64,000 bases of DNA from Microbacterium terricola (GTDB lineage Bacteria > Actinomycetota > Actinomycetes > Actinomycetales > Microbacteriaceae). A program made the translations under genes and the position numbers. The stretch lies in contig NZ_AP027141.1 in the NCBI RefSeq assembly GCF_027943945.1, positions 2,170,001 to 2,234,000 on the forward strand, given 5' to 3'. The notes below the pieces were generated by a model. That model was not told where the DNA came from and searched no databases. It was given only the letters and a program-made list of their open reading frames with translations. Positions 1 through 64,000 of this stretch are shown piece after piece (position 1 is the stretch's first letter; each line of letters starts with the position of its first letter).

Positions 1-234
1 GGCCAGTTCGCAGGCGTCCACAGATGCCCCGGATGCTGCCGCCACCTGCGCCGCGCGCTCGCACGGCGAGCCGGTCGCCGCCCCCGATGCGGCATCGGCC
101 GCCGCGAGCGCGGCAGCGTCGGCTGCACCGGCCAGCCGCTGGCTGAACACCGCCGCACCTCCCGCGGCGGCGAGGCCGACGGCCAGGACTGCCGCGCACC
201 CGACCACCCCGAGGGAGAGGACCGCCCCGGGCAT
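1..234 (-). CDS. Rv3654c-family TadE-like protein (3' end cut by window edge)
   Basis: Last gene seen of the Tad/Flp pilus operon; its C-terminus lies beyond base 1, and 78 codons are visible. The N-terminus is a hydrophobic segment (about residues 3-25, MPGAVLSLGVVG then Ala/Val/Gly-rich) followed by an Ala-rich stretch (ADAAALAAADAA) and two Cys about 20 residues apart, as expected of the short TadE-like proteins found beside the secretion ATPase in actinobacteria. The ATG at 234 overlaps the stop of the TadE gene (ATGA), which fixes the start and suggests translational coupling. Probably a membrane-anchored pilus accessory protein. Family assignment rests on context and composition. Confidence 0.72.
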   Translation of the reverse strand, partial: MPGAVLSLGVVGCAAVLAVGLAAAGGAAVFSQRLAGAADAAALAAADAASGAATGSPCERAAQVAAASGASVDACELA

Positions 235-560
235 CAGAGACCGCCGGCCAGCGCGCAGGACGACGCGCTGAGCGTGAGCCCTGGGAGGGGTCCGGGTGCG
301 GTGAGCCTCACGCAGACGAGGTCGCCCTCGGTCGAGATCACGGTCGCCGCACCCGGCGCGGCCGCCCGCACGCGCGCGTCGCTCTCGCCGCGCGCGGCGA
401 GGCGCGCGGCGTCTGCGGCGGCGTCCTGCATCCGCACCTGCCGCCCGGAGGCGGCGAGCGCGCCGGCTCCGAGCGCGAGGACCAGGACGACCGCCGGCAG
501 CGCGACCGCGAACTCGGCGACGACCGAGCCACGGTCGTCGCCGAGCCGGCGCCGCCTCAT
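234..560 (-). CDS. TadE-family pilus assembly protein / minor pilin
   Basis: 108-residue protein with the TadE signature: a short basic N-terminus (MRRRRLGDDRGS), then VVAEFAVALPAVVLVLALG, a pilin-like hydrophobic segment with the conserved Glu at residue 16, followed by QVRMQDAAADAARLAARG. TadE proteins are pseudopilins that sit in the inner membrane and are needed to assemble Flp pili. Two Cys near the C-terminus (about residues 83 and 102) may form a disulfide. The ATG at 560 overlaps the upstream DUF4244 stop (ATGA), and the stop overlaps the next start. Confidence 0.85.
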   Translation of the reverse strand: MRRRRLGDDRGSVVAEFAVALPAVVLVLALGAGALAASGRQVRMQDAAADAARLAARGESDARVRAAAPGAATVISTEGDLVCVRLTAPGPLPGLTLSASSCALAGGL

Positions 561-754
561 GCCACCGTCAGCGCGCGGCGCACGAGGTCGGTGAGGATGC
601 CGCGCACCTCGTCCGAGCGCATGATGACGACCAGGAGCCCGGCGAACGCCACGGCCGCCATCGTGGCGATGGCGTACTCGGCGGTGGCGGCTCCGGTGTC
701 GTCTGAGCGGAACAGACGGGCGGCACGGCGACGGGTGAGGCGAGGAAGGGTCAT
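557..754 (-). CDS. DUF4244 Flp-pilin-like protein
   Basis: 65-residue protein with a basic N-terminus (RLTRRRAARLF) followed by DDTGAATAEYAIATMAAVAFAG. The GxxTxEYA segment preceding one hydrophobic helix is the hallmark of DUF4244/Flp-type pilins, so this is the likely structural pilin. A good Shine-Dalgarno (AAGGAG) lies 7 bases upstream of the ATG at 754. It sits between the TadB/C-like gene and TadE, the usual position of the pilin in actinobacterial Tad loci. The 46-bp gap upstream and the strong ribosome site would allow higher expression than its operon partners. Confidence 0.85.
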   Translation of the reverse strand: MTLPRLTRRRAARLFRSDDTGAATAEYAIATMAAVAFAGLLVVIMRSDEVRGILTDLVRRALTVA

Positions 755-800
755 GTCGATCTCCTTGTGTCGGTGTGGGATGGGTGGGCACGGTCGGGGG

Positions 801-1727
801 TCAAAGCTGCAGCGGCATGGTGGTGAACACGCCCAGCAGCATCGGGGCGACGCCGAGCAGCAGGAAAGCCGGCAGGGTGCAGACGCCGAGCGGCAGCAGC
901 AGGTGCGAGGAGAGGCGAGCCGCGCGCAGGCGTCCGTCGACGCGCGCACGGTGGCGGGCCAGCGCCGCGGAGGCCCGGAGAAGCTCGACGGCCGGCACGC
1001 CGGCGGAACCGGAGAGCGCCAGCACCGCGGTCGTGTCGGGATCCGGCTCGGCCTGGTCGGCACCGCCCGCCGCGGTGACGATGGCCCTCGCCCGTTCGAT
1101 CGACACGCCGCCGCTGAGCGCGATGGCCAGGAGGTCGGCCTCCATCCCCGGGACGAGGCCGTCGGCCCTCGCACGGGCGACGAGCGCGGCGCTCCACCGT
1201 CGCGCGGCCACGACCAGCAGGCCGCCGGCGATCAGACACCCGATGCCGAGCGGGGTGCCCACGAGCACGCCGAACGTGTCGAACCCGAGCGCCAGTCCGA
1301 GCCCGATCGCGACCAGCGGCAGCCAGCTCATCAGGCGCGCCGTGCCCGCGGGTTCTGCGAGCGCGACGCGCACCTCGTCCGCTGCCTCCTGGGTGTCCCG
1401 CAGGGCCGCGGCGAGCCCCCGCAGCGTCTCGGCGAGCGGCGCACCCACCGTCGCGGCGACCGACCAGGCGGCCGCGACATCCGGCCAGGCGTCCCGGTCT
1501 CCCTGCGCGGATGACCCGGCATCGGCGATCGCCCTGTCCAGGGGCGTGCCCGCCTCGGTCGCCGCCTGGACTCGTGCCGCGATGTCGTCGCCCGTCTCGG
1601 CGAGGTGCTGCCACGCGGCGGCGGGAGCGACGCCCGCCTGGAGCAGGACGGCCAGACGCAGCACGACCTCGGCGGCGGTCGCCGCATCGTCCGCCGGGCG
1701 AGCCCACCGCATTCTCAGCCCTGCCAT
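801..1727 (-). CDS. Type II secretion F-domain protein (merged TadB/TadC-like)
   Basis: 308-residue membrane protein of the Tad machine. Two F-domain-like halves are visible. The first (about 15-130) opens VVLRLAVLLQAGVAPAAAW and is followed by a membrane block at about 135-180 (SWLPLVAIGLGLALGF, then IGCLIAGGLLVV). The second (about 195-305) opens ADLLAIALSGGVSIERA and ends in a hydrophobic C-terminus (LLLPLGVCTLPAFLLLGVAP). Many Tad loci have separate tadB and tadC genes; only this gene separates tadA from the pilin here. It starts inside the end of tadA (13 bp overlap) and would form the inner-membrane platform driven by TadA. Confidence 0.85.
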   Translation of the reverse strand: MAGLRMRWARPADDAATAAEVVLRLAVLLQAGVAPAAAWQHLAETGDDIAARVQAATEAGTPLDRAIADAGSSAQGDRDAWPDVAAAWSVAATVGAPLAETLRGLAAALRDTQEAADEVRVALAEPAGTARLMSWLPLVAIGLGLALGFDTFGVLVGTPLGIGCLIAGGLLVVAARRWSAALVARARADGLVPGMEADLLAIALSGGVSIERARAIVTAAGGADQAEPDPDTTAVLALSGSAGVPAVELLRASAALARHRARVDGRLRAARLSSHLLLPLGVCTLPAFLLLGVAPMLLGVFTTMPLQL

Positions 1728-2776
1728 GCCGCCTCCTCGATGGCGAGGCGGCCGGCAGAGTCGATCACCGGGCGGCCGACGCCGGCGAGCCTGCGGACGC
1801 CGTCTGCTCCCCGTGCGACATGCAGCACCCTGTCGATCGCGCTGGCGACCTGCCGCGCGAGCGCGTGGTCGTCGAGCCCGGCGAGCGCTCCGAGCGCCTC
1901 GAGCCGTGCCGCGACGTCGTGCAGGCCGTTCGCGTGCAGCGTGCCCGCACCCCCGTCGTGGCCGGTGTTGAGGGCGCCCAGCAGCTCGCGCACCTCCTCG
2001 CCTCGACACTCCCCCACCACCAGCCGGTCGGGTCGCATCCGCAGCGCCTCGCGCACCAGCCGCGCCATGCCGACCGCTCCCGCGCCTTCGAGGTTCGGCT
2101 GGCGCGCCTCGAGCCTGATGTGATGCGGATGATCCAGCCGGAGCTCGGCGACGTCCTCGATCGTGACGATGCGCTCATGCCGCTGCGCTGAGCCGAGGAG
2201 CGCCGCGAGCAGCGTGGTCTTCCCCGCTCCGGCCGCGCCGGTGACGAGGAGGTTCTCGCGCCTCGCCACGGCACCCTCGAGGCGCGCACGGGCGGGGGCG
2301 TCGAACATGCCGAGGGCTTCGAGGGCGGCGAGGTCGGGGCGCTGCAGCCGTGGCACGCGGATCGAGATGACGGTGCCGCCGGTCGAGACCGGAGGAAGCA
2401 CGGCGTGCACCCGCACGCCGTCTTCCAGGCGCACGTCGACGCACGGCGCGGCGTCGTCGATGTGGCGTCCGCCTCGGCCGATCAGCGCGACCGCGAGGCG
2501 GCGGACCTCCGCCTCGCTGGCGCGCCACTGCGCGACGAGCTGCGCTCCGCCGCCGCGGTCGACGAACAGCCCCGCCTCGCCGTTGACGAACACATCGGTG
2601 ACATCCGGATCGTCGAGGAACGAAGCGAGCGGAGCGATGTCGGGATGCTGCAGCCCCGACCGGCCGAGCGGTCGGGCAGCGACAGCGGTCGCGGCCGGCG
2701 CGCCGGCACCGGAGCCCGGCGCGGGCGCGACGCGGGTCGCCGCGGGACGCGGCCGGACCACGAACGGCTCGGACAT
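1715..2776 (-). CDS. tadA: TadA-family secretion/pilus assembly ATPase
   Basis: 353-residue CpaF/TadA-type hexameric ATPase powering Flp pilus assembly at the cytoplasmic face. Motifs: Walker A GAAGAGKTT (180-188), Asp box RIVTIEDVAELRL (203-213), Walker B region RPDRLVVGECRGEE (248-261) and His box GTLHAN (278-283). The N-terminal 40 residues are a Pro/Ala-rich linker. The start ATG at 2776 is preferred because it begins the conserved-looking protein; a longer upstream reading frame runs through the 6C RNA and its promoter and is not believed. First gene of the Tad cluster seen, followed without gaps by the F-domain protein. Confidence 0.9.
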   Translation of the reverse strand: MSEPFVVRPRPAATRVAPAPGSGAGAPAATAVAARPLGRSGLQHPDIAPLASFLDDPDVTDVFVNGEAGLFVDRGGGAQLVAQWRASEAEVRRLAVALIGRGGRHIDDAAPCVDVRLEDGVRVHAVLPPVSTGGTVISIRVPRLQRPDLAALEALGMFDAPARARLEGAVARRENLLVTGAAGAGKTTLLAALLGSAQRHERIVTIEDVAELRLDHPHHIRLEARQPNLEGAGAVGMARLVREALRMRPDRLVVGECRGEEVRELLGALNTGHDGGAGTLHANGLHDVAARLEALGALAGLDDHALARQVASAIDRVLHVARGADGVRRLAGVGRPVIDSAGRLAIEEAAWQG

Positions 2777-2875
2777 GCTCCGACGGTAGAAGCGGCAGCA
2801 TCCCGCCCCGGCCGCGAGGCGGGGATCGGTGGATGCGGTGCGAGGTCCGCCGCGCTGGGGAGGACACGTGCAGGA

Positions 2876-2985
2876 AGAAAAAGGGGCGGCATCCCATGGG
2901 GGGAATGGGATGCCGCCACGCGCAGCGCCGCACTTCGGGGGGGGTGACGTGCGATGCTGCGATGCCAGAATCGATGTTCGGCCGT
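2876..2985 (-). ncRNA. 6C RNA (actinobacterial small RNA)
   Basis: On the minus strand two hairpins each carry a run of six or more C in the loop, the defining feature of 6C RNA. Hairpin 1: stem CGCAC/GTGCG (2949-2953 with 2929-2933) and a loop with eight C (2937-2944). Hairpin 2: a 12-bp perfect stem (2906-2917 with 2885-2896) and a 9-nt loop with six C (2898-2903), followed by CC and UUUUUCUU (2875-2884), so it doubles as an intrinsic terminator. A good promoter lies just upstream, giving a roughly 110-nt RNA. As I recall, the M. tuberculosis 6C homologue (B11) also lies beside the Tad locus, which fits this position. The exact 5' end is inferred. Confidence 0.88.
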
Positions 2986-2990
2986 GGAAG

Positions 2991-3019
2991 ATCCTACGCA
3001 GTTCGACGCAAGCTTCCAA
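2991..3019 (-). promoter_or_regulatory. Promoter of the 6C RNA
   Basis: Minus-strand -35 TTGGAA (3014-3019), a 17-bp spacer and -10 TAGGAT (2991-2996). The predicted start is an A near 2985, giving an RNA that ends at the hairpin 2 terminator near 2876. Confidence 0.75.
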
Positions 3020-3125
3020 AAGGAATGCGAGAGAGTTGTGCGATATATCAGATGAGCCGGTCGTCGACGTGACGGGCACTGTCGGCACCCACTATCGGCG
3101 GTAGTGTCGGCGCGTCGCGGCTGGG

Positions 3126-3161
3126 TAGCCTCGCAGAGAGTTCGAGACGCGTGACGTCTCG
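3126..3161 (+). promoter_or_regulatory. Candidate acsA promoter with downstream dyad
   Basis: A TAGCCT -10-like box (3126-3131) is followed by a 7-bp inverted repeat CGAGACG/CGTCTCG (3143-3149, 3155-3161; 5-nt spacer). The dyad would lie at the start of the transcript, where an operator or 5' hairpin could act. No clear -35 is seen. Further upstream, 3042-3049 is GATATATC, an 8-mer also found inside the PadR-gene palindrome at 46063. Confidence 0.4.
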
Positions 3162-3196
3162 CGATGACAGATGTCGCCCGCGAAGGAGCGTGCCGG

Positions 3197-5170
3197 ATGA
3201 GCAGCCAGATCGACCATCTCCTCAACGAGGACCGGCGCTTCGCGCCCTCACCGGAGTTCGCCGCCGCTGCCGTGGCGGACGCCTCCCTCTACGAGCGGGC
3301 GGCTGCCGACCGCGAGGGCTTCTGGGCCGATCAGGCCCGCGAGCTCCTGCACTGGCACACGCCGTTCACCGAGGTGCTGGACTGGTCGAACCCGCCGTTC
3401 GCGACCTGGTTCGCCGACGGCGAGCTCAACGTCGCCTACAACTGCCTCGACCGCCACGTCGAGGCCGGCAACGGCGATCGGGTCGCCCTGCTGTGGCAGG
3501 GAGAGCCGGCGGACGACCAGCGCGAGATCACCTACGCCGAGCTCACCGACGAGGTCAAGCGGCTCGCGAACGTCCTCGGCGACCTCGGGATCACCCGCGG
3601 CGACCGGGTCGCCATCTACATGCCGATGATCCCCGAGGCGATCGCCGCGATGCTCGCCGTCGCCCGCGTCGGCGCCATACACTCGGTCGTGTTCGGCGGA
3701 TTCTCCGCCGACAGCCTGCGCTCGCGGATCGACGACGCCGGCGCCAAGCTCGTCATCACCGCGGACGGCGGCTGGCGCAAGGGCAAGGTCTCGCCGCTCA
3801 AGCCCGCCGTCGACCAGGCCCTCGCCGGCCGTGGCGGCGCCGGCGAGCAGGAGACCGTCGAGCACGTGCTCGTGGTGCGGCGCGGCGGCAACGCGGTGGA
3901 GTGGACCGAGGGGCGCGACGTCTGGTGGCACGACGTCGTGCCGCAGTCCTCCGCCGACCACGAGGCGCAGCCGTTCCCCGCGGAGAACCCGCTGTTCATC
4001 CTGTACACCTCGGGCACCACCGGGAAGCCGAAGGGCATCCTGCACACCTCAGGCGGCTACCTCACGCAGGCGACGTTCACGAACAAGGTGGTGCACGACC
4101 TGCACCCCGAGTCCGACGTGTTCTGGTGCACGGCCGACATCGGCTGGGTCACCGGGCACAGCTACGTCGCCTACGGGCCGCTCTCGAACGGCGCGACGCA
4201 GGTGCTCTACGAAGGGACGCCGGACACCCCGCATCCCGGCCGCTGGTGGGAGATCGTGGAGAAGTTCGGCGTCACCGTGCTGTACACGGCGCCCACCGCC
4301 ATCCGCTCGTTCATGAAGCTCGGCCGCGCCATCCCGAAGAAGTTCGACCTGTCGTCGCTGCGGCTGCTGGGGTCGGTGGGTGAGCCCATCAACCCCGAGG
4401 CGTGGATGTGGTACCGCAAGATCATCGGCGGGAAGACCGCGCCGATCGTCGACACGTGGTGGCAGACCGAGACGGGCGCGATCATGGTGTCTGCTCTGCC
4501 CGGCGTCACGGAGACCAAGCCGGGCAGCGCCCAGGTGCCGCTCCCCGGCATCGCGATCGACGTCGTCGACGAGGACGGCGCGCACGTCGGCAACGGCAAC
4601 GGCGGCCTGCTCGTGGTCACCCAGCCGTGGCCGTCGATGCTGCGCGGCATCTGGGGCGACCCCGAGCGGTTCGTGGAGACGTACTGGGAGAAGTTCCAGA
4701 AGCAGGGGTTCTACTTCGCCGGCGACGGGGCGCGTCTCGACGACGACGGTGACGTCTGGTTCCTCGGCAGGGTCGACGATGTGATGAACGTGTCGGGCCA
4801 CCGCCTGTCGACGACCGAGATCGAGTCGGCGCTCGTGGGCAACGAGGCGGTCGCCGAGGCCGCGGTCGTCGGCGCCTCGGACGAGACGACCGGCCAGGCG
4901 GTCGCGGCGTTCGTGATCATCAAGCAGAGCTACCTCGCCGCGCACTCGCCCGAGGGTCTCGCCCAGACTCTGCGTGCATGGGTCGGTGACCAGATCGGCC
5001 CGATCGCCCGGCCGCGGGACGTGTACATCGTGGAGGAGCTGCCCAAGACCCGTTCGGGCAAGATCATGCGGCGTCTGCTGCGCGATGTAGCCGAGGGTCG
5101 AGAGGTCGGCGACACCACGACCCTGGCCGACACCGCCGTGATGAGCGTGATCTCCGCCCAGGTGAAGTAG
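3197..5170 (+). CDS. acsA: Acetyl-CoA synthetase (AMP-forming acetate-CoA ligase)
   Basis: 657 residues, the normal length for Acs. It makes acetyl-CoA from acetate, ATP and CoA through acetyl-AMP. Seen: ATP-binding P-loop YTSGTTGKPKG (about 270-280), the acyl-AMP motif WWQTETGAIM (from 421) and the C-terminal KTRSGKIMRR with the catalytic lysine at 622, the residue acetylated to switch off Acs in other bacteria. ATG 3197 is chosen over 3164 because GAAGGAG lies 8 bases upstream. It stands alone downstream of the 6C RNA and converges on ridA. With ackA-pta in the same window the cell has both acetate routes. Confidence 0.95.
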   Translation: MSSQIDHLLNEDRRFAPSPEFAAAAVADASLYERAAADREGFWADQARELLHWHTPFTEVLDWSNPPFATWFADGELNVAYNCLDRHVEAGNGDRVALLWQGEPADDQREITYAELTDEVKRLANVLGDLGITRGDRVAIYMPMIPEAIAAMLAVARVGAIHSVVFGGFSADSLRSRIDDAGAKLVITADGGWRKGKVSPLKPAVDQALAGRGGAGEQETVEHVLVVRRGGNAVEWTEGRDVWWHDVVPQSSADHEAQPFPAENPLFILYTSGTTGKPKGILHTSGGYLTQATFTNKVVHDLHPESDVFWCTADIGWVTGHSYVAYGPLSNGATQVLYEGTPDTPHPGRWWEIVEKFGVTVLYTAPTAIRSFMKLGRAIPKKFDLSSLRLLGSVGEPINPEAWMWYRKIIGGKTAPIVDTWWQTETGAIMVSALPGVTETKPGSAQVPLPGIAIDVVDEDGAHVGNGNGGLLVVTQPWPSMLRGIWGDPERFVETYWEKFQKQGFYFAGDGARLDDDGDVWFLGRVDDVMNVSGHRLSTTEIESALVGNEAVAEAAVVGASDETTGQAVAAFVIIKQSYLAAHSPEGLAQTLRAWVGDQIGPIARPRDVYIVEELPKTRSGKIMRRLLRDVAEGREVGDTTTLADTAVMSVISAQVK

Positions 5171-5176
5171 GGCGCT

Positions 5177-5210
5177 GCCTGGACCGGGGAGGCCCTTCCC
5201 TGGTTCAGGC
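5177..5210. terminator. Convergent terminator between acsA and the RidA gene
   Basis: A 15-bp stem with G-U wobbles pairs 5177-5191 with 5196-5210 around a 4-nt loop. It follows the acsA stop (5170) by 6 bases and overlaps the RidA stop (5205-5207). There is no U tract, as is common in high-GC actinobacteria. Confidence 0.55.
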
Positions 5211-5672
5211 CAGGGTGAAGATGACCTCTACCTCGACCGGGCTGTCCAGGGGCAGGACCGGGACGCCGACGGCGGAGCGGGAGTGCCGGCCGGCGTCGCC
5301 GAAGATCTCGCCGAGCACCTCGCTCGCGCCGTTGATGACCCCCGGCTGGCCGGTGAACGCCGGCACCGAGGCGACGAAGCCGGTCAGCTTCAGCACGCCG
5401 GCGATGCGGTCGACGTCCCCGACCGCGGCGGCGGCGGCGGCGAGGGCGTTCAGCGCGCTCTGCCGCGCGTAGCCGTTCGCGTCGGCGGCGGGAACGAGAC
5501 CCTCACCGTCGCCCACCTTCCCCGTAGCCGGGAGCGCGCCGGCCACCATGGGCAGCTGGCCCGAGGTGTAGACGAGGTCGCCGTGCACCTTCGCGGGGAT
5601 GTACGAGGCCACCGGCGGGACGACGGCGGGAAGCTCGATGCCGAGTTCGGCGAGACGCTGCGAGACGGTCAT
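5205..5672 (-). CDS. RidA/YjgF-family protein (enamine/imine deaminase-like)
   Basis: 155-residue Rid-superfamily protein, the long type with an extended N-terminus. RidA proteins hydrolyse reactive 2-aminoacrylate and related imines released by PLP enzymes. Family features: LVYTSGQLP (residues about 33-41), ARQSALNALAAAAAAVGDVDRIAGVLKLTGFVAS and a C-terminal VEVEVIFTLA strand. The assignment to the family is firm; the exact subgroup and whether it deaminates are not. It lies 5 bp downstream of the DUF4177 gene on the same strand, so the two are probably co-transcribed. Confidence 0.85.
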   Translation of the reverse strand: MTVSQRLAELGIELPAVVPPVASYIPAKVHGDLVYTSGQLPMVAGALPATGKVGDGEGLVPAADANGYARQSALNALAAAAAAVGDVDRIAGVLKLTGFVASVPAFTGQPGVINGASEVLGEIFGDAGRHSRSAVGVPVLPLDSPVEVEVIFTLA

Positions 5673-5677
5673 GGGGC

Positions 5678-5893
5678 TCAGCTCGCCTCGAACTGCTGCG
5701 CTGCCTGCGCGGCCGCATCCAGTCCTGCGTTGGCGACGCCGCCGCCGGACGGACGCTTGAGATACGCCACGAGCCCGCCCTCCGGACCGGGGACGACCTG
5801 CACCAGCTCCCACCCCTGCTTGCCCCAGTTGTTGAGGATCGCGGCGGTGTTGTGGATGAGGAGAGGTGTGGTGAGGTACTCCCACGTGGTCAT
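5678..5893 (-). CDS. DUF4177-like small protein
   Basis: 71-residue protein: MTTWEYLTTPLLIHNTAAILNNWGKQGWELVQVV. The W-E-Y start and the NNWGKQGWELVQV core match DUF4177-type proteins, which have no known activity. GGAG lies 6 bases upstream of the ATG at 5893. It precedes the RidA-type gene, and this pairing is common in actinobacteria as far as I recall. Its promoter would lie in the 77-bp space shared with the divergent penicillin-binding protein gene. Confidence 0.7.
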   Translation of the reverse strand: MTTWEYLTTPLLIHNTAAILNNWGKQGWELVQVVPGPEGGLVAYLKRPSGGGVANAGLDAAAQAAQQFEAS

Positions 5894-5957
5894 TGAAGCT
5901 CCATGTCGATCGGCGCAAACAGGCACGTCTGTCAAGGGATCGCCCAGGATTCTCCCT

Positions 5958-5971
5958 TACGATCAACCCTA
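5958..5971 (+). promoter_or_regulatory. Leaderless promoter of the class A PBP gene
   Basis: TACGAT (5958-5963), then seven bases, then the ATG at 5971. No Shine-Dalgarno precedes the ATG, so transcription probably starts on or next to the start codon. Confidence 0.6.
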
Positions 5972-8595
5972 TGCCCCACAAGAAACGCACGGCCAGCGGC
6001 GTGTTCGGAGGACTCCTCGGCCTGGTCGGCCTGAGCGCTGTCGCCGGACTTCTGATCACCGCGACCGTCACGCCTGCCATCGCCCTGACGGGGGCTGCCA
6101 CCACCAGCGCGATCTCGCTGTTCGAGAACCTGCCGAGCGTGCTCAAGATCGACCAGCTGATGCTGCCGTCGACGATCTACGCGAAGAGCTCCGACGGCAA
6201 GAAGTGGGTCACGCTGACGCGCTTCTACGACCAGAACCGGTCGCCGGTGAAGTTCGACCAGATCAAGCCGGTCGTCTACGACGCCGTGCTCTCCAGCGAG
6301 GACAAGAACTACTACCAGCACGGCGGCGTCGACCTCGTCGGCACCGTGAGCGCCCTCGTGAGCAACCTCCGCGGCAACGACACCCGCGGTGGCTCGTCGA
6401 TCAGCCAGCAGTACGTGAAGAACGTGCTCGTGCAGAAGTGCGAGTGGGAGGCCGCGACCAGCGAGGAAGCCCTCGCCTGCTGGACCGAGGCGACCCAGTC
6501 CACCGGCACGGTGGGATACCAGCGCAAGCTGCAGGAGATGCGCTACGCCATCGCCCTCGAGCAGGACTACTCGAAGAACGACATCCTGCTCGGGTACCTG
6601 AACATCGCCAACTTCGGCGGTCAGACCTACGGCATCGACGCCGCCGCCCGCTACTACTTCGGCGTGCCTGCCGCCAAGCTCAAGCTCACTCAGGCGGCGA
6701 CGCTGGCCGGCATGGTGCAGAACCCGAACACGTACCGCATCGACATGCCGGACGGCTCGACGACCGATGCCGACGGCAACGCGCTCAACGGCGCGGAGGA
6801 CGGCTATTCGCTCGCCAAGGAGCGCCGCAACTACGTGCTCGACCGCATGCTCGCAGACGGCAAGATCACGCAGGAGCAGCACGACAAGGCGACGGCAGCG
6901 GACGTGAAGCCCCACATCACGCAGCCGACCACCGGGTGCGGGGCGGCCAAGAACGCCCAGTACTTCTGCCAGTACGTCAAGAACATCATCAAGAACGACA
7001 AGGCCTTCGGCGAGAACGACGAGGACCGCCTTGCGACGCTGCAGCGCGGCGGCCTGAAGATCTACACGACGCTGGACTACAACCTCCAGAAGACCGCCGT
7101 CCGGGCGATGAAGGACTCCGCGCCGACGTCGCTCGACGGGATGACCAACATCAAGACGGGCAAGTTCGGCGCCGCGGCGGTCAGCATCGAGGTCTCGACG
7201 GGCCGCATCCTCTCGATCGCGCAGAACACCAAGTTCAGCGAGGCGTCGTCCAGGAAGGACGACCCGAACTACTCGTCGCTCGTCTACGCCGGCGATTCCA
7301 AGTACGGCAACTCCATCGGCTTCCCCGTCGGATCGACGTTCAAGCTCTTCACCCTGGTGGACTGGCTCGAGCAGGGCCACTCGGTCAACGAGTACCTGAA
7401 CGGACGCGTCCGCGTCATCGATCGCATGACCAACTCGTGCGGCGGCGACTGGGTGAACGTCGACAAGACGAAGGTCAACAACTTCAACAGCGTCGGCGGC
7501 TACTACGGCACCCCGATGCAGTTCACCCGCGACTCGCTGAACTCCGGCTACTTCGCGATGGCCGAAGAGCTCGACCTCTGCGACATCGAGAAGGTCGCCA
7601 CCAAGATGGGCGTCACCCGTGGTGACGGCACCCCCGTCGAGGTCGACCGCCAGTTCGACATCATCGGATCGAACAACGTGACGCCGATTGCGATGGCGGC
7701 CGCGTACGGCACGATCGGCAACAACGGCGTGTACTGCCAGCCGAAGGCCATCGACAAGGTGCTCGACGCCGACGGCAACGAGATGAAGCTGCCCAAGACC
7801 AGCTGCACCCGTGTCCTGGACGAGGACGTCGCCGCCACCGCCGCGTACGCCCTGAAGGGTGTGATGGCCTACGGCGGCACGGGCGCCACCTCGAACCCGG
7901 GCGACGGCACCGAGGTCATCGGCAAGACCGGAACGCACGAGAGCCACCAGACCTGGATGGTCGAGTCCTCGACCGCCGTCGCCACCGCCGTGTGGGTCGG
8001 CAACTCGGAGGGCGAGGGCAACATCTTCGACCGCTGGGCGAACGGCTGGCAGGTCTCGCAGCTGAGACACAAGATCGCCCCGGTGATCCAGCGCGCTGCG
8101 GATTCGATCTATCCCGGGTCGTCCTTCCCCGCGCCGTCGGCGGAGCTCACCAAGCGCGTGCTCAGGGATCTGCCGAGCGTCATCGGCCTGAGCGTCGACG
8201 AGGCGAGGAGCCGGCTCCAGAGCCTCGGCTTCGGCGTCACCGTCGGCGACCCGGTCGACGCGGTGGAGGCTGAGGGCACGGTCGTGGAGCAGAGCCCCGG
8301 CGCCGGCAAGGTCGCCGGCGGATCGAACGTCACGATCCGTCCGAGCAACGGAAAGGGCGTCGCGGTGCCCGGTGTCGCCGGCCTGTCGGTGCAGGATGCG
8401 TCGAACACCCTGCGCGCTGCCGGCCTGGACAACCTCGTCCCCGGCCGCTGCACGGTGGACCCGTCGGTCGACGGTCCTGGTACCGCCACCGGCACCTCGC
8501 CGGGAGAGGGGACCGTCGTCGGCCGGAACACGAAGATCGCCGTCAACTACGCCCATAAGGACTGCGGCAAGGGCGGCGGCGACGACAACGACTGA
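5971..8595 (+). CDS. Class A penicillin-binding protein with PASTA domains
   Basis: 874-residue bifunctional peptidoglycan synthase. In order: short cytoplasmic tail and one membrane anchor (about 12-45); GT51 transglycosylase with SSEDKNYYQHGG (catalytic Glu near 110) and GGSSISQQYVKN (near 141); penicillin-binding transpeptidase with S455-T-F-K458, S522-L-N524 and K652-T-G-T655; then two C-terminal PASTA repeats (about 725-865). All catalytic motifs are intact. It polymerises and crosslinks glycan outside the membrane; PASTA domains probably bind peptidoglycan or muropeptides. Start chosen from the leaderless TACGAT-N7-ATG arrangement. The metallophosphoesterase gene follows 4 bp later. Confidence 0.95.
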   Translation: MPHKKRTASGVFGGLLGLVGLSAVAGLLITATVTPAIALTGAATTSAISLFENLPSVLKIDQLMLPSTIYAKSSDGKKWVTLTRFYDQNRSPVKFDQIKPVVYDAVLSSEDKNYYQHGGVDLVGTVSALVSNLRGNDTRGGSSISQQYVKNVLVQKCEWEAATSEEALACWTEATQSTGTVGYQRKLQEMRYAIALEQDYSKNDILLGYLNIANFGGQTYGIDAAARYYFGVPAAKLKLTQAATLAGMVQNPNTYRIDMPDGSTTDADGNALNGAEDGYSLAKERRNYVLDRMLADGKITQEQHDKATAADVKPHITQPTTGCGAAKNAQYFCQYVKNIIKNDKAFGENDEDRLATLQRGGLKIYTTLDYNLQKTAVRAMKDSAPTSLDGMTNIKTGKFGAAAVSIEVSTGRILSIAQNTKFSEASSRKDDPNYSSLVYAGDSKYGNSIGFPVGSTFKLFTLVDWLEQGHSVNEYLNGRVRVIDRMTNSCGGDWVNVDKTKVNNFNSVGGYYGTPMQFTRDSLNSGYFAMAEELDLCDIEKVATKMGVTRGDGTPVEVDRQFDIIGSNNVTPIAMAAAYGTIGNNGVYCQPKAIDKVLDADGNEMKLPKTSCTRVLDEDVAATAAYALKGVMAYGGTGATSNPGDGTEVIGKTGTHESHQTWMVESSTAVATAVWVGNSEGEGNIFDRWANGWQVSQLRHKIAPVIQRAADSIYPGSSFPAPSAELTKRVLRDLPSVIGLSVDEARSRLQSLGFGVTVGDPVDAVEAEGTVVEQSPGAGKVAGGSNVTIRPSNGKGVAVPGVAGLSVQDASNTLRAAGLDNLVPGRCTVDPSVDGPGTATGTSPGEGTVVGRNTKIAVNYAHKDCGKGGGDDND

Positions 8596-8599
8596 TCCG

Positions 8600-9535
8600 G
8601 TGGGCCCACGCCTGACGACGTCCGCCCTCACCGCCCTCGCGGCGGTGGGGGCGGTCGGCGCAGCCGCCGCGACGTGGGGCATCGGCATCGAGCGCTACCT
8701 GTTCACGGTGCGCCGTCACGAGCTCGCCGTCCTGCCCGCAGGAGCTCCTCCCCTGCGTGTGCTGCACGTCTCCGACGCCCACATGGCGCCGTGGCAGCAC
8801 CGCAAGCAGGAGTGGATGGCCGGACTCGCCCGCCTGCGCCCGGACCTCGTCGTCAACACGGGCGACAACATGGGGCACGCCGACGGGCTGCGCGGACTGC
8901 GCACGGCGTTCGACCCGCTGCGCGGGATTCCCGGCGTCTTCGTGCACGGCTCGAACGATCACGCCGGACCGAGCCCGCGCAATCCGCTGAAGTACTTCAC
9001 CGGACCGTCGCGCGTGGCCCACGAGCCGGAGCCGATCGACACCGAGGCCCTCGACGACTATCTGCGCGACGAGCTGGGCTGGCTCGATCTGAACAACGCC
9101 GCAGGCTCGCTCGAGCTGCTCGGTCTGCGCCTCGACGTGTTCGGCGTCAGCGACGCGCATCGCGAATGGGACGACCTCGCGGTGCTCCCCGGCCTGCTCG
9201 ACGAGCTGCGCGCCACCGGCACGGCCGCCCTGACGCTCGGGGTCACCCACGCGCCCTACCGGCGCGTCCTGGACGAGTTCATCTCCCTCGGCGCCGACAC
9301 CCTGTGGGCCGGTCACACGCACGGCGGTCAGGTGCGCGTCCCGTTCTCGCCGAAGGCCATCGTCGCCAACTGCGACATCCCGCTCGACCAGGCGCGGGGC
9401 CTCAGCACGTGGACGCACGACGGCCGCACGGTGCCGCTCAACGTCAGCGCGGGCCTCGGCCATTCCATCTACGCGCCGGTCAGATTCGGGTGCCGGCCCG
9501 AGGCGTCGCTGATCACCCTCGTGCCGAAGCCGTGA
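8600..9535 (+). CDS. Membrane-anchored metallophosphoesterase
   Basis: 311 residues with an N-terminal hydrophobic segment (about 8-30), then a calcineurin-like phosphoesterase: [27 protein letters not shown] and WAGHTHGGQ supply the two-metal site. The family includes phosphodiesterases and UDP-sugar or lipid hydrolases; YkuE/YaeI-like proteins are the nearest type. The substrate cannot be told. It starts at GTG 8600, only 4 bp after the PBP stop, so it is probably co-transcribed and translationally coupled; the link with cell-wall synthesis suggests an envelope substrate (inference). Confidence 0.85.
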
Positions 9536-9564
9536 CCGCGTTCGAGGCATCCGTCCGGATCAGG

Positions 9565-9570
9565 TAGACT
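9565..9570 (+). promoter_or_regulatory. -10 box of tRNA-Pro
   Basis: TAGACT about 15 bases upstream of the mature 5' end of tRNA-Pro. The same hexamer stands upstream of tRNA-Ser (36243) and the SRP RNA (31549-31554, minus). Confidence 0.6.
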
Positions 9571-9585
9571 CGGAGGGTTGCAAAA

Positions 9586-9664
<79 letters not shown>

Positions 9665-9670
9665 TGGAGA

Positions 9671-9696
9671 GGCTCCGCCGAAAGGCGGGGCCTTTC
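9671..9696 (+). terminator. Intrinsic terminator of tRNA-Pro
   Basis: GGCTCCGCC (9671-9679), GAAA tetraloop, GGCGGGGCC (9684-9692), then TTTCC. A 9-bp stem with one G-U pair and a short T run, 9 bases after the tRNA. Confidence 0.75.
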
Positions 9697-9727
9697 CCAT
9701 GGGGCCCGCAGACAGCCAAGGAGAGCA

Positions 9728-10480
9728 GTGGTCATCCGACTCGTCGCCTTCGACCTCGACGACACGCTCGCGCCGTCCAAGAGCGCGATCGACCCGCGCA
9801 TCGGAGACCTGCTGATCGCTCTCGCCGACCGCGTGCAGGTCGCGATCATCTCGGGCGGCCAGCTCCAGCAGTTCCGCATGCAGGTGGTCGACAGACTGCC
9901 GGATGCCGCTGCATCCGTCCTCGAGAAGTTCCACCTGCTGCCCACCTGCGGAACCCAGTACTACCGACTGCAGCACGGCGGGATCACCACGGTCTACGCG
10001 CACACTCTGACCGACGACGAGAAGGCCCGCGCCCTCGCCGCCGTCGAGGAGGAGGCCCGCCGCCTGGGCCTCTGGGCGGCGGAGCCCTGGGGAGAGATCC
10101 TCGAGGACCGCGGCTCGCAGATCACGTTCTCGGCGCTCGGCCAGGTCGCCCCGCTCGCCGCGAAGATGGCGTGGGATCCCACCGGCGAGAAGAAGAACAC
10201 CCTCCGCGAGGCCGTCGCCGCGCGCCTCCCCGACCTCGAGGTGCGCTCGGGCGGGTCGACGTCGATCGACATCACGCACCGCGGCATCGACAAGGCATAC
10301 GGCATGACGCAGCTCGCCGAGCAGACCGGCATCCCGCTGGACGACATGCTCTTCGTCGGCGACCGCCTCGACCCGGACGGCAACGACTACCCCGTCCTGG
10401 CGATGGGCGTGCGGTGCCAGGCCGTCGACGGCTGGGAGGCGACCGCCGACTTCCTCGACGAGCTGATCCCTACGCTGTAG
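9728..10480 (+). CDS. HAD-IIB-type phosphatase
   Basis: 250-residue HAD-superfamily hydrolase of the Cof/phosphomannomutase-phosphatase type: nucleophile motif FDLDDTLA at the N-terminus, IISGGQ (motif II), a cap domain in the middle, and [14 protein letters not shown] (motif IV). Likely removes phosphate from a sugar phosphate; the substrate is unknown. The GTG at 9728 has AAGGAG 6 bases upstream. Its last 11 bases overlap the convergent lactate-oxidase gene, so the two mRNAs would be complementary at their 3' ends. Confidence 0.85.
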
Positions 10481-11714
10481 GACGCGGGATCGGAGCCAGT
10501 CGCTGCAGCTGTGTGACGTGCTTCGGCTCGAGCTCGGCGAGGGACGCCACCCCGAGCAGGCGCATCGTCCGCTCGATCTCGGTGCGCAGGATCGCGATCG
10601 TGCGGTCGACGCCCTCGCGCCCGCCCGCCATCAGGCCGTACAGGTAGGCGCGGCCGATGAGCGTGAACTTGGCGCCCAGCGCGATCGACGCGACGATGTC
10701 GGCGCCGTTCATGATGCCCGTGTCGATCATGACGGTCGCGTCCGCGCCGACCTCCCGCACCACATCCGGCAGCAGGTGGAACGGGATCGGCGCACGGTCG
10801 AGCTGACGGCCGCCGTGGTTCGAGAGCACGATCCCGTCGACGCCGAGGTCGACCAGCCGCTTCGAGTCCTCGATGTTCTGCACGCCCTTGACCACGATCT
10901 TGCCGGGGAACAGGTCGCGGATCACGGCCAGGTCGTCGTAGCTGATCGTCGGATCCATCGCGGCGTCGAGCAGTTCACCGACGGTGCCGCCGGTCGACGA
11001 CAGCGAGGCGAACTCGAGCGGCGGCGTCGTGAGGAAGTCGATCCACCACCACGGCCGCGGGATCGCGTTGATGATCGTGCCGAGGGTGAGCTGCGGCGGG
11101 ATCGAGAAGCCGTTGCGCTTGTCGCGGAGACGCGCGCCGGCCACCGGCGTGTCGACCGTGAACATCAGCGTGTCGAACCCGGCCGCCGCGGCACGGCGGG
11201 TGAGCTCGTAGGAGATCTCGCGCTCGCGCATCACGTACAGCTGGAACCAGTTGCGCCCGTGCGGGTTCGCCGCCTTCACCGCCTCGATCGAGGTCGTGCC
11301 GAGCGTCGAGAGGGTGAACGGGATGCCGGCGGCCGCGGCCGCCGAGGCGCCCGCGATCTCGCCCTCGGTCTGCATGAGACGGGTGAACCCTGTGGGGGCG
11401 ATGCCGAACGGCAGCGCGCTCGGGCCGCCGAGGATCTCCACCGACGTGTCGACGTCCGGCGCGGGGCGGAGGATGCCGGGGTGGAACTCGATGTCGCGGA
11501 ACGCCTGCCTGGCGCGGGCGAGCGAGAGCTCCCCCTCTGCAGCGCCGTCGGTGTAGTCGAACGCGGCCTTCGGCGTGCGGCGCTTCGCGATCGTGCGCAG
11601 GTCGCCGATGGTGAGGGCCTTGCCGAGGCGGCGCTTCTTGCCGTTGAGCTCAGGCGTCTTGAACTGCATGAGCTCGAGCAGGGCGGGGATCTGGGGCAGC
11701 TGTCGCTGGACCAT
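10470..11714 (-). CDS. lldD: FMN-dependent alpha-hydroxy-acid dehydrogenase (L-lactate dehydrogenase type)
   Basis: 414-residue member of the LldD/glycolate-oxidase family, a TIM barrel with FMN. Seen: [15 protein letters not shown] (FMN loop), [66 protein letters not shown] (catalytic His in SNHGGRQLD) and [33 protein letters not shown]. It probably oxidises L-lactate and passes electrons to quinone. Co-transcribed with the FadR-type regulator 17 bp upstream, whose operators point to lactate control. Oxidase versus quinone-linked dehydrogenase is not decided by sequence alone. Confidence 0.85.
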
Positions 11715-11731
11715 GGTGGGACTTCCTTCGA

Positions 11732-12448
11732 TCAGATGCGGGAGAGGCCGGTGGCGGCGTAATAGCCGGAGATGTGCGCGTGGACGCGGGTGCGGGCGAG
11801 ATCGGGGTCGCCGGCCTCGATGGCGTCGAGAATGCCGTCGTGTTCGGCGACGAGGGTGGCGACCATCGCCGGCCAGTCCTCGACCGCCTCGGCGCCGCGC
11901 TGGACGTACGCCTCGATGGAGCTGCGCAGGCCCGCCATCGTCGCGGCGACGATGGTGTTGCCCGCGGCCTCGGACAGCCGCAGGTGGAACTGCGCGTCGA
12001 GGGCGAGGAACTCCTCCGGCGTCAGGCCGGGCGCGCGCATCGCGTCGAGGGTGACGCGCGCCTCGGCCAGGTCGGCATCGGAGGCTTCCGCGAGATGCGT
12101 CACCGACCACGCCTCGAGGATGAGACGGGTCTCGACGACGTCGGACAGCTCGAACCCCTGGGCGGCGACCTGCAGGCGCAGGAGCGACGCGAGCCCGCCC
12201 TGCGGCGTGGAGATGATGATCGCTCCGGAGGTCGGACCCGAACCCGTGCCGGTGCGGATCAGCCCCATCACCTCGAGCACGCGCAGCGCTTCACGGACGC
12301 TCGAGCGGCCCACGCCGAGCGTCGTGGCGAGTTCGCGCTCTGGCGCGAGACGGTCGCCGGGGCCGAGCCGGCCGTCCAGCAGGTCCTGCTCGATCTTCTC
12401 CAGGACGACGCGCCATGCGCGCGGGGTTTCGGTCACGGTGCTCCTCAT
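11732..12448 (-). CDS. FadR/LldR-type GntR regulator
   Basis: 238 residues: winged helix-turn-helix at about 10-75 ([32 protein letters not shown]) and an FCD ligand domain at about 100-225 with the metal-type residues spread over [24 protein letters not shown] and [20 protein letters not shown]. By neighbour it is probably a lactate-responsive regulator like LldR. The ATG at 12448 lacks a ribosome site; the in-frame GTG at 12436 has AGGAG close upstream and could be the real start. Two perfect or near-perfect TGGYCTGACCA sites lie immediately upstream and imply autoregulation. Confidence 0.85.
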
Positions 12449-12453
12449 CGTTG

Positions 12454-12487
12454 TGGCCTGACCACGATACCCACCGTGGTCTGACCA
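12454..12487. promoter_or_regulatory. Two FadR/LldR-type operators
   Basis: TGGCCTGACCA (12454-12464) and the perfect palindrome TGGTCTGACCA (12477-12487), centres 23 bp apart. They match the TGGT-N3-ACCA class bound by FadR, PdhR and LldR-type regulators. They sit between the regulator/lactate-oxidase operon and the divergent DUF1295 gene. Confidence 0.7.
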
Positions 12488-12521
12488 TGCAACCTTGCCG
12501 CCCGCATCCTCCCCGCGGGCC

Positions 12522-12535
12522 TACTGTGATCGACA
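12522..12535 (+). promoter_or_regulatory. Leaderless promoter of the DUF1295 gene
   Basis: TACTGT (12522-12527), seven bases, then the ATG at 12535; no Shine-Dalgarno. Same layout as the PBP gene. Confidence 0.6.
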
Positions 12536-13362
12536 TGGATCCCCTGCTCCTCGTCGTCGTCATCGCGGGCGCCGTATGCGCCTTCTGCTGGATCGCCTCC
12601 CTCATCACGAAGGACACGTCCTGGGTCGACCGGATCTGGTCGATCGCGCCGGTCGTCTACGTGTGGGTGTTCGCGATCGCCGCGATCACGGACGAAGCGG
12701 ATGCTGTCCGCCTCGTCGTCATGGCGGTGCTCGTCACGGCGTGGGGCGCCAGGCTGACGTTCAACTTCGCCCGCAAGGGCGGCTACACCGGCATGGAGGA
12801 CTACCGCTGGGCGGTCCTGCGCGGGCGGATGAAGCCGTGGCAGTTCCAGCTGTTCAACCTGTTCTTCATCGTCCTGTACCAGAACGCCCTGCTCGTCCTG
12901 ATCAGCCTGCCCGCCTACGTGGCGTGGCTGAACCCGACGCCCTTCGGCATGTGGGATGCCGTCTTCGCGGCGCTGTTCGCGGCCTTCCTGGTGGGCGAGA
13001 CCGTCGCCGACCAGCAGCAGTGGGACTTCCATCAGGAGAAGGCGAAGGCGGGGGGACACCTCGAGCCGGGCTTCCTGACGACGGGCGTGTTCGCCTGGAG
13101 TCGCCACCCGAACTTCTTCTTCGAGCAGGCGCAGTGGTGGGCGTTCTACGCGATCGGCGCCGTGGCGGCCGGCGAATGGCTGAACCCCTCGATCGTCGGT
13201 GCCGCCCTGCTGACGGTGCTGTTCATCGGATCGACGCTGTTCACCGAGTCGCTGACGGCCGCGAAGTACCCCGCGTACGCCGGGTACCGGAAGTCCACGT
13301 CGATGCTGGTGCCCCTCCCGCCGCGGTGGCAGGGAGCACGCACGCGCGCTCAGGCCAGCTGA
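12535..13362 (+). CDS. DUF1295 integral membrane protein (steroid 5-alpha-reductase fold)
   Basis: 275 residues with six or seven membrane segments. The C-terminal half carries the family pattern: DQQQWDFHQEKAKAGGHLEPGFLTTGVFAWSRHPNFFFEQAQWWAFY, where SRHPNFFFEQ is the NADPH-site signature of the isoprenylcysteine methyltransferase/5-alpha-reductase superfamily. No substrate is known for the bacterial DUF1295 group. It faces the FadR-regulated lactate operon across two operators, so it may be co-controlled (inference). Its end overlaps thymidine kinase by 13 bp on the other strand. Confidence 0.85.
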   Translation: MDPLLLVVVIAGAVCAFCWIASLITKDTSWVDRIWSIAPVVYVWVFAIAAITDEADAVRLVVMAVLVTAWGARLTFNFARKGGYTGMEDYRWAVLRGRMKPWQFQLFNLFFIVLYQNALLVLISLPAYVAWLNPTPFGMWDAVFAALFAAFLVGETVADQQQWDFHQEKAKAGGHLEPGFLTTGVFAWSRHPNFFFEQAQWWAFYAIGAVAAGEWLNPSIVGAALLTVLFIGSTLFTESLTAAKYPAYAGYRKSTSMLVPLPPRWQGARTRAQAS

Positions 13363-13997
13363 CCCTTGGATTCGCGCAGATAGCACTCCGCGCACATCGA
13401 CTCGTAGGTGACCCGGTCGGCCGACAGTTCGTCGATGGCGACCTGGTCGCCGTCGAACACGAAGCGCCCGCCGACGAGGCGCGCGTTGAACAGCGCCTTC
13501 CGTCCGCACCGGCAGATCGTCTTCAGCTCCTCGAGGCTGTGCGCCAGCTCGAGCAGCCGCGCGGAGCCGGGGAACGCCCGCGTCTGGAAGTCGGTGCGGA
13601 TCCCGTACGCGAGCACGGGGATGCGGTCCAGCACCACGATCCGCAGCAGGTCGTCGACCTGTGCGGGGGTGAGGAACTGCGCCTCGTCGATGAGCAGGCA
13701 CGCCACGTCGGTGTGCCGGGTCTCGGTGTCGGGGATGAGGGCGGCGGCAGCATCCATCCGCACCCGCTCGCGATGGGCGGCGAACAGGGCGCGCACGTCG
13801 TCGTCCGGGCGGATGAGGAAGTCGACCTCGCGCTTCACGCCGAGCCGGCTGTCGATCTGGTCGGCGCCCTTGGTGTCGATCTCGGGCTTGGCCAGCAGGA
13901 CGTGCTGACCGCGCTCCTCGTAGTTGTACGCGGCCTGCAGCAGGGACGTCGATTTGCCGGAGTTCATCGCCCCGAAGCGGAAGTAGAGCTTGGCCAC
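13350..13997 (-). CDS. tdk: Thymidine kinase
   Basis: 215-residue type II thymidine kinase, salvaging thymidine to dTMP. Walker A GAMNSGKST (9-17), LLIDEAQFL (Walker B/lasso region), and zinc ligands in CRCG and CAEC toward the C-terminus. Start is GTG 13997, placed six bases after TAGAAT, a leaderless arrangement. It stands alone and converges on the DUF1295 gene. Confidence 0.93.
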   Translation of the reverse strand: MAKLYFRFGAMNSGKSTSLLQAAYNYEERGQHVLLAKPEIDTKGADQIDSRLGVKREVDFLIRPDDDVRALFAAHRERVRMDAAAALIPDTETRHTDVACLLIDEAQFLTPAQVDDLLRIVVLDRIPVLAYGIRTDFQTRAFPGSARLLELAHSLEELKTICRCGRKALFNARLVGGRFVFDGDQVAIDELSADRVTYESMCAECYLRESKGQLA

Positions 13998-14009
13998 CTG
14001 TCGATTCTA
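13997..14009 (-). promoter_or_regulatory. Leaderless promoter of tdk
   Basis: Minus strand TAGAAT (14004-14009), six bases, GTG at 13997. Nearly identical to the mqo promoter (TAGAAT-N6-GTG). Confidence 0.65.
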
Positions 14010-14016
14010 GGGAGGA

Positions 14017-14043
14017 TGTCGATTTCCTCCGTCGCCGTTCGAC
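14017..14043 (+). promoter_or_regulatory. Candidate ECF42-type promoter of the YciI-sigma operon
   Basis: TGTCGA (14017-14022), a 17-bp spacer, then CGAC (14040-14043), about 50 bp upstream of the YciI start. This matches the consensus I recall for ECF42 sigma factors (TGTCGA at -35, CGWC at -10). A second TGTCGA at 13999-14004 overlaps the tdk promoter. Confidence 0.55.
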
Positions 14044-14091
14044 GCGATAGTAGAGGGACGATCAGCGTCCCGACGTTTCAGGAGGAACATC

Positions 14092-14514
14092 ATGGCCAAG
14101 TACATGCTCATCATGCGCAACAGCGGGTCCGTCGAGAACTACGAGGACATGGACTTCGAGGCGGTCATCAACGCGATGGGCGCCTACAACGAGTCGATGA
14201 TCAAGGCCGGCGTGCTGCTGGGCGGCGATGGACTGACGGATGCGGCGCAGGGCGCCGTCGTCGAGTTCACCGCGGACGCGCCGATCGTCTCGGACGGCCC
14301 CTACGGCGAGACCCACGAGCTGTTCAACGGGTTCTGGACCATCCAGGCGTCCACGCAGGAGGAGGCGATCGAGTGGGCCAAGCGCGCTCCCCTCACCGCG
14401 GGCAACAAGATCGAGGTGCGTCGCATGACCGACGACTCCGACTTCGCCGACTACCAGGACAACGAGTACATCCAGAAGGAGAAGGTGTGGCGCGCAGACG
14501 AGCGCCAGGGGTGA
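14092..14514 (+). CDS. YciI/DGPF-family protein, partner of the ECF42 sigma factor
   Basis: 140-residue YCII-related protein. The central VSDGPYGETHELFNGFW is the DGPF-type motif of the proteins encoded beside ECF42 sigma factors. A strong Shine-Dalgarno (CAGGAGGAAC) precedes the ATG at 14092. The sigma gene starts 4 bp after the stop, so the two form an operon. The role of DGPF proteins is unknown; ferredoxin-like YciI domains can be enzymes or binding modules. Confidence 0.88.
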   Translation: MAKYMLIMRNSGSVENYEDMDFEAVINAMGAYNESMIKAGVLLGGDGLTDAAQGAVVEFTADAPIVSDGPYGETHELFNGFWTIQASTQEEAIEWAKRAPLTAGNKIEVRRMTDDSDFADYQDNEYIQKEKVWRADERQG

Positions 14515-14518
14515 CCCG

Positions 14519-15748
14519 GTGACCGCCGGCATCCACCGCACGGTCGACGCCGTCTGGCGCATCGAGGGCGCGCGCATCGTCGCGACGCTCGCGAAGGCGA
14601 CCGGCGACGTCGGCCTCGCGGAGGACCTCGCGCAGGCGGCGGTCGTCGAGGCCCTCGAGCAGTGGCCATCGGTGGGTGTCCCGCGCAATCCGGGCGCGTG
14701 GCTCACCACCGTCGCGAAGCGCCGGGCGATCGACGAATGGCGGCGCCGCTCGATGCGGGAGGAGAAGCAGCTCCTGCTGGCGCACGACCTCTCCGCGTAC
14801 ACGGAGGCCGAGTGGGAGCCGATCGACGACGACGTGCTGCGTCTCGTGTTCACGGCCTGCCACCCTGCGCTCTCGCGGGAGTCGCAGGTGGCGCTGACGC
14901 TGCGGGTGGTGGCGGGCCTGTCGACCACCGAGATCGCCCGGATGCTGCTGGTGCCCGTCGCGACCGTGCAGGCGCGCATCACGCGGGCGAAGAAGACGCT
15001 CAGCGCCGCGCAGGTGCCGTTCGAGACGCCCGGGCCCGCCGACTGGACCGCACGGCTCGGCGGGGTGCTCGGGGTGGTGTACCTGATCTTCACAGAGGGC
15101 TACGCCGCGACGAGCGGCGACCGGTGGATGCGCACCGACCTCGCCCAGGAGGCGCTCCGGCTGGGCCGCGTGCTGGCCGGGCTGATGCCGCGCGAGGCCG
15201 AAGCCCACGCGCTCGTCGCGCTGATGGAGCTGCAGGCATCCCGGTTCGCCGCCAGGGTCACTGCGGACGGAGCGCCGGTGCTGCTCGCCGACCAGGACCG
15301 GAGCAGGTGGGACCGTGGCGCGATCGCGCGAGGGCGGGCAGCCCTCGCGACCGCGGATTCCCGCGGGCGCGGCCGTGGGCCGTACGCGCTGCAGGCCGCG
15401 ATCGCCGAGCGCCACGCGGTGGCGGCATCGGTCGCAGAGACGGACTGGGACGAGATCGTCGTGCTCTACGAGGCGCTCGGCCGGATCGCCCCGAGCCCGG
15501 TCGTCGAGCTGAACCGCGCCGTCGCGGTGTCGATGGCCACAGGTCCGGCGACGGCGCTGCAGATCGTCGACCGGCTCGCGGCAGAGGGTGCGCTGCGCGG
15601 GTCGTACCTGCTCCCGAGCGTGCGGGGCGAGCTGCTCGCGCGACTCGGGCGCACCGCGGAGGCCCGGTCCGAGCTGCTCATCGCCGCGGGGCTGACCGCC
15701 AACGACCGCCAGGCCGCCGTGCTGCGCAGCAAGGCCGCCGCGCTCTGA
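14519..15748 (+). CDS. ECF sigma factor, ECF42 type with C-terminal extension
   Basis: 409 residues, about twice the length of a simple ECF sigma factor. Region 2 is at about 20-80 (GLAEDLAQAAVVEALEQWP, NPGAWLTTVAKRRAIDEWRRR), region 4 at about 105-165 (ALTLRVVAGLSTTEIARMLLVPVATVQARITRAKKTL), then a 220-residue helical extension (VVYLIFTEGYAATSG, then TPR-like repeats to the end) typical of the ECF42 group. Such factors have no anti-sigma factor; the extension and the DGPF partner are thought to control them. GTG start, 4 bp after the YciI gene. The operon promoter looks self-recognised. Confidence 0.9.
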   Translation: MTAGIHRTVDAVWRIEGARIVATLAKATGDVGLAEDLAQAAVVEALEQWPSVGVPRNPGAWLTTVAKRRAIDEWRRRSMREEKQLLLAHDLSAYTEAEWEPIDDDVLRLVFTACHPALSRESQVALTLRVVAGLSTTEIARMLLVPVATVQARITRAKKTLSAAQVPFETPGPADWTARLGGVLGVVYLIFTEGYAATSGDRWMRTDLAQEALRLGRVLAGLMPREAEAHALVALMELQASRFAARVTADGAPVLLADQDRSRWDRGAIARGRAALATADSRGRGRGPYALQAAIAERHAVAASVAETDWDEIVVLYEALGRIAPSPVVELNRAVAVSMATGPATALQIVDRLAAEGALRGSYLLPSVRGELLARLGRTAEARSELLIAAGLTANDRQAAVLRSKAAAL

Positions 15749-15775
15749 GCGCGGAGTCCGACGGACCCGTGAGGC

Positions 15776-16201
15776 TCAGGGCCGTTCCCAGGACTCGATG
15801 CCACCGGGCACGACCGTGAAGGTGTCGGCCGCGGTCGGGCGGGGCGGAAGCAGCCGGAACCACTCCGGCGCCCGCACGGACACCTTCATGCGCAGGTGCG
15901 CGAACTCGTAGTCGAGCTGACCCTGGGTGACCGGGATCGCGGGGGCCGCAGCATCCGGGATCTGGATGCGGGTGCGGTCGAACCGGTAGCCGCGCACCGT
16001 CGCCTCGATCTGCTGCTGCGTGAGGAAGTGGTCGATGGCCGCGAGCGGCTCGTCCGCGGCGCGGAAGCGCTCCAGCTGCGGATGGCGCGTGTAGCCGCGG
16101 GTCTTCCCGGAGAGCACCGCCTGGGCGAGAAGCCCCTCCCGCCAGCACGCGACCAGGGCTGCGCGGTCCAGGAGCGACGGGTGCAGCGACCAGAGCCTCA
16201 T
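15776..16201 (-). CDS. Pyrimidine dimer DNA glycosylase (T4 endonuclease V-like)
   Basis: 141 residues, the size of phage T4 endonuclease V. The start MRLWSLHPSLLDRAALVACWREGLLAQ and GYTRHPQLERFRAADEPLAAIDHFL fit the family, which cuts the glycosyl bond at UV-induced cyclobutane dimers and nicks the strand. It overlaps nothing but lies 7 bp downstream of mqo on the same strand, so may be read from the mqo transcript. Assignment by resemblance to annotated actinobacterial members; activity untested. Confidence 0.75.
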   Translation of the reverse strand: MRLWSLHPSLLDRAALVACWREGLLAQAVLSGKTRGYTRHPQLERFRAADEPLAAIDHFLTQQQIEATVRGYRFDRTRIQIPDAAAPAIPVTQGQLDYEFAHLRMKVSVRAPEWFRLLPPRPTAADTFTVVPGGIESWERP

Positions 16202-16208
16202 CGGCCGG

Positions 16209-17681
16209 TCACGCGGTGAGGGCGAGGGCCTCAGCGGTCTCGGCGAGCACCTCGGCCGCGGCCTCGGGGCGCGGGTTGAGGGTGTCGCCGTAGCTCGGGA
16301 TGAGCTCGCGCAGGCGCGGCTCCCACTCGCCGATGCGGTCGGGGAAGCAGTCCTTGAGCAGCCCGAGCATGATCGACACGGCCGTCGAGGCACCGGGGGA
16401 TGCGCCGAGCAGGCCCGCGATCGAGCCGTCCTCGGCCGAGACGACCTCGGTGCCGAACTGCAGCACGCCGCCCTTCTCCGGGTCCTTCTTCATGACCTGC
16501 GCGCGCTGGCCGGCCTGGATGAGGGTCCAGTCCTCGTCCTTGGCGGTGGGCATGAACACGCGCAGGCTGTCGACCTTCTTGCGATGGGTCTTCAGGAGCT
16601 CGCCGACGAGGTAGGTGATCAGGCTGGGATTGTCGACCGCGACCTTGATCATGGGCCAGAGGTTGCCGGGGCGCACCTGGGCGACGATGTCGGTGATCTT
16701 GCCCTGCTTGAGGAACTTCGGGCTGAACGTCGCGAACGGGCCGAACAGCAGCGACGCCTCGCCGTCGACGACGCGGGTGTCCAGGTGCGGCACCGACATC
16801 GGCGGAGCGCCGACGGAGGCCTGGGAGTACACCTTGGCCTTGTGCTGCGCGACGACGGCGGGGTTGCTGGTCTTCAGGAACTGCCCGCCGATCGGGAACA
16901 CGCCGTAGCCCGAGATCTCGGGGATGCGCGAGGACTGGAGGAGCTTCAGCGCCCAGCCGCCCGCGCCGACGAAAACGAAACGCGCACGCGTCTCACCCGG
17001 CGTGCGGCCGATGGTGTTGCGCCAGCGGACCCGCCAGGTGCCGTCCTTGAGCTTCTTGAGGCCACGCACCTCGCGATTGAGGACGACCTCGGCACCCTTG
17101 GCCTCGAGGTTCGCGAACAGCTGGCGGGTGAGCGCACCGAAGTCGACGTCGGTGCCCGCGGGCACGCGGGTCGCGGCGAACGGCTCGCCGGCTCGTCGCT
17201 TCTGCATCAGCAGCGGTGCCCACTGGTTGATGACGCGGGAGTCCTCGGAGTACTGGATGCCGGCGAACAACGGCTCCTGGGTGAGCGCCTCGTAGCGCTT
17301 CTTCAGGTAGGCGACATCCTTCTCGCCGCGCACGAACGTCATGTGCGGGGTGGAGTTGATGAACGTCTCGGGGCCGTCCAGCACGCCTTCGCCGATCAGC
17401 GACGACCAGAACTGGCGGCTCTGCTGGAACTGCTCGTTGATCTGCACGGCCTTCGCGGCGTCGACGGAGCCGTCCTTGCCCTCGGGCATGTAGTTCAGCT
17501 CGCAGAGGGCCGCGTGGCCGGTGCCGGCGTTGTTCCAGGCGTTCGAGCTCTCCTGCGCGAGGTCGGAGAGTCGCTCGTAGACGACGATCTTCCAGTCGGG
17601 CTGCAGTTCGGAGATCAGGGTGCCCAGCGTGGCACTCATGATGCCACCGCCGATCAGCACGACATCGACAGGTTCACTCAC
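16209..17681 (-). CDS. mqo: Malate:quinone oxidoreductase
   Basis: 490-residue FAD enzyme that oxidises malate to oxaloacetate and reduces the quinone pool at the membrane. Seen: N-terminal dinucleotide motif VVLIGGGIMSATLGTLI, ERLSDLAQESSNAWNNAGTGHAALCELNY (FAD/substrate loop), FVFVGAGGWALKLLQ and the C-terminal LLGASPGASTAVSIML. It is the main malate-oxidising step in many actinobacteria. The GTG start at 17681 follows TAGAAT by six bases, so the mRNA is probably leaderless. The EndoV-like gene follows 7 bp downstream. Confidence 0.95.
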   Translation of the reverse strand: MSEPVDVVLIGGGIMSATLGTLISELQPDWKIVVYERLSDLAQESSNAWNNAGTGHAALCELNYMPEGKDGSVDAAKAVQINEQFQQSRQFWSSLIGEGVLDGPETFINSTPHMTFVRGEKDVAYLKKRYEALTQEPLFAGIQYSEDSRVINQWAPLLMQKRRAGEPFAATRVPAGTDVDFGALTRQLFANLEAKGAEVVLNREVRGLKKLKDGTWRVRWRNTIGRTPGETRARFVFVGAGGWALKLLQSSRIPEISGYGVFPIGGQFLKTSNPAVVAQHKAKVYSQASVGAPPMSVPHLDTRVVDGEASLLFGPFATFSPKFLKQGKITDIVAQVRPGNLWPMIKVAVDNPSLITYLVGELLKTHRKKVDSLRVFMPTAKDEDWTLIQAGQRAQVMKKDPEKGGVLQFGTEVVSAEDGSIAGLLGASPGASTAVSIMLGLLKDCFPDRIGEWEPRLRELIPSYGDTLNPRPEAAAEVLAETAEALALTA

Positions 17682-17693
17682 CAGACAATTCTA
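17681..17693 (-). promoter_or_regulatory. Leaderless promoter of mqo
   Basis: TAGAAT (17688-17693, minus), six bases, GTG 17681; no ribosome site. Confidence 0.65.
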
Positions 17694-17753
17694 GGCTTTG
17701 CCGCGGGTGCGCCTGACCGCCCGCCCTCTTCCCCGTCGGCAAGGATGCGCCTT

Positions 17754-17795
17754 CTTGCCGCTGCGGCAAGCCGCAGCATCCCCGTCGGCGGGGAT
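17754..17795 (-). terminator. Hairpin cluster after asd
   Basis: Just 7 bases after the asd stop a 7-bp stem ATCCCCG/CGGGGAT (17778-17784, 17789-17795) is followed by two competing hairpins, GCTGCGGC/GCCGCAGC (17760-17767, 17770-17777) and CTTGCCG/CGGCAAG (17754-17760, 17764-17770). No U tract. Probable terminator of lysC-asd, also shielding the mqo promoter. Confidence 0.5.
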
Positions 17796-17802
17796 CCCGG
17801 GG

Positions 17803-18936
<1,134 letters not shown>

Positions 18937-18950
18937 TCAGGGGGTGGGGA

Positions 18951-19469
18951 TCAGCGGCCGGTGCCGGCGTGCACGACGGCCTCGACATCGCCGTCGAGGC
19001 CGTACGCCGTGTGGACGACACGCGCCGCCTCGGCGAGGTCGTCGCCGCGCACCACGACCGAGATGCGGATCTCGGAGGTCGAGATCATCTCGATGTTGAT
19101 GCCCGACACGCTGAGCGCCTCGAACAGGGTCGCGGAGACGCCGGAGTGCGTGCGCATGCCGGCCCCGACGACCGACAGCTTGCCGATCTGGTCGTCGTGG
19201 ATGAGGCTCTCGAAGCCGACCTCGTCGTGGACGGCGTCCAGCGCACGGAGGGCGGCGGCAGCATCCCCCTTCGGAAGGGTGAACGAGATGTCGGTGCGAC
19301 CGGTCGCGGCCGCCGACACGTTCTGCACGATCATGTCGACGTTGGCGCCGGAGCGCGCGACGATCTTGAAGATCTCGGCGGCCTTGCCTGGCACGTCGGG
19401 CACGCCGAGCACCGTGATCTTGGCCTGTCCGAGGTCGGTCGCGACTCCCGCGACGATCGGCTCTTCCAT
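18951..19469 (-). CDS. Internal start for aspartate kinase beta subunit (nested in lysC)
   Basis: An in-frame ATG at 19469, preceded 7 bases upstream by AGGAG, opens [22 protein letters not shown]. This is the same point, just before the ACT domains, at which known alpha2-beta2 aspartate kinases initiate their beta subunit. The product would be 172 residues, both ACT domains and no kinase domain. Whether it is used here is inferred from the ribosome site and the family. Confidence 0.5.
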
Positions 19470-20234
19470 CTCTTCTCCTTCACCGTCCGGGCGGGACTGC
19501 CCGGCGCCGAGCACCCAGGTGCCCTCGCCCGAGCTGAACGTGGATCGGGCGTGGATGAGCACGCCGTGACGCCGCGCGTACTCGACCGCGCGGATGTAGA
19601 GGACCTTGGCGCCGTTGGCCGCCATCTCGAGCATCTCCTCGCTCGAGACCGAGGTCAGCTTCCGGGCCTTCGGGACGACGCGGGGATCTGCGGTGAAGAT
19701 GCCGTCGACATCGCTGTAGATCTCGCACACGTCGGCCTCGAGCGCTGCGGCCAGGGCGACGGCGGTGGTGTCAGAGCCGCCGCGGCCGAGCGTCGTGATG
19801 TCGCGGGTGTCGCGGTTGAAGCCCTGGAAGCCGGCGACGATGACGATCGCGCCCTCGTCGAGCGCCTCACGCAGCCGGATGGGGGTGACGTCGACGATCC
19901 GGGCCGCGCCGTGGGTGGCGTCGGTGATGACGCCGGCCTGACTGCCGGTGAACGAGCGCGCCTCGAAGCCCATCGAATGGATCGCCATGGCCAGCAGCGC
20001 CATCGAGATCCGCTCGCCGCTGGTCAGCAGCATGTCGAGCTCGCGGGGCGCCGGGATCGGCGCGACCTGCGAGGCGAGTTCGAGCAGCTCATCGGTCGTG
20101 TCGCCCATCGCGCTCACGGCGACGACGACGTCGTGGCCGGCTCGACGTGTGTCGACGATGCGCTTGGCGACGCGCTTGATGCTCTCGGCGTCGGCGACGG
20201 ACGACCCGCCGTACTTCTGGACGATCAGCGCCAC
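18951..20234 (-). CDS. lysC: Aspartate kinase
   Basis: 427 residues. Phosphorylates aspartate, the committed step of the aspartate pathway. N-terminal kinase domain starts [54 protein letters not shown] is the substrate/ATP region; two C-terminal ACT domains (about 265-425) give feedback control. GTG start at 20234 with AGGAG about 10 bases upstream; longer frames upstream are not supported. A TAAGAT box lies at 20284-20289. An internal ATG at 19469 with AAGGAGAAGAG could make a separate regulatory beta subunit, as known for C. glutamicum and Bacillus LysC. Confidence 0.95.
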
Positions 20235-20283
20235 GGTGGAAACTCCTGGAGGAAGAAGAGCGGATGCTGCCGCCCGACGTCCC

Positions 20284-20289
20284 ATCTTA
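20284..20289 (-). promoter_or_regulatory. Candidate -10 box of lysC
   Basis: TAAGAT on the minus strand, about 50 bases upstream of the GTG at 20234; would give a 5' leader of roughly 43 nt. The -35 is not clear. Confidence 0.4.
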
Positions 20290-20324
20290 CGAGCCCACCC
20301 CATTCCCTCCCGTGCATGTGACGG

Positions 20325-21272
20325 TCAGGGCGCGGGCGCAGTCGGCGGCTCCGCCTTCGCGGGTCCGCGCGCGCGGAGACTTCCGCCCGTCGCGGCGAGC
20401 CAGCATCCGATCACGACCAGCGGGAAGCCGATCAGGAGCCCGGTGGTGATCGGCTCGCCGAGGATCAGGATGCCGAGGCTCAGCGCCACGATCGGGTTGA
20501 CGTAGGTGAACAGCGGCGCCCGGACGGGGCCGACCTCGCCGATCAGCGCGAAGAACGCGATGAACGCGATGGCCGTGCAGAGCACGCCCAGGGCGACGAG
20601 CGCCGTGGTGCTGGACAGCGTGGGCACCTGGTGCTGGGTGAGCAGCCCGATCGGCAGGTAGAAGAGCCCGACCGCGAACAGCGCGACCGTGATGGTGCCG
20701 AGCGAGGGGACGTCGGCGAGCTTGCGCGCCACGATGAACGGCGCGATCGCGTAGAGCAGCGCGACCAGCAGCACCTCGCCGACGGCGAGGAGCGCGCCGG
20801 GACCGCCCGCCGCGAGCCCGGGGCCCGCGACGATCACGGCCACCCCCGCGAAGCCGACGAGCAGGCCGGTGAGACGCGCGGGCTTGAGGACGCCGCGATC
20901 GCCGCCGATGACGGCGATCAGGGCGGCGAACAGCGGAACCGTCGCGACGAGCAGCCCGGTGAGCCCTGAGGGGATGGTCTGCTCGGCGTGGCCGAGCAGC
21001 AGGAAGGGTCCGGCCATCTCGATGGCGCCGAAGGCGAGCACCCACGGCCACACCTTCAGCACCGGCCGGAGGGCGCCGCGGTGCAGCGCGAACGGCAGCA
21101 GCAGCAGGCCGCCGATGAGCGTGCGGCCGGCGACGACCGCGGCGGGCGAGAACGACGCGACCGCCTCTTTGATGAACAGATACGGGATGCCCCAGAGCAC
21201 GCACATGATCGCGAACAGCACCCAGCCCCGGGTGCTGAAGCCGTGCGCCGTCTGGGTGGCGGGCGCGGTCAC
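20325..21272 (-). CDS. EamA/DMT-family transporter
   Basis: 315 residues with about ten hydrophobic segments in two EamA repeats (about 15-145 and 155-300). The repeat ends are recognisable: [28 protein letters not shown] in the first, and [30 protein letters not shown] in the second. Exports small metabolites; substrate unknown. GTG start at 21272 overlaps the recR stop (GTGA), so it is co-translated with recR although unrelated in function. Confidence 0.88.
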
Positions 21273-21862
21273 AGCGTTCTGCGACCCTCGAATGCGCGGC
21301 CGAGGGTGACCTCGTCGGCGTATTCGAGGTCTCCGCCGACCGGAAGTCCAGATGCGAGGCGCGACACGGTGATCTCGAGCGTGTGCAGCAGCCGGCTGAG
21401 GTAGGTCGCGGTCGCCTCGCCCTCGAGGTTGGGGTTCGTGGCGAGGATCACCTCCTGCACGGTGCCGTCGGCGAGGCGCTGCATGAGCTGCGTGATCCGC
21501 AGGTCGTCGGGCCCGACGCCGGCGATGGGGCTGATCGCCCCGCCGAGCACGTGGTACAGCCCCCGGAACTCCCTGGTGCGCTCGATGGCCGCGACGTCCT
21601 TCGCGTCCTCGACGACGCAGATGAGCGACTCGTTGCGGCGCGGGTCGCGGCAGATGGAGCAGCGCTCCTGCTCGGAGACGTTGCCGCACACCTCGCAGAA
21701 CCGCACCCGCTCGCGGATCTCGCCGAGCAGCGTGGACAGGTGCGAGACGTCGAAGTTCGGCGTCTGCAGGATGTGGAACGTGATGCGCTGGGCCGACTTC
21801 GGGCCGATGCCCGGCAGGCGCCCGAACTCGTCGATCAGGTCTTGGACGATGCCGTCGTACAT
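21269..21862 (-). CDS. recR: Recombination mediator protein RecR
   Basis: 197 residues, normal length. N-terminal helix-hairpin-helix ([24 protein letters not shown]), C4 zinc finger [16 protein letters not shown] (57-72), TOPRIM domain ([28 protein letters not shown]) and a C-terminal [20 protein letters not shown]. Works with RecF/RecO to load RecA on gapped DNA. Overlaps dnaX upstream (ATGA) and the EamA gene downstream (GTGA); dnaX-recR is a conserved pair. Confidence 0.96.
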
Positions 21863-23964
21863 CAGCGGAACCTCGTCGGCGACTCGTAGGGCTCTTCACG
21901 CACGAAGGTGGCGCCGAGCACCTGGCGGACAACGGCCTCGCCGTACCGCTGCACTCCCCCGGGCATGGCGGGCAGACGCGGGGCGACCGTGGGCGGGACC
22001 GGCGCTTCGGCGGAAGGACCGGGGTCGGGCTCGGGGGCGTCGTCGTCGTCCGGCTCGAGCGACGGGGCGATGTCGTCAGCCGGGAGCACCTCGCCCTCAC
22101 GCGGGGGCGCGAGCGTCGTGATGCGCGCGCGAGCCGCCGCGTCTTCCGGCTCGTCGTCGACCGGGAACTGCCCGGAGGTCGCATCGACGGGAACTGCGGC
22201 GGGCGTCGGGTCGCTCGTCGGAATGGCCGCGACCGCCCACTCGGTGACCGGGCCGGCGGATGCCGCCGAAGTCGTGGGTGCGGAGGGTCGGACAGCCGCC
22301 GGCGTGTCAGCCGGCGGCGGGACTTTTCCCGCCGGCTCCTTCGCCGGCTGGGCCGCAGACGGCGGAGGCGTCGGCGCACCGCCGTGCTGCGCGAGGTACT
22401 TCACCCGCAGACCCAGCACGGCCAGGATGGCCTGGCGCAGGTCTTCGCTGGGGCCGGCGCCGGCCGTGCGCTGCTTGAACTTGCCGAGATCGGACTGGCT
22501 GTCGAACGACAGCGTCAGCACGTCGCCGTCGAGCGCGACGACCTGCGCGGCGACGACGAGCAGCCAGGAGGTGCGGCTGATGCCCTCGAGCTTGGCGAGC
22601 ACCTCGGGCCACGCGTCGCGCATGTGCTGCAGGGTGACCGGACCGGTCGGCGTCGGAGCAGCGGCCGGCGGGGCGTTGTCGGGCTCGGGCGCGCGCTCGA
22701 CGACCGGAGCAGGAGCCGGCTCCGGGGCGGCGGCCGCGGCCGGAGCAGGCGCGGCGACCGGGGCAGGTGCGGGAGCCGCCGCGGCGACCGGGGCGGGCGC
22801 CGCGGTGTGAGCAGGGGCAGGGGCAGCCGAGGGCGCGGCGGCCGCGGCGGTGGCGGCGAGCACGCGCGCGACCATCAGCTCGAGCTGGAGGCGGGGTGAC
22901 GTGGCGCCGGTCATCTCGTCGAGCGTGGCGATCACCAGGTCGGCGGTGTGCGACAGCCGGGCGGCGCCGAAGGCACCGGCCTGACGCTCCATGCGCGCGA
23001 GGTCTTCCGCCGAGATGCCGCGCAGCACGGCTGCGGCTCCCTGACCCGTCGCCGCGACGACGATGAGGTCGCGCAGTCGCTCGAGCAGGTCGTCGACGAA
23101 GCGGCGGGGATCCTGGCCGGTCTGCACGACCCGGTCGACGGCGGAGAAGGCGGCCCCCGCATCCCCCGCGCCGAAGGCGTCGACGACCTCGTCGAGCAGC
23201 GCGGCGTGCGTGTAGCCGAGGAGGGCCACGGCGCGCTCGTACCGAACTATCACGGTCCCTGAGCCTGTCGAAGGGTCGGAACCGGCGATGAGCTGATCGA
23301 GCAGCGACAGCGTGTCGCGCGGAGACCCGCCGCCCGCGCGGACGACGAGCGGCAGGACGCCCGGCTCGACCTGGACGCCCTCCTGGTCGCAGAGCGACTG
23401 CACGTACTCGAGCATGGCCGCGGGCGGCACCAGCCGGAACGGGTAGTGGTGCGTGCGCGAGCGGATGGTGCCGATGACCTTCTCGGGCTCGGTCGTGGCG
23501 AAGATGAACTTGACGTGATCGGGCGGCTCTTCGACGAGCTTGAGCAGCGCGTTGAAGCCCTGCGGGGTGACCATGTGCGCCTCGTCGAGGATGAAGATCT
23601 TGAACCGATCGCGCGCGGGGGCGAACACGGCCCGCTCACGCAGATCGCGGGCGTCGTCGACGCCGTTGTGGCTCGCCGCATCGATCTCGACGACATCGAG
23701 CGAACCGCCACCGCCGCGGCCCAGCTCGACGCAGCTGTCGCACGTGCCGCAGGGCGTGTCGGTGGGGCCGGCGGCGCAGTTGAGGCAGCGGGCCAGGATG
23801 CGCGCCGAGGTCGTCTTGCCGCAGCCGCGCGGACCGGAGAACAGATACGCGTGGCCGACGCGGTCGCCGCGCAGCGCCGTCATGAGCGGATCGGTGACCT
23901 GCGCCTGCCCGATCATCTCGCCGAACGACTCGGGGCGATAGCGGCGGTAGAGGGCTGTGGTCAC
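21862..23964 (-). CDS. dnaX: DNA polymerase III gamma/tau subunit
   Basis: 700-residue clamp-loader ATPase. Walker [10 protein letters not shown] (44-52), zinc module from C60 to C78 (CLNC, CGTCDSC), DEAH box ILDEAHM (125-131), and SRC-like region [20 protein letters not shown]. Domain III follows, then a Pro/Ala-rich linker (about 385-460) and a tau-like C-terminal part. An atypical insert [11 protein letters not shown] at about 230-240 comes from a 24-bp repeat within the gene. GTG start at 23964 follows TAGGCT by six bases (leaderless). First gene of the dnaX-recR-EamA operon. Confidence 0.95.
23254..23277 (-). repeat. CCTTCGACAGGCTCAGGG-type repeat inside dnaX
   Basis: On the minus strand 23254-23277 reads GACCCTTCGACAGGCTCAGG followed by GACC, a sequence I recognise as a dispersed intergenic repeat of actinobacterial genomes. 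It is in frame and translated as DPSTGSGT in DnaX. One copy in this window. Confidence 0.6.
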
Positions 23965-23976
23965 GGCTCCAGCCTA
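23964..23976 (-). promoter_or_regulatory. Leaderless promoter of dnaX-recR
   Basis: TAGGCT (23971-23976), GGAGCC, GTG 23964. Almost identical to the pta start (TAGGCT, GGGGCC, GTG). Confidence 0.65.
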
Positions 23977-24019
23977 CGGTGTGCGGCCGACATCGAGCGG
24001 GGGATCCGGCCGCCGCGCG

Positions 24020-26539
24020 CTAATCCCAGTTGTGGTCGGGGTCGACGCCCTCTCCGATGATCGGGATGGCCGAGGTGACGTTCGGAACCGACGCCGACAG
24101 CAGCGTGCCGTCCTCGCGAGGGGTGTCGGCGAACTGCTTGATCGTCGGCCGCCCTGCGCGCACCGGGCCCTGCCCGATCAGCGGCACCACGACGGTGTCG
24201 CCGCCTTCGACCGAGTAGACCTCCCCGCGCACGCCGAAGCGCACGGGGTCGCCCTCTCCGGCCGCCACCGTCAGCGCGTCGCGGGTGACCGTCACGGTGA
24301 GGCGCGTGCCGTGCCAGTGCAGGGTGTAGGTCAGCGACGGCCAGTCCGCGGGCAGGCGCGGATCGAACGTGAGCTCGCCGTAGTGGTCGCGCATGCCGCC
24401 GAAGCCCGAGACCAGGGCCGTCCATATGCCGCCGGCCGAGGCGACGTGCACGCCGTCCGCGGCGTTGTGGTGCAGGTCGCCGAGGTCGACGAACAGCGCC
24501 TCCCGGAAGTACTCAGCGGCCAGGTCCTGGTAGCCCACCTCGGCGGCCAGGATCGACTGGACCACCGCGGACAGCGTCGAGTCTCCCGTGGTCAGCGGGT
24601 CGTAGTACTCGAAGTCGGCCAGCTTCTCCTCCGCGGTGAAGTGGTTGCCCTGCAGGAACAGGGCCAGCACCACATCGGCCTGCTTGAGCACCTGGTACCG
24701 GTAGATGACCAGCGGGTGGAAGTGCAGCAGCAGCGGACGCTTGTCGTCCGGCGTGTTCTCCAGATCCCAGATCTCGCGCTCGAGGAAGACCTCGTCCTGG
24801 GGATGGATGCCGAGAGCCGGGCTGTACGGGATGTGCATCGCCTCGGCGGCGCGCTCCCACTCCTCCGGCTCGCTCTCGTCGAGTCCCAGACGATCGACCA
24901 TCCGCCGGTACACCTCGCCGTCGTGATCGGCCATCATGCGCACCGTGCGGGCGGCGAAGCGGAGGTTGAAGCGGGCCATCACGTTGGTGAACAGGTTGTC
25001 GTTGACGACGGTGGTGTACTCGTCCGGCCCGGTCACGCCGTGGATGTGGAAGGTCTCGCCCTCGTGGTGTCCCGGCACGCTCGTGCGCCAGAACCCGAGC
25101 GTGTACCACAGGCGCGCGGTCTCGACGGCGATGTCGACGCCGTCGCGGAAGAGGAAGTCGACGTCGCCGGTCGCCCTGACGTACTTGGCCAGCGCGAAGC
25201 TGACGTCGGCGTTGATGTGGTATTGCGCCGTGCCCGCCGCGTAGTAGGCCGACGCCTCCTCGCCGTTGATCGTGCGCCAGGGGAAGAGCGCACCGGCCTC
25301 GTTGAGCATGAACGCGCGGGTGCGTGCGTGCGGCAGCATCATCGCGCGCATCCGCAGGGCGTTGCGCGCCCAGAGCGGGGTCGTGTATGTCAGGAACGGG
25401 AGGACGTAGATCTCGGTGTCCCAGAAGTAGTGGCCGCTGTAGCCCGAGCCGCTCACGCCCTTGGCCGGCACCCCCAGCCCATCGGCGCGTGCGGCCGCCT
25501 GCGCGAGCGAGTACAGGCACCATCTGGCCGCCTGCTGGAGGTCGTCGTGGCCCTCGATGACGACATCCGACCGCTCCCAGAAGCCGTCGAGCCACGCCCG
25601 CTGGCGGTCGTACTGCGACTGCACGCCCTCGGACCGCGCCCGGTCGAGCGTGCGGCGGCAGCGGTCGACGAGCTCGCGCGCCGGAACGCCGCGGGACGTG
25701 TGGTAGCTCACCAGCTTCGTGACGGTGGTCGGCACTCCGGCCTTGGCCTGCACGCGGAACACGTTCTTGGCGATGTCCGGCTCGATGAGGCGCCGCGCGT
25801 CGTACTGGTTCTCGGTCTCGATGAGGTGGTCGGCGACGACCGCGAGGGTCATGCCCGACTCTGTCACCTTGTACGACAGGGCCGATCGCACGCCGTCCTG
25901 CCAGTACTCCTGCGGCTGCAGCACGCGCTCGGTGATGCGGTCGGCCTTACGGGGATCGAATCCGGCCTTCCGCGGCACGGACGGGGTGCCGCCGTAGACG
26001 TCCTCGCCGTCCTGGCGGTTGATGAGCTGGCAGCTGATCGTCACGGGGGCGTCCGAGTTGAGGACCGTGACCGTCATCCGCATGATCGCGAGGTGCTTCT
26101 CCTCGAACGACACCATGCGGTCGAACTCGACCTGCACCTCTTTCCCGCTGGGCGTCACCCAGAGCAGGCTGCGGGTGAGCACGCCGGAGCGCAGGTCGAG
26201 GGCGCGCTCGTAGCCGCGCACTTCCGCCTCGTCGAGCGAGAGCGGCTCGTCGTCGACGTAGACGCGCATGACCTTCGCGTCGGGGGCGTTGACGATCGTC
26301 TGGCCGACCTCGGCGAACCCGTACGCCTGCTCGGCGTGGCGGATGGCGAACGTCTCGTGGAACCCGTTGATGAAGGTGCCGTCCTCGTGCGCGTTCCGCC
26401 CCTCCGGGTGGTTGCCGCGCAGGCCCAGGTAGCCGTTGCCGACGGCGAAGATCGTCTCGCTGACCCCGGCGTCGTCGAGACCGAAGCTGGTCTCGACCAG
26501 GCGCCACGGGTCGACGGGGAACTTGTCGCGGTCGATCAT
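24020..26539 (-). CDS. Glycoside hydrolase family 65 disaccharide phosphorylase
   Basis: 839 residues. GH65 enzymes use phosphate to split maltose, trehalose, kojibiose or nigerose into beta-glucose 1-phosphate and glucose. Seen: N-terminal beta-sandwich (GNGYLGLRGNHPEG, GTFINGFHE), (alpha/alpha)6 barrel with GSGYSGHYFWDTEIYVLPFLTYTTP (phosphate/sugar site) and HIHGVTGPDEYTTVVNDN holding the catalytic Glu, then C-terminal beta domains. Specificity cannot be read from sequence with confidence. The ATG at 26539 overlaps the upstream HAD gene, which should convert the beta-glucose 1-phosphate produced, so together they feed glycolysis. Confidence 0.92.
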   Translation of the reverse strand: MIDRDKFPVDPWRLVETSFGLDDAGVSETIFAVGNGYLGLRGNHPEGRNAHEDGTFINGFHETFAIRHAEQAYGFAEVGQTIVNAPDAKVMRVYVDDEPLSLDEAEVRGYERALDLRSGVLTRSLLWVTPSGKEVQVEFDRMVSFEEKHLAIMRMTVTVLNSDAPVTISCQLINRQDGEDVYGGTPSVPRKAGFDPRKADRITERVLQPQEYWQDGVRSALSYKVTESGMTLAVVADHLIETENQYDARRLIEPDIAKNVFRVQAKAGVPTTVTKLVSYHTSRGVPARELVDRCRRTLDRARSEGVQSQYDRQRAWLDGFWERSDVVIEGHDDLQQAARWCLYSLAQAAARADGLGVPAKGVSGSGYSGHYFWDTEIYVLPFLTYTTPLWARNALRMRAMMLPHARTRAFMLNEAGALFPWRTINGEEASAYYAAGTAQYHINADVSFALAKYVRATGDVDFLFRDGVDIAVETARLWYTLGFWRTSVPGHHEGETFHIHGVTGPDEYTTVVNDNLFTNVMARFNLRFAARTVRMMADHDGEVYRRMVDRLGLDESEPEEWERAAEAMHIPYSPALGIHPQDEVFLEREIWDLENTPDDKRPLLLHFHPLVIYRYQVLKQADVVLALFLQGNHFTAEEKLADFEYYDPLTTGDSTLSAVVQSILAAEVGYQDLAAEYFREALFVDLGDLHHNAADGVHVASAGGIWTALVSGFGGMRDHYGELTFDPRLPADWPSLTYTLHWHGTRLTVTVTRDALTVAAGEGDPVRFGVRGEVYSVEGGDTVVVPLIGQGPVRAGRPTIKQFADTPREDGTLLSASVPNVTSAIPIIGEGVDPDHNWD

Positions 26540-27267
26540 GAGACGAACTCCTCCAGGTCCTGGACGACGAGATGGGCACCTGCGGCGATCAGCGCCTCGA
26601 CGCCGACGCCGCGGTCGACCCCGACCACGAGACCGAAGCCGCCGGCCACGGCGGACTGCACCCCGCTGATCGCGTCTTCGACGGCGGCACTGCGGGCAGG
26701 CTCGACCCCCAGCATCCGCGCCGCCTCGACGAACACGTCCGGGGCGGGCTTGCTGGCCAGATGGTCGCGCTCGGCGATCACGCCGTCCATCACGACGGGG
26801 AAGCGATCGCGGATGCCTGCCACGCCCAGCACCTCTTCGGCGTTCTTCGAGCTGGACACCACGGCGACCGTCGTGCCTGCCGCGGCCAGCTGGTCGAGCA
26901 GGGCGAGCGAGCCGGGGTACGGGGCGATGCCCTCGTCGCGCAGGACACGTTCGAAGAACGCGTTCTTCCGGTTGCCGATGCCGCAGACGGTGTCGGCCGT
27001 GGGCGGGTCGGACGGTTCGCCCCAGGGCACTTCGACGTCGCGGCTGCGCAGCAGGCTGGCGACCCCGTCGTATCGCTTCTTGCCGTCGAGGTGGTGGAAG
27101 TAATCCGCCTCGGTGTACGCCGGACTGATGCTCCAGTCGGCGAACAGCTCGGTGAACATCGTCTGCCACGCGTGCATGTGCACTTCGGCGGTCGGAGTGA
27201 GCACCCCATCGAGATCGAAGAGGACCGCGTCGTAGGCGGTCAGGTCAGGAAGCTGGTCCGCAGGCAC
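26536..27267 (-). CDS. Beta-phosphoglucomutase-type HAD hydrolase
   Basis: 243 residues. HAD core with nucleophile motif VLFDLDGVLTPTAEVHMHAW, AVVSSSKNAEEVL (motif II), SKPAPDVF (motif III Lys) and AAVEDAISGVQSAVAGG (motif IV), plus a helical cap containing YFHHLDGKKRYDGVASLL as in beta-PGM. Probably isomerises beta-glucose 1-phosphate to glucose 6-phosphate. First gene of an operon with the GH65 phosphorylase (ATGA overlap). GTG start six bases after TACGCT, leaderless. Confidence 0.88.
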   Translation of the reverse strand: MPADQLPDLTAYDAVLFDLDGVLTPTAEVHMHAWQTMFTELFADWSISPAYTEADYFHHLDGKKRYDGVASLLRSRDVEVPWGEPSDPPTADTVCGIGNRKNAFFERVLRDEGIAPYPGSLALLDQLAAAGTTVAVVSSSKNAEEVLGVAGIRDRFPVVMDGVIAERDHLASKPAPDVFVEAARMLGVEPARSAAVEDAISGVQSAVAGGFGLVVGVDRGVGVEALIAAGAHLVVQDLEEFVS

Positions 27268-27279
27268 ATCGCCAGCGTA
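27267..27279 (-). promoter_or_regulatory. Leaderless promoter of the HAD-GH65 operon
   Basis: TACGCT (27274-27279), six bases, GTG 27267. Confidence 0.6.
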
Positions 27280-27313
27280 GTCCGGGGGTGTTACGCGCGG
27301 GTGAAGGCTCCGG

Positions 27314-28555
27314 TCACGCGGCCGCGACGGCGAGGGTCTGCCGCGCGATCTCGAGCTCCTCGTCGGTCGGCACCACCAGCACCGTGACGGGGGATGCGTC
27401 GGTGGAGATCACCCGGATGCCGCGGCCCCGCGCCCGGTTGCGCTCCTGGTCGAGCTCGACCCCCGCGAATCCGAGGGTGGCGACGGCGCCGGCTCGCACG
27501 GCGTCCGAGTTCTCGCCGACACCTGCGGTGAACGAGATCACATCGACCCCGCCGAGCTGCGCGAGGTACGCGCCCGCGTAGGCGCGGAGCCGGTGGAGGT
27601 AGACCTCGAACGCCAGGGTGGCCGCGGCATCCCCCTCCGCGACGCGCGTCTCGACGTCGCGCATGTCGGAGACCCCGGCGAGGCCCAGCACGCCGCTGCG
27701 CTTGTTCAGCAGCGTGTCGAGGTCCTGGACGGACATGCCCGCCCGCCGGTGCAGGTGGAAGAGCACCGCGGGATCGATGTCGCCGGATCGCGTGCCCATC
27801 ACGAGCCCTTCGAGGGGGGTCATCCCCATCGAGGTCTCGACGGAGCGGCCGCCGTCGATCGCGGTGACCGATGCCCCGTTGCCGAGGTGGAAGACGAGCT
27901 GCCTGAGCTCGGCGAGCGGACGCCCGACGAAGGCGGCGGCGGCTTCGGAGACGAACTTGTGGCTGGTGCCGTGGAAACCGTAGCGGCGGATGCGGTGGGC
28001 GGCGGCGAGCTCCGCGTCGATCGCGTAGGTGTAGGCGGCGGGAGGCAGCGTCTGGTGGAAGGCGGTGTCGAAGACGGCCACATGGGGCAGGTCGGGGAAC
28101 GCGGCGCGAGCCGCGCGGATGCCCTGCAGCGCGCCGGGGTTGTGCAGCGGCGCGAGCTGCGAGAGCTCGTCGATGTTGATCTCGACGAGCGAGGTGATGA
28201 GGGTGGGCTCGAAGAACCTGGCCCCGCCATGGACGACCCGGTGGCCGACCGCGACGGGCGCCTTCTCGGCGAGCGAAGGGCCGTGGGCGGCGAACGCGTC
28301 GAGCATGACCTGGAAGCCGGCGGTGTGATCCGGGATGGGCAGCTCACGGCGATGGGTCGCGTCGAGGGCCGCGGTGCCGCCCTCTCCGGAGCCGGGGGCG
28401 GGAGCGTCGAAGAGCACGGTGTGCGTGGACTCGCCGGCGGACGGGTCGCCGATGCGCTCGACCAGACCGGAGGCCAGCGGTCGCTCGGTGGCGAGGTCGA
28501 TGAGCTGGTACTTGAACGACGACGATCCGCTGTTGACGACGAGCACGACGCTCAT
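27314..28555 (-). CDS. ackA: Acetate kinase
   Basis: 413 residues. Converts acetyl phosphate and ADP to acetate and ATP (reversible). Motifs: NSGSSSFKYQLI at the N-terminus, VGHRVVHGGARFFEP, FDTAFHQTLPP, RRYGFHGTSHKFV, LVFHLGNGASVTAI and FTAGVGENSDAVRA. Start ATG 28555 overlaps the pta stop (ATGA), so it is translationally coupled to pta. Confidence 0.96.
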   Translation of the reverse strand: MSVVLVVNSGSSSFKYQLIDLATERPLASGLVERIGDPSAGESTHTVLFDAPAPGSGEGGTAALDATHRRELPIPDHTAGFQVMLDAFAAHGPSLAEKAPVAVGHRVVHGGARFFEPTLITSLVEINIDELSQLAPLHNPGALQGIRAARAAFPDLPHVAVFDTAFHQTLPPAAYTYAIDAELAAAHRIRRYGFHGTSHKFVSEAAAAFVGRPLAELRQLVFHLGNGASVTAIDGGRSVETSMGMTPLEGLVMGTRSGDIDPAVLFHLHRRAGMSVQDLDTLLNKRSGVLGLAGVSDMRDVETRVAEGDAAATLAFEVYLHRLRAYAGAYLAQLGGVDVISFTAGVGENSDAVRAGAVATLGFAGVELDQERNRARGRGIRVISTDASPVTVLVVPTDEELEIARQTLAVAAA

Positions 28556-30693
28556 GCCTGCTCCCCCTGCGCTTGGATCGCCGTGATCGCGATCGTGTTG
28601 ACGATGTCTTCGACGAGCGCGCCGCGCGAGAGGTCGTTGATCGGCTTGTTGAGGCCCTGCAGCACGGGTCCGATCGCGACGGCCCCGGCCGATCGCTGCA
28701 CCGCTTTGTAGGTGTTGTTGCCGGTGTTCAGGTCGGGGAAGACGAACACGGTGGCCCTGCCCGCGACGGCGGAGTCGGGCATCTTGGCCGCGGCGACCGC
28801 GACGTCGGCGGCCGCGTCGTACTGGATCGGGCCCTCGACGAGGAGCTCGGGCGCCCGCTCCCGCACGAGCGCGGTCGCGGCGCGCACCTTCTCGACGTCC
28901 TCCCCCGACCCGGACTCGCCGGTCGAGTACGACAGCATGGCGACGCGGGGGGCGATTCCGAACTGGGATGCCGTGGCCGCGGACGAGATGGCGATGTCGG
29001 CGAGCTGGGTGGAGCTCGGATCGGGGATCACGGCGCAGTCTCCGTAGACCAGCACCCGGTCGGCGAGGGCCATCAGGAAGACGCTGGAGACGACCGAGAC
29101 ACCGGGCTTCGTCTTGATGATCTCGAACGCGGGACGGATGGTGTGGGCCGTGGTGTGGGCGGCGCCCGAGACCATGCCGTCGGCGAGCCCCAGGTGCACC
29201 ATGAGCGTGCCGAAGTAGGAGACGTCGGTGATCGTGTCGGCGGCGCGCTGGTAGGTCATGCCCTTGTGCGCGCGGAGCTGCTCGTATTCGCGGGCGAACT
29301 TGTCGACGTGCACGGCGTCGAAGGGCGAGAGCACCTGCGCGGCCTTGATGTCGATGCCGAGCTCCAGCGCGCGCGAGCGCACCTCGATCTCCTCGCCGAG
29401 GATGACGAGGTCGGCGATGCCGCGGGAGAGCACGGTGGCCGCCGCGCGCAGCACCCGGTCGTCGTCCCCCTCGGGCAGCACGATGGTCTTGCGGTTCGCG
29501 CGCGCGCGTTCGATCAGGCCGTACTCGAACATCAGCGGCGTCACGACGCTGGACCGGGCGAGGCCGAGCGCGGTGATGAGCACGTCGGTGTCGACGTGCT
29601 GCTCGAACAGGGAGAGCGCCGTGTCGTACCGGCGCTGCGAGTCGGCGGCGAGGCGGCCGCGGGTGGACATGATCCGCACCGCGGTCTCGTAGGTGCCGAG
29701 GTCGGTGGCGATGATGGGCAGCGTCGACCCGAGCCCGTCGATCAGCCGGTCGATGTCGTCCGGCAGCGGGAACGGACCGTTCAGGACGATGCCGGCCAGC
29801 GAGGGGAACGTTCCGGATGCGTGCGCGAGCAGCGCGGCCAGCACGACCTCGGTGCGGTCGGCGGGGATCACCACGACTGCGCTCTCGGTGAGGCGCGGCA
29901 GGACGTTCACCATCGACATGCCCGCGACGACGACGCCCAGCACCTCGCGGGTGAGCAGATCTGCGTCACCTTTCACGAGCCGGCCGTCGACGGAGCGCAG
30001 CACGCCGCGCACCGAGGGGGCGACCAGGAAGCGGTCCTCGGGCAGCGCCCACACCGACACCGGCTGACCTGGGCTCACCCGCACCGCACGCGACGCCGCG
30101 TCGACCACGGACTGGATCGCCGTGACCACCTCGGTGAGCCGATCGCTGTCTGCCCTGTTCGCGACGACGGCGAGCACCCCCGCACGGGAGTGCTGCAGCT
30201 CGGCGAGGGCGAGCGAGGCGATCTGGCCCATCTCGTCGGGCGTGCGAGCGATCGCGGTGCCCAGCTGCTCGCCTTCGCCGGCGCGTCCGCTCAGCACGAG
30301 CAGGACGGGGGCACCGAGGTTCGCCGCGATGCGGCCGTTGTAGCCGAGTTCGGCCGGCGACCCCACATCGGTGTAGTCGCTGCCGACGATGACGACGGCG
30401 TCGCACTGCGCCTCGACCGCCTTGTAGCGCTCGACGATCGTGGCCAGCGCCGCCTCGGGGTCGGCGCGCACATCGTCGTAGGTGACGCCGATGCACTCGT
30501 CGTAGTCGAGATCGACGCCGTCATGGTCGAGCAGCATCTCCAGGACGTAGTCGCGCTCCGCGGTGGACCGGGCGATCGCCCGGAACACGCCCACCTTGGG
30601 GGTCGCGTGGCTGAGCGCGTCGAGCACCCCGAGCGCGACCGTGGACTTGCCCGAGTGGCCTTCCGCCGACGTGATGAAGATGCTCTGAGCCAC
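28552..30693 (-). CDS. pta: Phosphate acetyltransferase (long, three-domain form)
   Basis: 713 residues. Interconverts acetyl-CoA and acetyl phosphate. Domain order: N-terminal P-loop/BioD-like part (SAEGHSGKSTVALGVLD at 9-25), DRTGG domain (about 215-330) and C-terminal PTA_PTB catalytic domain (about 370-700, IVLPEGDDDRVLRAA, GMVSGAAHTTAHTIRPAFEIIKT, ALADRVLVYGDCAVIPDPS, GPIQYDAA). The N-terminal part is regulatory in the long enzymes. GTG start six bases after TAGGCT. Operon with ackA. Confidence 0.95.
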   Translation of the reverse strand: MAQSIFITSAEGHSGKSTVALGVLDALSHATPKVGVFRAIARSTAERDYVLEMLLDHDGVDLDYDECIGVTYDDVRADPEAALATIVERYKAVEAQCDAVVIVGSDYTDVGSPAELGYNGRIAANLGAPVLLVLSGRAGEGEQLGTAIARTPDEMGQIASLALAELQHSRAGVLAVVANRADSDRLTEVVTAIQSVVDAASRAVRVSPGQPVSVWALPEDRFLVAPSVRGVLRSVDGRLVKGDADLLTREVLGVVVAGMSMVNVLPRLTESAVVVIPADRTEVVLAALLAHASGTFPSLAGIVLNGPFPLPDDIDRLIDGLGSTLPIIATDLGTYETAVRIMSTRGRLAADSQRRYDTALSLFEQHVDTDVLITALGLARSSVVTPLMFEYGLIERARANRKTIVLPEGDDDRVLRAAATVLSRGIADLVILGEEIEVRSRALELGIDIKAAQVLSPFDAVHVDKFAREYEQLRAHKGMTYQRAADTITDVSYFGTLMVHLGLADGMVSGAAHTTAHTIRPAFEIIKTKPGVSVVSSVFLMALADRVLVYGDCAVIPDPSSTQLADIAISSAATASQFGIAPRVAMLSYSTGESGSGEDVEKVRAATALVRERAPELLVEGPIQYDAAADVAVAAAKMPDSAVAGRATVFVFPDLNTGNNTYKAVQRSAGAVAIGPVLQGLNKPINDLSRGALVEDIVNTIAITAIQAQGEQA

Positions 30694-30705
30694 GGCCCCA
30701 GCCTA
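30693..30705 (-). promoter_or_regulatory. Leaderless promoter of pta-ackA
   Basis: TAGGCT (30700-30705), GGGGCC, GTG 30693; twin of the dnaX promoter. Confidence 0.65.
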
Positions 30706-30756
30706 CGGTCGCGCCGGCACCCCGGTCGAGGAAGGAGCCGGGGAAATGTCCACCGG

Positions 30757-30771
30757 TAGGCTCCGGGATCA
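30757..30771 (+). promoter_or_regulatory. Leaderless promoter of the NudK-like gene
   Basis: TAGGCT (30757-30762), eight bases, ATG 30771; no Shine-Dalgarno. Confidence 0.5.
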
Positions 30772-31454
30772 TGGCCCCCTCCCCTGCTGACCGCCCAGGC
30801 GCCGACGTCCCCGACCAGCGAGGACGGACCGGCCTCGACCGCACCGGGCTCGACCTGGACCGCAATCCCGACGTGCGGGTCGTCGACGTGGAGCTGCTCA
30901 CGGCGGCCTGGCATGTGCTGAGACGCACCACCCTCGAGTACCGGGACTCGACGGGAACGTGGAGCACGCAGCAGCGCGAGACGTACGACCGCGGGAACGG
31001 CGCCACCGTGCTGCTCTACGACGAGGGCGCACGGGCGGTGCTGCTCACCCGGCAGTTCCGCTACCCGGTCTACGTCAACGAGCACCCGGACGGGATGCTG
31101 ATCGAGACCGCGGCCGGGCTGCTGGACGACGACGATCCGGTCACCGCGATCCGCCGCGAGGCCGCGGAGGAGACCGGTGTCGAGGTCGGCGAGATCGTGC
31201 ACGTCTTCGACGCGTACATGAGCCCGGGCTCGGTCACCGAGCGCATCCACTTCTTCGCCGCGCCCTACGACGCCGCTGCGCGCACCCACGACCGGGGCGG
31301 CCTCGTGGCGGAGGGCGAGGACATCGAGCTGATCGAGGTCCGCATCGACGAGGCGCTGGCCATGATCCGCGACGGACGCATCCAGGACGCGAAGACGATC
31401 ATGCTGCTGCAGTGGGCGGTGCTGGACGGCCCCTTCGCCGCCGGGGAAAAGTAA
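30771..31454 (+). CDS. NUDIX hydrolase, NudK/ADP-ribose pyrophosphatase type
   Basis: 227 residues. Nudix box around GLLDDDDPVTAIRREAAEETGVEVG; the first Glu of the consensus is Asp here, while the REAAEETG core is intact. VLLTRQFRYPVYVNEHPDGMLIETAAGLL and YMSPGSVTERIHFFAAPYD are typical of NudK-type GDP-mannose/ADP-ribose pyrophosphatases. The first 30 residues are a disordered-looking extension. Its stop codon sits two bases from the 3' end of the convergent SRP RNA gene. Confidence 0.85.
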   Translation: MAPSPADRPGADVPDQRGRTGLDRTGLDLDRNPDVRVVDVELLTAAWHVLRRTTLEYRDSTGTWSTQQRETYDRGNGATVLLYDEGARAVLLTRQFRYPVYVNEHPDGMLIETAAGLLDDDDPVTAIRREAAEETGVEVGEIVHVFDAYMSPGSVTERIHFFAAPYDAAARTHDRGGLVAEGEDIELIEVRIDEALAMIRDGRIQDAKTIMLLQWAVLDGPFAAGEK

Positions 31455-31455
31455 G

Positions 31456-31541
31456 ACTCTCCGCGAACCCGGCAGAGCCCGGTTACCCTTGCTACGTTTC
31501 CGTCCTGGGGGAGTTGGCCTGGATGCCGCCTCGCGGAGAGC
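31456..31541 (-). ncRNA. ffs: Signal recognition particle RNA (small 4.5S type)
   Basis: Minus strand shows the SRP domain IV core: CAGG, then ACG-GAAA-CGT capped by a GNRA tetraloop, then AGCAAGGG on the other side of the symmetric loop. The 5' end CTCTCCGCGA and 3' end TCGCGGAGAG (31531-31540 with 31457-31466) pair as a 10-bp closing stem. TAGACT upstream and a T-rich stretch (CTTACTTTT) just past the 3' end give a promoter and terminator. It binds Ffh to target membrane proteins. Exact ends are inferred. Confidence 0.88.
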
Positions 31542-31548
31542 TGGGTCC

Positions 31549-31554
31549 AGTCTA
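31549..31554 (-). promoter_or_regulatory. -10 box of the SRP RNA
   Basis: TAGACT about 8-9 bases before the SRP RNA 5' stem; same hexamer as at both tRNA genes. Confidence 0.6.
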
Positions 31555-31612
31555 ACGGATCGGATGCCTGGCACTTTCCCGACGAAGCGGCACGCTGCCC
31601 GCCCCGCCGCGT

Positions 31613-31657
31613 TAGCATCGGGGAAGGCGCATCGACGGGCCACACCCGACCGTCGAT
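31613..31657 (+). promoter_or_regulatory. MoxR operon promoter and leader dyad
   Basis: TAGCAT (31613-31618) is a candidate -10. Downstream, ATCGACGG (31631-31638) and CCGTCGAT (31650-31657) form an 8-bp inverted repeat with an 11-nt spacer inside the leader of the MoxR gene, a possible operator or 5' hairpin. Confidence 0.4.
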
Positions 31658-31671
31658 CCTGAGGGGGTCGT

Positions 31672-32688
<1,017 letters not shown>

Positions 32689-32692
32689 GACC

Positions 32693-33943
32693 ATGAGACG
32701 CATCTGGCCCCTGACCGTCCGCGGGACGGGCGCCGTCGTGCTGGCGATCGGCTGCCTCGCCGCGGCCAACGAAGTCGGCGTCGAGGAGCTCCTCTACTTC
32801 GGGGTGCTGCTGATCGCGGCCGTCGTCGCGGCGCTGATCTCGTTGTACCTCGCGCGCCACTCCGAGCAGGTCGTGCGCACCGTGCGCCCCGAGGTGGCCG
32901 CGGTCGGCGACACGGCGCGCGTGTCGATGCAGGTGACGGTGCGCAGTTCGCTGCCCACCGCGCCGGGCACCTGGACTGATCGGCTCCCGCAGGGGCTCGA
33001 CGGCGCCGCACGGGGCGAGTTCCCGGCGCTCCGCTCGGGCTGGCGCGCCGGCGAGCAGTCGGTGACGTTCCACTACGAGCTGACCGGAACCCGCCGCGGC
33101 ACCCACAGCCTCGGCCCGCTGTCGGTGCGCACGACCGATCCGTTCGGGCTGGCGCGCCGTCAGAGCACGCTGGGACGAGCGACGACGGTGTCGGTCGCCC
33201 CAGCGCTCATCGACCTGCCCCCGCTGATCGAGTACCCCGGCGATGCCGGGGGCGCGCTGCACGCGGTGACCAGCCAGCTCGGCCAGGGCGCCGACAACCT
33301 GATCGCCCGCCACTACGTGCCCGGCGATTCGATGCGCCGCATCCACTGGCGCGCGTCGGCGCATCGCGATGCGCTGATGGTGCGGCAGGAGGAGCAGGAG
33401 TCGACGCCCGAGGCGACCGTCGTGCTCGACCTGGGGGTCCGTCGCTGGGCGCCCGCGGCCATGCAGGCACCCGGCGCCGACCCCGCGTTCGAGCGCGCGG
33501 TGTCGCTGTGCGTGTCGGCCGTCGCGCGTCTCGTGACCGACGGGTACGCGGTCGAGGTGATCGACAGCGGCGGCACGCCCCTCACGGATCAGATCGACGC
33601 GGGCGACACGTCCGAGGTCGACGAGTTCGTGGTGCACTGCGCGACGTTGACGGCCCGCCGCGATGACCGCCTCGCCCAGCTCGCGCCGATGTTCACCGGA
33701 GGAAGCGCCGGGCCCGTCGTGCTGATCGTCGGACGGCTCGACGCCGACGACGTGACGATGCTGGCCCCGCTCGCCCACCACAGCGCCCTGCCCGTGCTGC
33801 TCGCTGTGATGCCGGCGCCGGGCGCGCTCGAGCAGGCGGAATCGTTCGGCTGGCACACCGGCGCCGTCGGCGGCGACGACCTGAACGCCGTAGGCGAGGC
33901 CTGGGCCGCTGCCGTCGCACGCGGAGCCACCCATGTCTGGTGA
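32693..33943 (+). CDS. DUF58 domain protein
   Basis: 416 residues with two N-terminal membrane segments (about 8-50), an Ig-like stretch, then the DUF58 core: RHYVPGDSMRRIHWRASAHRDALMVRQEEQE, followed by a von Willebrand-like fold (ATVVLDLGVRRW). DUF58 proteins are usual partners of MoxR ATPases. Function unknown. Its last 11 bases overlap the start of the transglutaminase gene. Confidence 0.9.
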   Translation: MRRIWPLTVRGTGAVVLAIGCLAAANEVGVEELLYFGVLLIAAVVAALISLYLARHSEQVVRTVRPEVAAVGDTARVSMQVTVRSSLPTAPGTWTDRLPQGLDGAARGEFPALRSGWRAGEQSVTFHYELTGTRRGTHSLGPLSVRTTDPFGLARRQSTLGRATTVSVAPALIDLPPLIEYPGDAGGALHAVTSQLGQGADNLIARHYVPGDSMRRIHWRASAHRDALMVRQEEQESTPEATVVLDLGVRRWAPAAMQAPGADPAFERAVSLCVSAVARLVTDGYAVEVIDSGGTPLTDQIDAGDTSEVDEFVVHCATLTARRDDRLAQLAPMFTGGSAGPVVLIVGRLDADDVTMLAPLAHHSALPVLLAVMPAPGALEQAESFGWHTGAVGGDDLNAVGEAWAAAVARGATHVW

Positions 33944-36245
33944 GCGTGGGGCGGCGCCCGCGCGCCGCGGGGGCGAACGGGCGCTGACGATCGGGGTGTT
34001 CGCCGCCGTCATGGCTGCGCTGCTGCCCGTGCTGTGGGTCGCGGCCGCGGGTCCGTGGCTCATCGGATCGCTCGTCATGTGCGCCGTCGTGCTCACCGCA
34101 GGGTACGTGGCGCGACGGTACCGGCTGCCCGCGGTCGCCGTGAGCCTCATCGAGGCCGCATCCTGGCTCGCGCTGCTGACGGGCGTCTTCTTCCGCGACA
34201 CCGCGCTGCTCTGGGTGATCCCGACGCCGGCGACCGTCCGCGAAGCCGTCACCGCGGTGGCGACGGCGGTGGAGGAGATCACTCTGGGGAGCGCACCGCT
34301 GGAGGTGTCCGCATCCATCGCCTTCCTGATCGTCGGCGCGACCGGCCTGCTCACCATCGTCGTCGACCATGTCGTGCTCACGGCCCGGATGCCCCTGCTG
34401 GCCGGCGTCGCCCTCATCGCGGTGTCGCTGATCCCCTCGATCGCGGTTCCCCGCGACGCGGACGTGACCGGGTTCGTGCTGCTCGCCGTCGCGATACTGT
34501 TCCTGCTCCGGGCGGAGACGCGCGCGCGTCACGACAGGGACGGCACCCCGGAGGCGCGGCAGCCGGGCGTGCCGGCGACCACGCTGGGCATCGGCGCCGT
34601 CGCCGTCGTCGTGGCCATGGTGATCGCCCCCGTGCTGCCCTCGCTGGCTGCCCCGCCCGGCCGCGGCGTGCTGGCCGGCCCCGGCATCGATGCCGACCTG
34701 CGCCTCGGCGACGACCTCCGCCGTCCGTACGAGGCCGAGGTCATCAGGGTGCACACCGACTCGAGCAACGCCCCCTACCTGCGGGTGACCACGCTGACGG
34801 AGTTCGATGGCGCCATCTGGCAGCCCGACCGGATGCACTCGGTCGACATCGACGTGCAGGGCGCGTTCGGCGACCTGCCCGCACATTCGCGCATCAAGAC
34901 GGTCGACATCCGCACGGACGTGGAAGTGAAGGAGCTGTCGACGCAGTGGCTGCCGGTGACGTATCCCGCGGTGTCGGTGACGGGCGCGAACGGCGAATGG
35001 GAGGTCGTGCCGTACAACCGCACCGTGCGCACCACCACAGGCTCCTCCGCCGGGCAGGTGTACGAGGTCCGATCGGAAGTGCCGAAGCCGACGCTCGAGC
35101 AGATCCGCGCGGCGCAGGCATCCAACGCCCTGCTCATGCGCGACACGAAGCGCCTGCCCCTCGGCATGCCCGCGATCGTCGGGGATCTCGCCCGCGAGAT
35201 CACTGCCGACACCGACAACGACTATGACGCCCTGATCGCGCTGCAGCGCTGGTTCCGCGGCTCGGACTTCTCGTATTCGCTCGACGCCCCCGTCGACGAC
35301 GGCTTCGACGGCTCTGGCGCGGACGCCGTGGCGCAGTTCCTCGAGGTGAAGGAGGGCTACTGCGTTCACTTCGCCGCGTCGTTCGCGCTGATGGCCAGGG
35401 AGCTCGGGATGCCGTCGCGCATCGTCGTCGGCTACCTCCCCGGAACCTCCACCGGCGAGAAGATCGACGACGAGCCGGTCTTCAGCGTGCTGTCCAGTCA
35501 GCTGCACGCCTGGCCCGAGGTGTACTTCGACCGGATCGGCTGGATCCCGTTCGAGCCCACGAAGGGCCTCGGCATCCCGACCGCCTTCGCCTCGGTGACC
35601 GCGTCGGAGAACGCCGACGCGACGCCCGGCGCGACCGCGACACCGTCGACGAGTGCGAGCCTCAGCCCGCAGCAGCTCGAGGAGCGGGAGCGCCAGGAGC
35701 GCGAGGCTGCGGCCGCTGCCGGCACGGGCGGTGGCGGGATGCTGTGGCCGCTGGCCGCCGGGGTGCTCGGGCTGGTCCTGGTCGCGCTGATCCCGGGCGC
35801 GCTGCGGTGGCTGCGACGCGGGCGACTGCTCGCGGCGGCGCGCCGAGGCGACGCGGCCACGGCCTGGCTGGTCGCCCAGGAGGCGGCGATCGACGTCGGC
35901 GTGCCCGTGCCCGCGCACGAGTCGCCCCGGCTCTTCGGTGCGCGGCTGATCGCCGCGGGCGCTCGATCGGAGGATGTCGCCGAGCTGGTGCGCGGCATCG
36001 AGCAGGCGAGCTACGCACCAGCGACGGACCCTCACCCGGGCAGCACGGCGATGGCGGGTGCCGCTGCCCGCGTCCGTGCCGCGCTCCTCGAAGCGGTCGA
36101 CCCGGGGCTGCGGCTGCTCGCAGCCGTGGCGCCCCGCTCGATCCTGATCCGTCCCGGCTCGCCGTACGCCGCCGCCGGCGTCGCGGTCGTGCGCCGTCGC
36201 AGCGGTCCCCCGCGCCCGCTCGGTGCACCCGTCGCGACCAGGTAG
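33933..36245 (+). CDS. DUF3488/transglutaminase-like membrane protein
   Basis: 770 residues. N-terminal membrane block (about 18-225, six or more segments), a large extracytoplasmic part with the transglutaminase-like core (about 430-540): catalytic Cys in EVKEGYCVHFAASFALMARELGMPSRIVVGY, His in SSQLHAWPEVYFD and Asp-region in RIGWIPFEPT. Then a low-complexity linker, one more membrane segment (about 610-630) and a cytoplasmic tail. The triad looks intact, so it may be a protease or transamidase acting at the envelope. The stop TAG is part of the tRNA-Ser -10 box. Confidence 0.9.
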   Translation: MSGERGAAPARRGGERALTIGVFAAVMAALLPVLWVAAAGPWLIGSLVMCAVVLTAGYVARRYRLPAVAVSLIEAASWLALLTGVFFRDTALLWVIPTPATVREAVTAVATAVEEITLGSAPLEVSASIAFLIVGATGLLTIVVDHVVLTARMPLLAGVALIAVSLIPSIAVPRDADVTGFVLLAVAILFLLRAETRARHDRDGTPEARQPGVPATTLGIGAVAVVVAMVIAPVLPSLAAPPGRGVLAGPGIDADLRLGDDLRRPYEAEVIRVHTDSSNAPYLRVTTLTEFDGAIWQPDRMHSVDIDVQGAFGDLPAHSRIKTVDIRTDVEVKELSTQWLPVTYPAVSVTGANGEWEVVPYNRTVRTTTGSSAGQVYEVRSEVPKPTLEQIRAAQASNALLMRDTKRLPLGMPAIVGDLAREITADTDNDYDALIALQRWFRGSDFSYSLDAPVDDGFDGSGADAVAQFLEVKEGYCVHFAASFALMARELGMPSRIVVGYLPGTSTGEKIDDEPVFSVLSSQLHAWPEVYFDRIGWIPFEPTKGLGIPTAFASVTASENADATPGATATPSTSASLSPQQLEERERQEREAAAAAGTGGGGMLWPLAAGVLGLVLVALIPGALRWLRRGRLLAAARRGDAATAWLVAQEAAIDVGVPVPAHESPRLFGARLIAAGARSEDVAELVRGIEQASYAPATDPHPGSTAMAGAAARVRAALLEAVDPGLRLLAAVAPRSILIRPGSPYAAAGVAVVRRRSGPPRPLGAPVATR

Positions 36246-36248
36246 ACT
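36243..36248 (+). promoter_or_regulatory. -10 box of tRNA-Ser overlapping a stop codon
   Basis: TAGACT at 36243-36248; its first three bases are the stop codon of the transglutaminase-like gene. Confidence 0.6.
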
Positions 36249-36272
36249 TGCGGACGGCCCTCCGGGGCTGCT

Positions 36273-36357
36273 GGAGGATTCGCCTAGTGGCCTATGGCGC
36301 ACGCTTGGAAAGCGTGTTGAGTGAAAGCTCTCAGGGGTTCGAATCCCCTATCCTCCG
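36273..36357 (+). tRNA. tRNA-Ser (GGA anticodon)
   Basis: 85-nt class II tRNA. Acceptor GGAGGAT (36273-36279) pairs with ATCCTCC (36350-36356), discriminator G. The anticodon loop TTGGAAA gives GGA. A long variable arm (TGAGTGAAAGCTCTCA) marks serine; T arm GGGGTTCGAATCCCC. CCA is not encoded (GCAG follows), unlike the tRNA-Pro gene. Confidence 0.95.
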
Positions 36358-36392
36358 CAGAACATCCGCCTGACCGGGGCTTTGCTCCTCGA

Positions 36393-37472
36393 TCAGATGC
36401 CGATCACAGGGACGCCGAGCCATTCGCCGAGTTCCCCGATCTCCGCTCTGACCATCTCGTGCTCTTCCGGCTCGAACGGCAGGAACTCGTGCACCGCGGT
36501 GACCCGCAGAGCCTCGCGGGTCTTGTCGAGCTCGGCGTCGAGCATCCCGACGAACCGATCGCCCATCAGGATCGGATGCGCGAAGTAGCCGTACCTGCGC
36601 TGCGGCTTCGGCTTGAACTGCTCGAGCACGTAGGTGAACTCGAAGAGCTCGGTGAGGCGCGGACGGTCCGAGAGCAGACCGTCATACGGGTTCAGGAACG
36701 CGACCCTCCCGCCGTCGTCGTCGTCGACCGATGCGAGGGCCTCCGGGTCGACCCGCCACTTCCACCTGCTGCCCTCGACCGTCGCGGCCTCGCCCGCCGT
36801 GCCGACGGCGTTCCACCAGCGGTCACCCTGCCTGGCGATGCCCGCCGCCTGCAGCGTGCGCTCCCGCAGCCCCTGCGCCGCGACCTCGGGGTCGAGCTCC
36901 GGCAGGTCGGCCGGATAGATCCGCTCAGCCAGGTCCCACACCCGCTGCCGCCCCTGCCGGCGCGCCACCGCGACCTCCCCCTGGCGCATGAGCACATCGA
37001 GCATGATCGGCACCTGGTTGGACCCGGACCAGCCGTCCGGTGCACGGCTCACCTGAGCGGTGTCCGGAATCGCGGTGGCGAGGAGCGGCCCCTCCGCGCG
37101 GAGACGGGCCAGGACATCGCCGCGGAATACTGCGTTGGCGGCGAGCCACTCGCGGGTGCTGGCCCGCCTCGGCCATTGGCGCATCCCCGGGAGCATCAGC
37201 GGCAGCAGGCTGATCGGCCGGAAGGTCCCGCTGAACTCGAAGAGCACCCGATCGATCTCCACCGCCCTCTGCAGCTGACCCGGCTCGTACGACCAGCCGA
37301 TCCGCGACCACAGGACGGTGTGCTCGCACGGTGCGATCGTCGACGTCGGGTCGATCTTGATCTCGCCCAGCTGCTCGGCGACCTCGACCACGTCGCCCGG
37401 CCGCTGCGCGTCGAGCAGCTGTGCGCGCACGACGATCCTGCGGGCCTGGTCACGCGTCAGATGGTGGGTCAT
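36393..37472 (-). CDS. YcaQ/AlkX-family winged-helix DNA glycosylase-like protein
   Basis: 359 residues. The N-terminus LTRDQARRIVVRAQLLDAQRPGDVVEVAEQLGEIKIDPTSTIAPCEHTVLWSRIG and the C-terminal AFLNPYDGLLSDRPRLTELFEFTYVLEQFKPKPQRRYGYFAHPILMGDRFVGMLDAELDK match the YcaQ (HTH_42) family, some members of which excise crosslinked bases. Whether this one is catalytic is not shown. It starts 16 bp downstream of the CoA-pyrophosphatase-type NUDIX gene and probably shares its transcript with DUF2200. Confidence 0.8.
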   Translation of the reverse strand: MTHHLTRDQARRIVVRAQLLDAQRPGDVVEVAEQLGEIKIDPTSTIAPCEHTVLWSRIGWSYEPGQLQRAVEIDRVLFEFSGTFRPISLLPLMLPGMRQWPRRASTREWLAANAVFRGDVLARLRAEGPLLATAIPDTAQVSRAPDGWSGSNQVPIMLDVLMRQGEVAVARRQGRQRVWDLAERIYPADLPELDPEVAAQGLRERTLQAAGIARQGDRWWNAVGTAGEAATVEGSRWKWRVDPEALASVDDDDGGRVAFLNPYDGLLSDRPRLTELFEFTYVLEQFKPKPQRRYGYFAHPILMGDRFVGMLDAELDKTREALRVTAVHEFLPFEPEEHEMVRAEIGELGEWLGVPVIGI

Positions 37473-37488
37473 GACGGCGGTCGTCGCT

Positions 37489-38184
37489 TCACTCGGGCAG
37501 CACCAGCGGCAGTTCGCGGGTGTCGTCCCATGGCTCCGTCCAGCCGAGCCGGTCGAAGAGGGCGTCGAGCAGCATCCCGGTGAAGCCCCACACGAGGTGC
37601 TCGCCGGTCGCGTGCCGCACGAGGAAGCCGGGGCCGCGCCATTCCTGCCCGTCCCGCCGGATCACCGTCACGCCGCGATTCGCCGGGTCGAGCAGATCGG
37701 CGACCGGGGCGCGGAACACATCGGCCGACTCGGCCTCGTCGACCACGCGAACGGGAGACGGATGCTGCCACCATCCGAGCACGGGCGTCACCAGGTGACG
37801 CGAGAAGGCGAGCGGGATGTTCTCGAGCGTCCCGAGCACGTCGACGCCGGCCGGATCGAGGCCCGTCTCCTCTCGCGCTTCGCGCAGCGCCGCGCCGATC
37901 GGCCCGTCGTCACCCGGATCGACGCGTCCGCCGGGGAACGCCACCTGTCCGGGGTGGGCGCGCAGGGTCGCCGCTCGTGCGAGCAGCAGGACGTCGAGGT
38001 CCGCCGACACGGCGCTGGTGCGGGCGTCGTGGTCGCTCGGAAGCGCATCGAGCACGCCGAAGAGGATGAGCACCGCCGCGGGCCGGGCATCCGGAGAGGT
38101 CGGCAGGTCGGCGACCCGCTCGAATCCATGCTCGCCGTCGCCGCGCGCGACGGCGGCGAGCTGTTCCCGGGCATCCGCGGTCAT
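37489..38184 (-). CDS. NUDIX hydrolase, CoA pyrophosphatase type
   Basis: 231 residues. The segment [45 protein letters not shown] contains the UPF0035-type motif and Nudix box of CoA/acyl-CoA pyrophosphatases (NudL-like). Predicted to cleave CoA to phosphopantetheine and ADP derivatives. The ATG at 38184 overlaps the DUF2200 stop (ATGA), so it is the second gene of a three-gene run. Confidence 0.85.
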
Positions 38185-38525
38185 GCGGTGCGCAGCACCT
38201 TCTCCATGGCCTTGCCGCGCGCGAGCTCATCGACGAGCTTGTCGAGGTAGCGGATCTTCTGCATCAGCGGATCCTCGATCTCCTCCACCCGCATGCCGCA
38301 GATCACGCCCGTGATGAGCGGCGCGTTCGGGTTGAGCGTCGCCTCGTCGAAGAAGTCCTCGAAGGTGGTCTCCTCGGCGAGGTGCTGACGCAGATCAGCC
38401 TCGTCGAAGCCGGTCAGCCACTCGATCACCTGGTCGAGCTCGGCGGTGGTGCGCCCCTTCTTCTCCAGCTTCGTGACGTAGAGGGGGTAGACCCTGGCGA
38501 CGCTCATGCTGAAGATCCGGTGCAT
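38181..38525 (-). CDS. DUF2200 protein
   Basis: 114 residues: [49 protein letters not shown], the conserved DUF2200 pattern; no known function. The ATG at 38525 follows TACGCT by seven bases (leaderless). First gene of the run DUF2200-NUDIX-YcaQ. Confidence 0.88.
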
Positions 38526-38538
38526 GCTCGCAAGCGTA
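38525..38538 (-). promoter_or_regulatory. Leaderless promoter of the DUF2200 operon
   Basis: TACGCT (38533-38538), seven bases, ATG 38525. Divergent from the lactonase promoter 47 bp away. Confidence 0.6.
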
Positions 38539-38585
38539 GCCCCGGCGGCGACGCTCTCGCCCGCGCACCGGGTGACCTGCCCGCC

Positions 38586-38598
38586 TACGATCGGAGGG
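38586..38598 (+). promoter_or_regulatory. Leaderless promoter of the lactonase gene
   Basis: TACGAT (38586-38591), CGGAGG, GTG 38598. The GGAGG lies too close to the GTG to act as a normal ribosome site. Confidence 0.55.
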
Positions 38599-39626
38599 TG
38601 ACTGATACCGCGCTCGTCCTCGTCGCCAATGCCGCTGACGGCACCCTGACCACGTTCCGCTTCGCCGACGGCGCCCTTCGGCGACTGGCCGTCACCGACG
38701 GCCTCACCGGCTGCTCGACGTTCGCCGTCGATGCCGCCCGTGATCTGGTCTACGCCGGCGTGAAGGGCGAGCCCGCCGGCATCCTGACGCTCTCCCTCGA
38801 TCGGGAGACGGGTCGGCTCACCGCGCGCTCCCGCCTCGATCTGCCCGGTGGCGGCATGAACTACCTCGCGCTGGCCAGGGACGGCCGCGCCCTGCTCGGC
38901 GCCTCGTACGGCGGCGGGTACGGGATCAGCTCCCCCGTGATCGACGGCGTCGTGGGCGAGCCGGTGTCGCGGATCGCGTTCCCGAACCTCCACTCGGTGC
39001 TTCCGAGCGCCGACGGGCGCTTCGCGTACTTCGTCTCGCTGGGCGCGGACCTCGTCGCCCAGTACGCGCTCGGCGACGACCTCGGCCTGGTCCCCCTCGA
39101 GCCGGCGACCGTCGCCGCACCCGGGGGCAGCGGTCCCAGGCACCTCGTCCTCAACGACGCGCAGGACGCCGTGTACGTGCTCACCGAGTTCTCCGGCGAG
39201 GTCCTGCACTTCGCGCGCGACACCAAGACGGGCGCCCTCACGCTCCGCGGCGCGGCGAGCGCGGTTGACCCGTCGAAGAACCTGGGGCACAGCGAGTTCG
39301 GCGCGGATCCCCGGGCGAACCACTTCATCTGGGGCGCCGACCTGCACCTCGCCGACAACGGTCGCCGCCTGTGGGCATCGGAGCGCACCGAGAGCACCCT
39401 CGGCGCGGTGGCGGTGGCCGAGGACGGCTCCGTGTCGGCGGCGGAGCGCTTCACCGTGACCGAGCCGCAGCCGCGCGGGTTCGCGGTGAGCCCGGACGGC
39501 GCGCATCTCGTCGCGGCGGGTGAGACGTCGACGACGGTCTCGCTCTACGCGGTGGACGGCGACCGGCTCGAGCTGCTCCAGCGGGCGGAGACCGGCAACG
39601 GAGCGAACTGGGTCCGCTTCGTCTGA
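38598..39626 (+). CDS. Lactonase-family beta-propeller protein (6-phosphogluconolactonase-like)
   Basis: 342 residues, seven-bladed propeller type (PF10282). Repeating blade edges are visible: [99 protein letters not shown] and [27 protein letters not shown]. Members hydrolyse 6-phosphogluconolactone or related lactones; some are only scaffolds. Stands alone, converging on an SDR gene 13 bp away. Confidence 0.85.
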
Positions 39627-39639
39627 CCTGTGCCCGGCG

Positions 39640-40455
39640 CTACAGCCCGACCATCTCCGCGCTGCGGTCCCACAGCTTCTTCGCGATGACCGGGTCGGCG
39701 GCGAGCCGATTGGTGCGCGCGACACGGTTCTTCGCGTAGAACTCCCCCGGCTCCCAGTCCACGCCAGGAGTGCCGAGTGCCAGCCAGGTCAGCCGCGACC
39801 CGCCGACCTCGTTCGACTCGCGCATCGGGCTGGTCAGCGGGCTCGAGTAGAACCAGTGCATCGCCGTTCCCGGCACCGCCGAGAACCCGCTCCCGATGAC
39901 CCCGGGATGGAAGGCGACCGGGTTCAGCCCGTCGAACCGCCGCTGCAGCTCCTTCGTGAACAGCACGTTCGCGAGCTTGGCGTTGCCGTATGCGGCACCC
40001 GCCGAGTAGCGGCGCTCCCCCTGCAGATCGTCGATGTCGAACCGGGCGAAGAGGCGCGCCGCGGCGCTGGAGGTCTGGATCACCGTGGCGCCGCTGTCGA
40101 CGAGCCGGTCGAGCAGCAGGTTCGTGAGCAGGAACGGGGCCAGGTGGTTGACCTGGAACGTCGTCTCGAATCCGTCGCCCGTGAGGACGCGGTCGCCGAA
40201 GATGCCGCCGGCGTTGTTCGCGAGCACATCGATGCGCGGGTACCGGTCGCGCAGCGTCGCGGCCAGCTCCCGCACCTGCGCCAGGTCGCTGAAGTCCGCG
40301 GTGAGCGATTCCGCGCCGAGGCTGCGCGCGACCGCATCCGTCTTCTCCTGGTTGCGGCCGACGATGACGACCTGCTCCCCCGCGTCGTGCAGCTGGCGAG
40401 CGGATGCGGCGCCGATGCCGTCACTGGCTCCGGTGATGACGATGGTGCGGGGCAC
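39640..40455 (-). CDS. Short-chain dehydrogenase/reductase (retinol dehydrogenase-like)
   Basis: 271 residues. [11 protein letters not shown] (NAD(P) loop), NNAGG, SS at the catalytic Ser position ([10 protein letters not shown]) and [15 protein letters not shown] with the Tyr-x-x-x-Lys pair. The long C-terminus resembles retinol-dehydrogenase-like SDRs. Arg/Asn after the first strand (VGRNQEKT) suggests NADP preference. GGAG precedes the GTG at 40455. Substrate unknown. Confidence 0.85.
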
Positions 40456-40498
40456 GGCTCTCCAGACGGTGGGGAACCCTCAGGCTAACCCGCGCAGA

Positions 40499-41095
40499 TC
40501 ACCGCAGGACGCGGAAGCGCACATGCGTGGCGAGCGAGACGGCGCGCGCCGACACCGGCTCGAGCTCGATCGGGCCGACGCCATCGAGCAGCCGGAGACC
40601 ACGGCCCAGCACCACGGGGGCGATCTGCAGGGACAGCTCGTCGATGAGCCCGGCCTTCAGATAGGCGTTGGTGGTCGAGACTCCGCCCGCGACGTGCACC
40701 GGCAGATCTCCGGCGGCAGCGCGCGCCCGCTCGAGCGCGGCCTCGATGCCGTCGGTGACGAAGTGGAAGGTGGTGCCGCCGTCCATCTCGAGCGGCTCGC
40801 GCGGGTGGTGGGTGAGGACGAAGACGGGCCGGTGATACGGCGGGTTCGGCCCCCACCATCCGCGCCAGTCGCCGGACCACTCGCCGCGGACGGGTCCGAA
40901 CATGTTGCGTCCCATGATGTAGGCGCCCGCCGAGACGATCGCGTCGATCTCCTCGGGGCTCTCCTCCGGCGTCTCCATCATCCAGCGGTGCAGCGAGCCG
41001 TCGGGGATGTCGCCCATCGGCCGCTGCTCGGTCTGGTCCGCACCGGCGCCGATGCCGTCGAGGGAGATGGACATGGTGGCGATCACGGACGACAT
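40499..41095 (-). CDS. Dihydrofolate reductase-like (RibD C-terminal) protein
   Basis: 198 residues of the RibD_C/DHFR-like family: VIATMSISLDGIGAGA start, YIMGRNMFG, VFVLTHHPREPL, FVTDGIEAALERARAAAGDLPVHVAGGVSTTNAYLKAGLIDELSLQIAPVVLGRGLRL. Likely an NADPH reductase of unknown substrate; not the housekeeping DHFR. ATG 41095 lies six bases after TAGCGT, and the TAG of that box is the stop codon of the FAD oxidoreductase gene upstream. Confidence 0.85.
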   Translation of the reverse strand: MSSVIATMSISLDGIGAGADQTEQRPMGDIPDGSLHRWMMETPEESPEEIDAIVSAGAYIMGRNMFGPVRGEWSGDWRGWWGPNPPYHRPVFVLTHHPREPLEMDGGTTFHFVTDGIEAALERARAAAGDLPVHVAGGVSTTNAYLKAGLIDELSLQIAPVVLGRGLRLLDGVGPIELEPVSARAVSLATHVRFRVLR

Positions 41096-41107
41096 GGGTG
41101 CACGCTA
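41095..41107 (-). promoter_or_regulatory. Leaderless promoter of the DHFR-like gene
   Basis: TAGCGT (41102-41107), six bases, ATG 41095. The TAG doubles as the stop codon of the upstream gene. Confidence 0.55.
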
Positions 41108-42481
41108 CCCGACCGGGTGGGCGGCGACGAAGAGCCCGTCAGGGTCGTACCGGTGCTTCAGATCGCGGAGGCGATCGGCCGACGCGCCGAAGCCGAGGGC
41201 GCGGTCCACCTCGCCGCCGTCGATGAACGTGAGCGCGCACGCGTCGGCGTGCCACGGCGCGAGCGCCGCGACGAGCCTCTGCACGGCGGCGGCCGCGGGC
41301 ACCGCGAGCTCCGGCACCGGGACCATGCCGACGCCGCCGACGAGGTAGTCCGCCTTGATCGACGCGACCGCTCCCCCGCCGTCGGGTCGCCGAGCTGCGG
41401 CACCCCCCACGTGCCGCAGCTCGGACACCGTGGGCCCCTGGGTCGCGGCCGCCGAGACGAAGGCGTCGATCGCCTCCGCGGGGACCGCCCGGAGCATCGC
41501 GTGTCCCGAGACCGCCGGCGACGGCTCGGGGGGATCCATGTGCACCGCGACGAGAGCCGCTGATGGGATCCGGGCGAACGTGTCGATCTCGGGCCCGAGG
41601 GCACGGAGGGGGTCCAGGATCGCCGCGGCCGCCGCATCCGCCTCGAGGATCGCGCCGTCGATCACGAGCACGGACCGACCGCTGAGGAACGGCGGAAGCT
41701 CGGGGATCGGCGGGAAGTGCATGAGGCGCAGCGATGTGCTGACGCTCTCGGGCAGCTCCGTCGTCCATCGGGCCCAGGCGTGCGCGACCTCGCTCGCGCG
41801 CGCGGCGTCCCAGAGCAGCATGCCCGCAAACACGTCGGCATACGGGAGGAGGTCGATCTCGAGGGAGACGACGATGCCGAACGCGCCTGAGCCGCCCCGG
41901 ACAGCCCAGAAGAGGTCGGGGTTCTCCATGGCGCTCGCGCGCACGAGGGTGCCGTCGGCGGTGACGAGCTGCACGTCCCGGACGCTGCCGACCGCGAGCC
42001 CGTGGGCGCGGCCGTAGAACGACAGGCCGCCGCTGAGGGCGTAGCCGACGACGGAGACGTCGCCGGCGCTGCCGTGCAGGGCGGTGAGCCCGTGCGGCGC
42101 AGCGACGGCGAGCACGTCGTTCCACTGCGAGCCGCCGAGCACGAGCGCGGTGCGCGCCTCCGCGTCAACGGTGGCGCCGCGCATGCCGGCGAGCGAGACG
42201 AGCACGACGTCCGACAAGTCGCTGCCGGCGAGCGCACCCGCCGCATGTCCGGTGGACTGCGGCGCGACCCGGAGACCGGATGCGGCGGCCGCCCGCACGA
42301 TGTCGACCACCTCCTCCGCGGACTCCGGCCGGGCGACCGCGAACGGGCGCTGGTCGATCGCGCGATTCCACGGCAGTCGCACGGTGTCGTACTCGGCGTC
42401 GCCGGCGAGGACGATGCGGTCGCCCAATGCGGCGCGCAGGCGGGCGGCGCGGGAGTCGACGGCGGCGTCGGAAAGCGTCAT
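41105..42481 (-). CDS. FAD-linked oxidoreductase (berberine-bridge-enzyme type)
   Basis: 458 residues. PP-loop FAD domain with RVAPQSTGHAAGAL: His79 is in the position of the covalent 8-alpha-histidyl FAD link. DVSVVGYALSGGLSFYGRAHGLAVGSV and FWAVRGGSGAFGIVVSLEIDLLP follow; the C-terminus HRYDPDGLF is the BBE tail. The partner Cys for a second covalent link is not obvious. Oxidises an unknown alcohol or sugar-like substrate. Divergent from a LuxR regulator across tandem dyads, probably its regulator. Confidence 0.88.
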   Translation of the reverse strand: MTLSDAAVDSRAARLRAALGDRIVLAGDAEYDTVRLPWNRAIDQRPFAVARPESAEEVVDIVRAAAASGLRVAPQSTGHAAGALAGSDLSDVVLVSLAGMRGATVDAEARTALVLGGSQWNDVLAVAAPHGLTALHGSAGDVSVVGYALSGGLSFYGRAHGLAVGSVRDVQLVTADGTLVRASAMENPDLFWAVRGGSGAFGIVVSLEIDLLPYADVFAGMLLWDAARASEVAHAWARWTTELPESVSTSLRLMHFPPIPELPPFLSGRSVLVIDGAILEADAAAAAILDPLRALGPEIDTFARIPSAALVAVHMDPPEPSPAVSGHAMLRAVPAEAIDAFVSAAATQGPTVSELRHVGGAAARRPDGGGAVASIKADYLVGGVGMVPVPELAVPAAAAVQRLVAALAPWHADACALTFIDGGEVDRALGFGASADRLRDLKHRYDPDGLFVAAHPVG

Positions 42482-42548
42482 GGCGGGTCCCTCTCGGTCA
42501 GCAGGCGGTGTGCCGACGATGAGTCTGCTCCGGGGCACTGACGCCCGC

Positions 42549-42594
42549 CATCCCAGATCACCGGGATGTTCCGTCATCCCAGACACCTGGGATG
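42549..42594. promoter_or_regulatory. Tandem 20-bp dyads between the FAD oxidoreductase and LuxR genes
   Basis: CATCCCAGATCACCGGGATG (42549-42568) and CATCCCAGACACCTGGGATG (42575-42594). The second has 8-bp perfect arms, the first 6-bp arms; centres 26 bp apart. Probable operators of the adjacent LuxR-type regulator. Confidence 0.6.
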
Positions 42595-42611
42595 GCGCGG
42601 ATCGGGCAACC

Positions 42612-42628
42612 GGAGGACACTGTCCTCC
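42612..42628 (+). promoter_or_regulatory. Palindrome burying the LuxR-gene ribosome site
   Basis: GGAGGACACTGTCCTCC is a perfect 8-1-8 inverted repeat that contains the only GGAGG upstream of the ATG at 42629 and ends at the base before it. It may be an operator, or a hairpin masking the ribosome site. Confidence 0.5.
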
Positions 42629-43753
42629 ATGGCCTCGGGGATGGCTCTCGATCGCGCGCGCAGCGACATCGATGTGATCTCGCGCGCCGGGCTGCCGCTC
42701 ACCACCTTCATGGACGAGGCGACGACCGCCGTGCAGAAGGCCGTCCCGTTCGTCGGCGCCTGCCTGTCGACGATGGACCCGGCGACCGCGCTCGTCTCGA
42801 GCACGCGCAAGTTCGACGCGCTCGAAGGCTCGAACGACGCCGATGTGCAGTGGGCTCAGATCGAGTACGGCGCCGACGACCCCACCGCCATGACGGCGAT
42901 CCTCGTGTCCGGCCGGGTCGCGGCGAGCGTCCACGATGCGATGGCCGGCGACGTGGAGCGGTCGGTGCGCATGAGCCGGCTGATGCTGCCCCATTTCGGC
43001 TTCCGCGATGAGGCCAGGGTCGTGTTCGCGGATCGGACGGGCGCGTGGGGTGCGATCTCGATCTTCCGCGGCACCGACGACGCGCCGTTCACCGCGGCTG
43101 ACGTCGAGTTCCTGCGGACCGTCGCGCCGGCGTTCACCCGCGGCATCCGGACCGGGCTTCTCGCCGACGTCAGCACGCGCGGCGCCCGCAGCGCCATCGG
43201 CCCCGCGGTGGTGATCTTCGACGCCCAGGACCGGATCGTGCAGTCGAGCCACGGCGCGGATGTGCAGCTGGCGCGGATGTCGGACGTGCCGAACACCGGC
43301 GACCCCCTGACCACGGTCCAGGCACTCGTGAGCTGGGCACGCCGGTTCGCCCGGGGCGAGGTCGAGGGCGTCCCCCGCATCCGCCTGCGCGCGAGCGACG
43401 GCGTCTGGCTCGTGCTCCGCGCGGCGCCGCTCGGGGGCATCGGCGAGCGCGCGGGCGACGTCGTCGTGACCATCGAGGAGGCCCGGCCGCAGGAGGTCAT
43501 CGACCTGGTGGCCGCGGCGTTCGGCCTCACCCTCCGCGAGCGCGAGGTCGTGGCCCTGGTGCTGCGCGGATCGGACACCCGCGAGATCGCCGCAGCCCTG
43601 CACCTCTCGCCGTACACCGTGCAGGACCACCTGAAGTCGGTGTTCGAGAAGGCCGGCGTCGCGAGCCGGCGCGAGCTCGTCGCCCGCGTGTACTTCGATC
43701 AGTACGTGCCCCGCAACGGCGGCGAACTGGCCGCCGACGGGTGGTTCGCCTAG
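42629..43753 (+). CDS. LuxR-type transcriptional regulator
   Basis: 374 residues. N-terminal GAF-like sensor region (about 1-180), a middle PAS-like stretch (about 190-300: AVVIFDAQDRIVQSSHGADVQLARM) and a C-terminal LuxR helix-turn-helix (about 305-365): LTLREREVVALVLRGSDTREIAAALHLSPYTVQDHLKSVFEKAGVASRRELVARV. ATG 42629 is chosen because it follows the dyads; ATG 42641 is an alternative. It probably senses a small molecule and controls itself and the divergent FAD oxidoreductase. Confidence 0.85.
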   Translation: MASGMALDRARSDIDVISRAGLPLTTFMDEATTAVQKAVPFVGACLSTMDPATALVSSTRKFDALEGSNDADVQWAQIEYGADDPTAMTAILVSGRVAASVHDAMAGDVERSVRMSRLMLPHFGFRDEARVVFADRTGAWGAISIFRGTDDAPFTAADVEFLRTVAPAFTRGIRTGLLADVSTRGARSAIGPAVVIFDAQDRIVQSSHGADVQLARMSDVPNTGDPLTTVQALVSWARRFARGEVEGVPRIRLRASDGVWLVLRAAPLGGIGERAGDVVVTIEEARPQEVIDLVAAAFGLTLREREVVALVLRGSDTREIAAALHLSPYTVQDHLKSVFEKAGVASRRELVARVYFDQYVPRNGGELAADGWFA

Positions 43754-43759
43754 CGCCGG

Positions 43760-45385
43760 CTATCGACGGCCGGCCGCGCCCGCGAAGAGGGCGTGCAGCA
43801 GCGGCGCGAGCGACGTGACCATCAGGATGGTGCCGAGCACCGGCTCGTCCGGACGCAGCACCGCCCCGCCGATGAACAGCCCGGCGAACAGCACCGCCGA
43901 GATCACCCTGCGCGCGGTCCGCTCGAGCAGCGACACCCGGCGCTCCAGCCGAGGGTTCTCGACCGCGACCCGGCCGTTCTCGAGCCGTGTGAGCGCATCG
44001 TCCATTCGGCGCGGGAGCCGCACGGCGATGCCGGCCACATCCAGCGCCTCCTTCGCGAACGCCTGCACGACGTTGCCCCGCTCGTCACGGAGGAGCCCTG
44101 CGGCGTAGGGCTCGACCGCATCCCAGATGTTGAAGTCGGGGTCGAGTCCGCTGCACATGCCCGACGTCAGCGAGATGGCTCGCACGATGAGCAGGAAGTT
44201 CTCCGGCAGCTGGAAGGGCATCGTGCGGACGAGGTCGCCGAACTCGGTCGCGAAGTCCCGGAACTCGCGCGGGTCCACCTGCTGCAGTTCGGCGAAGCCC
44301 ATCCCGCCGAACCGGGCGAACAGCGCCGTCATCGCCCGCTCCAGCTCGGCGGTGTCGGCGGAGGGGAGCAGGACGCCGACATCGCGGATGCTGTCGACCA
44401 GGCGCTTCCCATCCCGCGCGGCGACCGCGATGATCAGCTGCCGGAGCCCTCGCCGCAGCCCGTCCGGCACTTCGCCCATCATCCCGAAGTCGATGAAGGT
44501 CAGCCGCCATGCCCGCTCGCCGTCGGGCACGGGCGGGTCTGTGGGCGTGACGAAGATGTTGCCAGGGTGGGGGTCGGCGTGGAAGAACCCGCCGGTGAAC
44601 AGCTGGTCGAACATCACGGAGGCGAACTCGGTGGCCACCTCCGACGGGTCGATGCCCGCTGCACGCAGACCGTCGACGTCATTGATCTTGATCGCCGTGA
44701 CGTCCTGCAGGGTCAGCACCCGGCGGGTCGTGCGCTCCCACGCGATCTCGGGAGCGTCCACCCGCGGGTCGTCCGCGAAGGCCTCCCGGAAGCGCTCGGC
44801 GTTGCGCGCCTCGTGCAGGTAGTCGATCTCGTCGCTGCTGGTGTCGGCGAACTCCTCGACCAGACCAGGCAGGTCGACGTGCTCCGCCACCACGCGCACC
44901 CGGCTGAGCCAGACGGCGACCTTCCGCAGTGCGGCGAGGTCGACGGCGACGATCTCGTCGATCCCCGGCCGCTGCACCTTCACCACGACGTCGGCGAATC
45001 CGGTCTCAGCCGCATCGGCGTCGACCAGCCGGGCGCGATGCGCCTGACCGAGGGATGCCGCTGCCACCGGCACGGGATCGACCGACGCGAAGGCCCGATC
45101 GAGCGGCAGGCCGAGCTCGCGCTCGGCGAGCTCGCGGATCGCTGCGAAGTCGACGGCAGGCACCTCGTCCTGGAGCCCCTCCAGCTCCTTCGTGATCTCC
45201 GGCGGGAGCACGTCGAGCCGCGACGACATGAACTGGCCCACCTTGATCATCAGCCCGCCGAGCGACACCGCGAGCGTGTGGAAGCTGCGGGCGATGCCAT
45301 GCAGTCGCGCGCTGCGACCCCGCGCAGCGAGCCTGGCGAGGCCGATGCGCGGGAGGAACAGCTCGAACCACCATGCCTGCACCAT
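43760..45385 (-). CDS. ABC1/UbiB-family atypical kinase
   Basis: 541 residues. KxGQ motif IKVGQFMSSR (about 47-56), AAASLGQAHRA (Ala-rich loop), VVVKVQRPGIDE (catalytic Lys), HADPHPGNIF and TFIDFGMMGEV (metal-binding DFG-like), then two C-terminal membrane helices (VISAVLFAGLFIGG, ILMVTSLAPLLHALF). UbiB proteins support quinone or lipid metabolism. The usual N-terminal RYRRILRFAARY is encoded in frame upstream of ATG 45385 with no ATG or GTG before the PadR stop codon, so a CTG start near 45439 is possible. Operon with padR. Confidence 0.85.
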   Translation of the reverse strand: MVQAWWFELFLPRIGLARLAARGRSARLHGIARSFHTLAVSLGGLMIKVGQFMSSRLDVLPPEITKELEGLQDEVPAVDFAAIRELAERELGLPLDRAFASVDPVPVAAASLGQAHRARLVDADAAETGFADVVVKVQRPGIDEIVAVDLAALRKVAVWLSRVRVVAEHVDLPGLVEEFADTSSDEIDYLHEARNAERFREAFADDPRVDAPEIAWERTTRRVLTLQDVTAIKINDVDGLRAAGIDPSEVATEFASVMFDQLFTGGFFHADPHPGNIFVTPTDPPVPDGERAWRLTFIDFGMMGEVPDGLRRGLRQLIIAVAARDGKRLVDSIRDVGVLLPSADTAELERAMTALFARFGGMGFAELQQVDPREFRDFATEFGDLVRTMPFQLPENFLLIVRAISLTSGMCSGLDPDFNIWDAVEPYAAGLLRDERGNVVQAFAKEALDVAGIAVRLPRRMDDALTRLENGRVAVENPRLERRVSLLERTARRVISAVLFAGLFIGGAVLRPDEPVLGTILMVTSLAPLLHALFAGAAGRR

Positions 45386-45442
45386 GTACCTGGCGGCGAA
45401 GCGCAGGATCCGGCGGTAGCGGGCGCGCGAAGACGACAGCGG

Positions 45443-46015
45443 TCAGTCCTGGGCGAGGATCGAGTAGATCTTGCGGCGCGCCTCGTCGAGCACCTCGACG
45501 GCCTGCCGCGCCTGCTCCGGCGATCCGCCGCGCGCGACCTGAGCGGTTGCCTGCGCGAGCTTCATCCCGGCCTTCGGCAGCTCGCCGTGCCGGGCGTCGC
45601 GTCCTGCACCCGAGGTCTCCCACGGCGCGGAGCGGTCCTCGGCCGCGGCGGCCTCCGCGCGACCGGCGTCGGTCAGCGAGTACGTCTTCCGTCCGGCCGA
45701 CTCCTCGGCGCTGATCAGCCCCTCGTCGGCGAGCAGCTGCAGAGTGGGGTACACGGAGCCGGGACTCGGCTTCCAGGCGCCGTCGCTGCGCTCCTCGATC
45801 TCGTGGATGATCTGGTAGCCGTGCATCGGCTTCTCCGCCAGCAGCGCCAGCACCGCGGCGCGGACGTCACCACGCGCCATCCGCGGAGCGCCGACCTTCT
45901 GCTCGAACATGCCGCGCAGCTGCTCGACCGCATCCCAGAGTCCGGCGCCCGGCCCGCTCTGGCCCGCGCCGCGCGCGCCCATCCCGAACCAATCGCCCGT
46001 GTTCGAACCAGTCAT
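45443..46015 (-). CDS. PadR-family transcriptional regulator
   Basis: 190 residues. An N-terminal extension (1-45), then the PadR winged helix: AAVLALLAEKPMHGYQIIHEIEERSDGAWKPSPGSVYPTLQLLADEGLI (about 53-101), then a C-terminal helical part. AGGAGGTCATC precedes the ATG at 46015. It precedes the UbiB-like gene, whose frame continues from its stop codon, and is preceded by a palindrome that is its probable operator. Confidence 0.9.
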   Translation of the reverse strand: MTGSNTGDWFGMGARGAGQSGPGAGLWDAVEQLRGMFEQKVGAPRMARGDVRAAVLALLAEKPMHGYQIIHEIEERSDGAWKPSPGSVYPTLQLLADEGLISAEESAGRKTYSLTDAGRAEAAAAEDRSAPWETSGAGRDARHGELPKAGMKLAQATAQVARGGSPEQARQAVEVLDEARRKIYSILAQD

Positions 46016-46062
46016 GATGACCTCCTGTTCGCCGGGTCGCTTCGGAGGGCTCGGCGATACTC

Positions 46063-46076
46063 AACGATATATCGTT
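46063..46076. promoter_or_regulatory. Probable PadR operator
   Basis: AACGATATATCGTT, a perfect 14-bp palindrome 48 bp upstream of the padR ATG, unusually AT-rich for this genome and overlapping likely -10 sequences on the minus strand. Autorepression is inferred. Confidence 0.6.
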
Positions 46077-46150
46077 ACGCGCCCAACGTCACCCCCCCCA
46101 CAGGCGAACCGGCGGCGTAGACTGGCGAAGTTTGCACAGAAAGCGCGCAC

Positions 46151-46642
46151 ATGCGACCTCTCACCGACACCCAGATCCGGGCGTCCTTCCTCAACGCCTC
46201 CCGGAGCGAGCGCAAGAACCTGACGCTCCCCGCCGATTTCGATGAGATCGCCTGGGACCGCCTCGACTTCCTCGGCTGGCGCGATCCGAAGTACCAGGGC
46301 ATCGGCTACGTCGTGCTCGACCTCGACGGCGAGCCGGTCGGGCTGCTCATGCGTCAGGCCGACACCCGCACGCGCACCCGGCCGCAGTGCTCCTGGTGCT
46401 CCGACATCCATCTGCCCAACGAGGTCGTGCTCTACACGACCAAGCGGGCGGGTGACGCCGGCCGGCGCGGCGACGTGATCGGCTCCCTCATCTGCGAGGG
46501 CTTCGAGTGCTCGCAGAACGTGCGCAAGCTCCCGCCGTCGGCGTATCTCGGGTTCGACCGCGAGGCGGCCCGCGACCGGCGCATCGAGATGCTCCGCGAG
46601 AACGTCGCGAACTTCGCGCGGGACGTCCGCGGCGACGCCTGA
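46151..46642 (+). CDS. FBP/FusB-type treble-clef zinc finger protein
   Basis: 163 residues. The zinc site is seen in QCSWCSDIHLP and SLICEGFECSQN (CxxC and CxxxxC). YVVLDLDGEPVGLLMRQ and TKRAGDAGRRGDVIGSLIC match the C-terminal domain of FusB/elongation factor G-binding proteins. Such proteins bind EF-G; those with the full fold rescue stalled EF-G, sometimes giving fusidic acid tolerance. Any such role here is inference. TAGACT at about 46117 is a possible -10. Confidence 0.8.
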   Translation: MRPLTDTQIRASFLNASRSERKNLTLPADFDEIAWDRLDFLGWRDPKYQGIGYVVLDLDGEPVGLLMRQADTRTRTRPQCSWCSDIHLPNEVVLYTTKRAGDAGRRGDVIGSLICEGFECSQNVRKLPPSAYLGFDREAARDRRIEMLRENVANFARDVRGDA

Positions 46643-46680
46643 GCCTCGACCGCACCCGAGGCAGCAGGCACACTGGACGC

Positions 46681-47760
46681 GTGAGCGATCAGGCGCGCCC
46701 GTGGGTGCTGCACGTCGACCTCGACCAGTTCATCGCGGCGGTCGAGATCCTGCGCCGCCCCGAACTCGCAGGCAAGCCGGTGATCGTGGGCGGGCGCGGC
46801 GATCCCACCGAGCGGGCCGTCGTGTCGACCGCGTCGTACGAGGCGCGGGAGTTCGGCGTCGGGTCGGGAATGCCGCTGCGCATCGCCGCGCGCAAGATCC
46901 CGGATGCCGTGCTCCTGCCGGTCGACGCCCCCGCGTACACGGCGGCCTCCGACGAGGTGATGGCCACCCTGCGGGCGCAGCCCGGCGCGGTGGTGCAGGT
47001 GCTCGGGTGGGACGAGGCGTTCGTGGGAGTGCGCACCGACGACCCGGAACGGAATGCCCGCGCGATCCAGGCGGCCGTACTGGCGCGCACCGACCTGCAC
47101 TGCAGCGTCGGCGTGGGCGACACGCTCATCCGGGCGAAGAACGCCACCGACTTCGGCAAGCCGCGGGGCGTGTTCCGCCTGACCGCCGAGAACTGGCTCG
47201 CCGTCATGGGCGAGCGGCCCACGCGCGACCTGTGGGGTGTCGGCAGCAAGATCTCGAAGCGGCTCGCGGACCTCGGCATCCGATCGGTCGCCGAACTCGC
47301 CGACGCCGACGAGGCCTCGCTCGTCACGGAGTTCGGGCCGAAGATGGGGCTCTGGTACCGCCAGCTCGGCCGCGGCGACGGGACCGCCGAGGTCGATGAC
47401 ACCCCATGGGTCGCGCGCGGGCACAGCAGGGAGACCACATTCCAGCGCGATCTGACCGAGCGGGCCGAGATCGAGCGTGCCGCGCGCGAGCTCAGCGCGC
47501 AGGTGCTCGGCGACGTGGTCAGAGAGGGGCGGCCGGTCGTCGCGGTCGGGCTGAAGGTGCGCTACGCCCCGTTCGTGACGAAGTCGTTCGTGCACAAGAT
47601 CGCGACCACGTTCGACCGGGAGACCGTCACGGCCGAGATCATGCGGCTCGTCGACCGGATCGAGCCCGATCGGCCGCTGCGGCTGCTCGGGGTGCGCGCC
47701 GAGATGGAGATGCCCGACGAGGCCAGACAGGGCCACACCCCCACGCGGGGCGGATGGTGA
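46681..47760 (+). CDS. dinB: DinB2-like Y-family DNA polymerase
   Basis: 359 residues. Translesion polymerase: catalytic D13, D15, D112 and E113 (HVDLDQF, GWDEAF), SYEAREFGVGSGMPL and the thumb GVGSKISKRLADLG are intact. At the sugar steric-gate position, usually Phe or Tyr, it has Ile18 (DQFIAAVE), as in mycobacterial DinB2, which has Leu. No clear beta-clamp motif is seen at the C-terminus. GTG start after CACACT-N6, a degenerate leaderless form. It may therefore accept ribonucleotides. Confidence 0.88.
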   Translation: MSDQARPWVLHVDLDQFIAAVEILRRPELAGKPVIVGGRGDPTERAVVSTASYEAREFGVGSGMPLRIAARKIPDAVLLPVDAPAYTAASDEVMATLRAQPGAVVQVLGWDEAFVGVRTDDPERNARAIQAAVLARTDLHCSVGVGDTLIRAKNATDFGKPRGVFRLTAENWLAVMGERPTRDLWGVGSKISKRLADLGIRSVAELADADEASLVTEFGPKMGLWYRQLGRGDGTAEVDDTPWVARGHSRETTFQRDLTERAEIERAARELSAQVLGDVVREGRPVVAVGLKVRYAPFVTKSFVHKIATTFDRETVTAEIMRLVDRIEPDRPLRLLGVRAEMEMPDEARQGHTPTRGGW

Positions 47761-47766
47761 GGCTGC

Positions 47767-48360
47767 TCACCCCTCGCCGACCGGCTGCCGCAGGATGGTG
47801 CGGAGCCTCGCCGGATCGGTGCGGCGGATGTCGCTGAGGTAGATCTCGTGGTGCCGGCCGGTCATCCGCAGCCCGTGGCCGGGGATGAACTCGTCATGCA
47901 TGGCGGCGAGGACGGGGCCCTCCTCGTCGAAGGGCCCGACGTGCAGCGTCTGCACGCAGCGCCCCTCCGCCAGGCTCTCGAGCCGCAGTGGAGCGGCGAC
48001 CGTCGCGGCGGCGAGCGCCCGCTCGAACAGCTCGTCGGTGATCCACTCGGGGACCAGGTTCAGTGCGGTCCAGTCCCATCGTGACTTGTCGCGCGCGCTC
48101 GTGAAGGTCGCCATGTCGTCCGACCACCACAGGGCCTCCAGCGGCATGACGACGTAGTCGCGGTCGAGCTCGCGCTTGCTGAGGAACTTCAGCTTGTACG
48201 CGACGCCGAAGATCGTCGACACGGCGTCGGCGTAGGCGGGCGTGTTCGGGTCGCCGTGGCCGTCGACCATCAGATACCGCTGCGGGGGCACGTCGACGAC
48301 CTCGAAGTCACCTCGACGGGCGGTGTACCAGGGCAGCTGCTTCTTGAGGTCGACCTTCAT
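47767..48360 (-). CDS. GyrI-like small-molecule-binding protein
   Basis: 197 residues: FEVVDVPPQRYLMVDGHGDPNTPAYADAVSTIFGVAYKLKFLSKR and RCVQTLHVGPFDEEGPVLAAMHDEFIPGHGLRMTGRHHEIYLSDIRRTDPARLRTILRQPV, the pattern of stand-alone GyrI-like domains (SHS2 fold). Ligand unknown. Its ATG overlaps the NUDIX gene stop (ATGA), so the two are co-translated. Confidence 0.85.
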   Translation of the reverse strand: MKVDLKKQLPWYTARRGDFEVVDVPPQRYLMVDGHGDPNTPAYADAVSTIFGVAYKLKFLSKRELDRDYVVMPLEALWWSDDMATFTSARDKSRWDWTALNLVPEWITDELFERALAAATVAAPLRLESLAEGRCVQTLHVGPFDEEGPVLAAMHDEFIPGHGLRMTGRHHEIYLSDIRRTDPARLRTILRQPVGEG

Positions 48361-48767
48361 GGCAGGAAATTCTCCCGCGCCAGGGGTGCGATCTCGAGGT
48401 GCTCGGCATCAGCGCGGGTGATCCATCGCAGCTCGACGATCTCGGCGCCGACGGCGGGGCTCTGCGCACCGATGTCGGCGGCGAACACGTCGGCGACGAC
48501 CAGGAAGCCGGGCTCGTTCGCCGCGGCGGCAGTGAACGAGCCGAGCGGTCGCAGGTCGTGCGGGCTGACGCTGAGGCCGAGCTCCTCCGCCAGTTCGCGG
48601 CTGAGCGTCTCATCGGGCGCCTCGCCCGGTTCGGGCTTCCCGCCAGGCTGCATGAAGGCGGTGGTCCCCGCCTTGCGGACCACGAGCAGCCGGCCCTCGT
48701 CGTCGAGGATGACCGCCGCCGACACATGGATGCGGCGCGGAACGGCCGACGCGGGGGCAGTGGTCAC
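48357..48767 (-). CDS. NUDIX hydrolase, MutT-like
   Basis: 136 residues. Nudix box in PGGKPEPGEAPDETLSRELAEELGLSV with GKPEPGE and RELAEELG intact. Short MutT/8-oxo-dGTP-type enzyme; the real substrate is not known. GTG start at 48767 six bases after TAGCGT (leaderless). Divergent from the zinc-ribbon SDR; operon with the GyrI-like gene. Confidence 0.85.
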   Translation of the reverse strand: MTTAPASAVPRRIHVSAAVILDDEGRLLVVRKAGTTAFMQPGGKPEPGEAPDETLSRELAEELGLSVSPHDLRPLGSFTAAAANEPGFLVVADVFAADIGAQSPAVGAEIVELRWITRADAEHLEIAPLARENFLP

Positions 48768-48779
48768 GGTCGCACGCTA
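48767..48779 (-). promoter_or_regulatory. Leaderless promoter of the NUDIX-GyrI operon
   Basis: TAGCGT (48774-48779), six bases, GTG 48767. Back to back with the SDR promoter. Confidence 0.6.
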
Positions 48780-48804
48780 ACAGCATCCGTCCATCCGGTC
48801 GAAG

Positions 48805-48816
48805 TACCATCGTGTG
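48805..48816 (+). promoter_or_regulatory. Leaderless promoter of the zinc-ribbon SDR gene
   Basis: TACCAT (48805-48810), five bases, GTG 48816. The spacing is one base shorter than the others; no ribosome site. Confidence 0.45.
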
Positions 48817-50297
48817 TGCTTCCCGAGACTGCTGCCCCTGCCGACCTGCCGCCGAGCGGCATCGACCCGGCGGAGCTTGCGGTGACCCTCAAGGTCCTGG
48901 GTGGCATGGCCGGCCTCGATGAGGCGCATCCCGACTTCGTGGCCGTCCGCCAGGCCACCGCGAAGATGTTCAAGGCCGTGAAGAAGGCGCGCCGGCGCGA
49001 GATCCGCGAGGCCATCGCCGAGGCGGACCGCGCCGTGGTCGCGGCGACCGCGACGGGCGCCCCCGACCGCATCGACGATGAGACACGCGGCATCCCGATC
49101 AGCACCGCCACCACCGCGCCGACGGCCGGGACCCTGATCAAGGCGCGCGGCTGCTACATCTGCAAGCAGCCGTACACGGTCGTCGACGCGTTCTACCACC
49201 AGCTCTGCCCCGCATGCGCGGCGATGAGCCACGCCAAGCGCGACGCCCGCACCGATCTCACCGGCAAGCGCGCGCTGCTCACCGGCGGCCGGGCGAAGAT
49301 CGGCATGTACATCGCGCTGCGCCTGCTGCGCGACGGCGCCCACACGACCATCACGACGCGGTTCCCCCGCGACGCGGTGCGGCGGTTCAGCAGCCTTCCC
49401 GACGCCGCCGACTGGATCGACCGGCTCAAGATCGTCGGCATCGATCTGCGCGACCCGGCGCAGGTGATCGGGCTGGCTGAGGACGTCGCATCGGCCGGCA
49501 GCCTCGACATCCTCATCAACAACGCCACGCAGACCGTCCGCCGCTCCCCCGGCGCGTACCAGCCGCTCGTCGACGCCGAGCTGGCGCCCCTGCCGAACGG
49601 ACCGCTGCCTGAACTGGTGACCTTCGGCCACACCAACGACCAGCATCCGCAGGCTCTCGAACGGTCGGTGTCGGCGCATCCGATCCTCGCCGCCGCGGCC
49701 GCGCGCGCCGATGAGCTGACCGAGCAGGCCATGTCTGCCGGGTCGAGTTCGCTCGAGCGCCTCGCCGCGGGCACCGCGATCGACGCGGGCGGCCTCATCC
49801 CCGACCTCGACCACATCAACTCCTGGACGCAGCGCGTCGAGGAGGTCGACCCGCTCGAGATGCTCGAGGTGCAGCTCGCGAACACCACCGCGCCGTTCAT
49901 CCTCATCTCGAAGCTGCGTCCGCTGCTCGCCGCGAGCGAGGCCCGCCGGACATACATCGTGAACGTCAGCGCGATGGAGGGCGTGTTCAACCGCGGCTAC
50001 AAGGGACCCGGGCACCCGCACACCAACATGGCCAAGGCGGCGGTCAACATGCTGACCCGCACGAGCGCCCGCGAGATGTTCGAGAGCGACGGCATCCTGA
50101 TGACGAGCGTCGACACGGGGTGGATCACCGACGAGCGCCCGCATCCCACCAAGGTGCGCCTGGCCGAGGAGGGCTTCCACGCTCCGCTCGATCTCGTCGA
50201 CGGCGCTGCCCGCGTGTACGACCCGATCGTCCGCGGCGAGGCCGGCGACGATCTGTTCGGGGTGTTCCTCAAGGACTACGCGCCCGGCGCATGGTGA
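48816..50297 (+). CDS. SDR-fold protein with N-terminal zinc ribbon
   Basis: 493 residues. Residues 1-105: helical, acidic/basic N-terminus. CxxC-x14-CxxC at C113/C116/C131/C134 is a zinc ribbon. SDR Rossmann fold starts at 152 with ALLTGGRAKIGMYIALRLL, NNA at 235-237 and NVSAMEG (Ser385). The Tyr-x-x-x-Lys motif is changed: T403-N-M-A-K407. A long insert (about 240-345) lies in the middle. With the Tyr gone it is probably not a standard oxidoreductase. First of three overlapping genes ending in a SulP transporter. Confidence 0.8.
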   Translation: MLPETAAPADLPPSGIDPAELAVTLKVLGGMAGLDEAHPDFVAVRQATAKMFKAVKKARRREIREAIAEADRAVVAATATGAPDRIDDETRGIPISTATTAPTAGTLIKARGCYICKQPYTVVDAFYHQLCPACAAMSHAKRDARTDLTGKRALLTGGRAKIGMYIALRLLRDGAHTTITTRFPRDAVRRFSSLPDAADWIDRLKIVGIDLRDPAQVIGLAEDVASAGSLDILINNATQTVRRSPGAYQPLVDAELAPLPNGPLPELVTFGHTNDQHPQALERSVSAHPILAAAAARADELTEQAMSAGSSSLERLAAGTAIDAGGLIPDLDHINSWTQRVEEVDPLEMLEVQLANTTAPFILISKLRPLLAASEARRTYIVNVSAMEGVFNRGYKGPGHPHTNMAKAAVNMLTRTSAREMFESDGILMTSVDTGWITDERPHPTKVRLAEEGFHAPLDLVDGAARVYDPIVRGEAGDDLFGVFLKDYAPGAW

Positions 50298-50518
50298 ACC
50301 TGCCCGCACCCGGCCGCCGGGTCGTCGTGCGGTACCTGCTGCCCACCGGCCAGGCGACGGATGCCCTCGGCGAGCTGCTCAGCGCGGACGAGTCGACCCT
50401 CGTCGTCGACGGGAAGCGCGGCATCGAGCGCATCCCCACCGGCGCCGTCATCGCCGCGAAGGAAGTCCCGCCCCCTCCCGCGCCCCGCGCGCGCGGCGCC
50501 GCTCAGGAGAACCCGTGA
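50291..50518 (+). CDS. Small SH3-like protein (Rv0428c N-terminal-like)
   Basis: 75 residues: LPAPGRRVVVRYLLPTGQATDALGELLSADESTLVVDGKRGIERIPTGAVIAAKEVPPPP. This looks like the small beta-barrel/SH3-like domain that precedes the acetyltransferase in Rv0428c-type proteins, standing alone. It overlaps the SDR stop by 7 bp (GTG 50294 is an alternative start) and the SulP start (GTGA). Function unknown; a folding or RNA/protein-binding role is only a guess. Confidence 0.65.
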   Translation: MVNLPAPGRRVVVRYLLPTGQATDALGELLSADESTLVVDGKRGIERIPTGAVIAAKEVPPPPAPRARGAAQENP

Positions 50519-52026
50519 CCGTCGTCCCCTCCGCAGGTGAGAGCGCCGCACGCTACCGGATCGAGCCGACCGTGCGGCAGGCGCTGCGCAGCCCCCGCCT
50601 GCTCACCCGTGAGGTCCTGGCGGGTCTGGTCGTCGCGATCGCCCTCATCCCCGAGGCCATCGCGTTCTCGGTCGTGGCCGGCGTCGACCCGCGCGTCGGG
50701 CTGTTCTCGTCGTTCGTCCTCGCTGTCGTCATCGCGTTCACGGGCGGTCGGCCGGCGATGATCACCGCGGCCGCGGGCGCCGTCGCCCTGGTGATCGCGC
50801 CGCTCGCCCGCGAGTACGGCCCGGACTACCTGATCGTGACCGTCGTGTGCGCGGCCGTCATCCAGATCGTCCTTGCGGTGCTGGGTGTGGCCAAGCTCAT
50901 GCGCTTCATCCCGCGCAGCGTGATGGTCGGCTTCGTCAACGCGCTGGCGATCCTCATCTTCCTGTCGCAGGTGCCCCAGCTGATCGATGTCCCGTGGGCG
51001 GTCTATGCACTCGTGGTCGCCGGCCTCGCGATCCTGTACCTCTGGCCGCGGCTCACCCGCGCCGTGCCTGCGCCGCTCGTGGCGGTCGTCCTGCTCACCG
51101 CCGTCGTCGCCCTGGCCGGCATCTCGGTGCCGAACGTGGGCGACCAGGGCGAGCTGCCGCAGAGCCTGCCCGAGCTGCTCATCCCGCACGTGCCGCTGAC
51201 CTGGGAGACGGTGCAGATCATCGCGCCCTACGCGCTCGCGGTGGCGCTCGTCGGCCTGCTCGAATCGTTGATGACCGCGAAGCTCGTCGACGACATCACC
51301 GACACCCACTCCCGGAAGACCCGTGAGGCCTGGGGACTCGGCGTCGCGAACCTCGCGTCGGCGTTCTTCGGCGGCACCGGCGGCTGCGCGATGATCGGGC
51401 AGACCATGATCGGCGTGAAGACGTCGGGCGCCCGCACGCGCATCTCCACCTTCATGGCCGGGGTGTTCGTGCTCATCCTCGTCGTCGCACTGGGCGATGT
51501 GGTCGCGATCATCCCGATGGCGGCGCTCGTGGCCGTGATGATCGCCGTGTCGGTCGCCACGTTCGACTGGCACAGCATCCGCCCGTCGACCCTCCGCCGC
51601 ATGCCGGTCAGCGAGATCCTGGTCATGCTCGTGACCGTCGTCTGCACCGTCTGGACGCACAACCTCGCGGTCGGCGTGATCGCGGGGGTGCTCGCGGCCA
51701 TGGTCCTCTTCACGCGCAGGGTCGCGCACTTCACGTCCGTCACCCGCACGCTCGACGGCGGCACCGCCCGTTACGCCGTGGTCGGCCCGCTGTTCTTCGC
51801 CTCGAGCAACGACCTGACCACCCAGTTCGAGTACGCCGCCGACCCGCCGAGAGTCGTCATCGACATGTCGCAGTCGCACGTGTGGGACGCCTCCTCGGTC
51901 GCGACCCTCGACGCCATCGTCACGAAGTACGCGCAGCGCGGCACCGAAGTGGAGTTCACCGGCATGAACGACGCGACCAAGGTGTTCCACCGGCGCCTCA
52001 CCGGCGAGCTGAACGACGGCGTCTGA
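50515..52026 (+). CDS. SulP-family anion transporter with STAS domain
   Basis: 503 residues. About twelve membrane segments (25-375), including EVLAGLVVAIALIPEAIAFSVVAGVDPRVGLF (family signature), SVMVGFVNALAILIF and GLLESLMTAKLVDDITDTHSRKTREAWGLGVANLASAFFGGTGGCAMIGQT, then a C-terminal STAS domain (about 405-500, VVIDMSQSHVWDASSVATLDAIVTKY). Transports sulfate, bicarbonate or similar anions; the substrate is not given by sequence. GTG start overlaps the small-protein stop. Confidence 0.92.
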   Translation: MTVVPSAGESAARYRIEPTVRQALRSPRLLTREVLAGLVVAIALIPEAIAFSVVAGVDPRVGLFSSFVLAVVIAFTGGRPAMITAAAGAVALVIAPLAREYGPDYLIVTVVCAAVIQIVLAVLGVAKLMRFIPRSVMVGFVNALAILIFLSQVPQLIDVPWAVYALVVAGLAILYLWPRLTRAVPAPLVAVVLLTAVVALAGISVPNVGDQGELPQSLPELLIPHVPLTWETVQIIAPYALAVALVGLLESLMTAKLVDDITDTHSRKTREAWGLGVANLASAFFGGTGGCAMIGQTMIGVKTSGARTRISTFMAGVFVLILVVALGDVVAIIPMAALVAVMIAVSVATFDWHSIRPSTLRRMPVSEILVMLVTVVCTVWTHNLAVGVIAGVLAAMVLFTRRVAHFTSVTRTLDGGTARYAVVGPLFFASSNDLTTQFEYAADPPRVVIDMSQSHVWDASSVATLDAIVTKYAQRGTEVEFTGMNDATKVFHRRLTGELNDGV

Positions 52027-52060
52027 GCCCGGCTTCTGGCGTGCTCTGCCCTGGGGCCGC

Positions 52061-52136
52061 GAGATCACGTGATGTCGGCGAGCTCACCCGATAGGGCGCG
52101 CGACAACGTGTGCGCTCAGCGAGATCACGTGATCTC
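52061..52136. repeat. Two CACGTG-centred palindromes, 60 bp apart
   Basis: GAGATCACGTGATGTC (52061-52076) and GAGATCACGTGATCTC (52121-52136), the second within an 18-bp perfect palindrome (52120-52137). They lie in the 257-bp space between the SulP gene and the secreted nuclease gene; nothing else was recognised there. Could be operators or members of a dispersed repeat. Confidence 0.6.
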
Positions 52137-52283
52137 GGAGTCACCACGCAGGTGGCCCAGGGCGCGTGATCAGGTTGCCCGCGTAGGCTCGGGGGTTGCT
52201 GGCCGCCTGCCCCCGGAGGCGGCGAGCACTCCTCCTTCGCCTGTTCGGCGGGAGTTTCGGCGCGCACAGAACGAGAGGCGAGC

Positions 52284-53312
52284 ATGACGCGACAGCGACG
52301 TGCCTCCGCGATCCGGCGACTCCCGAAATCCGCCTGGTTCGCGGTCGTCGCGCTCGCCGTGCTCGTCAGCAGCGCCGGCGGGATCGTGCTCGGCACCTCC
52401 CCGGATGCGGATGCTGCACCCACCGCCCGCCCGTCCGCCACGGCGTCGCGCAGCGCCGAGGCCACGCCCGAGGCCACGCCCGAGGCGTCGACCTCCCCGA
52501 CGCGGTCCCCTGCCGCAACGGCCACCCCGAGCGCGCCCGCCGTCGCACCCGAGCCCGGGACGGCGGCGGCCCTGCTGGAGACGCTGCCGGTCAAGGGCCG
52601 GGCGCCGAAGACGGGGTACGAGCGCGAGGCGCAGTACGGCACGGCATGGATCGACGTCGACCGCAATGGATGCGACACCCGCAACGACATCCTGGCTCGC
52701 GACCTCACTGAGATCGACCGACCGGCGGGCTGTCGGGTGCTCAGCGGAACGCTCGACGACCCGTACACCGGGTCGACGATCGACTTCGTGCGGGGCAACA
52801 CGACCTCGACCGCCGTGCAGATCGACCATGTCGTCGCACTCGTCGACTCCTGGCAGAAGGGCGCCCAGCGCCTGAGCCAGGCCGAGCGCGTCGCCCTCGC
52901 GAACGACCCGCTCAACCTGTTCGCGGTCGATGGTCACACCAACGCGCAGAAGGGCGGCTCCGACGCCGCCTCGTGGCTGCCGCCGCAGAAAGCCTTCCGC
53001 TGCGAGTACGTCGCCCATCAGGTGTCCGTGAAGGCGGCGTACCACTTGTGGGTCACCCAGGCCGAGCACGATGCCATCGCGGGGGTGCTCGCGGTCTGCC
53101 CCGGACAGGTGGCGTACACGTCGACACTCGCGGCCGCAGCATCCGCCTCCCCGGATGCAGATGCCGGCGACCCCGACGACCCCGATGCGGAGACCGTGAC
53201 CTACGCCAACTGCGACGCCGTGCGCACAGCCGGCGCGGCGCCGATCCGCACCGGAGATCCCGGCTACTCGCGCAAGCTCGACCGTGACGGCGACGGAGTG
53301 GGCTGCGAGTGA
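52284..53312 (+). CDS. Secreted HNH-family (DUF1524) nuclease with excalibur domain
   Basis: 342 residues. Signal/anchor segment (16-37), a Pro/Ala/Thr-rich linker (40-95), DUF1524 HNH-like nuclease (about 105-270: DRNGCDTRNDIL, QIDHVVALVDSWQKGAQ, NDPLNLFAVDGHTNAQKGGSDAASWLPP) and a C-terminal excalibur calcium-binding motif (about 308-342, RTGDPGYSRKLDRDGDGVGCE). Acts outside the cell, probably a DNase. AGAGGCGAGC precedes the ATG at 52284. Confidence 0.85.
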   Translation: MTRQRRASAIRRLPKSAWFAVVALAVLVSSAGGIVLGTSPDADAAPTARPSATASRSAEATPEATPEASTSPTRSPAATATPSAPAVAPEPGTAAALLETLPVKGRAPKTGYEREAQYGTAWIDVDRNGCDTRNDILARDLTEIDRPAGCRVLSGTLDDPYTGSTIDFVRGNTTSTAVQIDHVVALVDSWQKGAQRLSQAERVALANDPLNLFAVDGHTNAQKGGSDAASWLPPQKAFRCEYVAHQVSVKAAYHLWVTQAEHDAIAGVLAVCPGQVAYTSTLAAAASASPDADAGDPDDPDAETVTYANCDAVRTAGAAPIRTGDPGYSRKLDRDGDGVGCE

Positions 53313-53335
53313 CCGAGCCGCCGTTCCCTGCGGTT

Positions 53336-53413
53336 CAGAACAGGTGATCCGGCCGGCACAGGACCTCGGCAGCATCCAACGTCCTGTGTGCGCCAGAACA
53401 GGTGTTTCGGCCG
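53336..53413. repeat. Direct repeat pair and hairpins between two convergent genes
   Basis: CAGAACAGGTGATCCGGCCG (53336-53355) and CAGAACAGGTGTTTCGGCCG (53394-53413) agree at 17 of 20 positions. Between them CACAGGAC/GTCCTGTG (53357-53364, 53381-53388) can form a hairpin; beyond, GGCTCGG/CCGAGCC (53432-53438, 53442-53448) makes another. Possible terminator region; no U tract. Confidence 0.55.
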
Positions 53414-53503
53414 CGTGTCAGGTGCCCCTCGGGCTCGGCGCCCGAGCCTGACGTGCCGCGGATGACAGACCCCTGCTGACCGTGCCCGGCGGAGCCGTGA
53501 CGC

Positions 53504-54919
53504 TCAGCGGCCGTAGGCCTCAAGCCAGCGCAGCCACACCTCGCTGATCGTGGGGTACGAGGGCACCGCGTGCCACAGCCGGTCGATCGGCACCTCGCCG
53601 ACGATCGCGATGGTGGCCGCGTGCAGCAGCTCGGCGACATCCGGTCCGACGAAGGTCGCCCCCACCAGCACCCGCCGGTCGTCGTCGACGATCGCCCGCG
53701 CGGTGCCGCGGTAGTGATCGGCGTGGGTGCTCGACCCCGCGATCGCGGAGAGATCCTGATCGAGGACCCGGATGCTGAGGCCCGCCGCCCGTGCGGACGT
53801 CTCGGTGTGTCCGACCGCCGCCACCTCCGGATCGCTGAACACGACCTGCGGGACAGCCGAGTGATCGGCGGTCGCGACGTGCGCACCCCACGGCGCGTCA
53901 TCCACCGCGGCGCCGGTCGCCCGCGCGGCGATGACGTCGCCGGCCGCCCTGGCCTGGTACTTGCCCTGGTGGGTGAGGAGCGCGCGGTGGTTGACGTCGC
54001 CCACCGCGTACAGCCAGTTCACCCCGCGCACGCGCATCGTGTCGTCGACCTCGAGCCAGTCGCCGTCGGCGAGACCGACGGCGTCGAGCCCCAGCTCGCC
54101 GGTGCGCGGCACGCGCCCGGTCGCCACGAGCACCTCGGCCGCTCGCACCTCCGCGCCGTCCGAGAGCGTGAGCACGACCTCACCACCCGCACGCGCCACG
54201 CGCTCCACCCCGACTCCCGTGCGCACATCGGCCCCCGCCTCGGCGAGCGCGGCGGCGACAGCCTCACCGGCGAACGGGTCGACCGACCCGAGCAGACCGG
54301 AGCGGGCGATGAGCGTCACCGCACACCCGAACGAGGCGTAGAGCGTCGCCATCTCGGCGCCGACGACGCCGCCGCCGAGGATCGCCAGCGATGCGGGCAC
54401 CTCGCGCACGCCGGTGGCATCACGGCTGGTCCAGGGGGCGGCATCCTTCAATCCGGGGATGTCGGGCAGCAGGGCGGCCGACCCGGTGCAGACGGCCACG
54501 GCGTGCCGCGCGACGAGCTCCGTCCTCCCGCCGTCGGCGTCCTCCACGGTCACCTCGCGCTCGCCGGTGATCCGTCCGTGCCCGCGCACGAGATCGATCC
54601 CCGCGCTCTGCAGCCACTGGACCTGGGACAAGTCGTTCCAGTCGTGCACCATTCCGTCACGACGGCGCAGCGCAGCGGCCACATCGACCGATCCGGTGAC
54701 CGCCTGGCAGGCGCCGTCGACATCGCGCGCCGCGCGCAGCGCAGCACCGGCGCGGAGCAGCGCCTTGGACGGCATGCAGGCCCAGTACGAGCACTCCCCG
54801 CCGACCAGCTCGCTCTCGACGATCACGACGGAGAGCCCGCCCTGGACCGCGCGATCGGCGACGTTCTCGCCCACGGGGCCTGCGCCGATGACGATGAGGT
54901 CGTATTCGCGTGTGCTCAT
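53504..54919 (-). CDS. Pyridine nucleotide-disulfide oxidoreductase
   Basis: 471 residues. GxGxxG at 12-17 (FAD), redox Cys43 and Cys48 in GGECSYWACMPSK, second dinucleotide motif AILGGGVVGAEMA (about 206-218), LYAVGDVNHRALLTHQGKYQAR and a dimerisation domain. The active-site His-Pro-Thr-x-x-Glu of glutathione reductase is Tyr-Pro-Thr-x-x-Glu here (PSYPTISE). Dithiol reductase of unknown substrate. ATG 54919 follows TACCGT by six bases. Confidence 0.88.
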   Translation of the reverse strand: MSTREYDLIVIGAGPVGENVADRAVQGGLSVVIVESELVGGECSYWACMPSKALLRAGAALRAARDVDGACQAVTGSVDVAAALRRRDGMVHDWNDLSQVQWLQSAGIDLVRGHGRITGEREVTVEDADGGRTELVARHAVAVCTGSAALLPDIPGLKDAAPWTSRDATGVREVPASLAILGGGVVGAEMATLYASFGCAVTLIARSGLLGSVDPFAGEAVAAALAEAGADVRTGVGVERVARAGGEVVLTLSDGAEVRAAEVLVATGRVPRTGELGLDAVGLADGDWLEVDDTMRVRGVNWLYAVGDVNHRALLTHQGKYQARAAGDVIAARATGAAVDDAPWGAHVATADHSAVPQVVFSDPEVAAVGHTETSARAAGLSIRVLDQDLSAIAGSSTHADHYRGTARAIVDDDRRVLVGATFVGPDVAELLHAATIAIVGEVPIDRLWHAVPSYPTISEVWLRWLEAYGR

Positions 54920-54931
54920 GCGCCCACGGTA
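54919..54931 (-). promoter_or_regulatory. Leaderless promoter of the disulfide oxidoreductase gene
   Basis: TACCGT (54926-54931), six bases, ATG 54919. Confidence 0.55.
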
Positions 54932-54955
54932 CTGGGCGGCGTACGACGTCCGATC

Positions 54956-55018
54956 AGGCTTGACAATCCGTTCCGCACGCCGTGCCGAAAAGCACATATG
55001 ACGCTATGGGTCAAGCCT
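54956..55018. promoter_or_regulatory. Inverted repeat in front of the OpuC operon
   Basis: AGGCTTGAC (54956-54964) and GTCAAGCCT (55010-55018), a 9-bp inverted repeat 45 bp apart. The left arm contains TTGACA (54960-54965), a possible -35, but no good -10 follows at the usual distance. Confidence 0.35.
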
Positions 55019-55081
55019 CGGCGTTCTCGCCCGTCATGTCATAGACCTGTGGTTGTCTGGGAAACCCGCCGAAAGGACAGC

Positions 55082-55906
55082 ATGGCGATCGAGTTCCGCT
55101 CCGTCACGAAGCGCTTCGCCGATGGCACCCTCGCCGTCGACGACTTCAGCCTCGTGATCCCCGCGCGCAAGACGACGGTGCTCGTCGGATCGTCGGGGTG
55201 CGGCAAGACCACGCTGCTCCGCATGATCAACCGGCTCGTCGAGCCCTCCGACGGCGAGATCCTCATCGACGACGAGCCCATCGCCGACCGCGACCCGGTG
55301 CTGCTGCGCCGCGGCATCGGCTACGTGCTGCAGAACGCCGGTCTGCTGCCGCACTTCACGGTGATCGACAACATCGCGACGGTTCCCGTCCTCACCGGCA
55401 CCGCACGCGCGGCGGCCCACCAGCGCGCCCTGGAGCTGATGGATGTCGTCGGCCTCGACCGTGCGCTCGCCGACCGCTACCCCAGCCAGCTCTCCGGTGG
55501 TCAGCAGCAGCGCGTGGGCGTGGCTCGCGGCCTCGCCGTCGACCCCAACATCCTGCTCATGGACGAGCCGTTCGGCGCGGTCGACCCGATCGTCCGCAAG
55601 GAGCTGCAGACCGAGACGCTGCGCCTGCAGCGCGACCTCGACAAGACGATCGTGTTCGTCACGCACGACATCGACGAGGCGTTCCTGCTCGGCGACCAGG
55701 TCGTCATCCTCGAGAAGGGCGCCAAGATCGCCCAGCTCGGCACCCCCGACGAGATCCTCGAGAACCCCGCAAGCGACTTCGTCGCCAGCTTCATCGGCGC
55801 CGACCGCGGCGCGCGTGCCCTGCACCGCAAGCAGACTCCCCGCGGTGTGGTGCTCGTCGACGGCACCGGGCGCACCCAGGGCGTGCTCGTCGAGGACCCC
55901 ACATGA
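55082..55906 (+). CDS. opuCA: Osmoprotectant ABC transporter, ATP-binding subunit
   Basis: 274 residues. Walker A GSSGCGKTT (36-44), LSGGQQQRV signature (about 139-147), Walker B ILLMDEPFGAVDP and switch His in VFVTHDIDEAF. The IGYVLQNAGLLPHFTV and GAVDPIVRKELQ segments are typical of OpuCA/ProV-like importers of glycine betaine, choline or carnitine; no CBS domains are present. AAAGGAC precedes the ATG at 55082. First gene of a four-gene operon. Confidence 0.92.
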   Translation: MAIEFRSVTKRFADGTLAVDDFSLVIPARKTTVLVGSSGCGKTTLLRMINRLVEPSDGEILIDDEPIADRDPVLLRRGIGYVLQNAGLLPHFTVIDNIATVPVLTGTARAAAHQRALELMDVVGLDRALADRYPSQLSGGQQQRVGVARGLAVDPNILLMDEPFGAVDPIVRKELQTETLRLQRDLDKTIVFVTHDIDEAFLLGDQVVILEKGAKIAQLGTPDEILENPASDFVASFIGADRGARALHRKQTPRGVVLVDGTGRTQGVLVEDPT

Positions 55907-56571
55907 CCTGGGTGCTCGACAACCTCGACCTCATCGGCCAGCTCACGCTCGATCATCTGCGGCAGAGCCTGATCGCGATCGTCCTCGGCTTCGTCCTCGC
56001 CGTGCCGGTCGGCTGGGCCGCTTTCCGCTTCACGAACTTGCGCGGCCCGGTGCTGACGACGGTGGGTCTGCTCTACACGATCCCCTCGATCGGGCTGTTC
56101 GGCCTCCTCGCGGCGGTGTTCGGCATCCCGTTCCTCTCCGAGCTGAACCTCGTCGTCGCCCTCACGATCTACGCCCTCGCGATCATGACCCGATCGGTGA
56201 CCGACGGCCTCGCCTCGGTCGACGGCACCACGCGCAGCGCCGCGGTCGCCGTCGGCTTCGGGCCATGGCGACGGTTCTGGGTGGTCGACATCCCCCTCGC
56301 GGGGCCCGTCCTGCTCGCCGGGCTGCGGGTGACGGCGGTGTCGACGATCTCGCTGGCCACCGTGGGCATCCTGATCGGGGTCGAGAACCTCGGCTACCTC
56401 TTCACGAACGGCTCGCAGCGCCGCATCATCGAGGAGGTGCTCGCCGGCGTCGTCGCCGTCGTCCTGATCGCCCTCGTCATCGACCTCATGCTCGTGCTGG
56501 TCGGGCGCGCGCTCATGCCCTGGTCGCGGCGCGTCCGCGCTCCCCGCGCACCGCGGGCGGTGACCGCATGA
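55903..56571 (+). CDS. opuCB: Osmoprotectant ABC transporter permease
   Basis: 222 residues with about six membrane helices and the OpuC-type pattern LRQSLIAIVLGFVLAVPVGW, LLYTIPSIGLFGLLAAVFGI, TRSVTDGLASVDGTTRSAAVAVGFGPWRRFWVVDIPLAGPVLLAGLR and TVGILIGVENLGYLF. The EAA-like loop is in the TRSVTDGL-to-PLAG segment. ATG overlaps the opuCA stop (ATGA). Confidence 0.92.
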   Translation: MTWVLDNLDLIGQLTLDHLRQSLIAIVLGFVLAVPVGWAAFRFTNLRGPVLTTVGLLYTIPSIGLFGLLAAVFGIPFLSELNLVVALTIYALAIMTRSVTDGLASVDGTTRSAAVAVGFGPWRRFWVVDIPLAGPVLLAGLRVTAVSTISLATVGILIGVENLGYLFTNGSQRRIIEEVLAGVVAVVLIALVIDLMLVLVGRALMPWSRRVRAPRAPRAVTA

Positions 56572-57296
56572 ACCTCTTCGCCGAGGCGTTCGCGTGGATC
56601 TTCTCGCCCGACCGCCTGACCGGATCCCTCACCCTCCCCACCGCGATCCTGCAGCATCTCGCCTTCACGTTCGGCTCCGTGCTCATCGCGGCGGTCATCG
56701 CGATCCCGCTGGGCTGGCTGATCGGCCACACGGGCAAGGGCAGGGAGTTCGCGGTGTTCCTCTCCGGCGCCGCGCGCGCGCTGCCCTCCCTCGGACTCAT
56801 CGTGCTCCTGGTCCTGCTGCTCGGGGTCGTGCACAAGACGGAGGCGGCCGTGGTCGCGTTCGTGCTCCTCGCGATCCCCTCGATCCTCGCGGGCGCCTAC
56901 ACCGGGTTCGAGGCGATCGACCGGAGCGTGATCGACGCCGGCCGCGCGATGGGCATGACCGAGTGGCAGATCCTCTGGAAGATCGAGGTGCCGCTGGGCC
57001 TGCCGCTGCTGATCGGCGGGCTGCGCTCGGCCACCCTGCAGGTGGTCGCCACCGTGACGATCGCGGCCTATGTCGGACTCGGCGGACTCGGCTTCTTCAT
57101 CCTGCAGGGCATTCCGCTGCGGCGCTTCGATCAGATCCTCGGCGCCAGCATCCTCGTCGTCGCGCTCGCGCTCGTCCTGGACGGCCTGTTCGCCCTGATG
57201 CAGCGCCTCGTCGTGCCCCGCGGCGTCGCCGCCCCGACCTCACTCACTCGCACCACCATCCCCAGGTCGCGCCCGCTCGCGGACGCGACCGCCTGA
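56568..57296 (+). CDS. opuCD: Osmoprotectant ABC transporter permease
   Basis: 242 residues, second permease: LQHLAFTFGSVLIAAVIAIPLGWLIGHTGKG, ARALPSLGLIVLLVLLLGV, SILAGAYTGFEAIDRSVIDAGRAMGMTEWQILWKIEVPLGLPLLIGGLR and TIAAYVGLGGLGFFI. Pairs with OpuCB in the membrane. ATG overlaps the opuCB stop (ATGA). Confidence 0.92.
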   Translation: MNLFAEAFAWIFSPDRLTGSLTLPTAILQHLAFTFGSVLIAAVIAIPLGWLIGHTGKGREFAVFLSGAARALPSLGLIVLLVLLLGVVHKTEAAVVAFVLLAIPSILAGAYTGFEAIDRSVIDAGRAMGMTEWQILWKIEVPLGLPLLIGGLRSATLQVVATVTIAAYVGLGGLGFFILQGIPLRRFDQILGASILVVALALVLDGLFALMQRLVVPRGVAAPTSLTRTTIPRSRPLADATA

Positions 57297-57330
57297 ACCG
57301 CACAGCCCGAAACACACAGGAGGCAACACC

Positions 57331-58245
57331 ATGTCCACAGCACGCACGCGCCTCGTCCTGGCGCTCGGGGCGACCGCCGTCGCCGCGCTCACCCTCGCCG
57401 GCTGCGCCTCGAGCGACCCGCTCGAAGGCGACACCGACAACTCGGCAGAGCCCAGCGAGTCCTCGACCATCGTCATCGGCTCGCAGGCGTACTACTCCAA
57501 CGAGATCATCGCGGAGATCTACGCGCAGGCGCTCGAGGGCGCCGGCTTCGAGGTCGAGCGGAAGTTCAACATCGGCCAGCGCGACGCCTACATCCCGTCG
57601 CTGGAGGACGGCTCGATCGATCTGTTCCCGGAGTACACCGGCAACCTGCTGCAGTTCTTCGACCCGGAGACGACGGCCACGACGTCTGAAGAGGTCTACG
57701 CCGCACTGCCGGACGCCCTTCCGGACGGCCTGACCGTACTCGACCAGTCCCCCGCCACCGACCAGGACTCGTACAACGTCACCGCGGCCTTCGCGGAGGA
57801 GAACAACCTGGTCTCGATCGGTGACCTCGCCGGCATCGACGGCCTGGTCCTCGGCGGCGCCCCCGAGCTGGAGGACCGCGAGTACGGACCTCGTGGCCTC
57901 AAGGAGGTCTACGGCGTGACCGTCGGCTTCGACGCCACCGCCGACACCACCGTGGATGAGCTCGTCGCCGGCAGCATCCAGGTCGCCAACGTCTACAGCG
58001 CCGACCCGCGCATCGAGACGGAGGACCTCGTCACGCTGGAAGACCCCGAGGGCCTGTTCCTGGCCTCGAACGTCGTGCCGATCGTGAGCGAGGACGTGGC
58101 CGACGAGGTCGCTGACGTCATCAACGCGGTCAGCGCCGCGCTCACGCCCGAGGGCCTCGTCGCGCTGAACGTGCAGTCGACCGTCGACAAGCGCTCCTCG
58201 GACGACATCGCCGCGGAGTGGCTGGCGGCCAACGACCTCGGCTGA
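57331..58245 (+). CDS. opuCC: Osmoprotectant ABC transporter substrate-binding lipoprotein
   Basis: 304 residues. Lipoprotein signal with lipobox LAGC (Cys24), then the OpuAC-type binding fold: IVIGSQAYYSNEIIAEIYAQALEGAGFEVERKFNIGQRDAYIPSLEDGSIDLFPEYTGNLLQFF. Captures the osmoprotectant outside the membrane. AGGAGG stands about 9 bases before the ATG at 57331. Last gene of the opuC operon, followed by a strong hairpin terminator. Confidence 0.92.
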   Translation: MSTARTRLVLALGATAVAALTLAGCASSDPLEGDTDNSAEPSESSTIVIGSQAYYSNEIIAEIYAQALEGAGFEVERKFNIGQRDAYIPSLEDGSIDLFPEYTGNLLQFFDPETTATTSEEVYAALPDALPDGLTVLDQSPATDQDSYNVTAAFAEENNLVSIGDLAGIDGLVLGGAPELEDREYGPRGLKEVYGVTVGFDATADTTVDELVAGSIQVANVYSADPRIETEDLVTLEDPEGLFLASNVVPIVSEDVADEVADVINAVSAALTPEGLVALNVQSTVDKRSSDDIAAEWLAANDLG

Positions 58246-58258
58246 GCCGGGCAGACCA

Positions 58259-58295
58259 GGAACGGCCGGGGCGGAGTATCCGCCCCGGCCGTTCC
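58259..58295 (+). terminator. Terminator of the opuC operon
   Basis: 17-bp perfect stem (58259-58275 with 58279-58295) and a 3-nt loop, 14 bases after the opuCC stop. No U tract. Confidence 0.7.
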
Positions 58296-58364
58296 CGTCA
58301 AGGGGGTGGGGCGCGGGCCGGATCTCACGAAGGCTGGAAGTCCCTCACCCGCAAGGAGCACATC

Positions 58365-58559
58365 ATGAGCGCATCGCTTCCCGAGTCGCCCGTCCCCGGA
58401 TCGCCCGGCGAGGTGCCGCCTGGTCCCGCCGGGGTCCCCGTCCCCGACGAGCCGCTCGCGCCGAGCCCGGCCGAACCGACCTTCCCGAGCCCCGATGAGC
58501 CACTGGCTCCGAACCCGGTCGAGCCGACGCTCCCGCCGGGAGGAGTCGCGTTCTCCTGA
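58365..58559 (+). CDS. Pro-rich micro-protein with PDEPLAP repeats
   Basis: 64 residues, 23 of them Pro or nearly so; two copies of PDEPLAPxPxEPTxP (about 27-41 and 43-57) and a short PGSPGEVPPGPAG stretch. Unrecognised family. It is probably real: AAGGAG lies 7 bases upstream of the ATG at 58365, it has its own space between two terminators, and the repeat is coded in frame with low synonymous similarity (SPAEPT, NPVEPT). No signal peptide or membrane segment; likely disordered. Role unknown. Confidence 0.6.
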   Translation: MSASLPESPVPGSPGEVPPGPAGVPVPDEPLAPSPAEPTFPSPDEPLAPNPVEPTLPPGGVAFS

Positions 58560-58566
58560 TCGGACG

Positions 58567-58601
58567 GAAGAGGGATGCGGCGACCCGCCGCATCCCTCTT
58601 C
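58567..58601. terminator. Bidirectional terminator
   Basis: 16-bp perfect stem (58567-58582 with 58586-58601), 3-nt loop, between the convergent micro-protein (stop 58559) and NYN gene (stop 58608). Confidence 0.75.
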
Positions 58602-58607
58602 TCGTGC

Positions 58608-59168
58608 TCAGTGCAGGAACTGGAGCGGGTCGAACTCGTCGATGGGGATCACCCGGATGCGCGGGAGCGGCGCCTCGAACGCCTTCGCGTCGTACTCGAG
58701 GTCGAACGACTCCACGCCGCCGATCGTGCTGAATCCGGCGTTGCGGAACTCTGCGAAGGCCAGCACGCCGAGGCGGCGGGAGCCATCGGCGAGCGCCCGC
58801 AGGTCGTCGACGAAGTCGCCGTCGTGGCTGACGAGGAGCACGTCGTCACCGCGGTCGCGCAGGGCGCGCAGGGTCCGCTGGATGGCGATGTCGACGACCT
58901 TCGCGTCGGCGGGACCGGACAGCGGCACCGGCTCGTAGCCGAGGGCGAGCAGCGCCTGCACGAACGTCATCGGCAGGGTGGTCGAGGCGTTCAGGAAGAA
59001 CAGGCCGCGCGCGGACTGGTTCCAGCGGTCGGCGATGAACGACAGCACGCGGTCCCACCGCGGCCGCTCATCGGGCTGCGGCCGCCGACCGAGGATCGAG
59101 TTGCCGAGGGTGGCGTCGATGTTCTCGCCGTCGACGAGAACCCATGTGCCGCGATCCGTGCCGTCCAC
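58608..59168 (-). CDS. NYN-domain (PIN-like) protein
   Basis: 186 residues. NYN/DUF88 fold with acidic residues placed for a metal-dependent RNase: WVLVDGENID (about 10-18), GPADAKVVDIAIQRTL (about 85-100) and LLVSHDGDFVDDLRALA (about 110-126). GTG start at 59168 with AGGGAGG upstream. It lies 42 bp downstream of the ABC transporter genes on the same strand; whether it is linked to them is not known. Confidence 0.85.
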   Translation of the reverse strand: MDGTDRGTWVLVDGENIDATLGNSILGRRPQPDERPRWDRVLSFIADRWNQSARGLFFLNASTTLPMTFVQALLALGYEPVPLSGPADAKVVDIAIQRTLRALRDRGDDVLLVSHDGDFVDDLRALADGSRRLGVLAFAEFRNAGFSTIGGVESFDLEYDAKAFEAPLPRIRVIPIDEFDPLQFLH

Positions 59169-59210
59169 GGCGACCTCCCTGTCGCGGCTCGGGCGGCCGC
59201 TGCGTCGATC

Positions 59211-59927
59211 CTATGGGTGCGCGGCGGCCGTCGGCGCCGGCTCGGTCGTCGCGGGTCGCAGGACGCCGTCGTGCAGTTCGAGCACGCGGTCCGCGCGGGC
59301 GAGGACCGACGGGTCATGGGTCGACAGCAGCACCGCGACGCCGTCATCGTGCGCGATCGACGCGATCAGCTCGATCATCGCCTCCGCCGTGTGCGAGTCG
59401 AGCTGACCGGTCGGCTCGTCCGCGAGGAGCACCCGCGCGGATCCGGCCAGGGCCCGTGCGATGCCGACCCGCTGCTGCTGGCCGCCCGACAGCTCCCCCG
59501 GACGCTGGCGGGCGTGGCCGGCGAGCCCGACGCGCTCGAGCAGGTGCGCCACCCTGGCGGACCGCTCCGCCGGGTCGACGCCGCGGATCCGCAGCGGCAG
59601 CTCGACGTTCTCCTCCGCGGAGAGTGCGCCGATCAGGCCGAACGACTGGAACACGTAGCCGATGTCGTCGCGCCGGACGCGGTCGACGTCCCGCTCGGGC
59701 GCCTCGGTCAGCGTGACGTCGCCGACGCGCACGGTCCCCGTCGTCGGGGGCTGGATGCCGCCCAGCACGTGCAGCAGCGTCGTCTTGCCCGCACCGGACG
59801 GTCCGACGAGCACGACGAACTCGCCGGCGTGCAGCTCGAGCGAGGCGTCGGCGAGCGCGTGCACGTCACCGGCGGGCGTGCGGTGCACGACGGAGAGGTC
59901 GGATGCGGCGAGCACCGGCTCAGTCAT
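59211..59927 (-). CDS. ABC exporter ATPase (MacB/LolD type)
   Basis: 238 residues. Walker A GPSGAGKTT, LSGGQQQRVGIARALA, Walker B VLLADEPTG and H-loop LLSTHDPSV; IGYVFQSFGLIGALSAEENVELPL is typical of MacB/LolD/FtsE-like ATPases that work with FtsX-type permeases. Last of a four-gene set (two permeases, two ATPases); its start overlaps the AbrB-fused ATPase gene by 8 bp. Confidence 0.9.
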   Translation of the reverse strand: MTEPVLAASDLSVVHRTPAGDVHALADASLELHAGEFVVLVGPSGAGKTTLLHVLGGIQPPTTGTVRVGDVTLTEAPERDVDRVRRDDIGYVFQSFGLIGALSAEENVELPLRIRGVDPAERSARVAHLLERVGLAGHARQRPGELSGGQQQRVGIARALAGSARVLLADEPTGQLDSHTAEAMIELIASIAHDDGVAVLLSTHDPSVLARADRVLELHDGVLRPATTEPAPTAAAHP

Positions 59928-60927
59928 GGGTCTCTCCCTGGTGGTCGCGCAGCGAGCGCCGCGTCGGCGGTGCCGTGGCGGCGGCCGTCGTGTCGGCGGG
60001 CGGTGCGTCGGCGGGCGCTGCGTCGACCGGCGCTCCCTCTGCCGGCGGGTCGACTCGCTCGACGGGCGAGTCGCCCCGCCACACGCCCACGTGGTCGGGG
60101 TTGAGCTCGAGGCGCACCCGGTCGCGCAGCGACAGCTGGCGCATGTAGTCGGTCGGCAGCTGCATCCGCCCGACCTTGTCGAGCACGACGAACTCCTCGG
60201 CCATCGCATGCTCCTGGCCGGTCTCGTCCGTATGCGTCCACCGCAGCACCTCGGTCGAGGTGCGCCCGTCGCGGATCTGGACGGTGCGCTGCACGTGCTC
60301 AGAGACCGCGGGGTCGTGCGTCACGATGAGCGCGGTGGTGCCGAGTTCGCGGTTGACCGCCTCGAAGGTCGCGAGCACTTCGGCCGACGCGTGCTCGTCG
60401 AGGTCGCCGGTGGGCTCGTCCGCGAGCAGCACGCGCGGCGCGTTGGCGAGCGCGACCGCGATGGCCACCCGCTGCTGCTGACCGCCGGACAGCTCGCCCG
60501 GTCGGCGGTCGGCGACGTCGCCGACCCCGGTCAGCTCGAGGAGGTCGCGCGATCGCGCCGGGTCGCTGCGGTCGCCGCCGATCGCCCGGGCCAGCTGCAC
60601 GTTCTCGACCGCCGAGAGGTACGGCAGCAGGTTCCGGGCCGTCTGCTGCCAGACGAATCCGACGACCTCGCGCCGGTAGTCCACGCGCTCCCGCGCGGAG
60701 AGCGAGGGCAGGTGCCTGCCCGCGACGGTCGCGGAGCCTGCGGTGGGCTGATCGAGCCCGGACAGGATCGACAGCAGTGTCGACTTGCCTGAGCCTGAGG
60801 CGCCCACGAGCGCGACCAGCTCGCCGCTGCCGATCACGAGGTCGAGCCCCTGCAGGGCCTGCACCTCGATGTCGGCGACCGCGAAGATGCGCACCAGCCC
60901 TTCGCAGACGATGTCGGGTTCGGTCAT
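59920..60927 (-). CDS. ABC exporter ATPase fused to an AbrB-like domain
   Basis: 335 residues. N-terminal MacB-type ATPase (1-225): Walker A GASGSGKST (42-50), LSGGQQQRVAIAVALA, Walker B VLLADEPTGDLD, VTHDPAV. After a short link residues 245-285 read VVLDKVGRMQLPTDYMRQLS and then LRDRVRLELNPDHVGVWR, which has the V-D-K-x-G-R...L-P...R..L-x-L...V pattern of the SpoVT/AbrB swapped-hairpin domain. A Pro/Ala-rich tail follows (286-320). Overlaps the permease gene (ATGA). The fusion is unusual. Confidence 0.85.
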   Translation of the reverse strand: MTEPDIVCEGLVRIFAVADIEVQALQGLDLVIGSGELVALVGASGSGKSTLLSILSGLDQPTAGSATVAGRHLPSLSARERVDYRREVVGFVWQQTARNLLPYLSAVENVQLARAIGGDRSDPARSRDLLELTGVGDVADRRPGELSGGQQQRVAIAVALANAPRVLLADEPTGDLDEHASAEVLATFEAVNRELGTTALIVTHDPAVSEHVQRTVQIRDGRTSTEVLRWTHTDETGQEHAMAEEFVVLDKVGRMQLPTDYMRQLSLRDRVRLELNPDHVGVWRGDSPVERVDPPAEGAPVDAAPADAPPADTTAAATAPPTRRSLRDHQGETHD

Positions 60928-63662
60928 CAGTCCTCCTCCGTTCGCAGGACGGTGGCCATCGAGGTGGTCCGCGCGCTGATCACGCCGGCGACGACCGCCA
61001 GCGCCAGCGCGACCACCACGACGGCGATGAGTGTTCCGGTCAGCACCGGGTCGACGGCGAGCGCGGGTTGCCGCCCCCCGCCCGTGAACGGCCGCAGGTC
61101 GATGGACGTCACCACGAGCAGCGGCAGCACGGCTCCCAGCACGACGCCGCCGACGAGTGCGGTCAGGCCGAGCGGCGCGAACTCCCACGCGACGACCGCG
61201 CGGCCGCGCCGGCGGTCGAGCCCGAGGATCCGCAGCAGCGTGATCACGCGCGAGCGGGCGTCCTTGGAGACACCTGCGACGAGCAGCACGGCGATCACCG
61301 ACAGCACCACAGCGAGCCCGAGCGCCGCGAACAGGACGAACCGCAGCGCGGTGACGGCGGGCGAGGCCTGGATCTCGGCGAGGGCGTCATCGAGGATGCG
61401 CACGCTGTGCGTCGTGCCGATGACCTCGCCCAGTGCCGCGGCGGCGGCCGCCGCATCCGTCCCGTCCGCGAGGTCGACGACGACCGCGCGGGGGAAGAAG
61501 CCGAGGCCGGTGAGGGCCTGGTAGTCGGTCCGGTCGAGCAGCACGAACTCCGACGCCTGCGGCAGTCCGAGCACCCGGTCGACCGTGGCGACGACGTCGA
61601 CCGGCGTTCCGGCCAGCGTCGTCGCGCCCTGGCCGAGCTCTGCGGCGAGCGCGGTGGACTCGACGATCTGGGCGGGGTCGGCGCCGGCGGTGACCCGACC
61701 GACCGGGACGGCGCCCACCATCCCCTGCTGGATGGCCGTGAACGCCGCGATGTCGGTGACGTAGGCCTGGGCGCTGGCCCGGTCGTCCGGCCCGACCACG
61801 TCGACGTAGTCGCCGCGCAGCACCCCGGCGACCTCCACCACGCCGTCGACGTCGCGCATGGCGGCGATCATCTCGTCGTCGAAGTACGGCCCCGTCAGCT
61901 GGAGGTCTCCGCCGACGGCACGCTGCGCGGCGGCTGTCCCCCCACGGTCGACCGTGGCCAGCACCAGCGAGGAGAACACCGCGATCGCCACAGCGACGAT
62001 CATCGCGAGCACGGCGGTCGTCCCGGCGGCGGGGTCGCGCAGGCTGCGCGCCGAGCCGACGAGCGAGGCCACCCCTCGTCCACCGCGGGCCGCGCGGTAG
62101 GTGGCGGCGATCGGCAGCGGGTGCAGTCGCACGAAGATGAGGGCGAGCGCGACGGTTGCGAGCAGAGGCGCGACGACGACCAGCGGGTCGATGCCCTCGG
62201 TCGCGGCGCCGACCCCGCGGACCACGAGCTGGACGACGGCGACGACCGCGAGGAGGACGACGACCGTCTCGAGGATGCGGGCGGCCCGACTGCGGACCGG
62301 TGCGTCGAGGTCGGCGCGGCCGCCGCGCTCGAGGACCGCCGGACGCAGGCTGAACGCGAGAGCGAGAGCGGGCGCGAGGCCCACCAGCACCGCGACGGCC
62401 GTGGGCACCGGCCCCGCGTCGTGCGGAGTCACCGCGACGCCGATGACCGCGCCGATGACCGCGGCGGGCAGACCGAGCAGCAGGCCCTCGCCGAACAGCA
62501 GCCGGCGGAGCCGGGCGAGCGGCGCACCGCGTGCGGAGAGGAGGGCCAGGTCGGTGCGTCGGCGGCGGATCATCAGGGTCGCGGCCAGTACGACGAGCGC
62601 GACGCTCACGGCGAGCGGCCCGACCGCGGCGACGGCGAGGATCGCGCCGGCGGCGTTCGTGCGCGCGAGCGCCGTCGACAGCACGGTGACGACGTCGCTG
62701 GAGAACCGCATCCGCAGCTGGCCGGTGGAATCCAGTGGGACGGAGGTGCTCGTCGCCGCGCGGAACGCCGACAGCATCTCGGTCGGCTCCTGGCCGACGG
62801 CCGCGGTTCCGTCGATCGGGTACCAGGCGATGACCCAGGGCTGCTCGCTCAGCGCCGTCGTCGACGCGAGATCGGCCCACGCGGTCGGGGTCACCCAGGC
62901 CACCGAGGTCGCGGTGGGGCGCCGGTTGCCGTCGTCGAAGACGGTCGCGGTGAGCGCGGTCGGCAGGTGCAGCCACCGGTCGGCGGCGGGGTCGACGGCC
63001 TCGACCGTGCCGGCGAGCTCGTACACCGGGAAGATCTCGTTCCATCCCTGGTCGAGGTGCGAGCTGTTGACGGGGACGCCGCGGCGTTCGCCCACCGGCC
63101 ACTTCATGGTGGCCGCGGCATCGGCGCTCAGCACGATCTGCACGACCGATGAGTCGGTCGCGTCGTCCGGCCATGCGCCCTCGACGATCGTCAGGTGCTG
63201 CTGCGCCGTCGGCTCGGTGAGCACCTGCACGAGCGACAGCGGGGCGTCCGCGGGAAGGCTCTCGGGAGCGACCGGGAACGGCTCGGCATACTCCGCGAAC
63301 TCGGCGGGACCGGCCAGCGACCGCAGCGCCGGCTCGAAGGCGTCCCGGTTGTCGGCGAGTGCCTGACCGACCGCGCCGAGCACGGGAGCGGCGCCGTCAT
63401 CCCACTCCGCGGCGATGACGGGATCGGTGGGCGGCCCGAAAGCGGGCAGTCCGATCGCGGAGCCGGACAGGTCGCGCGACGTCGCCGGCACGCCGGAGAT
63501 CTGATGCGCCACCTCGTCGCGCACGACCCCGACGAGTGCGCGAGGAGCGGCCGCGATCACGAACGCGGCGAGCACGGTGAGCGCGACGATGACCAGCGCG
63601 GCACTGCGCGGCGTCGCGAAACGGCGGCGCGTGAGGGCGAAGAGGCCAGGTGTCCTGCTCAC
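60927..63662 (-). CDS. FtsX-like ABC exporter permease
   Basis: 911 residues. Membrane segments near the N-terminus (about 15-37), a large extracellular domain (about 60-330), a first FtsX core (about 345-480, AVSVALVVLAATLMIRRRRTDLALLSARGAPLARLRRLLFGEGLLLGLPAAV), a middle segment pair (about 505-560), a second extracellular domain and a C-terminal FtsX core (about 775-895, LLVAGVSKDARSRVITLLRILGLDRRRGRAVVAWEF). GTG start overlaps the next gene upstream (GTGA). Exports an unknown substrate with the two ATPases. Confidence 0.9.
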   Translation of the reverse strand: MSRTPGLFALTRRRFATPRSAALVIVALTVLAAFVIAAAPRALVGVVRDEVAHQISGVPATSRDLSGSAIGLPAFGPPTDPVIAAEWDDGAAPVLGAVGQALADNRDAFEPALRSLAGPAEFAEYAEPFPVAPESLPADAPLSLVQVLTEPTAQQHLTIVEGAWPDDATDSSVVQIVLSADAAATMKWPVGERRGVPVNSSHLDQGWNEIFPVYELAGTVEAVDPAADRWLHLPTALTATVFDDGNRRPTATSVAWVTPTAWADLASTTALSEQPWVIAWYPIDGTAAVGQEPTEMLSAFRAATSTSVPLDSTGQLRMRFSSDVVTVLSTALARTNAAGAILAVAAVGPLAVSVALVVLAATLMIRRRRTDLALLSARGAPLARLRRLLFGEGLLLGLPAAVIGAVIGVAVTPHDAGPVPTAVAVLVGLAPALALAFSLRPAVLERGGRADLDAPVRSRAARILETVVVLLAVVAVVQLVVRGVGAATEGIDPLVVVAPLLATVALALIFVRLHPLPIAATYRAARGGRGVASLVGSARSLRDPAAGTTAVLAMIVAVAIAVFSSLVLATVDRGGTAAAQRAVGGDLQLTGPYFDDEMIAAMRDVDGVVEVAGVLRGDYVDVVGPDDRASAQAYVTDIAAFTAIQQGMVGAVPVGRVTAGADPAQIVESTALAAELGQGATTLAGTPVDVVATVDRVLGLPQASEFVLLDRTDYQALTGLGFFPRAVVVDLADGTDAAAAAAALGEVIGTTHSVRILDDALAEIQASPAVTALRFVLFAALGLAVVLSVIAVLLVAGVSKDARSRVITLLRILGLDRRRGRAVVAWEFAPLGLTALVGGVVLGAVLPLLVVTSIDLRPFTGGGRQPALAVDPVLTGTLIAVVVVALALAVVAGVISARTTSMATVLRTEED

Positions 63663-64000
63663 TCGTCCTCCCGCAGCAGCCGGGCGAGGCCGGTCGGCAC
63701 CCGCACGGTCGAGACGATGAGTGCGCAGATCGCAGCCGTCGCGAGGAGGGATGCTGTCAGCAGCCCCCACGGCACGACCAGCGGAACGGGGTACGCCTCC
63801 GGGATCGTGCCGTACGCGGCGCGGACCAGCGGCGGCACGGCGAACCATGCGGTGACGGCGCCGGCGGCGAGTCCGCCGACCACCCCGAACCCGATGGCCA
63901 GCAGATCCTCCCTGGTGCGGACGCCCCCGGCCCGGCGTCGGCCGAGGCCCATCACCGCCAGGAGTGCCAGCTCGCGCGCGTCGCCCCGCCCGCGTGAGCG
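63659..64000 (-). CDS. FtsX-like permease, 3' part (cut by window edge)
   Basis: 114 codons visible, no start in the window. Open frame to base 64000 starts RSRGRGDARELALLAVMGLGRRRAGGVRTREDLLAIGFGVVGG, the arginine-rich cytoplasmic loop and helix typical of FtsX permeases, followed by VPWGLLTASLLATAAICALIVSTV. Stop overlaps the second permease start. Likely the first permease of the exporter. Confidence 0.82.
   Translation of the reverse strand, partial: RSRGRGDARELALLAVMGLGRRRAGGVRTREDLLAIGFGVVGGLAAGAVTAWFAVPPLVRAAYGTIPEAYPVPLVVPWGLLTASLLATAAICALIVSTVRVPTGLARLLREDE

Follow-up and report, generated by a model that had tools for sequence, protein, structure and literature searches.

Type VII ABC systems (the MacB superfamily) combine a LolD/MacB-like ATPase carrying the catalytic motifs with an FtsX-type permease, and the described systems closest to the locus reported here are YbbAP(-TesA), BceAB and LolCDE. 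According to the available text of the two sources, YbbP and BceB are single chains of ten transmembrane (TM) segments and of duplicated origin (PMC12646458, PMC5985334), and YbbP, the duplicated permease of YbbAP, binds two ATPases (PMC12646458). In the window, by which we mean the whole 64,000-nucleotide stretch of Microbacterium terricola DNA that was analysed, we found both Type VII constituents, LolD/MacB-like ATPases with catalytic motifs and FtsX-type permeases, in a four-gene operon, FtsX1-FtsX2-ATP1-ATP2 (Table 1).

The operon resembles YbbAP(-TesA) and BceAB, as the available text of PMC12646458 and PMC5985334 describes them, in its LolD-like ATPase and in permeases with two FtsX stretches and at least ten predicted TM segments. 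Unlike these systems, each operon has two permeases that differ from one another and two ATPases that likewise differ, one ATPase bearing an AbrB-type tail, and no conserved downstream partner was found across 80 loci. With LolCDE it shares two FtsX-type permeases and a LolD-like ATPase, whereas its permeases have about 900 residues instead of about 400 (LolE chains, 398–414) and two ATPases and a tail are present. The tail has its best structural matches in the N-terminal domain of AbrB/SpoVT, but those proteins are transcription factors; MraZ carries two units per chain, whereas ATP1 carries one unit on an ATPase. We file the operon as a variant of Type VII ABC systems, and not with the AbrB or MraZ family proteins.

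Table 1. Features of the operon, numbered by position in the window
Feature	Position	Strand	Extent	Basis
ATP2, second ABC ATPase, tail-less	59211..59927	-	238 aa	Pfam ABC_tran 9.6e-34
ATP1 ORF	59920-60927	-	335 residues	
ATP1 ABC ATPase domain	60262..60927	-	residues 1-222	Pfam ABC_tran 7.9e-32; Walker A, signature, Walker B, H-loop present
ATP1 conserved hairpin linker	60199..60261	-	residues 223-243	identity, pN/pS, structure model
ATP1 swapped-hairpin (AbrB/MraZ-type) half-barrel	60076..60198	-	residues 244-284	hhalign, HMM counts, AlphaFold2 + Foldseek/VIA-align
ATP1 variable C-terminal extension, + stop	59920..60075	-	residues 285-335	identity, pN/pS, pLDDT
FtsX2 permease	60927..63662	-	~911 aa from GTG at 63662	Pfam FtsX 5.3e-15, two FtsX stretches
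FtsX1 permease, C-terminal end	63659..64000	-	893 aa (whole permease)	Pfam FtsX 4.7e-07, two stretches

The operon and its tailed ATPase

The FtsX1 gene runs beyond the window to about 66340. Both permeases matched Pfam FtsX above the cut-off, and crude hydropathy assigned 14 TM segments to FtsX1 and 10 to FtsX2. Read by eye, the genes overlap by 4 nt (FtsX1/FtsX2), 1 nt (FtsX2/ATP1, where the FtsX2 stop overlaps the ATP1 start) and 8 nt (ATP1/ATP2), and these overlaps suggest translational coupling. The original prediction had named two FtsX permeases and a second ATPase without the tail as partner genes, and the Pfam FtsX and ABC_tran matches identify these genes. ATP2 carried the tail in none of 78 loci, counted without excluding tailed ORFs. 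All four catalytic-motif regular expressions matched 72 of 80 ATP1 and 73 of 78 ATP2 sequences, the rest missing at least one. The M. terricola genome holds a second, diverged copy of the four-gene operon at about C1:670950-678090, whose tailed ATPase is 58% identical to that of the window over residues 3–293 and has its own tail.

ATP1 begins with an ABC ATPase of the LolD/MacB type, after which come a conserved hairpin linker and a half-barrel of the AbrB/MraZ type. Its best NCBIfam match was LolD_lipo_ex (7.7e-58), at 195.6 bits far below the LolD equivalog cut-off of 307.75. Among solved sequences, the ATPase domains of the mycobacterial DppD and Rv1281c chains scored highest, with MacB, LolD and YbbA next. 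Stand-alone solved relatives are short (LolD 218–241 residues, YbbA 242), in agreement with the expectation that ATPases of this class end at about 230 residues; ATP1 therefore has about 100 residues extra.

Mean pairwise identity across 76 ATP1 sequences, all collected via the tail, was 0.679 in the ATPase, 0.610 in the linker, 0.672 in the half-barrel module and 0.150 in the extension, where occupancy was 0.50 (half gapped). Eight close sequences, that of the window included, gave pN/pS values of 0.19, 0.14, 0.29 and 0.75 for the same four regions. These values indicate purifying selection on the module and hardly any on the extension, and the pN/pS values of module, linker and extension led us to reject the tail as a pseudogene or read-through product. 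The AlphaFold2 model places strands at residues 222–233 and 239–247 in the linker region; block means of pLDDT were 83–98 in the ATPase domain and 51–73 beyond residue 290, and the extension (285–335) is probably disordered.

Two neighbouring features of the window were also recorded. Putative genes for an ATPase, permeases and a substrate-binding lipoprotein at 55034-58245 on the plus strand, which we take to be an osmoprotectant-type ABC importer operon, head towards the FtsX1-FtsX2-ATP1-ATP2 operon. Directly downstream of ATP2, at 58608-59168 on the minus strand, lies a gene for a protein of 186 residues, presumably a NYN-like nuclease, in which a VLVDGENID motif stands close to the N-terminus.

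Fold of the tail

The original prediction placed an AbrB-like swapped hairpin at residues 245–285, and structure prediction with fold search located an AbrB-type fold there. Foldseek searches with the AlphaFold2 tail model gave AbrB 1yfb (rmsd 2.0 over 45 columns, probability 0.98) and SpoVT 2w1t (0.97) as top matches, and all 17 VIA-align entries are, going in part by their titles, what we take to be AbrB/SpoVT/MazE/MraZ-type folds. The tail has a D..GR..(x)P signature, and the strands and helix of a beta-alpha-beta-beta unit follow in the expected order in the model; D, GR, Q, P and a later R were invariant in 28 chosen type A and B tails (the two sub-types are described below).

At the level of profiles, hhalign scores of the tail exceeded those of 200 shuffles, and HMM counts likewise beat shuffled controls; chance resemblance was rejected because the shuffles scored lower. 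The best sequence/profile match of the type A tail was MraZ, whose C-terminal unit aligned over 35–43 residues. AbrB-superfamily models headed both library scans of the 28 tail members: PF02381 for 14 and PF04014 for 3 in the first scan, NF001476 for 12 and TIGR01439 for 5 in the second. Neither ATP1 of the window nor pieces of its tail reached the curated Pfam cut-off of 23 bits for MraZ (PF02381), with scores of 13.8–17.4, and MazE_antitoxin (PF04014) was absent from their Pfam matches; the ATP1 tail is therefore not filed in either family. Across the M. terricola genome, a scan for these two families found no PF04014 match, and the PF02381 matches were confined to a single MraZ gene with its two units.

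That ATP1 of the window reaches no curated cut-off speaks for a merely local resemblance, in which a D..GR..P hairpin of independent origin would lack the AbrB fold. Individual Foldseek and VIA-align scores for the model were weak as well, and a PDB sequence search with the combined A+B tail profile listed no AbrB-type chain and returned the class III adenylate cyclase 5o5k (E 0.0028). The cyclase match spans only 27 profile positions, however, and independent origin sits badly with the AbrB-superfamily models at the top of both scans, the failure of shuffled sequences and the uniform VIA-align entries. We consider it very improbable.

Distribution and origin of the fusion

A tail-derived pattern retrieved at least 525 confirmed relatives from the species collection. 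The best 80 of these, in which the tail is present by construction because they were collected through it, formed the named loci and came from Microbacterium, Agromyces, Leifsonia, Cryobacterium, Ruania, Promicromonospora, Cellulosimicrobium, Georgenia, Jiangella and Streptomyces, among others. In this set of 80 the second ATPase adjoined the tailed one in 78 loci; at least one FtsX gene lay upstream in 78 and two in 69, several of the loci short of two being cut by contig ends.

Two tail-blind searches addressed conservation of the tail among orthologs. A search with the ATPase part gave 41 matches in 37 of 197 genomes of the class; the tail was present in 30 of 30 fetched loci (the window's own included), and ATP2 adjoined the tailed ATPase in 28 of the 30. 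A search with FtsX2 matched 31 of 99 genomes, and a tailed ATPase adjoined all 16 fetched loci above 80 bits (L182-L197, again with the window's own), a line drawn after the scores had been seen. Fourteen fetched loci at or below 50 bits had either a tail-less ATPase (seven) or no ATPase within the flank (seven) and are taken as other FtsX systems or as uncovered; at one low-scoring locus (G026), a tailed ATPase lies a few kilobases away. Taken together, these results show that the tail is conserved among orthologs and that the four-gene operon regularly includes the fusion as a fixed component.

The operon is patchy among the closest relatives, occurring in 13 of 38 genomes including that of the window. 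A phylum-wide tail search, with at most 15 candidates scored per genome, registered at least 16 of 396 genomes; among the 16, G050 proved to be a true MraZ, and G292 carries a putative tail. In many Actinomycetota, the motor of an ABC system permanently carries a transcription-factor fold. Public names of ATP1-type proteins are generic, and this transporter family, to which current annotation gives no more than a general name, can be recognised simply by the sequence of the tail. No description of a fusion between an ABC ATPase and an AbrB-type unit appeared among the full-text literature matches listed, a scope outside which most subscription journals and domain databases such as InterPro lie, and this accords with the earlier impression that the fusion had not been described.

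A second, compact sub-type, type B, was found in two partly overlapping sets of 47 and 22 proteins (including P0121-P0182). Here only a short segment separates the module from the ATPase, and the module reaches, or almost reaches, the C-terminus (SVIDEAGRIQLPP...VRI.PP). Type B sequences are mostly metagenomic; one is labelled an Actinomycetota MAG, and another belongs to a genome (G269) of that phylum; at locus L212 a long TM-rich gene lies upstream and a second ATPase downstream. The type B profile matched type A with a probability of 99, MraZ with 76 and AbrB with 79, against at most 24 (MraZ) and 25 (AbrB) for 100 shuffles.

Phylogenetic trees were built from a chosen subset, 26 of the 80 named loci together with type B, paralogue and outgroup sequences. 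Type A and B tailed ATPases formed one clade, with FastTree support of 0.937 in the first tree (three outgroups) and 0.915 (read unrooted), or 91 UFBoot, in later ones (thirteen outgroups). The second ATPases formed a separate clade (0.933 FastTree, first tree), supported at 0.738 FastTree and 98 UFBoot after five g21/Streptomyces-genome genes had been added. One tailed clade with two sub-types is best explained, on these sequences, by a single acquisition before the A/B split.

DNA contacts and the proposed pairing of tails

The original prediction left open whether the tail is a transcription-factor fold or a docking module. The proposed DNA contacts of AbrB are R8, R15, R23 and R24, and an R15A variant still binds DNA with shifted oligomers, according to the available text of PMC4022651; the R15 equivalent alone is therefore weak evidence for DNA binding. 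Lysine or arginine occupied the four equivalents in 0, 50, 3 and 5 of 50 type A tails, in 0, 26, 0 and 11 of 26 type B tails, in 15, 13, 23 and 18 of 26 AbrB/MazE sequences, and in 13 of 13 at each position in the subset of these 26 that has a D..GR motif, while MraZ keeps only R15 and R23 (30/30 and 29/30 in the N-terminal unit, 30/30 and 26/30 in the C-terminal unit); the R15 counts of MraZ, type B tails and the D..GR subset follow from alignment anchoring. Against the four contacts proposed for AbrB, the tail family keeps one throughout, the R15 equivalent. Since MraZ keeps R15 and R23 and the tails are mostly without R23, the discriminating loss is R23. Net charge did not distinguish the groups.

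A true DNA-binding tail would let the motor tether or sequester a transcription-factor fold and signal the transport state to gene expression, perhaps at its own promoter. The fold is that of the DNA-binding AbrB, SpoVT and MraZ, the GR arginine is invariant, R270 and R272 are conserved, and K/R occurs at residue 251 in 48 of 50 tails; ATP1 of the window, with V247, R254, M262 and R263, keeps two of the four contact equivalents. Three of the four AbrB contact arginines are nevertheless mostly lost across the family, which makes DNA binding unlikely. The surroundings of the operon also speak against it. Across the 80 loci no conserved gene and no functional hint appeared downstream (the largest downstream gene cluster was present in 16), the region upstream of FtsX1 being hardly covered. 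Upstream regions of five genomes (L273-L277), inspected by eye as a weak test, revealed nothing beyond a -10-like element, and in particular no evident operator; a common TAGRGTG about 20–40 bases upstream of FtsX1 is probably the -10 element of a promoter whose transcript is nearly leaderless. We regard a DNA-binding role for the tail as improbable; with the arginines mostly lost, docking or dimerisation appears to fit better than the transcription-factor half of the original proposal.

Cradle-loop barrels need two copies of the unit, AbrB being a one-copy homodimer and MraZ having two per chain, as the available text of PMC4739770 describes. Because ATP1 has one copy and ATP2 none, two ATP1 tails would be expected to pair, and the most likely role of the tail, by analogy with these barrels, is to pair two tailed ATPases, either within one complex or between two permeases. 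In the model that we propose, the ATP1 motor of an actinomycetotal Type VII (MacB/LolCDE/YbbAP-like) system has permanently gained one AbrB/MraZ-type beta-alpha-beta unit, and two ATP1 tails would form one swapped-hairpin barrel acting as a cytoplasmic clamp. Computation supports the fold and its conservation, the operon, the family-wide loss of most AbrB contact arginines and a single origin of the fusion, whereas the pairing is inferred. The barrel could hold an ATP1 homodimer under one permease, or it could bridge an FtsX1-based and an FtsX2-based ATP1:ATP2 transporter, an option that arises because each FtsX protein resembles a complete permease that has been duplicated, as in YbbP and BceB. 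In either arrangement the barrel would determine how the machine assembles and how its ATPases are coupled, and would not bind DNA. We judge this model as a whole, from the acquired half-barrel to the role in assembly and coupling, to be evenly poised between right and wrong. If pairing is correct, higher-order Type VII assemblies would be formed by a means that is new, and a half-barrel on only one ATPase would give a concrete reason for the operon to keep two ATPases and two duplicated permeases. The more specific proposal, that two tails form a barrel locking the FtsX1- and FtsX2-based transporters into one four-ATPase supercomplex, is tentative and rather unlikely; if true, a transcription-factor fold would serve as a mechanical coupler between membrane machines.

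Importer ATPases such as MalK and MetN have C-terminal regulatory domains that gate the ATPase. The tail could similarly be a docking or sensing half-barrel that allosterically gates ATP1 through another partner, whether a cytoplasmic protein, a nucleotide or a ligand. In favour of this, the linker shows conservation and is modelled as ordered, and the compact type B tail lies closer to the ATPase core, suggesting a defined geometry. This reading remains doubtful, though conceivable, in that no conserved partner gene was found downstream of the operon across the 80 loci and AbrB-type units normally complete their barrel with a second copy, according to the available text of PMC4739770. In a coevolution analysis of 251 tails (Neff 47.5), only near-invariant columns came out.

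Operons without ATP2 were considered as proof of the ATP1 homodimer proposed under the pairing model. Six genomes have no ATP2 adjoining on the same strand, namely those of the Streptomyces loci L149 and L174 and four of one genus (G387, G404, G059 and G369). The argument is weakened by five of the six, in which an ATP2-clade gene lies either at another place in the genome or, in G059, next to the operon in convergent orientation; no ATP2-clade gene was found in G662, the Streptomyces source of L149. Loci at which ATP2 is not next to ATP1 on the same strand include L250 and L252. In Actinotalea ferrariae (L170, 4858-6698), two tandem ORFs have tail matches of 76.9 and 105.3 bits and are followed by a tail-less ATPase, with no FtsX match upstream; they possibly represent a duplicated tailed ATPase.
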